DNA of 39,973 bases from an uncultured Eisenbergiella sp. (GTDB lineage Bacteria; Bacillota; Clostridia; Lachnospirales; Lachnospiraceae): NCBI GenBank assembly GCA_947626995.1, contig CANQUI010000018.1:1-39973 (forward strand). Direction: 5' to 3'. This document shows, piece after piece, positions 1 to 39,973 of the stretch (the stretch's first letter is position 1; every line of letters begins with the position of its first letter). The translations under genes and the position numbers were made by a program. The notes under the pieces were generated by a model. The model made no database searches and had not been told where the DNA came from. It worked only from the letters and a program-made list of their open reading frames with translations.

Positions 1-60
1 GTGAAGGTGGCCCCGAAACTCCGTCAGGGTGGCCCTAAAACTCCGTGATAGTGGACTTTT
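1..60. mobile_element. Possible end of an IS21-like insertion sequence (three 22-bp spaced repeats)
   Basis: The left edge carries three repeats that begin GTGGCC, GTGGCC and GTGGAC at 7, 29 and 51, exactly 22 bp apart. The first two share the core GTGGCCC-AAACTCCGT; the third is degenerate. Multiple short terminal repeats of this kind are known at the ends of IS21-family elements, where the transposase binds. No transposase gene lies inside the window, so the element would extend to the left. Homology to the boundary element (next entry) stops just to the right of these repeats, as expected if the IS truncated it. The family assignment is an inference from the repeat pattern. Confidence 0.4.
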
Positions 61-65
61 GAGTC

Positions 66-489
66 CGAAATTTGAAAATTTTCTCCAATTTGTCAATAAA
101 AGCTGCATGAACGATACATTTCTGCGCATGAAAGGCGTTTCCGGGAGTGCTTCTCAAAGGATGATCAGGCCTTCTATATCAGAGGCGATTTGTATATTTC
201 CAATGTATGGAAGCAATAAGCAGTCAAATAAACAGTCACGACGGACAGAAAATCCAGGAGTACGGAACACAGCCACAGATGCCGGAAACACAGTAAATCT
301 CTTGTCCTGGAGGTTTCCGGTTCCGCTGATCTGAGTCATAAGGAAGGGCCACATCGTCAAATCCGGAGCAAAAAAGTCCATCAGATACACAGTCGGATAT
401 TTTAGTCAAAAAGAATTTATCCCTCTTATGATCAGCGAAAAAGCCATATATCTGCCTCATCTTTTCATTGATTAAGCAACTCAACGAAA
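66..489 (+). repeat. Polysaccharide boundary element, left copy (truncated)
   Basis: This gene-free stretch is homologous to 26896-27252. Shared blocks include AATTTGTCAWTAAAAGCTGC, GATACATTTCTGCGCATGAAA, GCAGTCAAATAARCAGTCA, AAAAAGTCCATCAG, ACACAGTCGGATA, TTTAGTCAAAAAGA and the right terminal repeat at 473-489 (one mismatch to the 17-bp repeat of the middle copy). Its left part (terminator and palindrome) is missing and the IS21-like end sits there instead. The repeated AGTCAAA motif could be a protein site. Open frames here on the minus strand are not conserved between the copies, so I treat the element as non-coding. I see no convincing promoter. Confidence 0.75.
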
Positions 490-521
490 TATGGGAAACC
501 AGATGTGGAGGATGCGCGGGG

Positions 522-1469
522 ATGATAAAAAGCAAAGCAGATATGACCGGCCTGCGATTCGGCAGACTGACTGTGACAGAGGATTCCGGCCAGAGAAAGC
601 AGGGATGTGTTCTATGGCGGTGCAGATGTGACTGCGGAGGAGAGATTCTGCTTATAAGAAATCAGCTGATCAGCGGAAAGGTTACTGACTGTGGATGCGC
701 GGCAGAGGAAAAGAGAACGGACGCTGCAGCGGAGGAACTTACCGGCCGGCAGTTCGGAGAACTGACTGTGCTCCGGCGGGTGGAAAATGACAGAAACAAC
801 AAAGCGCGCTGGCTGTGCCGGTGTTCCTGCGGAAGACAGCGGGAGGTGTATGCCTTTCATTTAAAGAATGGCAATACCCGGAGCTGTGGCTGTAAAAAGT
901 ACAGCATTTCCTATAATAAAAGAAACCTTGCCGGAAAGCGTTTCGGGCGGCTGACTGCACAGTATCCCGCGGATTCGGAAAACCGCTTTCAGAAGGGCAT
1001 ATGGCACTGCAGGTGTGATTGCGGAAATGAGGTGGATATTTTTGCAGGAAGCCTTCTTACAGGAGCAACGCAGAGCTGCGGCTGTCTGAATAATGAGCAG
1101 CGGCACAGGATGCACGAGCATATGCACTATCAGGACGACACCTGTGTGGAAAGACTTGTGAGAGCACAGAAGGAAAGCGGGAAAAATAAGGCGGGCTTCC
1201 GCGGTCTTTACCGCACGAAAAGCGGCAGTTATCATGTGATGATCACATTCCGCAAGGTACATTACAATCTGGGATATTTCAGAAATTTCGATGCGGCTGT
1301 GCAGGCACGTCTCCGGGCGGAGGATGTTCTCCACAGAGGATATCTGGATGCCTTTGAGAAATACCGCGAGAAGGCCCGGACGGATTCCGCGTGGGCAGAA
1401 GAAAATCCCTTTTTCTATAATGTGATACGTATGAATGGAGAGTTCCATGTGGAGACCAACATTTCATAA
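522..1469 (+). CDS. Zinc-ribbon repeat / AP2-domain DNA-binding protein, copy 1
   Basis: The 315-residue protein has three tandem repeats of about 55 residues, each with the pattern L-x-G-x-x-FG-x-LT, then W-x-C-x-C-x-CG, then a closing CGC. Each has enough cysteines to bind zinc. A C-terminal AP2-like DNA-binding domain follows (about residues 225-290, with GFRGLYRTKSGSYHV and the LGYF-NFDAAVQARLRAE helix). Such proteins occur in phages and Firmicutes and are thought to bind DNA; their targets are mostly unknown. The start at 522 is chosen because GGAGG lies 10 nt upstream; a TTG at 468 is in frame but poorly supported. Its 3' end overlaps the next gene by 23 bp. A twin of the same length with about 94% similar protein lies at 37635. 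It is a plausible locus regulator, but that role is inferred from position. Confidence 0.85.
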   Translation: MIKSKADMTGLRFGRLTVTEDSGQRKQGCVLWRCRCDCGGEILLIRNQLISGKVTDCGCAAEEKRTDAAAEELTGRQFGELTVLRRVENDRNNKARWLCRCSCGRQREVYAFHLKNGNTRSCGCKKYSISYNKRNLAGKRFGRLTAQYPADSENRFQKGIWHCRCDCGNEVDIFAGSLLTGATQSCGCLNNEQRHRMHEHMHYQDDTCVERLVRAQKESGKNKAGFRGLYRTKSGSYHVMITFRKVHYNLGYFRNFDAAVQARLRAEDVLHRGYLDAFEKYREKARTDSAWAEENPFFYNVIRMNGEFHVETNIS

Positions 1470-2079
1470 GAAGGCTGTATATATTTTCCTGAAACGTATG
1501 TTTGATATTTTGGTCGGTCTGTCCGGACTTCTGGTTTTATGGCCGCTGTTTCTGATTGTCTCTCTTCTTATTTACCTGGAAGACCCTTCCGGGTCCCCGC
1601 TCTTTGCACAGACAAGGATCGGAAAGAGAGGGAAGGAATTCCGGCTTTATAAATTCCGGTCAATGACTGCGGACGCGGAACAGCGTCTGGATGAACTGAT
1701 GAAATTCAACGAGGCGGACGGTCCTGTATTTAAGATTAAAGATGATCCCCGCATTACCCGGGTAGGAAAGTTTCTGCGCAAAACGTCCATCGACGAACTT
1801 CCACAGCTGTTGAATGTGGTGAAAGGGGATATGAGTCTTGTGGGTCCGAGGCCTCCTCTGCCGAGGGAAGTAGCCCTGTACAATGCTTATCAGAAGCAGC
1901 GGCTGAAGGTAAAACCCGGCATTACCTGCTACTGGCAGATACACCCTGACAGAAACTCCTGCAGTTTTGATAAATGGGTAAAACTGGATCTGAAATATAT
2001 TCAGGAAAGAAGCGTTCTCACTGATCTGAAAATTATTCTTATGACAGTTCGAGCGGTTTTCCGGATGGATGGGATCTGA
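1447..2079 (+). CDS. Initiating undecaprenyl-phosphate sugar-1-phosphate transferase
   Basis: This 210-residue bacterial sugar transferase (PF02397 type, short WcaJ/EpsL form) moves a sugar-1-phosphate from a UDP-sugar to undecaprenyl phosphate and so starts repeat-unit assembly on the cytoplasmic membrane face. It has one N-terminal hydrophobic segment after KRMFD, then the family motifs RIGKRGKEFRLYKFRSM, DELPQLLNVVKGDMSLVGPRPP and KPGITCYWQI. ATG 1447 has GGAGAG 6 nt upstream; ATG 1435 is in frame but has no clear site. The first eight codons (MWRPTFHK) lie in DNA shared with the AP2 twin at 38560, so the AP2 repeat supplies this gene's ribosome site and start. The 23-bp overlap with the AP2 gene suggests translational coupling. 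The sugar cannot be read from the sequence. Confidence 0.93.
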   Translation: MWRPTFHKKAVYIFLKRMFDILVGLSGLLVLWPLFLIVSLLIYLEDPSGSPLFAQTRIGKRGKEFRLYKFRSMTADAEQRLDELMKFNEADGPVFKIKDDPRITRVGKFLRKTSIDELPQLLNVVKGDMSLVGPRPPLPREVALYNAYQKQRLKVKPGITCYWQIHPDRNSCSFDKWVKLDLKYIQERSVLTDLKIILMTVRAVFRMDGI

Positions 2080-2112
2080 GAATTAAATATTTGAAGAGAG
2101 GTGCATGGAACT

Positions 2113-3189
2113 ATGATTATCACAAGAACTCCTTTTCGGATGTCTTTTTTTGGCGGCGGAACGGATTTTCCCGAGTTTTTCAAGGAACATGGGGGGAGTG
2201 TGCTGTCCACCACATTTGACAAATACTGTTATGTACATATTCGTCATCTTCCGCGTTTTTTTGAATATTTTACAGAAATCTGCTACTCCGAGATCGAGCG
2301 GGTGAACAATGTGGATGAGATCCGTCATCCGCTGGTCCGGGAAGCGATGAAAATGCTGGATATGCACGAGATTCGCCTGACCTATGAGGCGGATCTTCCC
2401 GCAAGGTCCGGCCTGGGAACCAGCAGCTCCTTCGGAGTGGGCATGCTGAACGCCTTTCACTCCATCAAGGGACAGATGGTGAGCAAGCAGCAGCTGGCGG
2501 ATGAAGCTATCTACCTGGAACGGATGCTCTGCAAGGAGGTGGGCGGCTGGCAGGACCAGATCGCGGTGACCTATGGGGGCATGAATAAGATCACTTTCGA
2601 GGGAGACAGCTTCCGGGTACAGCCGGTGATCATCTATCCTATCCGCAAGAAAAAGCTGAACCTGCATCTGATGCTGTTTTTTACCGGCTTCTCCCGCTAT
2701 TCCTTTCAGATTCAGTCCAGAACCAGGGCTCATATGAAGGACAATATCAGTGCGCTTCTGGAAATGAAGAATCTTGTGGATGAAGCCGAAAAGATTCTGA
2801 CAGACAAAGACCGGGATCTGAATGATTTCGGAAGGCTGATGGATTACAACTGGCAGCTGAAGCGCAGGCTGAATGATGATATTTCTACAGATGTCACAGA
2901 GGAAATCTACCGGAAAGCGAAGGAGGCCGGAGCTCTGGGAGGAAAACTTCTGGGAGCGGGAGGCGGAGGCTTCTTTCTGTTTTATGTGGAGATGGATAAA
3001 CAGGCGGCAGTGCGGGGCGCACTCAATGATCTGCTGTATGTTCCCTTCCGGTTTGAGAAGGAGGGAAGCTGTGCCATCTATTATGAACCGGAGGTATATG
3101 CTCCGCAGCGAAAGAATCTGGATGCGGCGAGTATGTGGTACGATGATTTTTACAGGAATTATCAGGAACAGCAGATTCCGTTTCTGTAA
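2113..3189 (+). CDS. hddA: D-glycero-alpha-D-manno-heptose 7-phosphate kinase-like GHMP kinase
   Basis: This 358-residue GHMP-family sugar kinase resembles HddA, which phosphorylates heptose 7-phosphate at O1 on the route to GDP-heptose. The N-terminus MIITRTPFRMSFFGGGTDFP is the HddA signature. The ATP-binding loop appears as PARSGLGTSSSFGVG (about residues 97-111) and the third GHMP motif as KLLGAGGGGFF. ATG 2113 matches the family start; a GTG at 2101 would add four residues. GmhA, the preceding enzyme of the pathway, is encoded 114 bp downstream. No GmhB phosphatase or HddC nucleotidyltransferase is seen in the window. The relative Fkp/FucK-type kinases are an alternative, but adjacency to gmhA makes heptose the best reading. 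Confidence 0.85.
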   Translation: MIITRTPFRMSFFGGGTDFPEFFKEHGGSVLSTTFDKYCYVHIRHLPRFFEYFTEICYSEIERVNNVDEIRHPLVREAMKMLDMHEIRLTYEADLPARSGLGTSSSFGVGMLNAFHSIKGQMVSKQQLADEAIYLERMLCKEVGGWQDQIAVTYGGMNKITFEGDSFRVQPVIIYPIRKKKLNLHLMLFFTGFSRYSFQIQSRTRAHMKDNISALLEMKNLVDEAEKILTDKDRDLNDFGRLMDYNWQLKRRLNDDISTDVTEEIYRKAKEAGALGGKLLGAGGGGFFLFYVEMDKQAAVRGALNDLLYVPFRFEKEGSCAIYYEPEVYAPQRKNLDAASMWYDDFYRNYQEQQIPFL

Positions 3190-3303
3190 TGACCGTTTTT
3201 GTAAAGACAGGTTCTGCCGCATAAATTCTGCGAACGCCGCAGGTTTTGCGGCTGACGCTTATTTGTATCTGATAACGGATCAACAGGATGGAGGGAACTA
3301 TTT

Positions 3304-3969
3304 ATGACCGGGAAAGCAGGACCATTGCTGGAGGAACTGATGAGACGGTATCCCGCGCTTGTACCTGCGAAGGGAGAAATTGAAGCAGCCGGCGTAATGC
3401 TGGAGGAATGCTACCGCGGAGGCGGAAAGCTCCTGATCGCGGGAAACGGCGGCAGTGCCTGCGACGCCCAGCATATTGCGGGGGAGCTGATGAAGGGGTT
3501 TATAAAAATGCGTCCCCTGCCGGAAGCGGAAAGAGAAAGGCTGCGCCGCCTGGATCCCGAAAAGGGCGAATATCTGGCCGACCGGCTCCAGGGAGCCCTT
3601 CCCGCCATTGCGCTGGGAGAACACGATGCACTGAACTCTGCCTTTGCCAACGATGTGGATGGAAAGCTGTGCTTTGCCCAGCAGGTGAACGGATACGGAA
3701 TGCCGGGAGACGTGTTTCTGGGGATCTCCACCTCGGGGAATTCGGAGAACATTCTTTTCGCCGCGCTGGAAGCGAAGGCGAAGGGGATGCGGGTGATCGG
3801 CTTCACAGGAAGGAGCGGAGGCGCTCTGGCGTCTCTGGTGGATCTGTGCGTAAGGATGCCCGCCGAGGCATGTCATGAAGTGCAGGAACTGCAGCTTCCG
3901 GTTTATCACTGCTGGTGCCGGATACTGGAGCTTTCCTTTTTTGGAGAACAGGATGGGACATATGGATGA
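3304..3969 (+). CDS. gmhA: Phosphoheptose isomerase (SIS domain)
   Basis: GmhA converts sedoheptulose 7-phosphate to D-glycero-D-manno-heptose 7-phosphate in the cytoplasm. The 221-residue protein has the sugar-phosphate loop GNGGSACDAQHIAGEL (about residues 43-58), the second phosphate motif STSGNSENI and a C-terminal HEVQELQLPVYH segment that carries the Gln and His matching the family's metal and catalytic positions. GGAGGG upstream supports ATG 3304. The region 3190-3303 before it holds no gene, only a small GCCGCA/TGCGGC hairpin without a T tract. The 3' end overlaps the next gene by 17 bp. Together with hddA it points to a heptose residue in the polymer, which is uncommon but known in Gram-positive capsules and S-layer glycans. 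Confidence 0.9.
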   Translation: MTGKAGPLLEELMRRYPALVPAKGEIEAAGVMLEECYRGGGKLLIAGNGGSACDAQHIAGELMKGFIKMRPLPEAERERLRRLDPEKGEYLADRLQGALPAIALGEHDALNSAFANDVDGKLCFAQQVNGYGMPGDVFLGISTSGNSENILFAALEAKAKGMRVIGFTGRSGGALASLVDLCVRMPAEACHEVQELQLPVYHCWCRILELSFFGEQDGTYG

Positions 3970-4723
3970 GAATAAAAAAGTTCAGGTAATGAATGTTTCT
4001 TACAGCAACATGGATCACGGCGAGCTGCTGGAGGCCGCCGTCTCCTGCGCGGCGGACCGGCGGCAGGCCATGATCGTATTTCTGAATACGGACGTGGTGG
4101 TGAAGGCGGAAAAGGACCGCGCCCTTGCCCGGATCATCCGGGAGTCCGAGTATGTGCTGGCGGACGGGATGCCTCTGGTCTGGATCTCCAGGCTGTTTCG
4201 CCGTCCCTTGAAGGAGAAGGTCTCTGGCTCCGATTTTGTGCCCCTCCTGTGTGAGCGTGCAGCCCGGGAGGGCTTCAGCGTATTTTTTGTGGGAGGGAAA
4301 CCGGAGGTGCTGGATCTGGCCATGAAGCGGCTGGCCGCACGATATCCGGGGATCCGGATCGCGGGCTTTGACAGTCCCCCTGTAGGGTTTGAGAAGGACC
4401 GGGCGGAGATCCGGCGGCTGAATGACAAAATCCGGAATGCCGCTCCTGATATCCTCATAGCCTGTCTGGGATGCCCCAAACAGGAGAAATATCTGTATAA
4501 GTTCCGGAAATCCCTTGGAGTTCCCTTGTGTGTCTGCGCCGGGGCCACCGTTGACTTCCTTTCGGGAACGGTAAAGCGGGCTCCCGCATGGATGAGCGAT
4601 CATGGTCTGGAATGGTTCTACCGTTTTCTCCAGGAACCGGGACGGCTGTTTAAGCGGTATTTTATCGATGATATGCGTGTACTGGGGCTGGTTGTCCGGT
4701 ATTGGCATCAGAGGAAGGAATAG
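3953..4723 (+). CDS. WecG/TagA/CpsF-family glycosyltransferase (GT26)
   Basis: The family adds the second sugar, often ManNAc or a uronic sugar, to a lipid-linked primer at the membrane. Signature segments are FLNTDVVVKAEKD near the N-terminus, LADGMPLVWISRLF (about residues 60-75), FFVGGKPEVLDLA and the conserved CLGCPKQEKYLYKF. The C-terminus EWFYRFLQEPGRLFKRY is typical of the family's membrane-associated tail. Of the possible starts, ATG 3953 has GGAGAA about 5 nt upstream; ATG 3962 is the alternative. It overlaps gmhA by 17 bp, so the two are likely translated together. Its position right after the heptose genes suggests that it acts early in repeat-unit assembly. Confidence 0.9.
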   Translation: MGHMDENKKVQVMNVSYSNMDHGELLEAAVSCAADRRQAMIVFLNTDVVVKAEKDRALARIIRESEYVLADGMPLVWISRLFRRPLKEKVSGSDFVPLLCERAAREGFSVFFVGGKPEVLDLAMKRLAARYPGIRIAGFDSPPVGFEKDRAEIRRLNDKIRNAAPDILIACLGCPKQEKYLYKFRKSLGVPLCVCAGATVDFLSGTVKRAPAWMSDHGLEWFYRFLQEPGRLFKRYFIDDMRVLGLVVRYWHQRKE

Positions 4724-4729
4724 ATCCTT

Positions 4730-5809
4730 ATGGGAAGATGGATCAGGCAGGCTGCTTCCTGGGCTGCGGCACTGTTTACAGCTGTCTGCATATGCAACGC
4801 GGCCATGTTTCTGTACGAGATCCAGCCGGGATGGATTGAGCGGGATAAGGGCGCGACGCTGGCCATCTGGGATCCCGACACGGAGCTGGCCACGGCAATG
4901 GAAGGCCGGGGCCGTTACCATGTGGACAGCAAGGGGTACGTAAACGACCATATTCCGGAAGAACCGGGATACTGTCTCGTGGTCGGGGCTTCCTTTACCC
5001 AGGGAAAAGAAGTGGAAAACGGAAAGCGCTACACAGATCTGTTAAACGAGATGCTGTCCGAAGGGAAGGTCGGCAAAGAGCAGAATACAAAATCCGCTCT
5101 TCCGTCATTTGTATACAATGTGTCACAGGAAGGGTATTATTTTCCGGATATTGCCAGAGGATTTTATGCCCTGACCAGGGAGTTCCCGGATGCGGGAGTA
5201 ATCGTGATCGAAACCGGGAAAACTGCTTTTTCCGACAGAGAACTGACGGACGCCCTGAATCAGAGGGACTATGACGAAAAACAGAACGGCGAAAATATTC
5301 TGACGACTCTTTCCTCCGGAAAGCGGTTCAGTATGAAAATCAAAGAGGCGCTGCCCCTTCTGAACATCCTGGTGAGACAGGCGGAGACAGTGAAAAACAA
5401 GTGGGCCGATGAAGCGGAAACGATGAATAACCAAAGGTCCAATGAGAAGAAAACAGAGAAAGATCCCGGGACATATTCCGATAAGCTGGAGTCGGTGCTT
5501 CAGATGCTGCGGGAGGAATTCAGCGGGAAGCTTGTCATCGCTTACCATCCGGATGTGACTATTCTTGAGGACGGTTCCCTCAGTCCGGCCCGGTATGCGG
5601 AGACAGAGGTATTCGCCAGGCTGTGCCGGGAGAACGGCATTATTTTTGCGGATGCCACTCAGGCAATGCTGGACGCCTATGAGGAGGATTATTCCGTGCC
5701 TTACGGTTTTATGAATACCTCCATGGGGAAGGGACATTTCAGCCGGGCCGGGCATCGTGTGATGGCGGAAGAACTGTATAAAATACTGGTCAGGGGGGAC
5801 GGACGTTGA
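4730..5809 (+). CDS. Membrane-anchored SGNH-like protein, probable partner of the MBOAT acyltransferase
   Basis: The 359-residue protein has one N-terminal membrane segment (about residues 8-30) and an extracellular SGNH/AlgX-type fold. The block I motif reads GASFTQG with Ser88 in the nucleophile position, so Ala replaces the usual Asp of GDS. The C-terminal block GHFSRAGH supplies His336 and His342, one of which would be catalytic. It overlaps the next gene, an AlgI-like MBOAT, by 4 bp. In alginate and related systems such pairs pass an acetyl group across the membrane (MBOAT) and attach it to the polymer (SGNH protein). A spacer rich in Lys, Glu and Asn around residues 220-250 looks like a low-complexity insertion. 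Substrate is inferred. Confidence 0.8.
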   Translation: MGRWIRQAASWAAALFTAVCICNAAMFLYEIQPGWIERDKGATLAIWDPDTELATAMEGRGRYHVDSKGYVNDHIPEEPGYCLVVGASFTQGKEVENGKRYTDLLNEMLSEGKVGKEQNTKSALPSFVYNVSQEGYYFPDIARGFYALTREFPDAGVIVIETGKTAFSDRELTDALNQRDYDEKQNGENILTTLSSGKRFSMKIKEALPLLNILVRQAETVKNKWADEAETMNNQRSNEKKTEKDPGTYSDKLESVLQMLREEFSGKLVIAYHPDVTILEDGSLSPARYAETEVFARLCRENGIIFADATQAMLDAYEEDYSVPYGFMNTSMGKGHFSRAGHRVMAEELYKILVRGDGR

Positions 5810-7218
5810 GCTTCTTGTCAATCAGGTTTGGAATTTTCTTTCTGATCCTTCTTCTGATTATGAAGGTCACCAGAGGCGCAAAAGTTCATCAGTGGGTTCT
5901 GCTGGCTGCCAGCTATGTGTTTTATGCCGCCGGGGACTGGAGGTTTCTGGCGCTGCTTGCCGGCGTTTCGCTTGCAATGTGGCAGTGCGGTCTGAGAATT
6001 GCCCGTGCCGCAGAAAAGGAGAAGGGCGGAAAAGTGTGGCTGGTTCTGGGTGTTTCGGTAGACCTGCTGGTTCTCGGAGTGTTCAAATATGCAGGTTTCT
6101 TCGCGGATACCTTTTCAGCGGTTTTCCGGATGCCGCGGCCGGCTCTCCGGATTTTCCTGCCTCTGGGTCTCTCCTTTTATATTTTTCAGGCCATCAGCTA
6201 CCTGGCAGATGTTTATATGGGAAAAATGAAGGCGGAGAGTTCCCTGCGGAAAGTGCTTTTGTATATCGGATTTTTCCCTCAGATTGTATCCGGTCCCATC
6301 GTCAAGGCTCACGATTTTTTTCCTCAGCTTGAGAGGGATCATGAGCTGACCTGGGAGAACCTGTCCTGGGGAGGTCAGCGGCTGCTGACAGGACTGTTTA
6401 AGAAGGTGGTGGTTGCCGACAGACTGGGAGTCTGTGTGGATGCGGTATATGCTGCTCCGGCCGCCTACAGCGGCCTCAGCATTCTGACGGCGGTGTTTGC
6501 CTATGCTCTCCAGATCTATTACGATTTTGCAGGGTATTCGGATATGGCCACAGGAATCGCCCGCATACTGGGATTTGATCTGGGAAGAAACTTTAATCTG
6601 CCCTATCTGGCGGCCAGTCCTTCGGAATTCTGGAGAAGGTGGCATATCAGCCTTTCCAGCTGGTTCCGTGATTATGTCTATATTCCTCTGGGAGGAAACC
6701 GGAAGGGAAAAGCCAGGACGTATCTGAATCTGTTTCTGACCATGCTGCTCAGCGGCCTGTGGCACGGAGCCAGCTGGGCATTTGCGGCGTGGGGCGCTCT
6801 TCACGGAGCTGCATCGGTTCTGCACAAGGCTTTTGGAGGGAAGAAGGAAAGAGAGGAGGCCGGTTCCCCGGTATGGAAAAAAGTTCGTTATGTTTTTTCT
6901 GTGATACTTAATTTCTGCGTGGTTTCGATTCTCTGGATCCCTTTCCGGACCAACGATTTCGGAAAAACGCTTCTGATCTTACGGAGAATTTTTACCTGGA
7001 CTCCGGGAATATATTACGTATATGTATACGCTCTTATTTTCGGAGCCGGCCTTCTGGTTACAGAGCTGGCCGCGGTCCGCTATAATCGGGGAAATGATAT
7101 CTGGCGTCCCCTGGATCTGAGCAGATTCAGCAGCCGCGTGATCCTGTGCTGCTTTATTCTGCTGACGGCCGTGTTTGCGTACATAGGTGACAGCGCGTTT
7201 ATTTATGCGCAATTCTGA
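5806..7218 (+). CDS. MBOAT-family O-acyltransferase, AlgI/DltB-like
   Basis: This polytopic membrane protein of 470 residues exports acyl, probably acetyl, groups for polymer modification. The AlgI signature is intact: SEFWRRWHISLSSWFRDYVYIPLGGNRKG with His280, and LLSGLWHGASWAFAAWGALHGA with His320, the conserved catalytic histidine of the family. About eleven hydrophobic segments are visible. The start is TTG 5806, which shares TTGA with the stop of the preceding SGNH gene and is preceded by a GGGGGGAC site. The overlap supports joint translation with the SGNH partner. A 59-bp gap follows before the next gene. Confidence in family is high; the acyl donor and target are not visible. Confidence 0.95.
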   Translation: MSFLSIRFGIFFLILLLIMKVTRGAKVHQWVLLAASYVFYAAGDWRFLALLAGVSLAMWQCGLRIARAAEKEKGGKVWLVLGVSVDLLVLGVFKYAGFFADTFSAVFRMPRPALRIFLPLGLSFYIFQAISYLADVYMGKMKAESSLRKVLLYIGFFPQIVSGPIVKAHDFFPQLERDHELTWENLSWGGQRLLTGLFKKVVVADRLGVCVDAVYAAPAAYSGLSILTAVFAYALQIYYDFAGYSDMATGIARILGFDLGRNFNLPYLAASPSEFWRRWHISLSSWFRDYVYIPLGGNRKGKARTYLNLFLTMLLSGLWHGASWAFAAWGALHGAASVLHKAFGGKKEREEAGSPVWKKVRYVFSVILNFCVVSILWIPFRTNDFGKTLLILRRIFTWTPGIYYVYVYALIFGAGLLVTELAAVRYNRGNDIWRPLDLSRFSSRVILCCFILLTAVFAYIGDSAFIYAQF

Positions 7219-7277
7219 GTGTATACTTCGACCTCCAGAGTCGGAACATCAATACAACGAACGGAAATAAATAAGGA

Positions 7278-8180
7278 ATGGAACAGAAAATGGAAGTGAA
7301 TGCAATGGACGGAGAATATAGAAAAAGAAGACGGCGGCGGTCCGGCGGCTGCCTTACGGTGATCCTGGTTTTACTGGCGCTGATTGCGGGAACTGTGATC
7401 GTTGTGTGGAAGCTTTCGGACGACGATACCTTTGAGACAACGTTTTATCGGATGACTTCTGATAAAATTCAGGAACCGGTGCGGGCGGTTCTGCTGGCTG
7501 ACCTGCACAACAATGAATTCGGCCGTGCCAACCATGATCTGGTGAAGGAGATTGAACGTCTGGAACCGGACGTGATCCTTATGGCCGGAGATATGGTAAA
7601 CGGCGACGATCCGAATATCACGATCGTAACAGATCTGTGCGGAAAGCTTCTTGAGACAGCGCCGGTTTATTACATTTTCGGAAACAATGAGGGGACTCTG
7701 GAGTATGCGGGAAACGGTCCTCAGGTGGCCCTGGACACGGCGCTTTGGGAAAAGGGAGTGACAGTTCTGTATAATAATTCCATAAGTACGGAGATAAAAG
7801 GGAATCCTTTTGAAATCATGGGAGTAACCTCCGGGACCGATGATTATGAAGAGGTCGCAGGTTCGGCCGTATCTGATTTTGAGAAAAAGGACGGCTTCAA
7901 GGTTCTGCTCACCCATTTTCCGGCGCTTTATTATGACTGTCTGGCAGATGTGGATTTTGATCTGGGCGTCGCCGGACATTTTCACGGAGGCCAGATACGG
8001 CTTCCTGACGGACGGGGCCTGTACCATATCGACGAGGGCTTTTTCCCCCGTTACTGTTACGGAGAATTTTCCCTGACACACGGGACGCTGATTGTAAGCA
8101 GAGGCCTGGGCGGGCATGGACACCTGCCGAGGATCAACAATAAACCGGAACTTGTTGTAATCGATATCACCCGTTCATAA
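7278..8180 (+). CDS. Membrane-anchored metallophosphoesterase (YkuE-like)
   Basis: The 300-residue protein has a very basic N-terminus (KRRRRR), one membrane segment (about residues 24-44) and an extracellular calcineurin-like phosphoesterase domain. All metal-binding motifs are present: DLHNN (about 74), GDMVNGD (about 103), GNNE (about 134), THFP (about 211) and GHFHGGQ (about 234). Relatives act on phospholipid or UDP-lipid substrates at the membrane. In this operon it might recycle undecaprenyl pyrophosphate or trim a phosphate from the glycan, but neither is shown. ATG 7305 has a well-spaced GGAAG and is a possible alternative start; 7278 and 7290 have less well-placed sites. The membrane segment is kept in every case. 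Confidence 0.88.
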   Translation: MEQKMEVNAMDGEYRKRRRRRSGGCLTVILVLLALIAGTVIVVWKLSDDDTFETTFYRMTSDKIQEPVRAVLLADLHNNEFGRANHDLVKEIERLEPDVILMAGDMVNGDDPNITIVTDLCGKLLETAPVYYIFGNNEGTLEYAGNGPQVALDTALWEKGVTVLYNNSISTEIKGNPFEIMGVTSGTDDYEEVAGSAVSDFEKKDGFKVLLTHFPALYYDCLADVDFDLGVAGHFHGGQIRLPDGRGLYHIDEGFFPRYCYGEFSLTHGTLIVSRGLGGHGHLPRINNKPELVVIDITRS

Positions 8181-8199
8181 AAGGAAGGAGGGGGTACAT

Positions 8200-9699
8200 T
8201 TGGCGGTCATTCAGGATGTAAAGTATGTATTGATAGCCATTCCAGTTGTAATCATGCTGTGCGCGCTGGTTCTGATCATGGGACAGCGCAGGGAGAACCT
8301 GCTCAGGCAGACAAAAATGGGTGTAAGGGCACTGAAAAAGTGGATCATACCGGTTTTCATTCTTGCGGTCCTGTACGGAGCGGCCTGGCTGGGGGTAAAC
8401 CAGATGCAGATATCCATGCAGGCGTCGGTCATCATCGGATTTAATTATCCGGAAGCTTCCAGCGGTCTGAATCCCAACAGGACCCGTTTTAATATTTCCG
8501 AAATTCTTTCGGATAATATTCTGGAAAAGGCGATCACGGATGGAAACCTGAACAATGTCAGCGTGGACGATTTAAAGCAGAGTCTCAGTGTAACGCCTCT
8601 GCAGGCAGGTGACTCCATATCCACAAATCAGGTGTATATGTCTACGGAATACCAGCTGACCTACGAAGCCAGCAAAAATACGCTGCAGCTGGATCCGGGC
8701 AGTGTGGTGGATGCGGTGGCCGAGGCTTACTGTCAGGAATTTGTCAGCGCGTATTCCAGAAAGACGGACGTCCTGACGATGGATTTTTCCGATCTGGAGG
8801 ATCTGGATTACCTGGACATTGTAAATCTGTTCGATAAGAAATCCGAGTCCGTCGAGGAGTATGCAAACCTGCTTTCCTATGAGAACGCCTCCTTCCAGTC
8901 TGAGACTACAGGAGAAACATTCTCTTCCATCGCCGAGAAGATCCGGTCCTTCCGGGAGGTACAACTGGACAGGTTCGAGAGTTTTATTCTCTCTAATGGT
9001 CTCGCCAAAAACAGGGACCAGTATATAGCAAAGCTGAATTATGACAATACGATCACCCATCTGGATTATCTGAAAAATCTGGCGACTCACAATATCAATC
9101 TGGATGCCATTGACCGATATGAAAGAGATATGGCAACCATCGTTCTGATCCCCAGCGAGGATCTGGACGGGGAGTTTTATATGTCCAGAACGAAGATCGG
9201 CGTGGATTATTTTGCTGAGAATGCGGAACTGGCCATGCAGTCCGCCGCCAAGCACCAGCAGGATATGCAGTTCAACGATTATGCCATCAGCCAGATGATG
9301 GCGGCAGGCCGGGCGGAAAACCGGATAACCCAGGTGGAAAACATGCTGGAATCTTTAAAGAGCGAGTATCAGGTTTATGCGGGTCTTCTGGCGGACACAC
9401 TGGCGGATTATGACAAAAAAACCACCAACGATTATGTCAGTGTCGTTTCCGCACGCATCACTCATATCGGAAGCCGGGAGATCGGCAGAGCTGTTGTGCT
9501 GGCAGTCATTTTCTCCATTGTATTCTGCGTTCTGATCGTCGCGATGAGCGCAAAGAACGGTTCCTCCTATTACGGAAAGAGGGAACGGATAAAGAAAAAA
9601 AACAGGGCGCCGAAAAAAACAAAAGGCAGGAGCAGGAGACGATTCAGGGAAGAAGAGAATGGCAGCGAAGAAGAAACAGCGGAGGGAAATAAAAGATGA
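8200..9699 (+). CDS. Wzz-like polysaccharide co-polymerase, first of two
   Basis: The 499-residue protein has the layout of a chain-length determinant: membrane segments near the N-terminus (about 7-27 and 48-67), a long extracytoplasmic helical region and a C-terminal membrane segment (about 430-452). The second segment leads into a QMQISMQASVIIGFNYPEAS stretch similar to the start of the next gene's outer domain. The extra N-terminal segment is unusual for Wzz. The cytoplasmic tail is short and strongly basic, then acidic, with no kinase motifs. Start TTG 8200 follows GGAAGGAGGGGG. It overlaps the next gene at ATGA 9696. I infer that it pairs with that protein and the Wzy protein to set chain length. 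Family call rests on topology more than on motifs. Confidence 0.7.
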   Translation: MAVIQDVKYVLIAIPVVIMLCALVLIMGQRRENLLRQTKMGVRALKKWIIPVFILAVLYGAAWLGVNQMQISMQASVIIGFNYPEASSGLNPNRTRFNISEILSDNILEKAITDGNLNNVSVDDLKQSLSVTPLQAGDSISTNQVYMSTEYQLTYEASKNTLQLDPGSVVDAVAEAYCQEFVSAYSRKTDVLTMDFSDLEDLDYLDIVNLFDKKSESVEEYANLLSYENASFQSETTGETFSSIAEKIRSFREVQLDRFESFILSNGLAKNRDQYIAKLNYDNTITHLDYLKNLATHNINLDAIDRYERDMATIVLIPSEDLDGEFYMSRTKIGVDYFAENAELAMQSAAKHQQDMQFNDYAISQMMAAGRAENRITQVENMLESLKSEYQVYAGLLADTLADYDKKTTNDYVSVVSARITHIGSREIGRAVVLAVIFSIVFCVLIVAMSAKNGSSYYGKRERIKKKNRAPKKTKGRSRRRFREEENGSEEETAEGNKR

Positions 9700-11651
9700 A
9701 AAGATTTCGTGTTTTTGACTATATCAAACAATATCAAATACCGATCATCGTTCTGTCTCTTCTGGCCGGCGTAATATTCTATGGATATATGCAGACGAAG
9801 CAGACTTACACAGCCTCCGCTGTGATCAGCTATACCAACAGCCAGGCGGCGGAAGGTCTGGCGCCTGATGGGAGCAAGATCGACGTATCGGAAATATATT
9901 CTTCTCAGGCCATGACCCGTGTGTTTGAGCAGCTCGGGCTGGATTACAGTGAATATAATCTGGATGAACTGCGTTCCAGAGTGACGGTAACCGGAATTGT
10001 GACGGAGGAGGACAAAGCGGTTCAGGAGGCGGTGAACGCTACAGGCGAGCAGTCCACCGCGCAGCCTACCAGATATTATGTTTCCTTTAAGGCACTGCGG
10101 TCGGATTCCGATAATCCCGAGACCTTTGCCAGGCAGATCCTGGATAATCTTTTGAATGTTTATATTGAGAATTACGGCGAGAAGCATATTAACAGCCTGA
10201 TGGCTCCCAACGATATTTCCGGCCTGGATGAGAGAGATTATGATTATCTGGAGATGGCGGAGATTCTGGATGATTCTATTGAGAAGGCTGTGGTGGCTAT
10301 CAGCAAGAGTGTGAATGAGGACAATACCTTCCGCGCGGCGGCTAACGGCTATTCCTTCATGGATCTGTATCGGGAGTTCACTCATTTGAAAGAAGTAGAG
10401 CTGTCCAATGTTTACGCCTATATTTTGAATAATAAGGTGACGAAGGACAGGGACGCTCTGATCGCCAAGTATGAGAATCGTATTGAGAACTACGGGCTGA
10501 ACAATAACGCCAGTCAGACCAAGCTGGATGCCATCGATCGGGTCATCAATTCTTATGTGGAGATGATGAGGGAGTCCGGAAATACCGATATTACCTATGA
10601 TTATATCCTGGATGATGTTTATGACGACTGGGAGGAGGAACAGAAACCCGACCAGACGGTGGAATACGATGTCCTGATGACGGATTATGTAGACGACAGG
10701 GAAGACTTTGAGTGGACGCTCATCGAAGTAGCCTACTGCGAGTATATTCTCGATATCTTCAGAGGCGACGCAAATTTAGGAACCGGTCTGGATCTGGATG
10801 GTATCGAAACCGTAAATGAGGATCGTGTTGCGGAAGAAGGAACAGACGCTGATTCCAAAGAAGAAGCAGCAGAAGAAAAGCCGGAAACAGTTCCGATTAT
10901 CACTGGTGTCTATGCGGAGACCTCCCAGGAGGCCCTGGATACTACGGCGGCCATGATTTCCGAGCTGGTGGAAAAGACCAATCATCTGTACGAGATTCTG
11001 ATGGTGGTCAACCAGGAATTCAATGCTTTCTGCGGAGCTACCAATATCAATCTGCTGAGCAATATTGTGGTTATCGCTAACCAGAAAATCCTTCTGTACG
11101 CGGCGCTGGTGGTTGTTATTTTCCTGTGCGTATTCTGTGTGGCGGCTATTATCCTGGGACGTCTGGGAGATGTTGTGGACTACTATGTATACAGAGACAG
11201 GAAGTTCGATCTTCCCAACCGGATAGGCTGCGATAAATTTATGGAGGCTTACGCCAACCGGATGCTTCCCGATGATTTCGGATGCATTGTTCTGCGTCTG
11301 ATCCGGATCCAGGAGAAGAATTCCCTTTACGGCAGAGAGGCCATGGACCAGATGATGCTGAAGTTCAACAGCATTATCAAGGAGATCTTTCCGAAGAACG
11401 ACGACTGCTTTATCGCTCTGAACGGCGTGGGACAGTACATCATCTATTCCAGGAACATGTCAAAGGAGCATATGGACGCCTACGCGGAGTATCTGAGGAA
11501 CGAAGCGGAAAGCTACAACGCCACCGTGAACTGCAAGATTGAGTACGAGTGCGGAATGGCGGAATCCAGAACCTACAGCATTTACCGGATCAAGCTGCTT
11601 CTGGTCAACGCGCTGCACAATATCAAACCGGTGATCAGGGAGGCCGGCTGA
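9696..11651 (+). CDS. Wzz-like co-polymerase fused to a degenerate GGDEF domain
   Basis: Residues 15-33 and about 462-488 are membrane segments that flank an extracytoplasmic helical region, as in Wzz proteins. An acidic low-complexity stretch (about 370-395, EEGTDADSKEEAAEEKPE) interrupts it. After the second membrane segment, about 160 cytoplasmic residues resemble a GGDEF domain: FDLPNRIGCDKFMEAY matches the LTGLPNR entry motif, and LNGVGQYIIYS (about 576-583) sits where R-x-GGDEF-x-x-L is expected. The catalytic residues are gone, so it should not make cyclic-di-GMP, but it might bind it or another partner. The fusion is the notable point. It overlaps the preceding gene by 4 bp and is followed 20 bp later by the polymerase gene. 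The Wzz part is called from topology; the GGDEF part from motifs. Confidence 0.75.
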   Translation: MKRFRVFDYIKQYQIPIIVLSLLAGVIFYGYMQTKQTYTASAVISYTNSQAAEGLAPDGSKIDVSEIYSSQAMTRVFEQLGLDYSEYNLDELRSRVTVTGIVTEEDKAVQEAVNATGEQSTAQPTRYYVSFKALRSDSDNPETFARQILDNLLNVYIENYGEKHINSLMAPNDISGLDERDYDYLEMAEILDDSIEKAVVAISKSVNEDNTFRAAANGYSFMDLYREFTHLKEVELSNVYAYILNNKVTKDRDALIAKYENRIENYGLNNNASQTKLDAIDRVINSYVEMMRESGNTDITYDYILDDVYDDWEEEQKPDQTVEYDVLMTDYVDDREDFEWTLIEVAYCEYILDIFRGDANLGTGLDLDGIETVNEDRVAEEGTDADSKEEAAEEKPETVPIITGVYAETSQEALDTTAAMISELVEKTNHLYEILMVVNQEFNAFCGATNINLLSNIVVIANQKILLYAALVVVIFLCVFCVAAIILGRLGDVVDYYVYRDRKFDLPNRIGCDKFMEAYANRMLPDDFGCIVLRLIRIQEKNSLYGREAMDQMMLKFNSIIKEIFPKNDDCFIALNGVGQYIIYSRNMSKEHMDAYAEYLRNEAESYNATVNCKIEYECGMAESRTYSIYRIKLLLVNALHNIKPVIREAG

Positions 11652-11671
11652 CGGCTGGATAAGGAGAAGCT

Positions 11672-12940
11672 ATGGCCTGGGAAAAAATTAAAACAGGATT
11701 GCTTTTTATTATTTATATTGCAGTGACGGCGCTGATGTACAATGCGCTGGGCTGGATTCCCGAGGGCGTGTCCATCGGCGGATTTACATTCATGTATATG
11801 TATCTGCTTGGAATAGGTATCGCCGTACTGGTGGTTGTGGCCTTCCTCATTCATCCCCAGGTGCCCCGGGCCTGGCTGCTGCTGAAGTATGTGATATGGA
11901 TCTGTATGCCGTTTTTGGTTAATATCTTTATTTCGCTGATTGTCTGGGTGATGGATATGTCAGCGCCGAACGTGATTATCCGGGGCACATTCTACTCTGT
12001 TTATCAGATACTGGCTGTTGTGGTGGCGGCGGCAGCCTTCTATCTCTTCGGGGACAGGGGGCTTGAGTATCATTTTATCGGACTTGTGCTGGCAAGTACG
12101 ATGACCATGGTCACAGCCATGATCGACGGCGGTGTAGCCGAATTTCTGGATGAATTCCGGGTGCTTCTGGTTTCCGGGGCCATGGAAACGGGCGAGCTGA
12201 TGAAACGTATGGAAATGACGGGCCATACCTACGCCTTTGGGATGTATATTGTGTATTTCCTGCTGTTCAACAAAGGCCGCAGGCGGGATATCCTGGCGCT
12301 TGCGGTCTCGATCCTGTTTTTTGTCATGGAGTTTAAGCGGAGCGCTCTGGCCGCTCTGATCGTCACCCTGGTGATCGGTTTGATTCTGCGTCCCATGCCT
12401 GACAGGGGCAAAAGGGCTTTCCTTGGGTTCGGCGGAGTCATTCTGGTGCTCGTGAGCTTTGTCTATGTGTGGATGATCAAGTCCGGACTTTATGAAACGC
12501 TGACGGATATGCTGGGCATCGATACCAGCGGAAGATCGCTGATGTATTCCAGTGCCAGCTCCTATTATGAGTTCAGTCCGTTCTTTCGGGGAACCGGACT
12601 GGGGTATGTTTCCAAGATGCTTGAGACAGGCGAAATGTACCTGGGAGTCACTATTTCCGATCTGCACAACGACTTTCTGCGTCAGTTTATCGAACAGGGC
12701 TTCTGGGGATACCTTCTGTGGATCATAGCCATGTTTATCGGAAGGATCCGGCTGTTTCTGTCCCGCAGCACGACGCTGGGCGTCATTGCCTTTGTAATCA
12801 GTGTGTTCTGTTTTGTTACATTCTTTTCGGAAAATATGTACTTCCTCTTTTATGGAAATATTCCCATGGCGGTTCTGATGATGGGACATCATTTTGAGGA
12901 GCAGGTTGAGAAAGAGAAGGAAATCAGTACATGGCTGTAA
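11672..12940 (+). CDS. Wzy-like O-antigen/EPS polymerase
   Basis: The 422-residue protein is polytopic, with about eleven to twelve hydrophobic segments, and has the large extracytoplasmic loop typical of Wzy/WaaL proteins (about residues 275-345, with DTSGRSLMYSSASSYYEFSPFFRGTGLGYV and LHNDFLRQFIEQGFWGYLLWI). The GTGLGY and LHNDFL elements are the usual hallmarks of the family. It would join lipid-linked repeat units on the outer membrane face of the cytoplasmic membrane. AAGGAG upstream of ATG 11672 fits. Its position right after the two Wzz-like genes and before a glycosyltransferase supports the role. The 3' end overlaps the next gene by 10 bp. Confidence 0.88.
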   Translation: MAWEKIKTGLLFIIYIAVTALMYNALGWIPEGVSIGGFTFMYMYLLGIGIAVLVVVAFLIHPQVPRAWLLLKYVIWICMPFLVNIFISLIVWVMDMSAPNVIIRGTFYSVYQILAVVVAAAAFYLFGDRGLEYHFIGLVLASTMTMVTAMIDGGVAEFLDEFRVLLVSGAMETGELMKRMEMTGHTYAFGMYIVYFLLFNKGRRRDILALAVSILFFVMEFKRSALAALIVTLVIGLILRPMPDRGKRAFLGFGGVILVLVSFVYVWMIKSGLYETLTDMLGIDTSGRSLMYSSASSYYEFSPFFRGTGLGYVSKMLETGEMYLGVTISDLHNDFLRQFIEQGFWGYLLWIIAMFIGRIRLFLSRSTTLGVIAFVISVFCFVTFFSENMYFLFYGNIPMAVLMMGHHFEEQVEKEKEISTWL

Positions 12941-14061
12941 AGAGAATCTGTATCTTTATGCACCGCTTTGACGGGGGCGGGGCGGAAAAAATGACGGTGA
13001 TCCTGGCCAATGAGCTCCGACGCCGGGGGCATAAGGTGGTGTTCTGTGTCCGGTATGATTACGGGGAGACCCGACGTCTGCTGGATAAGCGAATCCCTGT
13101 GCTGGATATGAAGGTATCCGAGACGTCCAGAGTGCGTAAAAACCTGAAAAATATCCTTTATTTACGAAGGCTGATGGTGGCGAAGGGGAGATTCGATATT
13201 CTCCTCTCTGTGACGGCGGAGATGAGTCAGGTGGCCATGGCCGCAGCCTGGATGAATCCCGGACGGATGCCTGTGGCGGCTGTTATTCATAACACTCTGT
13301 CTCAGGAGACCCACAGCTTCCAGAGAATCCGTAATATCCTTTACCCCCTTCTGGACAGAAGCATGGATGGCGTGATCGCCGTGTCGGAGGCGGTGAGAGA
13401 GGATTATATCCGGCTCTGCAAAGCGGACGCCGGCCATGTTTTTACAGCGTATAACCCGGTGATATTTGACGAAATTTTCCAGCTGGCGGAAGAGAAGACA
13501 GGACATCCCTGGCTGGAAACTCCGCGAAGCTGGAAGACCCTAGTGCTGGCAGGACGTTTATCTTATCAGAAAAACCATCAGCTGATGCTGAAGGCTTTGC
13601 GGCGGCTGCGCAGGGAGGGAGACTGGAGACTGATTCTTCTGGGAACCGGCGAGCTGGAGGAGGAACTGAAACAGCTGTGCCGCCGTCTGCGGATAGAGGA
13701 GTGGGTGGACTTCAAAGGGTATGTGGAGAATCCCTACGCTTATTTTTCCGCGGCGGACTGTGTCGTGTTAAGTTCGCGGTTTGAAGGTCTTCCCACCGTT
13801 CTGATCGAGGCTCTGGCCTGCGGGAGCACCATCGTGAGTACGGACTGTCCCTCAGGTCCCAGGGAGATTCTCGGGGACGGGGTGTACGGCACTCTGGTTC
13901 CGGTTGACGACAGCCGCGCTCTGGCGGAGGGAATCCGAAAAGCGGTATCCGGGAAGACTGACAAAGAGAAACGGATCAAAAGGAGTCTGGATTTTTCCGT
14001 GGAGAAATCCGTCAATCGTTATCTGGAAATTATAGATCATATCCTGCAGGGCAGGAAATAA
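12931..14061 (+). CDS. GT4-family glycosyltransferase
   Basis: This 376-residue retaining glycosyltransferase has the GT-B fold. The N-terminal half starts with the donor/acceptor loop GGGAEKMTVILANELRRRGH, and the C-terminal half carries VLAGRLSYQKNHQLMLKAL and the nucleotide-sugar motif SSRFEGLPTVLIEALACG with the paired glutamates of the E-x7-E signature. It would transfer a sugar to the growing lipid-linked repeat unit in the cytoplasm. It overlaps the polymerase gene by 10 bp. About 50 bp of its 3' end (from 14011) are repeated at 15215 as part of a tandem duplication. Donor and acceptor are unknown. Confidence 0.93.
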   Translation: MAVKRICIFMHRFDGGGAEKMTVILANELRRRGHKVVFCVRYDYGETRRLLDKRIPVLDMKVSETSRVRKNLKNILYLRRLMVAKGRFDILLSVTAEMSQVAMAAAWMNPGRMPVAAVIHNTLSQETHSFQRIRNILYPLLDRSMDGVIAVSEAVREDYIRLCKADAGHVFTAYNPVIFDEIFQLAEEKTGHPWLETPRSWKTLVLAGRLSYQKNHQLMLKALRRLRREGDWRLILLGTGELEEELKQLCRRLRIEEWVDFKGYVENPYAYFSAADCVVLSSRFEGLPTVLIEALACGSTIVSTDCPSGPREILGDGVYGTLVPVDDSRALAEGIRKAVSGKTDKEKRIKRSLDFSVEKSVNRYLEIIDHILQGRK

Positions 14062-14080
14062 GGAGAGGGGAATCATTGGA

Positions 14081-15181
14081 ATGAAAAAAACAATTACAGT
14101 CACAGCAGGGCTTCTGGCTGTCGCTGCGGCTCTGTTTATGAACTTCAGGGTAGAAGCGTCTTCTGTGAAGACCGGGGAGGAAACAGGCAGAGCGATTCTG
14201 TATCAGGTGACCCCGGACGTGTATGAGCAGCTGTCCGGAGGAGCTGTTACGGAGCAGTCTGATCCGGCCTGGAATACCTATACCGTGTATGTGGAAGATC
14301 AGTTCGATCATCCGGATTCCATGACGGTGACGTTTACACGGGATGAAGATCACCTGGTTACCGCTTACGGGGACGACGGTTCCTTCAATAGTCAGTGGAC
14401 TTTCGGCAGCGGAACCCATACCATACCTTTTTCCCCAGAGGATACCTTCTTTCATATCGCGGTTCACGACGAGGACGAGACCGGTCTGGATCTGCGGGAA
14501 CAGGGAGGAGAACCGGAGGAAAGCGGCCCCTATGCGGGAAAGTATCTGTCGGTTCTGGGAGACAGTATAACCGCTTATTATGGATACGTCGAAGAAGATT
14601 TTTATGCCCCCAACACTCCTGATGAGATGCCTGTGACTGATATGTGGTGGTATGAGATGGCCCGCCTGACCGGTATGAATATCTGTACAATCAACGCCAG
14701 CGGAGGTTCCGGTGTTACACAATTAGATTTCGATGAACGTTTTATGGGAAACGGGGACCGGAGCAGGCACCTGTCTAATGGGGGTCAGGATCCGGATGTG
14801 ATCTGTGTACTTCTGGGTATCAACGACCTGATCAGTCAGGTGAATATAAGACGACTTCGCCGGGAGTACGATGGGATGGTGCAGATTATCCAGGACGAAT
14901 ATCCGGAGGCGGAAATCTGGCTGTGTACCTACTATGAAATTCCGGGGTATCTGCAGGATCTTGAGGGTAAACTGAATCAGGTTATCCGGTCCGTGGCAGA
15001 GGCCCGGAGTGTGAATGTGCTGGAACTTGATGGCAGCGGCCTGGGTCTGACAGATATTGAGAACAGGTTCAAGGATTATGATCCGGATTCCGGAAACGCT
15101 CTGCATCCCAATGCCAACGGACAGAAGATCCTGGGCAGGTGGGCTGCGGAGAAGCTGCTGGAGGCAGCGGATCAGGGATGA
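14081..15181 (+). CDS. Secreted or anchored SGNH-family protein, tandem copy 1
   Basis: The 366-residue protein begins with a signal-like segment (MKKTITVTAGLLAVAAALF). Residues about 40-145 form a beta-rich domain (TVYVEDQFDHPDSMTVTFT). An SGNH hydrolase domain follows: LSVLGDSITAYYG with Ser162, NASGGSGVTQ with the block II glycine, LLGINDLI with the block III Asn, and NALHPNANGQKILGRW with His342. At the position of the catalytic Asp of D-x-x-H there is Asn (NALH), although an Asp lies nearby (DPDSGN). It is a likely deacetylase or transacetylase for the polymer, or an inactive version. The downstream copy at 15285 lies exactly 1,204 bp away. AGGAGAGG upstream supports the start. Confidence 0.85.
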   Translation: MKKTITVTAGLLAVAAALFMNFRVEASSVKTGEETGRAILYQVTPDVYEQLSGGAVTEQSDPAWNTYTVYVEDQFDHPDSMTVTFTRDEDHLVTAYGDDGSFNSQWTFGSGTHTIPFSPEDTFFHIAVHDEDETGLDLREQGGEPEESGPYAGKYLSVLGDSITAYYGYVEEDFYAPNTPDEMPVTDMWWYEMARLTGMNICTINASGGSGVTQLDFDERFMGNGDRSRHLSNGGQDPDVICVLLGINDLISQVNIRRLRREYDGMVQIIQDEYPEAEIWLCTYYEIPGYLQDLEGKLNQVIRSVAEARSVNVLELDGSGLGLTDIENRFKDYDPDSGNALHPNANGQKILGRWAAEKLLEAADQG

Positions 15182-15272
15182 GGTGAATAGTATATTCAGG
15201 AACCGTGAAGATTTGTCGATCAATATCTGGAAATCATAAACTGAATTCTGCGGGGAAAGAAATAAGGAGAGG
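15178..15272 (+). pseudogene. Duplication scar: relics of an acetyltransferase start and a GT4 tail
   Basis: Bases 15182-15212 match the start of the acetyltransferase gene at 16386-16416, but its ATG has become ATA (15192-15194). From 15213 the sequence matches the last codons of the GT4 gene (ATCTGGAAAT, then GCAGGG/GCGGGG) up to AAATAAGGAGAG, the ribosome site of the next SGNH gene. The junction therefore fuses two gene ends that are 1.2 kb apart in the parent arrangement. It has no coding role. Confidence 0.85.
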
Positions 15273-15284
15273 ATGGTTCACCGG

Positions 15285-16385
15285 ATGAAGAAAACAATCG
15301 CAGTCACAGCAGGTATTCTGGCTGTCGCGGCAGCCGCAGCGGCCGCAGCTCTGATTTTTCTGAAGCCCCGGGAGAAAACAGGCAGAGCAATTCTGTATCA
15401 GGTCACCCGGGACGTATATGAGCAGCTGTCCGGAGGAGCCATAGCAGAGCAGTCGGATCCGGCCTGGAACACTTATACGGTATATGTGAAAGATCAGTTC
15501 GATCATCCGGATTCCATGACAGTTACCTTTACACGGGAGGAGGAACACCTGGTTACCGCTTACCGGGATGACGGCTCCTTCAACGGCCGGTGGATTTTCG
15601 GCAGCGGAACTCATACCATACCTTTTTCCGTGCGGGATGCCTTCTTCCATATCGCGGTCCATGACGAGGACGAAACCGGTCTGGGTCTGCGGGGACAGGG
15701 AGGAGAACCGGAGGGAAGCGGTCCCTATGCGGGAAAGTATCTGTCGGTTCTGGGAGACAGCATAAGTTCCTATGCCGGATACATCGAAGAAGGTTATTCT
15801 GCAGGTTACAGCGCTGCGGATGATATGTCCGTGACCGATATGTGGTGGTATGAGATGGCCCGCCTGACCGGCATGAACATCTGCGCCGTGAATGCCAGTG
15901 CGGGTTCCGGCGTCACCAACTTAAGCGGTGACGAATTTTTTATGGGAAACGGGGACCGGAGCAGGCACCTGGATAAGGCGGGCCGGGATCCGGACGTGAT
16001 TTGTGTGCTTCTGGGGATTAATGATTTTTTCAAACAGGTGGATATGGAGCAGTTCGGCCGGGAGTATGAGGAGATGGTGCAGATCATCCAGGACGAATAT
16101 CCGGAGGCGGAGGTCAGGCTGTGCACTTATTATGAATTTCCCGGGTATCTGACGGAGATGAATCTTACGGACGAACTGAATCAGACCATCCGGGATGCGG
16201 CAGAGGAGCGGGACGTGAAGGTGCTGGAGCTTGAGGGCTGCGGCCTGGGCCTGACAGAGCCTGAGAACCGTTTTACCGATTATGATCCGGCCACCGGAAA
16301 CGGCGTGCATCCCAATGCCGGCGGACAGAAGATCCTGGGCAGGTGGGCTGCTGAGAAGCTGCTGGAGACAGAGGATCAGGGATGA
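15285..16385 (+). CDS. Secreted or anchored SGNH-family protein, tandem copy 2
   Basis: This paralog of the gene at 14081 has the same order: a signal or anchor segment (with an alanine-rich run, about residues 8-28), a beta-rich domain, then the SGNH domain with LSVLGDSISSYAG (Ser159), NASAGSGVTN, LLGINDFF and NGVHPNAGGQKILGRW. Asn again replaces the Asp of D-x-x-H. Differences cluster around the active-site entrance (YIEEGYSAGYSAAD against YVEEDFYAPNTPDE) and the EQFGREYEEM region, so the copies may have different substrates. ATG 15285 is chosen by alignment with copy 1; ATG 15273 is in frame but too near the AGGAGAGG site. The next gene starts 10 bp after the stop. Confidence 0.85.
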   Translation: MKKTIAVTAGILAVAAAAAAAALIFLKPREKTGRAILYQVTRDVYEQLSGGAIAEQSDPAWNTYTVYVKDQFDHPDSMTVTFTREEEHLVTAYRDDGSFNGRWIFGSGTHTIPFSVRDAFFHIAVHDEDETGLGLRGQGGEPEGSGPYAGKYLSVLGDSISSYAGYIEEGYSAGYSAADDMSVTDMWWYEMARLTGMNICAVNASAGSGVTNLSGDEFFMGNGDRSRHLDKAGRDPDVICVLLGINDFFKQVDMEQFGREYEEMVQIIQDEYPEAEVRLCTYYEFPGYLTEMNLTDELNQTIRDAAEERDVKVLELEGCGLGLTEPENRFTDYDPATGNGVHPNAGGQKILGRWAAEKLLETEDQG

Positions 16386-16395
16386 GGTGAACAGT

Positions 16396-16947
16396 ATGAT
16401 CAGGAATCGTGAAGAACTGAAAAAATGCCTGGCTGCAGACCGGGCCAGAACGGAGGTCGGGATGCTGCCCCGATGGATACGGGGCTTTGTGTGCAGGGAG
16501 TTTTATTTCCTGATCTGGTGTTATATTAAAGCGCTTCGCATGGAGGAATACCATACGGGACAGAAAGGATTTTATCACAGGCTGTTCCATTATTTCTGGA
16601 GGAGAAAAAGGAACCGTTACGGAGAGAAGACGGGGATCTTCCTTGAGCCGGAGGTGTGCGGCCCGGGACTTTGTATATGGCATAATAACGTGGTGGTAAA
16701 CTCACGGGCTGTCATAGGGAGAAACTGCACCTTCCATGGAAACAACTGTGTTGGAAATGACGGTTTTTCTCAGGAAGCGCCTGTGCTGGGGAATTCCGTT
16801 ACTCTGGGAACGGGGGCTTCCGTGATCGGAGACGTCACTCTTGCGGACGGAATTACCGTGGGAGCGGGAGCGGTGGTGCTTCATTCCTTTCATGAGCCGG
16901 GGATCACGCTGGTGGGAATTCCCGCAAGACCTTTGAAGCGTCCTTGA
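16396..16947 (+). CDS. Serine-acetyltransferase-like hexapeptide acetyltransferase
   Basis: The 183-residue protein has an N-terminal helical, basic part and a C-terminal left-handed beta-helix made of hexapeptide repeats (NSRAVIGRNCTFHGNNCVGND, GNSVTLGTGASVIGDVTLADGITVGAGAVV). The end GIPARPLKRP matches CysE-type O-acetyltransferases. Within an EPS operon these enzymes acetylate sugar hydroxyls from acetyl-CoA in the cytoplasm. GATGAGGTGAACAGT lies before ATG 16396. A longer open frame begins upstream inside the SGNH gene but has no ribosome site. A relic of this gene's start persists at 15192. A related gene lies at 23046. Confidence 0.85.
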   Translation: MIRNREELKKCLAADRARTEVGMLPRWIRGFVCREFYFLIWCYIKALRMEEYHTGQKGFYHRLFHYFWRRKRNRYGEKTGIFLEPEVCGPGLCIWHNNVVVNSRAVIGRNCTFHGNNCVGNDGFSQEAPVLGNSVTLGTGASVIGDVTLADGITVGAGAVVLHSFHEPGITLVGIPARPLKRP

Positions 16948-16958
16948 GGAGGAAAGCT

Positions 16959-17945
16959 GTGGAGACAAAGCGATATTACAGTCTGGATGTATTAAAGTGG
17001 GTGATGTCGATTGTGGTGATCGCCCAGCATACCCATCCATTTGAACATGTTGACAACCAGCTTTTTCTCAGGTTTCAGACCATGCTTTTTTCGCTTTCGG
17101 TACCTGTGTTTTTCCTGTGCTCCGGCTTTTTTCTGTTCCGGAAAAGGGGAGAGAAGGGAAGTGCGGCTGCTCTCCGAATACGGCGGTGGACCATGAATGT
17201 TCTGCGTCTGTATCTTCTCTGGACGGCCGTGTATCTGCCCTGTACCTTCTATGAGTATTTTACAGACGGAAAAAGTTTTCTGGCGGACTTGTATCTGTTC
17301 ATTCAGGGATTGATCCTGATAGGCCGGCATTTCTATTCCTGGCATCTGTGGTATCTTCTCGCGCTTTTTTACAGCGGCAGCCTTCTGTATCTGATGATGA
17401 AACGCAGCTGGTCAGAAAAAGCGATGTTTGCGGCTGCTCTGCTTTTGTTCACTGTGGGTGTGGCAATGTCGGATATTGTGGATTTTCCCTGCGATCATCC
17501 GGTAATTACTCTGATCCGCAGCGGAATTGTACACACCTTCGGATGGGGACAGATGTTTACCGCGCCTCTGTATCTGCTTCTGGGGGGCTGGCTGTCCGGA
17601 AGAAAGTCCTTGCCGTCTGTTAAGATCGCGGCTGCAGTACTGGCGGCTGCTTTTCTGGCGGGGATGATGGAATTGCCCCTCTGGTCAGGCTTTATGACTG
17701 TCTTTGCCGCGGTGGGGATCGTCTGTCTGGTTTGTTCGGTGTCGTTAAAACCCGCATCTGTCTGGAGTTATTTTGACAGGGCCAGCAAGATTAACTATTA
17801 CTGGCATATGATGTTTTTATTTGTATATACCTTGTGTTTCAGAAAATTTGCCTATTACGGATGGGACGCGTTCCTGGCGGCGGCAGGCTGCTGCCTGGCG
17901 GTATCGTTTCTTCCCGCTGCAAAGAAGAAAGGAAAAGGCCTATGA
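16959..17945 (+). CDS. Acyltransferase-3 family membrane protein (OafA-like)
   Basis: The 328-residue integral membrane protein has about ten hydrophobic segments. The N-terminus YYSLDVLKWVMSIVVIAQHTHPFEHV holds the family's conserved segment 1 and its His, followed by SVPVFFLCSGFFLF. These enzymes O-acetylate polysaccharides at the membrane. GTG 16959 is chosen because AGGAGG lies 6 nt upstream; the TTG at 16944 would overlap the preceding stop and has no site. The stop overlaps the next gene (ATGA at 17942). It is the second membrane acylation system in this locus, besides the MBOAT/SGNH pair. Confidence 0.85.
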   Translation: METKRYYSLDVLKWVMSIVVIAQHTHPFEHVDNQLFLRFQTMLFSLSVPVFFLCSGFFLFRKRGEKGSAAALRIRRWTMNVLRLYLLWTAVYLPCTFYEYFTDGKSFLADLYLFIQGLILIGRHFYSWHLWYLLALFYSGSLLYLMMKRSWSEKAMFAAALLLFTVGVAMSDIVDFPCDHPVITLIRSGIVHTFGWGQMFTAPLYLLLGGWLSGRKSLPSVKIAAAVLAAAFLAGMMELPLWSGFMTVFAAVGIVCLVCSVSLKPASVWSYFDRASKINYYWHMMFLFVYTLCFRKFAYYGWDAFLAAAGCCLAVSFLPAAKKKGKGL

Positions 17946-19024
17946 CTCCCTTTTTAAGCGTTATCGTTCCTATTTACAAGGTAGAACCCTATCTGCGCCA
18001 GTGCCTGGACAGTATTCTTGGGCAGACCTTCAGAGATATGGAAATCATTCTGGTGGATGACGGCTCTCCCGACGGATGTCCGGAAATCTGTGACAGTTAT
18101 GCGGAAATGGATGCACGCGTGAAAGTAATACATAAAAAGAACGGAGGACTCGTAAGCGCGAGAAAGGAAGGAGTCAGGCGGAGCACAGGACAGTACATTA
18201 CTTTTGTGGACGGCGACGACTGGATTGACTGCGGTATGTACCAGGCAATGATGGAGAGGATCCGGGAAAACAATGCCGACATTCTGACTACGGATTATTA
18301 TTATGACGGAGGACATCCGGTAAGATATACAGCTGCGGTTCCGGAAGGACTTTACCGGGGAAAGCGCCTGGAAAAGCTGCAGAAACGTATGATCTATTCA
18401 GGAAGGTTTTACCTGCCGGGTGTTTACCCTTCGGTCTGGAATAAATGGTATCGGCGGGAAATACTGATCCCGAATCTGTTCACGGTGAATGAAAACATTT
18501 CCTGGGGAGAGGATATGGCATGTACGTATACCTGTATGCTGGACGCCCGGTGTGTGGAAATTTATAAAAGCCAGTGCTTTTACCATTACCGGATACGCCC
18601 GGAAGCCATGACGAAGGTTTTTGATCCGGATTATTTCCGAAAATTCCGAAATCTGTATGATTGTCTGGATATATGTTTCGCAGGTAAAATGCAGGAGAAC
18701 TTAGTGGAGCAGTTAACATATCATAAGATTTACGTAATGACGGTGGGGATCAAGGAATGCGCCGGCGGCGTCAGAAACGTCTGTACTGGCGAGGGAAAAA
18801 AGGCATTGGAACTGTGTTATAAGAACCGGGATCTTGCTCATTGTATGAAAAATGTCGACGTCCGCAGGATGGAGCTTCCGCTTTTTTACCGAAAAATATG
18901 GCTGGCATATGAAAAGAAGCAAACGCGAAGAATATTAATTCTGCTCCAGCTGCTGGGAGCGGAAATGGCCATGGAAAAGGTGTTCCGTTTTTTTCGGCAA
19001 AGGAGCGGTACCGGCAAAGAGTAA
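17942..19024 (+). CDS. GT2-family glycosyltransferase
   Basis: This 360-residue inverting transferase has the GT-A fold: FLSVIVPIYKVEPYLRQCLDSILGQTF at the N-terminus, IILVDDGSPDGCPEICD, the acceptor-loop KNGGLVSARKEGVRRSTG and the metal-binding FVDGDDWID (D-x-D type). A C-terminal region with ENISWGEDMACTYTCML completes the usual catalytic set. It would add a sugar to the repeat unit. ATG 17942 overlaps the stop of the acyltransferase gene (ATGA) and has AAAGGAAAAGG upstream. Longer in-frame extensions inside the preceding gene are not supported. Confidence 0.92.
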   Translation: MTPFLSVIVPIYKVEPYLRQCLDSILGQTFRDMEIILVDDGSPDGCPEICDSYAEMDARVKVIHKKNGGLVSARKEGVRRSTGQYITFVDGDDWIDCGMYQAMMERIRENNADILTTDYYYDGGHPVRYTAAVPEGLYRGKRLEKLQKRMIYSGRFYLPGVYPSVWNKWYRREILIPNLFTVNENISWGEDMACTYTCMLDARCVEIYKSQCFYHYRIRPEAMTKVFDPDYFRKFRNLYDCLDICFAGKMQENLVEQLTYHKIYVMTVGIKECAGGVRNVCTGEGKKALELCYKNRDLAHCMKNVDVRRMELPLFYRKIWLAYEKKQTRRILILLQLLGAEMAMEKVFRFFRQRSGTGKE

Positions 19025-19047
19025 GATATGGGCAGGTTTGGAAAACT

Positions 19048-20271
19048 ATGGATATAAAAGAGAAAATTCGGCAGATACAAACCCGTCTGGCGTTAAAGAG
19101 AAGAATTTCTGTTGTTTTTCGTTTTTTTCCTGTCAGGCGGAACAAGGTCGTATTTGATAATTTTTCAGGGAGGGGTTACGGCGACGATCCCAAATATATA
19201 TGTGAAGCTCTGCACAGGAAGGATCAGGCTCTGGACCTGGTATGGCTGCTGGAGAGGGGCGATGAACCAGAAAAGAACAGCATTCCGAAATGGGTAAGAA
19301 CGGTTCCCTATGGTTCTCTGGCTGCCCTGTATGAGCTGTCTACAGCCGGTGTCTGGGTTGACAATGTAAAAACCAGTTACAAGCCGCGTAAGAGGAAAGG
19401 ACAATTTTATCTGCAGGCCTGGCACTCCTGTCTGGGACTTAAAAAAAACGAAGAGGACGCTGAAAAAGTCCTTCCCGCCGCGTATTTGAAAAACTCGCAG
19501 CACGATGCTTCGGTAACGGATTTAATGTATTCGAACAATGACTTCCGAAGGGAGCGATACCGGAAAGCTTACTATTATAATGGAACCGTTTTGAAATGCA
19601 GTGTTCCCAGATGTTCGGTATTGTTCCGGGGAAGAGAACGCGCAGACAGGAAGGTGCGGGAGTTTTTTTCGATTCCGCCGGAAAAACGGATTGTTCTTTA
19701 TGCGCCCACGTTTCGCGCGGACAAAGATGTGTCCGTTTATCAGTTTAATTATTGCCGCTGTCTGGACCTGTTAAAAAAACATTACTCCAGATTCATGGGG
19801 CTGCAAAAGGAATCCGGTTTTATAATGCTTTTGCGCCTGCACCCGGGTGTAGCGGAAAAATCCGGAGGGTTCCATTACGACGATGATGTGAAAAATGCTA
19901 CGATGTACCCGGATATGCAGGAACTGCTGGCAGCAGCGGACGTTTTGATTTCAGATTATTCAGCATGTATTTTTGATGCGGTTTTTGTCAGGAAGCCGGT
20001 GTTTTTGTATACACCGGATCTGGCCGAGTACAGCGGATCGGACAGGGGCCTCTATTTTGAACAGAAGGAGCTTCCATTTACGTTTAATGAATCCGAGGAA
20101 TCTCTGGAGCAGTCTGTTAAGAGCTTTTGTTATAAAATCTATGTGAAGAAATGTGATGAGTTCTGTACCCGGATCGGTCTGGAGGAAGATGGAAAAGGAG
20201 ACGATTATATCGCGGATCTTCTTTTAAAGACAGGAATAAAGAAAAATGTTGGCGGAGAGAACGTATATTAA
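19048..20271 (+). CDS. CDP-glycerol glycerophosphotransferase family protein, tandem copy 1
   Basis: The 407-residue protein belongs to the TagB/TagF family (Glyphos_transf), which transfers glycerol-phosphate or ribitol-phosphate from a CDP-alditol. Recognisable segments are NKVVFDNFSGRGYGDDPKYICEAL, WHSCLGLKKNEED, RIVLYAPTFRADKD and the C-terminal LLRLHPGV, then LISDYSACIFDAVFVRKPVFLYTPDL, which carries the conserved SDYS. It may decorate the polymer with glycerol-phosphate or act in wall teichoic acid synthesis. Its ribosome site (GGAAAA) is weak. A paralog follows directly. A CDP-glycerol-making TagD is present in the window only as a broken relic at 39605, so the donor must come from elsewhere. 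Confidence 0.9.
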   Translation: MDIKEKIRQIQTRLALKRRISVVFRFFPVRRNKVVFDNFSGRGYGDDPKYICEALHRKDQALDLVWLLERGDEPEKNSIPKWVRTVPYGSLAALYELSTAGVWVDNVKTSYKPRKRKGQFYLQAWHSCLGLKKNEEDAEKVLPAAYLKNSQHDASVTDLMYSNNDFRRERYRKAYYYNGTVLKCSVPRCSVLFRGRERADRKVREFFSIPPEKRIVLYAPTFRADKDVSVYQFNYCRCLDLLKKHYSRFMGLQKESGFIMLLRLHPGVAEKSGGFHYDDDVKNATMYPDMQELLAAADVLISDYSACIFDAVFVRKPVFLYTPDLAEYSGSDRGLYFEQKELPFTFNESEESLEQSVKSFCYKIYVKKCDEFCTRIGLEEDGKGDDYIADLLLKTGIKKNVGGENVY

Positions 20272-20298
20272 ATGGAAGGCAGGAGGAGAAATGAAATA

Positions 20299-21501
20299 AT
20301 GGATTTAAAACGCAGATGCCGGCAGATACAGATACAATTTGCGTTAAAGGGAAAAATGGCTGTTATTTTTCGTATATTTCCAATCAGACGGAAGAAGATT
20401 GTATTTGATAATTTTTCAGGAAGGGGCTACGGCGACGATCCCAAATACATATGTGAAGCGCTGCACAGGAAAGATGAGACTCTGGAGCTGGTATGGCTGC
20501 TGCGGGGCGGAAAGAAATCTGCAGAGAAAAAAAGTATTCCGCCGTGGGTGAGGATTGTTCCGTATGGTTCTCTTGCCGCTCTGTATGAGCTGTCTACAGC
20601 CGGAGTGTGGGTAGATAACGTAAAAACAGCTTATAAGCCGCACAAGAGAAAGGGACAGTTTTATCTGCAGACCTGGCATTCCTGTCTGGGACTGAAAAAA
20701 ACTGAGATGGATGCGAAAAAGGTTCTCCCTGCCGAATATCTGAAAATTTCACAGCATGATGCATCGATAACGGATTTAATGTATTCGAATAATGATTTCA
20801 GAAGAGAACGGTACCAAAAGGCATTTTATTATCATGGAACTGTTTTAAAATCCAGTGTTCCCAGATGTTCCGTACTGTTTTCAGAGGCCGGGGAAAGGGC
20901 GGGGCATAAAGTACGGAAATTCTTTTCTATTCCGGAAGAGACAGGGATTGTTCTTTATGCGCCTACATTCCGTGCGGACAGAGATATTTCGGTCTATCAT
21001 TTTGACTATCATCGCTGTCTGGACCTGTTAAAAGAACATTATTCCAGATTTATGGGACTGCAGAAGGAAACGGATTTCGTGATGCTTCTGCGTCTGCATC
21101 CGGGTGTGGCGGAGAAATCCGGAGGACTTCTTTACAGCGATAATGTAAAAAATGCTACGATGTATCCGGATGTGCAGGAACTGCTGGCTGCTGCGGATAT
21201 TCTGATCTCGGATTATTCTGACTGCATTTTTGATGAGGTGTTTGTCAAAAAGCCGGTGTTTCTGTATACGCCGGATCTGAATGAATACTGCAGTCAGGAC
21301 AGAGGGTTTTATTTTGAACAAAAGGAGCTGCCGTTCATATTTAATGATTCCCAGGAATGTCTGGAGGATGCCATCGCGGGCTTTTCCTATGAAGCTTATG
21401 CAAAAAAATGTGAAGAGTTCTGCACGCGGGTCGGTCTGGAGGAGGACGGAAACGGGGACGATTATATCGCGGATCTTCTTTTGAATGAAATGACGAGATA
21501 A
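20299..21501 (+). CDS. CDP-glycerol glycerophosphotransferase family protein, tandem copy 2
   Basis: This paralog of the preceding gene is collinear over its whole length, with roughly three quarters of residues identical by eye. The same segments occur: KKIVFDNFSGRGYGDDPKYICEAL, WHSCLGLKKTEMD, GIVLYAPTFRADRD, LLRLHPGV and LISDYSDCIFDEVFVKKPVFLYTPDL. ATG 20299 aligns with the start of copy 1; ATG 20272, immediately after the previous stop, is in frame and nearer to nothing resembling a site, while AGGAGG at 20281 is 12 nt before 20299. The pair may add successive alditol-phosphates (primer then extension, as TagB and TagF do) or differ in acceptor. Confidence 0.9.
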   Translation: MDLKRRCRQIQIQFALKGKMAVIFRIFPIRRKKIVFDNFSGRGYGDDPKYICEALHRKDETLELVWLLRGGKKSAEKKSIPPWVRIVPYGSLAALYELSTAGVWVDNVKTAYKPHKRKGQFYLQTWHSCLGLKKTEMDAKKVLPAEYLKISQHDASITDLMYSNNDFRRERYQKAFYYHGTVLKSSVPRCSVLFSEAGERAGHKVRKFFSIPEETGIVLYAPTFRADRDISVYHFDYHRCLDLLKEHYSRFMGLQKETDFVMLLRLHPGVAEKSGGLLYSDNVKNATMYPDVQELLAAADILISDYSDCIFDEVFVKKPVFLYTPDLNEYCSQDRGFYFEQKELPFIFNDSQECLEDAIAGFSYEAYAKKCEEFCTRVGLEEDGNGDDYIADLLLNEMTR

Positions 21502-21513
21502 AGGAATGAAGCT

Positions 21514-23031
21514 ATGGGAAGAACAAAGAATGCGGCCAGAAATATCAAATGGGGGCTGATTTATAAGTTTTCTACGCTGGCGGTTTCATTCATTGCCAGA
21601 ACCATCATGATTTATACCCTGGGAGCGGAATATCTGGGCCTGAACAGTCTGTTCAGCTCCGTGCTGCGGATTCTCAGCCTGGCGGATCTGGGGTTCGGGA
21701 CGGCCATCACATACAGTATGTACAAACCAGTAGCGGAAAATGATGAGGAAATGGTCTGCGCGCTTCTGGGACTGTACAAAAGGATATACAGGATCATCGG
21801 AACCGTCATTCTGGGAGTCGGTCTGATCCTTCTTCCTTTTGTTCCGCATTTGATCGCCGGCAGTGTGCCGGAGGATGTGAATGTGCGCATTCTTTTTTTA
21901 ATATATTTGCTGGATACAGTATCCACCTATTTCTTTTTTGCTTATCGGGCTTCCATTTTGACGGCGCATCAGAGGAATGACATCCCGTCGATGGTCAGTA
22001 TGGCTACAAATCTGGCAAAGAATCTGATTCAGATCGTGATTCTGCTTACTGTCCGCAATTATTACTGCTTTGTCCTGGTGATTCCGGGGATATCCATTCT
22101 TACCAATCTGATTACCGCATATCTGGCCGGACGATATTATCCCCAGTATGAATGCAGGGGAACGGTGGACAGGGAAACGCAAAAACAAATCCGAAAGAAG
22201 ACGGGAGCCCTGCTGGGTGTCAAGATTACCGGACTGATTTACAATTCTGTGGACAGTGTTGTGATCTCCAGTTTTCTGGGCCTGGTGGTGCTTGCAAAAT
22301 ATAATAATTATTACTATGTCATGGATTCGCTGATCGCGGTCATCGCGGTCATATTCAGTTCCATTCAGTCCACGGTGGGGAACAGTATTGTGCTGGAAAC
22401 ACCGGAAAAGAATTACAGGGATTACATGAATCTGTCGTACATCAACGCCTGGCTGATCGGCTGGTGCACCGTCTGCCTGTACTGTCTGTACCAGCCCTTT
22501 GTCCGGCTCTGGGCCGGTGAGAGTCTGATGTTCGAAAAAAGAGTGGTTGTCTGGTTCTGCGTATATTTTTATGTATATCAGCTGAAAATCGTTCAAAGTA
22601 CCTACAAGGACGCGGCCGGGCTCTGGAGGGAGGACATGTGGCGTTCCTATGGAGCCAATCTGTTTAATCTGGTCACCAATCTGATTCTGGTGCAGATAAT
22701 CGGCGTTGAAGGAATTCTGTTGTCGACGATCCTGTCTTTGCTGGTGATTTCCTATCCCTGGCAGACATGGATGATTCACCGTAAACTGTTTTACTGCAGC
22801 ATGAAACCGTATGTGCTTCGTCTTCTGGTTTATACAGGAGCTACAGCAGTAGCCTGTGTCATAACAGAACTGTTTTGCAGGCTGGTAACTCTGAAAGGGC
22901 CGGGAGAACTGATCCTGCGGGGAATCATCTGCTGCATTGTTCCCAATCTGCTGTTTCTTCTGCTCTCCCTAAGAACGAAGGAATTCGCGGAAATGATGAA
23001 AAGCATGCGTAAAGTTCTGTTAAAGTCATAA
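21514..23031 (+). CDS. Wzx-type polysaccharide flippase (MOP superfamily)
   Basis: The 505-residue protein has about fourteen hydrophobic segments and the N-terminal signature of Wzx proteins (RNIKWGLIYKFSTLAVSFIARTIMIYTLGAEYLGLNSLFSSVLRILSLADLGFGTAI, given as a motif region at residues 9-65). It would flip undecaprenyl-linked repeat units to the outer face for polymerisation. A GGAATGAAGCT site precedes the start and the gene lies 12 bp after the glycerophosphotransferase. The locus thus has one flippase, one polymerase and two Wzz-like proteins, a full Wzx/Wzy set. Confidence 0.93.
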   Translation: MGRTKNAARNIKWGLIYKFSTLAVSFIARTIMIYTLGAEYLGLNSLFSSVLRILSLADLGFGTAITYSMYKPVAENDEEMVCALLGLYKRIYRIIGTVILGVGLILLPFVPHLIAGSVPEDVNVRILFLIYLLDTVSTYFFFAYRASILTAHQRNDIPSMVSMATNLAKNLIQIVILLTVRNYYCFVLVIPGISILTNLITAYLAGRYYPQYECRGTVDRETQKQIRKKTGALLGVKITGLIYNSVDSVVISSFLGLVVLAKYNNYYYVMDSLIAVIAVIFSSIQSTVGNSIVLETPEKNYRDYMNLSYINAWLIGWCTVCLYCLYQPFVRLWAGESLMFEKRVVVWFCVYFYVYQLKIVQSTYKDAAGLWREDMWRSYGANLFNLVTNLILVQIIGVEGILLSTILSLLVISYPWQTWMIHRKLFYCSMKPYVLRLLVYTGATAVACVITELFCRLVTLKGPGELILRGIICCIVPNLLFLLLSLRTKEFAEMMKSMRKVLLKS

Positions 23032-23045
23032 AGGGAGGGTCGGAA

Positions 23046-23636
23046 ATGATTCATTCCTACAAATCTTATTTATATTATCTTGCTCAGGATAAGATCGCTC
23101 TGGGAGAAACCCGAAGAAGGCCGAGACCGTTCCGGGATGAAATTTGGAGGTTTGAGATTCGCCTCCGCAGGGCCGAATATGCGGATGTGTGCTGCAAGCA
23201 TGTCTGGCAGCTGCCATACCGGTTGATCAGCCGGTTCCTGTATCACAGCTCCAGCGTCAGACTGGGCTTTTCCGTTCCTCTTCATGTATTTGGAGAAGGG
23301 CTGTCCATCGCCCATTACGGGTATCTTGTAGTAAACAGCAGCGCGCGGGTCGGAAAGAACTGCCGCATCCAGGAGGGTGTGACTATCGGCGCGACAGGAG
23401 GCTCCGAGAAAGCTCCCGTCATCGGAGATAACGTATTTATCGGTTCCGGGGCAAAGATTATCGGTGACATCCGGCTTGCGGACAATATGGTGATCGGAGC
23501 GGGAAGCGTCGTAGTGTCCTCCTTTCTGACTCCGGGAATTACTGTGGCGGGAGTACCGGCCGGAAAAATCAGTTCCAAAGACTCTTCTCCATATATTTCT
23601 CCCCAATTATTACAGGGAAAAGCTTTGGCAGAATAA
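23046..23636 (+). CDS. Serine-acetyltransferase-like hexapeptide acetyltransferase, second in locus
   Basis: The 196-residue protein has an N-terminal helical part and a C-terminal hexapeptide beta-helix (GEGLSIAHYGYLVVNSSA, GKNCRIQEGVTIGATGG, APVIGDNVFIGSGAKIIGDIRLADNMVIGAGSVV) that ends in GVPAGKIS. His and Asp positions of the CysE active site are visible at LSIAHYG and nearby. CysE proper serves cysteine synthesis, but in an EPS operon such proteins usually acetylate sugars. GGGAGGG upstream supports ATG 23046. It is the last gene before a 161-bp gap that holds a promoter. Confidence 0.85.
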   Translation: MIHSYKSYLYYLAQDKIALGETRRRPRPFRDEIWRFEIRLRRAEYADVCCKHVWQLPYRLISRFLYHSSSVRLGFSVPLHVFGEGLSIAHYGYLVVNSSARVGKNCRIQEGVTIGATGGSEKAPVIGDNVFIGSGAKIIGDIRLADNMVIGAGSVVVSSFLTPGITVAGVPAGKISSKDSSPYISPQLLQGKALAE

Positions 23637-23722
23637 ATGGAAATAATGTCTCTTTTCTTCGGGCGGCAGATGCCAAACATGTTCTGAGCAGGGCGTTCTG
23701 AGTAATGTACAGACCATAATAC

Positions 23723-23751
23723 TTGACAATTGTAGAAAAGCGATATAAAAT
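23723..23751 (+). promoter_or_regulatory. Sigma-A type promoter before the coiled-coil genes
   Basis: A perfect -35 box TTGACA (23723-23728) is followed after 17 bp by TAAAAT (23746-23751), and the start codon lies 46 bp downstream. It sits in the only sizeable gap within the first module (23637-23797), so the coiled-coil genes and the last GT4 gene can probably be expressed apart from the main operon. There is no clear terminator before it. Confidence 0.7.
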
Positions 23752-23797
23752 GAATTAAAATTTTTTGTGGATTATCCGCAGAAAGGTGGAGGTATAG

Positions 23798-24904
23798 ATG
23801 GAAGGCGTAACAATATTCCGTCAGGCGATGGTGGGCGGTTTTCGGAAAGAGGACGTGATCGAGTATATAGAGAATCTGGAAGCTGAGAAGGAAAATCTGA
23901 AGCTCGCCCTGGATGACAGCACCTTGAAATTAAAAGAAGCGATGGAAAAAATAGAGGAAGACAAGAAAATAGCTGAGACGGCCGCGGATGGAAGCGATAT
24001 CGCAGCCCTGAAGGACGACCTGAGGAAGGCCCGGATGGCGGAGATCGACCTGAAGCAGCAGATTCGCCGTCTGGAGATGCAGAATGCGGAACTGTCGAAA
24101 AAGGCAGCTTCCCCGTCTCAAACAGACACAGACTACAACAGCCGTTTTCTGAAGCTGCAGACTGACGCCAGGACGGTAATTGCCAACCAGAAAAAGGAAT
24201 CGGAAGCCATAGTTGAAAAGCTGAAAGAACATGTCATGGAGTTGTTTCAGCAGAGTAAGGAGAAACAGAAGGAATCGGAGCAGGCTGCGGCTGTCCAGGC
24301 CAGAAAAGCGCGTGAACTGGAGCAGGCTCTGCGCGGCAGCGAAGCGAAGGTACAGGAGCTGGAGCAGGCTTTGCGCGGCAGAGACACAGAGGTGCAGGAA
24401 CTGGAGCAGGCTTTGCGCGGCAGAGATGCAGAGGTACAGGAACTGGAGCAGGCTTTGCGCAGCAGCGAAGCGAAGGTTCAGGAACTGGAAGAGCAGCTGG
24501 CAGAACAGTCAGAGGAACTGCAGCGTTCTTTCTCTGAAGTGGATGGACTGAATGCGCAGCTGAAGGAAAGATCCGCCAGGATATCGGAATTAAAGTCGGA
24601 TATTTCTGAAAAGGATCACATTCTGGAGAACTTAAACCAGGAGCTGGAGTCCAGAAGCACGCCGGTGATTCCGAAAGAACAGCCGGAACCGAAAAGAGAG
24701 ACTGAGCCGGATTTCGTAAGAGAAAGGGAGCCTCGTGCGGAGCAGGAGTATTCCTATGAAGCTTCTGAGAAGAAGCAGCCTGTCCGCCGTGGAGCGGGCG
24801 ATTCTCTGGAAGCCGCGCTGAACGACATTTTCTCGGATGCGGAGACAGCTCTTTCGGACAGTGAAAAGGATGCCCAGAGTAAACTGAAATTTATTCACAG
24901 TTAA
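23798..24904 (+). CDS. DivIVA-like long coiled-coil protein with 14-residue repeats
   Basis: The 368-residue protein starts with VTIFRQAMVGGFRKEDVIEYIENLEAE, which resembles the membrane-binding N-terminus of DivIVA/GpsB proteins (F-x-x-x-GF-x-x-xDV-x-x-YI). Almost all of residues 25-295 is predicted coiled coil by heptad pattern. Residues about 173-228 are four 14-residue units of ELEQALRGRDAEVQ type, encoded by a 42-bp DNA repeat. The C-terminal part is charged and proline-containing (about 296-340), then ends in a short helix. DivIVA-like proteins mark poles or septa; here it may place the EPS machinery, which is inference. GGTGGAGG lies before the start, and a promoter lies 46 bp upstream. 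Confidence 0.75.
   Translation: MEGVTIFRQAMVGGFRKEDVIEYIENLEAEKENLKLALDDSTLKLKEAMEKIEEDKKIAETAADGSDIAALKDDLRKARMAEIDLKQQIRRLEMQNAELSKKAASPSQTDTDYNSRFLKLQTDARTVIANQKKESEAIVEKLKEHVMELFQQSKEKQKESEQAAAVQARKARELEQALRGSEAKVQELEQALRGRDTEVQELEQALRGRDAEVQELEQALRSSEAKVQELEEQLAEQSEELQRSFSEVDGLNAQLKERSARISELKSDISEKDHILENLNQELESRSTPVIPKEQPEPKRETEPDFVREREPRAEQEYSYEASEKKQPVRRGAGDSLEAALNDIFSDAETALSDSEKDAQSKLKFIHS
24314..24481 (+). repeat. Four tandem 42-bp coding repeats
   Basis: Four units of 42 bp, each beginning GARCTGGAGCAGGCT, encode ELEQALRG-S/R-xx-EVQ. Units 2 and 3 are nearly identical, and a partial fifth unit (GAACTGGAAGAGCAG) follows at 24482. Because 42 bp is two coiled-coil heptads, changes in copy number would keep both frame and heptad register. 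Confidence 0.9.
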
Positions 24905-24979
24905 TTGTTTTGCAGGTATGTTCAGATGTTGGGTCGGATGTTGAATCAGATGTTGAGATGGTTAAAAAAGGAGAGAAGG

Positions 24980-25423
24980 ATGAAAGATTCGGTATTGTTC
25001 AGACGGGTGTTATTTGGAGGCTACCATAAGGGTGATGTAGAGGAATACGTGGAACAGCTTGAGGAAAAGAACGAAAAGCTGCTGTTTTCCAAGAATGATG
25101 AAATAAGCGCGCTGCAGGAGGAGATTGAGAAACTGCAGATGGAAATTGAGCTGTGGGAAACCCGTTATAACGAACTGGAAGACAGTACGTCCCGGACAAT
25201 CCGGCGGATGGAGACACAGCTGGATGAGGTTCAGGAGGAGGCCAGCCGGATCATTGTGCGGCAGAGAAAGGAAGCAGAAGAGATTCTGCAGAATGTGAGA
25301 TCCAGGGTTTCCACGCTGCTTGCCGCCCGGGAAAACCATGACGTCCCTACTCAGACGCGGAGAGAAGGCTCGCCGGAGGATACGAGAGATCACGTGATTA
25401 AGCTGAAGAAGAGGGTTGGATGA
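24980..25423 (+). CDS. Small DivIVA/GpsB-like coiled-coil protein
   Basis: The 147-residue protein begins VLFRRVLFGGYHKGDVEEYVEQLEEKNEKL, clearly related to the N-terminus of the preceding protein, and continues as a coiled coil to about residue 115 before a charged tail. ATG 24980 has AAGGAGAGAAGG directly upstream; the open frame could begin at 24905, but its first 25 residues look like spacer. The stop overlaps the GT4 start (ATGA at 25420), so the two are probably translated together. It may form mixed oligomers with the larger coiled-coil protein. Function in EPS export or septal placement is inferred. Confidence 0.75.
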   Translation: MKDSVLFRRVLFGGYHKGDVEEYVEQLEEKNEKLLFSKNDEISALQEEIEKLQMEIELWETRYNELEDSTSRTIRRMETQLDEVQEEASRIIVRQRKEAEEILQNVRSRVSTLLAARENHDVPTQTRREGSPEDTRDHVIKLKKRVG

Positions 25424-26562
25424 TCATTCAGAGGCAGAGAAAAAAGAAAAGAAGAAAAATCAGACTTCTGATGGCCGGCTCTGACCTGAACACGGTGAAA
25501 GGCGGAATGGTATCCGTTTCACGGAATTATCTTCGGACGAAGCACTGGAAAAGGACAGAGGTTTTCTATGTGGCTACCCACAGGGAAAGCTCCGGGCCGG
25601 TGAAACTCGGGATTTTTGCAGCCGCGTACATTCGGATTCTGATTTGTCTTCTCCGGAAGCGTGCGGATATTGCGCTTCTGAATGTATCGGAGAGAGGAAG
25701 CGTTTATCGGAAAGCGCTGTTGATGAAGCTGTGCCATTTTTTTGGCGTACCGGTCATTTTTCATCATCACGGTGCGGAATTTAATGATTTTTACGGGACT
25801 CTGTCTGAGAAAAAAAAGAAGTATATACAGAAGGTGCTTACTGAGGCAGATCTGAATATTGTGCTTTCCCGTTCCCAGGAGAAGGATATTCTGGAAAAGG
25901 CGCCGAAAGCCCGGGTTCAGTTTCTGTATAATTCCATTGAGACAGAGGAAGAAAATCCATACAGCGGGGATACCTGTTATATCCTTACCATGGGCCGCCT
26001 GGGCGAGAGAAAGGGGACCTATGACCTTCTGGAGGCTTTGCGTGACCTGGATTCCTCTCTGCCGGATTCTGTAAAGGCTGCTCTCTGCGGCGACGGCGAG
26101 ACGGAAGAGGTAAAGGCTCTGGTCGAACAATATGGTCTTAAGCACAGGGTATGCCATGTGGGCTGGACGGATGGAAAGGAAAAAGAAGAGTTTCTGAAGA
26201 AGGCCATGCTTCATGTTCTTCCTTCTTACAGAGAAGTTCTTCCCATGAGTATTCTGGAAACCATGGCAAGGGGAATTCCGAATATCAGCACGAATATTTC
26301 CTCAATACCGGAGGTGATCGAAGACGGAGTCAACGGTTTTCTGATCACGCCGGGAGACACGAGTCTTCTGAAGGAGCGTATCCTGCAGCTGGTATCGGAT
26401 CAGGAGCTGCGCATGGAATTCAGCCGGGAGGCGTACCGGACGATTAAGGAGAAGTTTTCCCTCAGGCAAAACGTAAGTACTATGGAACATATTCTGCTGA
26501 AGGTAATAAAAGAGGCGAAGACCGGCAAAGGGAGAAATGGCGGCCGGAAGGCGCGGCGTTGA
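25420..26562 (+). CDS. GT4-family glycosyltransferase
   Basis: The 380-residue retaining transferase has a basic N-terminus (RQRKKKRRK), the glycine loop NTVKGGMVSVSRNY, the acceptor-side FHHHGAEFNDFYG, LTMGRLGERKGTYDLLEAL at the start of the C-terminal domain and LPSYREVLPMSILETMARGIP with the E-x7-E type signature, ending VIEDGVNGFLITPGD. It would add a sugar to the lipid-linked unit. Coupling with the small coiled-coil gene is unusual and may tether this transferase to a cell site. It is the last gene of the module; a terminator follows 64 bp later. Confidence 0.92.
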   Translation: MIIQRQRKKKRRKIRLLMAGSDLNTVKGGMVSVSRNYLRTKHWKRTEVFYVATHRESSGPVKLGIFAAAYIRILICLLRKRADIALLNVSERGSVYRKALLMKLCHFFGVPVIFHHHGAEFNDFYGTLSEKKKKYIQKVLTEADLNIVLSRSQEKDILEKAPKARVQFLYNSIETEEENPYSGDTCYILTMGRLGERKGTYDLLEALRDLDSSLPDSVKAALCGDGETEEVKALVEQYGLKHRVCHVGWTDGKEKEEFLKKAMLHVLPSYREVLPMSILETMARGIPNISTNISSIPEVIEDGVNGFLITPGDTSLLKERILQLVSDQELRMEFSREAYRTIKEKFSLRQNVSTMEHILLKVIKEAKTGKGRNGGRKARR

Positions 26563-26625
26563 ACATATCGGAGCAGGGGAGCGCTGTTATCAGCAGTCAA
26601 TTTATAAAAAAAGAAATAAAACAGG

Positions 26626-26659
26626 ACCCGCCGAAGGATCAAATTTTCGGTGGGTTTTT
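26626..26659 (+). terminator. Rho-independent terminator of module 1
   Basis: A 10-bp stem (ACCCGCCGAA at 26626-26635 with TTCGGTGGGT at 26646-26655, one G-U pair) is followed by TTTT G. It lies 64 bp after the GT4 stop. A related hairpin occurs at 37462 in the right boundary element. Confidence 0.85.
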
Positions 26660-26730
26660 GTGAATTTTGATGAAAATTCATCCAATTATCTAAATTATTC
26701 GCATAATAATATCAAAAGGCTGAAAATACA

Positions 26731-26773
26731 ACAAAACATTTCGTTGAGTTGCATACTCAACGAAATGTTTTGT
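26731..26773. repeat. Perfect 43-bp palindrome (19-bp arms, 5-nt loop)
   Basis: The arms ACAAAACATTTCGTTGAGT (26731-26749) and its exact complement (26755-26773) surround TGCAT. No T tract follows, so it is not a typical terminator. It contains the left terminal repeat of the 514-bp segment. A decayed version (12 of 14 pairs) lies at 37573-37605 directly upstream of the second AP2 gene. It may be an operator or a transposition end. Confidence 0.9.
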
Positions 26774-27252
26774 TATTCTAGAATGAAATTATATACAAAA
26801 ATAACTTCCATGTCAATATGTTGGATTTCGTTTATCCAATATCCGCAGGCCGCACTCTGGCCGACTTTTATTTTTTTCTGTAAAAACAGTTTTCATTTTC
26901 CCTAATTTGTCATTAAAAGCTGCATGAATGATACATTTCTGCGCATGAAAAGCATCTCCATCTTTGCTTTTCAAAGACCGGCCAGGCTTTTTATGCAAGC
27001 GGTATTTGTATATTTTCAATGTAAAGCAGTCAAATAAGCAGTCAAAAAATCTGCTGCCCCCAGGGACTTCCGATTCCATTAATCTGAATCATGAGAAAGC
27101 GCCGCATTGTCGAATCAGGACTAAAAAAGTCCATCAGGCACACAGTCGGATAATTTAGTCAAATTTAGTCAAAAAGAGTTTATAACCCCATGATATCAAC
27201 AAAAAACCATATTACCACCCCGCTTTTTCATTGATTATGCAACTCAACGAAA
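26739..27252. mobile_element. 514-bp MITE-like segment with perfect 17-bp terminal inverted repeats
   Basis: Left end TTTCGTTGAGTTGCATA (26739-26755) and right end TATGCAACTCAACGAAA (27236-27252) are exact inverted copies. The interior has no credible gene. No clear target-site duplication is visible. The left copy of the element retains the right end (473-489, one mismatch); at 37576-37602 a left end and right end lie together with no interior. This pattern fits insertion or loss of the interior between the ends. Confidence 0.65.
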
Positions 27253-27383
27253 AAATCTAAAAAAGAAACAGTCGTCTTTGACCATTTATGCACAGAAACG
27301 GAGAGTTTCTTAAGAACATCAACGGATGCGGACTCTGGGATAATACCGGCCGTGTGTCCTGAGATGAGGAGAAGGTGAAGGTT

Positions 27384-28079
27384 ATGAATGAGGTTTTGCG
27401 CCAGGAAAAGAAATACCTCCTGTCCCTGGAAGCTGCCGGACGGCTGGCCGGACAGTTTTCCCGTGTCATTGCCCGGGACAGTCACAATGGATCCGGCGGT
27501 TATTCCGTCCGGTCGCTGTATTTTGACAGCATTGAGGACGGAGACTATCAGGATAAAGTGGATGGTCTGGAAATACGGCGAAAAATACGGCTCCGATGTT
27601 ATGATCCCGGCGATTCATTTGCGGTTCTCGAAATGAAGCAGAAGGAAGGAGCGTATCAGAGAAAACGCTCCCTGCGCCTCCCCCGCGCCGATGCGATCGG
27701 TCTGACAGCGGGAGATTATAGAGTGCTTCTTCGATATAATGAACCTTTTGCACTGGAATGCTATGGGCTGATGACCGCATTGCCGTATCGCCCGAAAGCG
27801 ATTGTGGAATATCGCCGCCGTGCCTTTGTGGCAAAAGAGAACAATCTTCGAATTACCTTTGACAGCCGGATCACAGCCACCGAGGCGAGCTTCGATCTGT
27901 TTTCTCCTGGGCTGCTGCAGTATCCTGTACTCGATCCATTTCATGTGATTCTGGAAGTAAAGTATAACGGATTCCTTTTGAGCTATATCAAAAATACGAT
28001 TAATTGCGCGGACCGGTCGGAGCTTTCCATCAGTAAATATTGTCTGGCGCGGAGCGTCGGACTTCATGATTCGTCGTAA
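27384..28079 (+). CDS. VTC-domain (polyphosphate polymerase-like) protein
   Basis: The 231-residue protein matches the VTC domain, whose eukaryotic members make polyphosphate from ATP at a membrane. Typical elements are RQEKKYLLS near the start, YSVRSLYFDSIEDGDYQDKVDGLEIRRKIRLRCY with several basic residues lining the tunnel, VLEMKQKEGAYQRKRSLRL, AIVEYRRRAFV and the C-terminal VILEVKYNGFLLSYIK and SISKYCLA. In bacteria such genes often sit beside DUF4956 and CotH genes, as here. Whether they make polyphosphate is not known. GAGGAGAAGG precedes ATG 27384; GTG 27375 is the alternative start. It opens the second operon. Confidence 0.88.
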   Translation: MNEVLRQEKKYLLSLEAAGRLAGQFSRVIARDSHNGSGGYSVRSLYFDSIEDGDYQDKVDGLEIRRKIRLRCYDPGDSFAVLEMKQKEGAYQRKRSLRLPRADAIGLTAGDYRVLLRYNEPFALECYGLMTALPYRPKAIVEYRRRAFVAKENNLRITFDSRITATEASFDLFSPGLLQYPVLDPFHVILEVKYNGFLLSYIKNTINCADRSELSISKYCLARSVGLHDSS

Positions 28080-28102
28080 CCTCTGTCATTAAAAAAATAA
28101 AA

Positions 28103-28121
28103 GCTGATTCAGTAAATCAGC
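28103..28121 (+). promoter_or_regulatory. Small intercistronic stem-loop
   Basis: A perfect 7-bp stem (GCTGATT/AATCAGC, loop CAGTA) lies in the 64-bp gap before the DUF4956 gene, 10 nt before its AGGAGG site. It has no T tract, so it may affect mRNA stability or processing more than termination. Confidence 0.4.
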
Positions 28122-28143
28122 GGATTTCAAGGAGGAACAGTCT

Positions 28144-28821
28144 ATGAGGAACAAACTGCTGGAGCTGCTGGAGCCGTCCGGGAACCTGGAGCTGGAAGCG
28201 ATTATGATGCGTATGATTTCCGCATCGATCATAGCCTGCGTGATTTACTTTTCCTACTGGTGTTCTCATGCAGGAGGCATTTACAGCAAAAAGTTTAACA
28301 TTACACTGGTGACGATGACGCTGGTGACGACCATGGTCATGATTGTTATCGGAAACAACCTAGCCTTGTCCCTGGGTATGGTAGGCGCGTTGTCGATTAT
28401 CCGGTTCCGGACAGCTATTAAGGATTCCCGGGATGCGGTTTACATTTTCTGGGCCCTTGTGGTGGGTATTTGCTGCGGGGCGGGAGATTATCAGGTTGCG
28501 TCTGTGGGCACCATATTTGTAATGGCTGCTCTGCTGGTGTTTGGAAGGATTAAAAACGATAACCGGGTACTGCTGGTGATTCGAACATCCCGTTCTAACG
28601 AAGAACGTCTGGAGGCACTGCTGTTCCAGCGCTTTGCGCGGAAAGCATCTTTGCGTGTAAAAAACTCCACGGAAAACAGCGTAGAGTTTATTTACGAGGT
28701 GAGCCGCCGTATTCTGGATCGGGACAACCGGAATGCGCAAAGCCTTACGGATGCCGTATATTCCCTGGGAAATATTGAATATTTTAATGTGGTTGCACAA
28801 AACGACGACATAGGAAGCTGA
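28144..28821 (+). CDS. DUF4956 membrane protein
   Basis: The 225-residue protein has about four hydrophobic segments in its first 140 residues (SIIACVIYFSYW, NITLVTMTLVTTMVMIVIG, the segment after RDAVYIFWALVVGICCGAG, and TIFVMAALLVFG) and the DUF4956 core LSLGMVGALSIIRFRTAIKDSRDAVYIFW. A cytoplasmic domain of about 80 residues follows. It is known mainly from its link to VTC and CotH genes; its function is unknown. A strong AAGGAGGAACAG site precedes the start. It may form a membrane platform or channel with the VTC protein, which is inference. Confidence 0.9.
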   Translation: MRNKLLELLEPSGNLELEAIMMRMISASIIACVIYFSYWCSHAGGIYSKKFNITLVTMTLVTTMVMIVIGNNLALSLGMVGALSIIRFRTAIKDSRDAVYIFWALVVGICCGAGDYQVASVGTIFVMAALLVFGRIKNDNRVLLVIRTSRSNEERLEALLFQRFARKASLRVKNSTENSVEFIYEVSRRILDRDNRNAQSLTDAVYSLGNIEYFNVVAQNDDIGS

Positions 28822-28833
28822 CGGTGAACGGTT

Positions 28834-30312
28834 ATGAGATACAGATTTTGTTGCATGACAGCGATCCTTCTTCTTCTGATTACGATACCGGTTCTGGCCG
28901 CATGGAACGTGAAAAAGGAGGAGGTTCGGTATCATCAGCATCTTGAGGAGCCGGGCTATACACCCTGTACGGAGCACAGAGATGATGTGTTCTGCACCCA
29001 TCTGCCCATTGTGCTGGTTAATACAGACGGACGGGAGATTCCGGGGGCGCTGACAGGGGAGACCGACCGGTTTGGCGAAGCTCTTTATACACAAACGGCA
29101 GACGGAATGGATTATCTTAAGGGATCTGTAACTGTGATTGATAACGCGGAGGTCAACAATCATCTTTCGGATGCTCCGGATTTTACGATGGAAAGTCTGA
29201 TCAGAATCCGCGGACATGCTTCGAGGAAGTTTGAAAAAAGTCCTTATCTGCTGAAATTCGTGGATGATAAAGGAATGGACAGGGAAATGGAAGTTATGGG
29301 AATGGATGCCCATCATGAATGGGCGCTTTACGGCCCATATCTTGATAAATCTCTGGTCCGGAATTATATGTGCTGCAATCTTGCGGGAAGTATCATGGAT
29401 TACGCTCCCAATGTCCGCTGGTGCGAGGTGTTTCTGAATGGAGAATATCGCGGACTGTACCTTATGATGGAAACCATTACAAACGGGAAGACCGGCCGCC
29501 TTAATCTGAACGAAGACTATAAGGGAACGGAAATGGAAGGGTATCTTCTCAGAATTGACCGGCCCACAGAGACGGACCTGGAGACCACGAGGGATATCTA
29601 TTCTTTTACAGAGAGGACTAACATGCCTCTGGAAGATGTGGCTGTTCGGTATCCGGGAAAAAGCAGGCTCACACCGGAGCTGGCACATTCCATTGAAATG
29701 GATTTTGCCCGATTTGAAAAAGCGCTGTATTCTTATGACTACGATACCGAACTCTATGGGTACTGGAACTGGGTGGATGTTGATAATTTTGCAGATTACT
29801 ACGTCATCAATGAATTTACGCGCAATGTAGACGCAGGAATATTCTCAACCTACCTGTATAAAGAAGTGGGAGAAAAATATAAGCTTTGCGTATGGGATTT
29901 CAATAATGCGTTTGACAATTATATTGAGAGGGAATTTGATGAGACAGGTCTGACGATATATGAAAAAGTTTTTTTTAACATGATGACGAGAGATGAGGAT
30001 TTTTGCGAAAAAATTATTGACAGATATCATGAACTCAGAGAATCCTATCTTAGCGACGAGTATCTGTTTGATTATATTGATGAAACCATACAGTGGCTGG
30101 GACCGGCAGCAGAGCGGAATTGTCTTCGCTGGGCTTCTGCATATACCGACTATGCTCCGCTGACACCGGCCAGACGGAATGTACACAGCCTGGATGAGGC
30201 GATTGCTCAGCTGAAGACATGGATACATCGGCGGGGAGAATGGCTGGACAAGAATATTGATGCGCTTCGCGCGGTTGCTCATCCGTCCCGGAACAAGGAA
30301 TATAATCACTGA
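28834..30312 (+). CDS. CotH-family secreted kinase-like protein
   Basis: The 492-residue protein has an N-terminal signal or anchor (about residues 5-22) and a CotH domain: SLIRIRGHASRKFEKSPYLLKF, HHEWALYGPYLDKSLVRNYM, EVFLNGEYRGLYLMMETI, GYLLRIDR and KLCVWDFNNAFDNY with the catalytic-type Asp. Spore CotH is an atypical protein kinase that phosphorylates coat proteins; secreted CotH proteins outside spores are known from genomes only. Here it lies between a DUF4956 gene and a glycosidase-like gene, so it may phosphorylate the machinery or the product outside the membrane. The start has only a weak site. Confidence 0.88.
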   Translation: MRYRFCCMTAILLLLITIPVLAAWNVKKEEVRYHQHLEEPGYTPCTEHRDDVFCTHLPIVLVNTDGREIPGALTGETDRFGEALYTQTADGMDYLKGSVTVIDNAEVNNHLSDAPDFTMESLIRIRGHASRKFEKSPYLLKFVDDKGMDREMEVMGMDAHHEWALYGPYLDKSLVRNYMCCNLAGSIMDYAPNVRWCEVFLNGEYRGLYLMMETITNGKTGRLNLNEDYKGTEMEGYLLRIDRPTETDLETTRDIYSFTERTNMPLEDVAVRYPGKSRLTPELAHSIEMDFARFEKALYSYDYDTELYGYWNWVDVDNFADYYVINEFTRNVDAGIFSTYLYKEVGEKYKLCVWDFNNAFDNYIEREFDETGLTIYEKVFFNMMTRDEDFCEKIIDRYHELRESYLSDEYLFDYIDETIQWLGPAAERNCLRWASAYTDYAPLTPARRNVHSLDEAIAQLKTWIHRRGEWLDKNIDALRAVAHPSRNKEYNH

Positions 30313-30340
30313 TCAGATACAGGAACAGGGAAGTCTACAG

Positions 30341-32656
30341 GTGAAAAAATTTATTATTGCTGTCAGCATCCTTGTGGCGCTGGCATTTACAGGTTACAAC
30401 ATTTATTATCGGGCAGGTATTTATATTCAGATAGGGAAACCGGAAGCCACGGACGTCTGGATCCGGACTGACGGACAGGAATTCAGGATCCGGCAGGCAG
30501 ACGGTTCATTTGTCCCTTTTGAAATACGCGGTGTAGATTTGGGAAGCGGATATCCCGGCGAATGGGCAGTGGATTATGCCATCGATAAAGAAACCTATCT
30601 TCGCTGGTTTGAATATATTCAGGAGCTGGGTGCCAATACGATCCGCATTTATACCATTCATCACTCGGAGTTTTATGATGCGTTCTATGAATATAACACA
30701 AAAAGAGAAGATGCCGGAGAGGAACCGCTGTATCTGATCAACGGAGTCTGGGTGAATGATTACGTGTATAATTCTCACAACAGCGCTTATGATGAAGATT
30801 TTCTGGATACATTCTTAAACGACTGTCGGACGCTGGTGGACGTGCTTCATGGTGAGAAAAAGCTTTCTCTTGGATATCAGGGAGTGGGCAGCGGAACCTA
30901 CCGTCACGATGTATCCCGCTGGGTGCTGGGATATATTCTCGGTGTGGAATGGGAAAGCAGTCTGGTTGCCTACACGAATCAGGTCAATGAAGACCGGAAA
31001 AGCTTTTCAGGGAAGTATCTCCATACGTCAGAGGATGCCTCGCCCTTTGAGGCCATGCTGGCACAGGTCGGCGATAAGCTGATCGAGTACGAGACAAAGA
31101 AATATCATCAGCAGAGACTGCTGGCATTTTCAAACTGGCCGAATACAGATCCGTTTTCTTATCCGCTGGTGGTTGTTTATTCCCGTTCAAAGTGTACCTG
31201 CGTGGATGTGGAAAAGATTCTGCCCGGTGAGGAATATGCTTCCGGGATGTTTGCCTCCTACCACGTTTATCCTTATTTTCCGGATTATCTGGATATCATT
31301 CTTGACGGGAATGCATTGTCTGAGGAAGAAATTCTTCTTCATTATGGAATACTGCAAAAGGAAGTGCTGGAATACCGCATGTCTCTTCTGAATGCGCCGT
31401 CTGTTCTGGACTACGTCGGCGAAGAGGATTATTACGACGAACAAAATCGTCGGAATACCTATCGCGCCTATCTGACGGCACTTGTAAATTATCATACAAT
31501 TCCGGTTGTGATCTCAGAATACGGCGTTACAACGGGACGCGGAATGGCGCGGAAGGACGAAAATACAGGAAGAAATCAGGGTTACATGACGGAAGAGGAG
31601 CAGGGTGCGGCTCTGATTGACTGTTATAAGGATATCCAGGCTGCGGGCTGCGCAGGATCCTGTCTGTTTTCATGGCATGATGAATGGTTCAAACGAACGT
31701 GGAATACACTCTATGCCATTGACCGGGACAAGAATGCGTATTGGAGCGACTATCAGACTAATGAACAGTTCTTCGGCCTTCTGACCTTCGATCCTGGCCG
31801 GGAGAAGAGCATCTGTTATGTGGACGGAAACGTGAAGGAATGGACGAAAGAGGATGAGGTTCTGTCCTGCGGAGAGGCTCAGCTGTCCATGAAGTATGAT
31901 GAGAAGTTCCTGTATTTTCTTGTGAAACAATCGGATTTCCATCCGGAGGAGGATATCCTTTATATTCCCATTGACACGAATCCGAAGACGGGAAGTACCT
32001 ATGCTGAAGGATATGATGTTTCCTTTGAGAATATGGCGGATTTTCTTCTGGTCATTGACGGCCGGGAGAACAGCCGGCTGCTGGTACAGGAACGGTATGA
32101 GGTATTGATGTCTACTTATCATAAAGAATATTACGGGATTAATCCTTATTATGAGGAAAATACTCCGAAACTTCACAGCCCTGTTTTTAAAAAGATATAT
32201 ATGGCGCTGAATACCGTTCAGCTGCTGCCGCAGCTGTCGGAGGAAGAGAATATTCCTACAGGAGTGTCCTATGAAACGGGAAAGCTGCGCTATGGAAATG
32301 CAAATCCGGATGCGCCGGACTTTGATTCCCTTGCGGATTTTATTTTCTCGGGAGATTATGTGGAAATCCGTATTCCCTGGCAGCTCCTGAACTTTTCTAA
32401 TCCCTCCGAAATGATGATCCACGACGACTATTACGAATGCTATGGAATTGAAGATCTGAAAATTGACAAGCTGTACGTCGGAATTGCTTCCAGTGACAAC
32501 ACGGATCACCGTGTTCCGATGACCGCATTTAGACTGGAAGGCTGGGGTAAACATCCCACTTTTCATGAACGTCTGAAGCGTTCTTACTTTATGCTGCAGG
32601 AATACTGGCGTGAACTGGATCGGACGGTATCCCTGGTGAGGGAGGCATCGCCATGA
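30341..32656 (+). CDS. Membrane-anchored glycosidase-like protein with C-terminal CBM9/DOMON-like domain
   Basis: The 771-residue protein has an N-terminal anchor (about residues 3-20), then a TIM-barrel region like clan GH-A enzymes. GANTIRIYTIHHSEFY is the strand 3 type motif, YILGVEWESSL may hold the acid/base Glu, and VVISEYGVTTGRG would hold the nucleophile Glu; GSCLFSWHDEWFKRTW follows as the usual strand 8 aromatic motif. Residues about 500-770 look like a CBM9/DOMON beta-sandwich (CYVDGNVKEWTKED, KYDEKFLYFLVKQ, YIPIDTNPKTGS). It may trim or reshape the polymer made by the GT2 synthase downstream. GTG 30341 gives the anchor at the very start; upstream frame overlaps the CotH gene. The exact GH family cannot be given. 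Confidence 0.75.
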   Translation: MKKFIIAVSILVALAFTGYNIYYRAGIYIQIGKPEATDVWIRTDGQEFRIRQADGSFVPFEIRGVDLGSGYPGEWAVDYAIDKETYLRWFEYIQELGANTIRIYTIHHSEFYDAFYEYNTKREDAGEEPLYLINGVWVNDYVYNSHNSAYDEDFLDTFLNDCRTLVDVLHGEKKLSLGYQGVGSGTYRHDVSRWVLGYILGVEWESSLVAYTNQVNEDRKSFSGKYLHTSEDASPFEAMLAQVGDKLIEYETKKYHQQRLLAFSNWPNTDPFSYPLVVVYSRSKCTCVDVEKILPGEEYASGMFASYHVYPYFPDYLDIILDGNALSEEEILLHYGILQKEVLEYRMSLLNAPSVLDYVGEEDYYDEQNRRNTYRAYLTALVNYHTIPVVISEYGVTTGRGMARKDENTGRNQGYMTEEEQGAALIDCYKDIQAAGCAGSCLFSWHDEWFKRTWNTLYAIDRDKNAYWSDYQTNEQFFGLLTFDPGREKSICYVDGNVKEWTKEDEVLSCGEAQLSMKYDEKFLYFLVKQSDFHPEEDILYIPIDTNPKTGSTYAEGYDVSFENMADFLLVIDGRENSRLLVQERYEVLMSTYHKEYYGINPYYEENTPKLHSPVFKKIYMALNTVQLLPQLSEEENIPTGVSYETGKLRYGNANPDAPDFDSLADFIFSGDYVEIRIPWQLLNFSNPSEMMIHDDYYECYGIEDLKIDKLYVGIASSDNTDHRVPMTAFRLEGWGKHPTFHERLKRSYFMLQEYWRELDRTVSLVREASP

Positions 32657-33783
32657 GCGGAGGCGAAACAATTCTCTACGCATATGGCGCGGTATGCGTT
32701 TGTATGATTTTGTTCAACGTTGTGTACAACCTGATACGAAATCGGCGCGACCGCCGCATCGGCCAGCGAAGCGCCAGGCTGCAGGAAGACGCTGTCAGAC
32801 AGCTGGATCGTCTGGAAGATGGAGGCTGGTTTGAGAATGGTTATATGAACCGGCTGATAAAAAAGCTGAAAAAAGTGGACTGGCTCATTGCTTTTGATCG
32901 CATGCTGGACGATCCGTCCGTTCAGGAGCATCCTTCTTTTGAGCTTTATGAGAGAACTGTGCTGGAGCGTATCCTTGTCCTTGCGGATGAGTACAGCCGC
33001 CGGCAGGATATGGAGGCGGCCTATTATGCCTTTTTTCTTTCTGGCTGCAGCGTGCTCCGCCAGATGGATACCACGGCGGTACAGGAGTGCCTGACTGGCT
33101 ATATGAAGCTCCCTAATGTCTATTGCCGGGTAAACGCTCTGCAGGCACTGTACAGCTTCGGCAGTCGGGAATCCATTGTCGGAGCGCTGGAAACACTGGA
33201 CCGTATGGAAGGAACTGTCCATGAGAAGATCATCACTGACGGTCTGCTTTCTTATTGGGGCAGCCATGAGGAGCTGATCCAGCTTTTCTGGGAACGATAC
33301 GATCATTTTTCAGACAGACTGAAGCATCCGATACTGAACTATATCCGCTATCGGACCGGCAGCTGTAAGGACAGGATGTTTGAAATCCTGGCGGATGAGA
33401 AAGAGGATAAGGAACTGCGGCTTGCGGCAATGCGTTATTTTGGCAAATATCCCTGGAAACCTGCCCATGAGCTCCTCTGTACGTTTGTCAGGGAAAACGA
33501 TCCTGTGGACTGGGAGTATTCCGCTGTTGCCGCTGCCTGTCTGGCAGCTTATCCCGGCGGGAAGACGGTTGACGTGCTGATGGATGCTTTGTACAGCACC
33601 AACTGGTATGTCCGGAATAATGCCTCCGCCAGTCTGGATGCCTTTCACCTGGATTATCGGGAACTGGGCAGGGTAGTAGACGGACGGGACCGGTATGCGC
33701 GAGAAATGATGATGTACCGTCTGGATGCCAGAGCGCTGGACGAGGAAAAGAAAAAAACAGGACAGGGGGAGGCAGTGTCATGA
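32653..33783 (+). CDS. Membrane-anchored HEAT-repeat protein
   Basis: The 376-residue protein has one N-terminal membrane segment (about residues 7-27), a basic stretch (RNRRDRR), then paired helices in HEAT-like units, clearest at 125-160 (PNVYCRVNALQALYSFGSRESIVGAL), 255-285 (ELRLAAMRYFGKYPWKPAHELL) and 305-335 (AAACLAAYPGGKTVDVLMDALYSTNWYVRNNASASLDAF). These repeats serve as protein scaffolds. It overlaps both neighbours by ATGA, which suggests fixed stoichiometry with the glycosidase-like protein and the GT2 synthase. It likely holds the synthase complex together. Confidence 0.82.
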   Translation: MSGGETILYAYGAVCVCMILFNVVYNLIRNRRDRRIGQRSARLQEDAVRQLDRLEDGGWFENGYMNRLIKKLKKVDWLIAFDRMLDDPSVQEHPSFELYERTVLERILVLADEYSRRQDMEAAYYAFFLSGCSVLRQMDTTAVQECLTGYMKLPNVYCRVNALQALYSFGSRESIVGALETLDRMEGTVHEKIITDGLLSYWGSHEELIQLFWERYDHFSDRLKHPILNYIRYRTGSCKDRMFEILADEKEDKELRLAAMRYFGKYPWKPAHELLCTFVRENDPVDWEYSAVAAACLAAYPGGKTVDVLMDALYSTNWYVRNNASASLDAFHLDYRELGRVVDGRDRYAREMMMYRLDARALDEEKKKTGQGEAVS

Positions 33784-35195
33784 GTCCTGGTGTGAGAGAT
33801 GCAATTCAGTTTTTTTATAATGGCATCGGTGTATTTTTTGTGGTCTATATGTTTGTGTATGCCACCTTTTTATTTCTGGCGGTAACGGTGGGTTCCTCCA
33901 CACTGTTCGGTACCCGCCGGCGAAACGCGCTGAAAAATGAGCTGCAGAGCGGCTATTACATACCTGTTTCGATTCTGATTCCTGCGCACAATGAATCAAC
34001 CACCATTGTGTCGACGGTTCAGTCTCTGCTGCTGCTGGATTACAAGCTGTATGAGATTATTATTGTGGATGATGGATCCACGGACGAAACATCCCGGATT
34101 CTCATCGATACCTTTCATCTGCGGCACGTCAGCCGGCCGATTCAGCGGAAGCTCAGGTGCCAGCCGGCGGAGGCGGTGTTTGAGAGCAGGGCCTGCAAGG
34201 TTCCCATTACTCTGATTCGCAAAAAGAACGGCGGGAAATCGGATGCGCTGAATATGGGGATCAATGCCTCAAGGTACCCCTATTTTATGTGCATGGATGC
34301 AGATTCTGTACTGCAGCGGGATTCTCTGGAGATGCTGGTGCGGCCTGTGCTGGAGAATGACAATGTAGTGGCTGTGGGCGGTTCGGTGCGTCCATGCAAC
34401 GGAACGGAAATTCGCGATGGACTGGTGAAGGAATACCATTTGCCGAATCGTATTCTTCCCTGTATGCAGGTACTGGAGTATGACCGCTCGTTTCTGGCTG
34501 CACGGATTCTGTTTGATAAATTCAATGGAACGATCATAATCTCCGGCGCTTTCGGTCTCTTTAAGAAAAGTGTTGTAGTGGATGCAGGAGGGTATGACAC
34601 GGGTACGATGGGAGAGGACATGGAACTGGTGGTAAAGCTTCACGTCTTCTGCCGGGAACACGGGATTCCCTACCGTATCCGGTTTTCCACCGATGCGGTC
34701 TGCTGGACGCAGGCTCCGGAGCATCTGCGGGACCTTGTCAAACAGAGACGACGCTGGCATATCGGCCTTTTTCAAAGTCTCATGCAGCACAGAAATATTC
34801 TTATGAATCCCAAATACGGCCTGGTCAGCTTTATCTCTTATCTGTATTTTCTGCTGTATGAGCTGCTTTCCCCGTACATTGAGATTTTCGGCGTATTTAC
34901 CATTGGATTTGCAGCGGTGGTGGATTTTTTGAACTTTCCGTTCTGGGTGATCTATCTGGGAATTTATGCCGTTTTTTCGGCGATTTTGTCCCTGACGGCG
35001 TTTTTCGCACGGGTACATACGGCGGATCTCCGGCTGAGTTTCCGTGATGCGGTAATAGCGATTCTGCTGTGCCTGCTGGAGGTTTCGTGCCTGAGATTTA
35101 TCCTTGCATGGGTGCGTGGGGCAGCACTGATCGGGTACAGGCGAAAAAAAATGACGTGGGGAGAGATCCAGCGAAAGCAGATCAATTTTCAATAA
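33780..35195 (+). CDS. Membrane-bound GT2 polysaccharide synthase (PgaC/BcsA-like)
   Basis: The 471-residue processive-type glycosyltransferase has an N-terminal membrane segment (about 10-38), the catalytic GT-A domain and three to four C-terminal membrane segments. Processive motifs are all present: IIIVDDGSTDET (UDP site), KKNGGKSDALNMG, FMCMDADSVL (D-x-D), TMGEDMELVVKL (catalytic ED) and KQRRRWHIG (Q-x-x-RW). Such synthases make and extrude a homopolymer or simple polymer, as in cellulose, PNAG or hyaluronan. No PilZ domain is visible, so any cyclic-di-GMP effect would need a partner. It overlaps the HEAT gene by 4 bp. Confidence 0.92.
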   Translation: MSPGVRDAIQFFYNGIGVFFVVYMFVYATFLFLAVTVGSSTLFGTRRRNALKNELQSGYYIPVSILIPAHNESTTIVSTVQSLLLLDYKLYEIIIVDDGSTDETSRILIDTFHLRHVSRPIQRKLRCQPAEAVFESRACKVPITLIRKKNGGKSDALNMGINASRYPYFMCMDADSVLQRDSLEMLVRPVLENDNVVAVGGSVRPCNGTEIRDGLVKEYHLPNRILPCMQVLEYDRSFLAARILFDKFNGTIIISGAFGLFKKSVVVDAGGYDTGTMGEDMELVVKLHVFCREHGIPYRIRFSTDAVCWTQAPEHLRDLVKQRRRWHIGLFQSLMQHRNILMNPKYGLVSFISYLYFLLYELLSPYIEIFGVFTIGFAAVVDFLNFPFWVIYLGIYAVFSAILSLTAFFARVHTADLRLSFRDAVIAILLCLLEVSCLRFILAWVRGAALIGYRRKKMTWGEIQRKQINFQ

Positions 35196-35219
35196 AACCC
35201 GAGAAAGGGGGAACTGCTT

Positions 35220-37028
35220 GTGGATGGCGCGATTATTTACGTTGCCGGGAATCCGGACGCCTATCCGGTGGAATATTATGACAGAGAAACAGAGTCTTAT
35301 CAGGGACTGATTCCCGAGCTGCTCCGCCGCTTCGGCCAGGAGAACGGCTGTGATATCCGATATTTTCAGCCGGACCAGGGCGATCAGAGAAAAGAACTGG
35401 CTTCTTTTCACCAGGTGGATCTGATTTCAGGCTGTACGGAATCGGAACAGTATGAACATCTGGAGGGTGCGGAAATCCTTGTCCTGCCTTTTGTGAAACA
35501 GGGGGAAGAAAACGGTTACCGGATCCTGATTACGGAGGCAGCGCCGTCGGGGCTGGCGGAGAAACTGAGAACCAGTCTCGGAGGTGTGAGCCAGGAGGAA
35601 AAAACAGGATTTCTGCTCTCTGCCGCGGAACGGGAGGAACCGGTTAATCTCGCCCGTTTCCATAATTTTCTCATTGGGGCTCTTCTGGCGGTTCTGGTAC
35701 TTCTCACTGCGCTGATTCTGATAGCGCGGCGTTACCGCCGCCGGCTTTCGGCCGCAGAGGAGGACCGAGAGACAGATGCCCTGACAGGTATCGGAAACCG
35801 GGAATATCTTCTGCGGTACTTTAACCAGGTGATCAATGACGGAAATAAAATTCTGTACTGTGTGCTCTGTTTTCACATTGATACGGAGCGAATCGCTCGT
35901 GACGCCGGCCGGGAACAGACTGACAGATTTCTTCGGCATGTGGCGATGGTGCTGAGAGATTACGCGGCGGACATGGATATTCTGGCACGCATATCGGACG
36001 GCGGATTTGTGCTTTTGCGTCTGAGTGTGGATGCGGAGGAGGAGCGCCGGTGGCTGAATGCCGTTCTGAATCGGCTGTCCAGTGTCCCTGTCCTGAAGGA
36101 TGCTCCGGAGGCAAGGTACTTCGCTGTAGGCAGTTATCAAATTCAAAGGGAAGATCATGATATTAACGAGGTGATTTTCGACGCGATGGAATGTGCCCGG
36201 GCGGCTTATCTGGCCGGAGAAGAATATGGGATATGTACGGACGAGGTGCTGCAGAGGCTTCACGATGAACGGATACTGCAGGCAGATATCCAGCATGGAT
36301 TGGAATATGGAGAATTTATTCTGTACCTGCAGTTTTATATTGATCCGGCGACGGGAAGCGCCGTGGGAGCAGAGGCTCTTTCCCGGTGGAATCATCCGTC
36401 ACGGGGCCTTCTTCTTCCCGGAGAATTTGTCCCCCTGATGGAGCGGGAGCGGCTTGTGAGCGGACTGGATGAATGCTGTCTTGAAAATGTATGCAGATTT
36501 CTGGAGGAGCTGAAAAGAAACGGAGAGAAGACCTTTTTCGTTTCCTGTAACATCTCCAATGAAACAGCCGGCGAGGAGAGATTTCCGGAAAAATGCAGGG
36601 AAATCCTGAACCGATATGATTTCCCTCGGGAACGGCTGATTTTCGAGTTGAAAGGCAACGCTTCCTCCGGGATAATCCGCAATATCAAATGTCTGCGTGA
36701 GATGGGCGTCCGTCTGGCCATGGATGATTTTGGGGAGGGTTTCGGATCCTTCGAACAGCTTCAGGACTGGCAGCCGGATTTGCTTAAAATTGACCGTTGC
36801 CTGGTAGATGGAATCGGGACGAAAACAGGCGAAAGCGTTCTGCGCGGTATGATTGGAGTTTGTCGTGAGCTGGGAATTTCTGTGGTGGCGGAGGGTGTTG
36901 AAACGATGGAGCAGGCGGTTTTTCTGAGTAATCATCAGTGCGATCTGATGCTGGGTTACCGTTTCGGACATCCCATGCCAGAGCAGGAGGTCAGAAGGCA
37001 GATCCTTTCCCAAAAAAGAAAAGAGTAA
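35220..37028 (+). CDS. Sensor-type protein: partial solute-binding domain, degenerate GGDEF, EAL
   Basis: Residues 1-140 resemble a shortened family-3 solute-binding domain (AYPVEYYDRETESYQGLIPELLRRF). One membrane segment follows (about 147-168), then a GGDEF-like domain with DALTGIGNREYL but ISDGGFVLL in place of GGDEF, so cyclase activity is unlikely. The EAL domain has E385-A386-L387, CNIS, D502-D503 in DDFGEGFGS, LKID and E558 in AEGVE; the E-x-T-E site reads ELKG and the final QG reads LG, so phosphodiesterase activity is uncertain. It may sense an outside ligand and bind or degrade cyclic-di-GMP to control the synthase. The start is GTG 35220 with AGGGGGA; no signal peptide precedes the outer domain, which is odd. 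Confidence 0.85.
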   Translation: MDGAIIYVAGNPDAYPVEYYDRETESYQGLIPELLRRFGQENGCDIRYFQPDQGDQRKELASFHQVDLISGCTESEQYEHLEGAEILVLPFVKQGEENGYRILITEAAPSGLAEKLRTSLGGVSQEEKTGFLLSAAEREEPVNLARFHNFLIGALLAVLVLLTALILIARRYRRRLSAAEEDRETDALTGIGNREYLLRYFNQVINDGNKILYCVLCFHIDTERIARDAGREQTDRFLRHVAMVLRDYAADMDILARISDGGFVLLRLSVDAEEERRWLNAVLNRLSSVPVLKDAPEARYFAVGSYQIQREDHDINEVIFDAMECARAAYLAGEEYGICTDEVLQRLHDERILQADIQHGLEYGEFILYLQFYIDPATGSAVGAEALSRWNHPSRGLLLPGEFVPLMERERLVSGLDECCLENVCRFLEELKRNGEKTFFVSCNISNETAGEERFPEKCREILNRYDFPRERLIFELKGNASSGIIRNIKCLREMGVRLAMDDFGEGFGSFEQLQDWQPDLLKIDRCLVDGIGTKTGESVLRGMIGVCRELGISVVAEGVETMEQAVFLSNHQCDLMLGYRFGHPMPEQEVRRQILSQKRKE

Positions 37029-37086
37029 CCTCTGATCCCCGCGATCTGGCGTGCCGGTCAGAAGAGACAGAAGTTACTCCGGTTTT
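37023..37086 (+). terminator. Probable terminator of module 2
   Basis: GAGTAACCTCTG (37023-37034, including the EAL gene's stop codon) pairs with CAGAAGTTACTC (37068-37079) over 11 of 12 positions around a 33-nt inner loop and is followed by CGGTTTTC. The long loop and short T tract leave some doubt. A perfect alternative partner, CAGAGGTTACT, lies at 37137-37147 at the tail of the bioY relic. Confidence 0.5.
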
Positions 37087-37141
37087 CATTTACATTGTTC
37101 CTGTATAACAGCGCGCAGCCGGAGCAGAGGGGCGACAGAGG

Positions 37142-37378
37142 TTACTGCAGTCTCAGCACGGGCGACAGACGTCTGGCCAGGGTCAGCCTCAGTCCAAGCT
37201 TGATGAGATCCGGAATCACAAAAGGGATCACATACCAGAATTCCGTGATCATCCAGTATATAAAGTATATAAGTCCCGTAAAAATGAATCCGGTGATGTA
37301 CCCACCCGTGTTTTCGAGAAGGATGCCGATCCCGGAGGTAAACTGGGCAAATACCGGGACGCCGGCCACGCCGAAAAA
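37142..37378 (-). pseudogene. bioY: Relic of a BioY-type biotin transporter gene
   Basis: On the minus strand, FFGVAGVPVFAQFTSGIGIL and TGGYITGFIFTGLIYF match the middle of BioY, the substrate-binding subunit of biotin ECF transporters, and VIPFVIPDLIKLGLRLTLARRLSPVL matches its C-terminus. BioY is usually about 180-190 residues; here about 78 remain. The N-terminal part is gone (a stop codon precedes FFGV) and about 80-90 residues between the two blocks are missing. It is the only gene-like feature on the minus strand and lies between module 2 and the right boundary element. Confidence 0.75.
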
Positions 37379-37399
37379 TTACAAAGGAGTTTCCCGGCG

Positions 37400-37605
37400 C
37401 AGGGAAGCGCTGTTATTATCAGCAGTCAATTTATAAAAAAGTCAAGAAGAATAAAACAGGACCCACCGATGGATCAAAACCTCGGTGGGCTATTGTGCAC
37501 TTTGATGGAAAAACATGTTTATTTATCTGCAATTTTCATATAATAGCATTAAAAAACTGGAAATAATTCAAAATATTTCGTTGAGTTATTTACTCTGCGA
37601 AATAT
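37400..37605 (+). repeat. Polysaccharide boundary element, right copy (interior missing)
   Basis: This stretch is homologous to 26574-26773: AAGCGCTGTTAT, ATCAGCAGTCAATTTATAAA, AATAAAACAGGACCC, the hairpin and a decayed palindrome. The roughly 480-bp interior that follows in the middle copy is absent. The palindrome's right arm continues straight into sequence collinear with 485 onward upstream of the first AP2 gene. Confidence 0.78.
37462..37494 (+). terminator. Decayed terminator hairpin in the right boundary element
   Basis: CCCACCGA (37462-37469) pairs perfectly with TCGGTGGG (37482-37489), as in the terminator at 26626, but the T tract is reduced to CTATT. Compensating changes between the two copies (CCGCCGAA/TTCGGTGG against CCACCGA/TCGGTGG) keep the stem, which supports a retained function. 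Confidence 0.5.
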
Positions 37606-37608
37606 ACA
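37581..37608 (+). promoter_or_regulatory. Possible promoter lying across the palindrome before AP2 copy 2
   Basis: TTGAGT (37581-37586), 16 bp, then TATACA (37603-37608) makes a fair sigma-A promoter 27 bp before the AP2 start. The palindrome arms cover the -35 and spacer, so a protein bound there would block or shape transcription. The equivalent at the left copy is TTGATT (468-473), 16 bp, TATGGG (490-495), which is weaker. Confidence 0.4.
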
Positions 37609-37634
37609 AAACCAGATGTGGGGGATGCGCGGGG

Positions 37635-38582
37635 ATGATAAAAAGCAAAGCAGATATGACCGGCCTGCGATTCGGCAGACTAAGTGTGACAGAGGATTCC
37701 GGCCAGAGGAAGCAAGGATGTGTTCTATGGCGGTGCAGATGCGACTGCGGAGGAGAGATCCTGCTTATAAGAAATCAGCTGATCAGCGGAGAGGTTATCA
37801 ACTGTGGATGCGCTGCAAAGGAAAGCGAACTAGATACTGCGGCGGAGGACCTTACCGGCCGGCAGTTCGGAGAACTGACTGTGCTCCGTCGTGTGGAAAA
37901 TGACAGAAACAGCAAAGCGCGCTGGCTGTGCCGGTGCTCCTGCGGAAGACAGCGGGAAGTGTACGCCTTTCATTTAAAGAACGGCAATACCCGGAGCTGC
38001 GGCTGTAAAAAGTACAGTATTTCCTATAATAAAAGGAACCTTGCCGGAAAGCGTTTCGGGCGGCTGACTGCGCTGTATCCCGCGGATTCGGAAAAACGCT
38101 TTCAGAAGGGCATATGGCGCTGCAGATGCGATTGCGGAAATGAGGTGGATGTTTTTGCAGGAAGCCTCCTTACAGGAGCGACGCAGAGCTGCGGCTGTCT
38201 GAATAATGAGCAGCGGCACAGGATGCACGAGCATATGCATTATCAGGACGACACCTGTGTGGAAAGACTTGTAAGAGCACAGAAGGAAAGCGGGAAAAAC
38301 AAAGCGGGATTCCGCGGTCTTTACCGCACGAAAAGCGACAGTTACCATGTGATGATCACATTCCGCAAGGTACATTACAATCTGGGATATTTCAGAAATT
38401 TCGATGTGGCCGTGCAGGCCCGTCTCCGGGCGGAGGATATTCTCCACAGAGGATATCTGGACGCCTTTGAGAAATACCGCGAGAAGGCCCGGACGGATTC
38501 CGCGTGGGCGGAAGAAAATCCTTTTTTCTATAATGTGATACGTATGAATGGAGAGTTCCATGTGGAGACCAACATTTCATAA
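37635..38582 (+). CDS. Zinc-ribbon repeat / AP2-domain DNA-binding protein, copy 2
   Basis: This 315-residue twin of the gene at 522 has the same three zinc-ribbon units and AP2 domain with no indels. About 20 residues differ, with several in the linker after the first unit (EVINCGCAAKESELDTAAED against KVTDCGCAAEEKRTDAAAEE); every zinc-binding Cys is kept, which argues that both copies are under selection. The ribosome site here is GGGGG where copy 1 has GGAGG, so it may be translated less well. A longer in-frame start at 37515 lies across the palindrome and is rejected. DNA identity with copy 1 ends one base after the stop codon. Confidence 0.85.
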   Translation: MIKSKADMTGLRFGRLSVTEDSGQRKQGCVLWRCRCDCGGEILLIRNQLISGEVINCGCAAKESELDTAAEDLTGRQFGELTVLRRVENDRNSKARWLCRCSCGRQREVYAFHLKNGNTRSCGCKKYSISYNKRNLAGKRFGRLTALYPADSEKRFQKGIWRCRCDCGNEVDVFAGSLLTGATQSCGCLNNEQRHRMHEHMHYQDDTCVERLVRAQKESGKNKAGFRGLYRTKSDSYHVMITFRKVHYNLGYFRNFDVAVQARLRAEDILHRGYLDAFEKYREKARTDSAWAEENPFFYNVIRMNGEFHVETNIS

Positions 38583-38679
38583 GGAACAGCTGGGCTGGAG
38601 GGCGTGCTTCAGCCTGGAGCAGGGAGTGAAACGAACCGTCCGCCTGCTCCGGGAGGGCCTGTTTTTCAGCCTGAAATGA
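38560..38679 (+). CDS. 39-codon open frame that begins like the sugar transferase gene
   Basis: The start and first eight codons (MWRPTFHK) are identical to those of the sugar transferase at 1447, after which the sequence is unrelated. The frame ends at a TGA at 38679. It looks like the reading frame left behind where the shared AP2 block meets new DNA, and may not be a real gene. Confidence 0.25.
   Translation: MWRPTFHKEQLGWRACFSLEQGVKRTVRLLREGLFFSLK
38614..38666 (+). terminator. Weak terminator-like hairpin after AP2 copy 2
   Basis: CTGGAGCAGG (38614-38623) pairs with CCTGCTCCGG (38643-38652) with one G-U pair, and TTTTT follows at 38662-38666 after a 9-nt gap. The gap makes efficient termination doubtful. 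Confidence 0.3.
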
Positions 38680-38713
38680 GAAACAGTCTGACGATACAGG
38701 AAGGAAGAGGTAA

Positions 38714-39528
38714 ATGGCGAATGCAAAAAACATCGTTCGGGTGGGGATGCCCTTTGACCGTAATCTGGGCGACCAGGCAATATGTGAAATGACGAGACAT
38801 TCTGTACGGCAGTTTTTTGCGGTGAGGGACATCCCGCTGAAAATTAGGACCGTGGATATCGGCAGCAGCAAAAACGGCCGTATTTATACGGATCCCCGAC
38901 TGTATAAATATTATAAAAAGTTTCGGAAAAAAATTTTTCAGATTGGGTACGGAATACCGTATTCTCTGTCCGCCCGGGTGGAAGCGGACTGCAGGCGGAC
39001 GATAGGTCCTTCCACGGACGCGGTCATTGTTGTGGGAGGCGCAATGCTCAAATTCCGTCAGGCGCCGTTTTATCACGAGACTCTGGAGATTGTTCTCCGT
39101 CACGCTCCGTTAAGATTTTCAGTAACGGCGCTCTGGATGACCAGAAGGCTGCGGACAGGCTGCTGGAATATCTGCATCTGAACAGAAAGGATAAGGAGCA
39201 TGCGTGTCCGCGGCCGGAGAATGTGAGAAGCCTGGCGGCTGTCATATCCGCCTGTCAGGCCGTTGTGGTAACGAGACTTCATTCCAGCATCATTGCATAT
39301 GCTTACGGGGTGTCTTTTGTTGGACTCGTGTGGAATCAGAAACAACGCTTTTTTGGCGCGAGCATCGGCTGTCCCGACAGGTTTTTGAGTATTCCGGAAT
39401 TTGATGCGGAGCGGATTGCGGAGAAGCTGCTGCGCGCAATGGAATCCGGATATCCGGATGCAAAAACTCAAGCGTATAAGGAAAGTAACGCGCGGGAGCT
39501 GGAAAAATTTCTTTCTCAGTATGTCTGA
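38714..39528 (+). pseudogene. Broken polysaccharide pyruvyl transferase gene
   Basis: The first part (38714 to about 39111) gives the family's N-terminus: NLGDQAICEMTRHSVRQF, then DAVIVVGGAMLKFRQAPFY. The frame then shifts; from 39112 another frame continues the family with KIFSNGALDDQKAADRLLEYL, then VTRLHSSIIAYAYGVSFVGLVWNQK and FLSQYV at the C-terminus. Between the parts about 100 residues of the usual 350-400 are missing, so a deletion joined the halves out of frame. The intact enzyme adds a pyruvate ketal to a polymer sugar from phosphoenolpyruvate. A good ribosome site (AAGGAAGAGG) remains, which suggests fairly recent loss. Confidence 0.85.
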
Positions 39529-39604
39529 CAGGACGGAAATTCAATGACAGGATCATTTAAAGCGAGTGCAAAAATAATCGGGAAGGACAGAGGGTATTAA
39601 GCAA

Positions 39605-39712
39605 ATGAAACATTACAGAATCGGGTATACGCAGGGGGTATTTGAAATGTTTCATATATGACATCTAAAATTGCTGAATAACGCAAAGACAAACTTCGTT
39701 GATGCGTTCTGA
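39605..39712 (+). pseudogene. tagD: Broken glycerol-3-phosphate cytidylyltransferase-like gene
   Basis: MKHYRIGYTQGVFEMFHI, stop, HLKLLNNAK matches the start of TagD-type cytidylyltransferases, in which H-x-G-H binds CTP. A TGA stands where the Gly codon of that motif should be. After NNAK the similarity ends within a few codons. The intact enzyme makes CDP-glycerol, the donor for the glycerophosphotransferases encoded at 19048 and 20299. From 39713 to the window end I see only degenerate sequence and the open frame below. Confidence 0.75.
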
Positions 39713-39846
39713 GAAATTGGAGCAATTTAAAGAAGGATTCTCCATAGTCGTAATCCGATACTATCAGGGATAGTTTTTATCTGAATGAGAGGTTATGGTT
39801 TTACTGTGCGTGCATGAAAGAGAATACGATTATACATTGACTCAGA

Positions 39847-39973
39847 ATGCAGCCGCTGTTAAACTACAACTACATATCTGGGAAAGTTCTGAGCCGTTCC
39901 GGCGTTCAATCCCCATATGATGAAATTCCATTATGGCGGATTGAGGAACAGCCGGAGTACTTTTCCATACAGC
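39847..39973 (+). CDS. Unidentified open frame running off the window
   Basis: ATG 39847 opens 42 codons (MQPLLNYNYISGKVLSRS, later PLWRIEEQPEYFSIQ) without a stop before the edge. An in-frame stop lies just upstream and no ribosome site is visible, so it may be a gene fragment. I do not recognise it. Confidence 0.2.
   Translation, partial: MQPLLNYNYISGKVLSRSGVQSPYDEIPLWRIEEQPEYFSIQ

What the first reader, a model, noticed from the sequence alone, without database searches (positions are those of the whole stretch)
27384..37028. Candidate synthase-dependent glycan system with VTC, DUF4956, CotH and HEAT partners
Seven tightly spaced genes, several overlapping at ATGA, combine a processive GT2 synthase with a membrane-anchored glycosidase-like protein, a HEAT scaffold, a secreted kinase-like CotH, the VTC/DUF4956 pair and a GGDEF/EAL protein. 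Pel, PNAG and cellulose systems share the plan of synthase, hydrolase, scaffold and cyclic-di-GMP control, but the VTC, DUF4956 and CotH parts suggest that a phosphate-containing product or a phosphorylation step is involved. I know of no described function for this complete set.
Basis: inference. Interest (0 to 1): 0.85.

Follow-up and report, generated by a model that had tools for sequence, protein, structure and literature searches.

The report
Signal-switched surface sugar polymer operon
A conserved set of six genes in gut bacteria looks like a machine that builds a surface sugar polymer and carries its own phosphate-handling parts, and in many relatives it sits behind an RNA switch for the bacterial signal molecule cyclic-di-GMP.

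Summary
The seven genes are real. The fourth protein is membrane-anchored and GH-like, below family cut-offs, with two conserved candidate catalytic glutamates. The order VTC-DUF4956-CotH-GH-HEAT-GT2 recurs: all six genes in 68 of 80 named loci; 11 of the other 12 end at contig ends. A c-di-GMP-I riboswitch model matches just upstream of VTC in 38 of 69 loci with VTC, and a GGDEF/EAL hit lies downstream in 67 of 80. In the window this arm looks decayed: no riboswitch found in its draft genome, two of nine EAL residues changed. VTC-DUF4956-CotH also occurs beside Pel and, with CotH, in 17 of 34 other sampled VTC loci; the VTC tree suggests separate couplings. Published C. perfringens NELoc-2 lists a matching order, read otherwise. 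Best reading: a synthase-dependent exopolysaccharide operon, c-di-GMP-controlled in much of the family; DUF4956 co-varies with the synthase, CotH with the GH. A phosphate step is plausible, untested; in Pel the trio modulates rather than enables the polymer. New variant of a known kind.

The parts
27384..28079 (+). VTC-domain protein (polyphosphate-polymerase fold family), 231 aa, no hydrophobic segment found
   Evidence: Pfam VTC 7e-37; a profile of 21 operon VTCs finds yeast Vtc4 3g3q E=4.5e-4, with K10, R69, R71, K85, R145 and R156 opposite K/R residues
28144..28821 (+). DUF4956 membrane protein (MgtC-like region), 225 aa
   Evidence: Pfam 8e-15; three hydrophobic segments; distances co-vary with GT2 and HEAT, r=0.86 each
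28834..30312 (+). CotH-family kinase-like protein with N-terminal hydrophobic segment, 492 aa
   Evidence: Pfam 5e-57; a profile of 20 operon CotHs finds B. cereus CotH 5jd9 E=2.6e-6; D333 and D355 fall opposite two of its aspartates in a weak second segment (1.8 bits)
30341..32656 (+). membrane-anchored glycoside-hydrolase-like protein, about 771 aa (GTG start inferred)
   Evidence: weak GH72, GH2-type 9fz9 E=0.004; E395 in 81 of 81 rows, E205 in 80 of 81, numbered from base 30335
32653..33783 (+). HEAT-repeat protein with one N-terminal hydrophobic segment, 376 aa
   Evidence: Pfam HEAT_2 9e-07; segment at 6-24
33780..35195 (+). processive-type GT2 polysaccharide synthase, 471 aa
   Evidence: Pfam GT2 7.5e-28 and Chitin_synth_2 1.7e-08, both over cut-off; D173/D175, E279-D280 and QxxRW 322-326 invariant in 8 of 8 rows; best NCBIfam PgaC_IcaA 150.6 bits, cut-off 422.3
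35220..37028 (+). SBP3-like / degenerate GGDEF / EAL protein, 602 aa
   Evidence: Pfam EAL 5e-57; GGDEF motif reads SDGGF; EAL has G at 479 and L at 578, two of nine tested positions
26563..27383 (+). 821-nt leader; many relatives carry a c-di-GMP-I riboswitch just upstream of VTC, this one does not
   Evidence: no Rfam gathering hit in the window; best score of the riboswitch model here 2 bits

Best explanation
A synthase-dependent exopolysaccharide operon. Inferred mechanism: GT2 polymerises a beta-linked hexose or hexosamine chain (a chitin-like or PNAG-like polymer is not excluded) and extrudes it through its own membrane part, with the HEAT protein as membrane-tethered scaffold. The membrane-anchored GH trims or releases chain outside. 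DUF4956 (membrane) and VTC (cytoplasmic) work on the synthase side and tune output, most likely by making and passing a phosphate polymer or phosphate equivalent. CotH works outside with the GH, most likely phosphorylating the glycan or the GH. In much of the family c-di-GMP governs the operon: an upstream c-di-GMP-I riboswitch, an EAL protein downstream and sometimes a GGDEF protein upstream. In this window that arm has decayed. Shown: gene identity, synteny, riboswitch position, active-site residues, covariation, occurrence of the three-gene group beside Pel too. Inferred: every activity, the polymer's identity, the phosphate step, the direction of the switch.
For: All six genes in 68 of 80 named loci and, with independent annotation, on a Planococcus maritimus plasmid. 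GT2 motifs. GH-HEAT-GT2 with no trio in the stretches fetched from G084 and G259, Paenibacillus cellulosilyticus and Deinococcus radiophilus: a core with an added trio. Riboswitch: the model matches 40 places in 1.45 Mb (window plus 80 loci); 38 lie within 400 nt upstream of VTC on its strand, a zone of 1.1% of the loci's two-strand space; three of the 38 are weak, 29-36 bits. Rfam gathering hits there in 1 of 4 and 10 of 11 named loci, the 11 picked partly by a prior pattern match, and at 5 of 19 operons in G-handle genomes. EAL set intact in 31 of 31 untruncated riboswitch loci; where the upstream side could be judged and has none, 13 intact and 8 degenerate, Fisher p=0.0003. GGDEF protein just upstream in 17 loci, motif intact in 17 of 17. 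Covariation: DUF4956-HEAT-GT2 (r 0.86-0.88) and CotH-GH (0.82), 66 loci. In S. intermedius Pel, deleting SIR_1592 (MgtC-type membrane protein) or SIR_1594 (CotH-like) cut aggregation by over half in one medium and changed Pel level (PMC12345266, passages).
Against: My literature searches found no experiment on this operon. Polymer unknown; the GT2 is below the cut-off of all 25 NCBIfam models listed. In S. intermedius the trio is not needed for Pel: deleting SIR_1592 gave more Pel and SIR_1594 less; in the passages read the VTC-like SIR_1593 mutant still aggregates and no change is reported for it, and the GH mutant SIR_1591 had no phenotype. The trio also occurs with neither Pel nor this core beside it. 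VTC's covariation with the synthase is weaker (r about 0.73; partial 0.13-0.20), and DUF4956 follows GH as well as VTC (0.73 each). 31 of the 69 VTC loci have no riboswitch match at that place, one of them with only 40 nt of upstream sequence; 14 of 19 operons in G-handle genomes have none, though the first look there scored only part of its candidates. No riboswitch lay beside VTC at the 4 Pel-linked sites. Own genome has PPK1. In distant relatives each GH glutamate can be lost (L022 has G, L024 has H).
Confidence: 0.7

Rival explanations
1. The trio makes and handles polyphosphate as a separate export or stress product that only travels with the synthase; the glycan is never phosphorylated and CotH modifies another surface protein.
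For: Of 34 sampled VTC loci near neither PelG nor this operon, 17 have CotH and 8 a Cthe_2159 carbohydrate-binding protein instead. A response-regulator cluster is present in 22 and a histidine-kinase cluster in 18 of the 40 loci examined, one member of each confirmed by Pfam. S. intermedius makes Pel without any one trio gene.
Against: DUF4956 co-varies with GT2 and HEAT better than with VTC or CotH; two different synthases are coupled to distinct VTC lineages; two trio-gene deletions change Pel level.
Confidence: 0.33
2. A spore-coat or exosporium glycan operon in which CotH plays its spore role.
For: CotH is a known spore-coat kinase (PMC7821199, abstract seen in a listing); most loci are from Clostridia.
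Against: Riboswitch and c-di-GMP proteins point to vegetative life (inference); a CotH-like trio gene acts in a non-sporulating streptococcus (PMC12345266).
Confidence: 0.08
3. Plasmid segregation by tubulin-like proteins, as suggested for NELoc-2, whose second gene type was called tubulin/FtsZ.
For: Annotation and discussion in PMC2879425 (passages).
Against: The window protein at that position matches DUF4956 and MgtC, not tubulin, and has three hydrophobic segments. The paper's other label, chitin synthase for the GT2, is not refuted: Pfam Chitin_synth_2 passes its cut-off here and solved chitin synthases match at 6e-07, though PgaC and BcsA match better.
Confidence: 0.01

Closest known systems
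Clostridium perfringens NELoc-2, CP4_0458-CP4_0468 (PMC2879425, passages; re-listed in PMC11677781, passages)
   Same: VTC 230 aa - 222 aa membrane protein - CotH 497 aa - 685 aa hypothetical - HEAT 377 aa - 466 aa glycosyltransferase, in that order
   Different: sigma-factor and conserved-hypothetical genes first, a second VTC pair and a resolvase; no GGDEF-EAL among its 11 genes; second gene annotated tubulin/FtsZ (DUF4956 is my inference); function read otherwise; its sequence was not compared here
Gram-positive Pel with accessory cotH, polyP polymerase, DUF4956, DUF4832 (PMC7112168 passages; PMC12345266 passages)
   Same: the same trio plus a membrane-anchored GH; in Bifidobacteria a cyclase/phosphodiesterase gene
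   Different: synthase is PelF/PelG, not GT2; VTCs form another clade; the only PelG match in this genome is on C6, not here
PNAG synthase PgaC/IcaA
   Same: best NCBIfam hit of the GT2
   Different: 150.6 bits against a 422.3 cut-off; no deacetylase among the seven proteins
Yeast VTC polyphosphate polymerase (Vtc4, 3g3q)
   Same: domain family and matching basic residues
   Different: separate membrane partner DUF4956; activity not shown

Membership tests
Synthase-dependent exopolysaccharide system | processive membrane GT2 with D, DxD, ED and QxxRW motifs | tested here: met
   invariant in 8 of 8 rows; hydrophobic segments; motif list recalled
Synthase-dependent exopolysaccharide system | linked glycoside hydrolase | tested here: inconclusive
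   conserved candidate glutamates in 80-81 of 81 rows, but no family cut-off passed and the fold job did not finish
Synthase-dependent exopolysaccharide system | c-di-GMP control | tested here: inconclusive
   family: riboswitch match in 38 of 69 loci; window: no riboswitch and a changed EAL site
Pel | PelF/PelG at the locus | tested here: not met
   PelG only at C6:17918-19282 in this genome
PNAG (PgaC/IcaA) | TIGR03937 score over cut-off | tested here: not met
   150.6 against 422.3 bits
Cellulose synthase (BcsA/CelA) | TIGR03030 score over cut-off | tested here: not met
   45.8 against 699.1 bits
Chitin synthase (Pfam Chitin_synth_2) | Pfam score over cut-off | tested here: met
   34 against 27 bits; weaker than GT2-family hits, product not shown
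NELoc-2 type locus | VTC - about 225 aa membrane protein - CotH - hypothetical - HEAT - GT order | tested here: met
   order and lengths in the published table
NELoc-2 type locus | sequence homology gene by gene | not tested
   the NELoc-2 sequence was not fetched
VTC polyphosphate polymerase | conserved basic tunnel residues | tested here: met
   six positions opposite K/R of Vtc4; roles in yeast recalled
VTC polyphosphate polymerase | polyphosphate synthesis | not testable with these tools
   needs an enzyme assay
CotH kinase | two catalytic aspartates | tested here: met
   D333 and D355 invariant in 20 rows, opposite aspartates of 5jd9 in a weak segment; catalytic role recalled
CotH kinase | kinase activity | not testable with these tools
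   needs an assay

The most novel reading that the evidence does not exclude
VTC and DUF4956 form a bacterial polyphosphate-making and exporting unit docked on the GT2-HEAT synthase, and CotH uses the exported polyphosphate, not ATP, as phosphate donor to phosphorylate the emerging glycan or its GH outside the cell: an extracellular, polyphosphate-fed phosphorylation line recruited separately by Pel and by this synthase.
Probability: 0.1. Interest if true: 0.93.

Novelty: new variant of a known kind. Interest (0 to 1): 0.72.

Why it matters
It marks out a widespread, unnamed surface-polymer operon of gut Clostridia, often with its own c-di-GMP riboswitch, and offers a testable function for a published necrotic-enteritis locus (NELoc-2). 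It shows the VTC-DUF4956-CotH group outside Pel, whereas PMC12345266 reports that its authors' analyses failed to find that synteny outside the Pel locus (how widely they looked I did not see). Two unrelated synthases coupled to the same trio make a shared phosphate-handling step in matrix building directly testable.

Tried and rejected
Rejected: membership in Pel, PNAG or cellulose families; intact c-di-GMP control in the window itself; VTC as this genome's only candidate polyphosphate maker (PPK1 present; 9 of 19 operon genomes have PPK1, 10 gave no match; PPK2 over its cut-off in 4 of 19). Single-sequence PDB searches with VTC and CotH gave little; profiles did better. A three-way DNA alignment of the flanking repeats used wrong coordinates for the third copy and is not used. 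ORF picking hid HEAT in L018 and GT2 in L020 behind overlapping ORFs; the six-frame check was used for counts.

At least two of the 80 (L028, L031) appear to be the same contigs as G031 and G003. The 38 VTC neighbourhoods outside the operon were chosen by me (4 PelG-linked, 34 not), not drawn at random; one search's match list was itself cut short. The riboswitch model was built from 22 of the loci it was then run on. One search scored 111 of 266 first-look candidates in the window's genome, which is 95% complete, so 'none found' is not proof. Fisher's tests ignore relatedness; the first version (31/0 against 20/9, p=0.0007) counted 8 loci whose upstream side cannot be judged, the second (31/0 against 13/8) leaves them out; truncated rows (4 of 64) are in neither. 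The VTC tree carries warnings: bootstrap not settled, long branches, midpoint root, and 97/70 support for the operon's group. Catalytic roles of residues are recalled. The last paper search was too broad to settle what is in print on NELoc-2.

Odds changed on this check: after reading that in S. intermedius one trio deletion raises Pel and that no change is reported for the VTC-like one in the passages read, main reading 0.72 to 0.70, first rival 0.30 to 0.33, novel case 0.12 to 0.10. After noting the Chitin_synth_2 match I took the chitin label out of the rejected rival and lowered that rival from 0.02 to 0.01.

Full report
Observation. The seven genes at 27384-37028 are real, co-directional and closely packed. 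Pfam names VTC, DUF4956, CotH, HEAT_2, GT2 and EAL/GGDEF; the fourth protein passes no cut-off and is only weakly GH72-like and GH2-like. Two of six junctions overlap at ATGA. Upstream, from about 5.8 to 26.5 kb, lies a different glycan cluster of Wzy type with glycerophosphotransferases.

Conservation. Among 98 genomes of relatives (own included) 9 encode the GH. Of the 8 foreign neighbourhoods, 7 carry VTC, DUF4956 and CotH beside it, and one (G084) has GH-HEAT-GT2 without them in the stretch fetched. A scan of named genomes confirmed 561 relatives and kept 80. Six-frame profile searches find all six genes in 68 of 80, 67 in the same order; 11 of the other 12 stop at a contig end, and L041 lacks VTC and DUF4956 and has only a short CotH piece. 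In an even class sample the GH profile matches in 19 of 245 genomes (some weakly or in pieces), VTC in 127, PelG in 12, 10 of them over its cut-off. A Planococcus maritimus plasmid record annotates polyphosphate polymerase, DUF4956, CotH, hypothetical, HEAT and glycosyltransferase in that order. Deinococcus radiophilus and Paenibacillus cellulosilyticus have GH-HEAT-GT2 with no trio in the stretch fetched. So the core looks like GH-HEAT-GT2 and the trio an addition.

Active sites. GT2 keeps the processive motifs in 8 of 8 rows. VTC keeps basic residues that align with yeast Vtc4. CotH keeps two aspartates, which a weak segment aligns with B. cereus CotH. The GH keeps E395 in 81 of 81 rows and E205 in 80 of 81, though two more distant relatives have lost one each. 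The GT2 is closest to PgaC/IcaA among NCBIfam models but far under the cut-off; Pfam Chitin_synth_2 also passes its cut-off, so the polymer is open.

c-di-GMP. Rfam found a c-di-GMP-I riboswitch upstream of VTC in L029, 1 of 4 named loci scanned, and in 10 of 11 further loci picked partly because a simple pattern had matched. A covariance model from 22 copies gives 40 matches over the window and all 80 loci; 38 lie within 400 nt upstream of VTC on its strand, in 38 of the 69 loci that have VTC; L066 and L072 have theirs elsewhere. In G-handle genomes 5 of 19 operons have it; none was found in the window's genome, and its leader scores 2 bits. A GGDEF/EAL-model hit lies downstream on the same strand in 67 of 80 loci. 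None of these 67 shows a canonical GGDEF motif by pattern, some being fragments. Nine EAL positions are intact in 31 of 31 untruncated riboswitch loci; of loci with a judged upstream side and no riboswitch, 13 are intact and 8 degenerate, the window among the 8. Where a GGDEF protein lies just upstream its motif is intact, 17 of 17. In 27 of 67 loci a gap of 300-750 nt separates GT2 from the EAL gene; the two small genes between GT2 and the EAL gene that I read (L017, L018) encode coiled coils whose N-terminus resembles DivIVA (motif recalled).

The trio. In 38 further VTC neighbourhoods, DUF4956 was found in 37. Of 29 neighbouring surface proteins scanned, 21 match CotH and 8 Cthe_2159; 4 of the 21 are PelG-linked, which leaves 17 of 34 other loci with CotH beside VTC. 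The VTC tree puts 77 rows from this operon in one group (97/70, not starred) and 4 Pel VTCs in a separate starred clade nested with trios that lie near neither PelG nor this core: coupling to this synthase and to Pel looks independent, subject to the tree's warnings listed under limits in Tried and rejected. Across 66 loci, DUF4956 distances follow GT2 and HEAT (r 0.86 each) better than VTC (0.73), GH (0.73) or CotH (0.63), though GT2 and HEAT are not its neighbours; CotH follows GH (0.82). Bootstrap intervals of six chosen differences exclude zero. VTC's own link is weaker. Joint exchange of the adjacent CotH-GH pair is another reading for that pair.

Literature. Ten searches of the held library showed no paper that describes this operon as an exopolysaccharide system. 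They did lead to the Pel accessory group (PMC7112168, PMC12345266) and C. perfringens NELoc-2 (PMC2879425), whose table gives a matching order. I read passages only. In S. intermedius, deleting the MgtC-type gene gave more Pel and the CotH-like gene less, both with less aggregation; the VTC-like and GH mutants still aggregated. So beside Pel the trio modulates the polymer and is not needed to make it.

Verdict. An exopolysaccharide operon of known general kind with an unusual trio and, in much of the family, a c-di-GMP circuit; in this window the circuit looks decayed. The phosphate role is the open and most interesting point.

Noticed in passing
window 26569-26766 and 37395-37603: Direct repeats of about 200 nt (77% identical) flank the operon and include terminator-like hairpins; a third copy is at G000:C26:223-425. 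Shared leader element or insertion scar is not decided.
   Followed up: partly
window 5806-26559: Wzy-type glycan cluster with MBOAT, two GDSL proteins, two CDP-glycerol glycerophosphotransferases, a flippase, glycosyltransferases and two coiled-coil proteins, one of them a DivIVA match.
   Followed up: partly
G000:C6:17918-19282: The same genome also has PelG, with no VTC match near it.
   Followed up: partly
L025 9037-10477 and L026 6788-9825 (own genome C27 and C38): Two more VTC-DUF4956 pairs, one beside peptidyl-tRNA hydrolase, one beside a Cthe_2159 carbohydrate-binding protein.
   Followed up: partly
window 37629-38579: Protein with Cys-containing repeats and no Pfam match at 1e-5.
   Followed up: no
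window 38714-39528: Two ORFs in different frames that might be one broken gene; the first has no Pfam match at 0.001.
   Followed up: no
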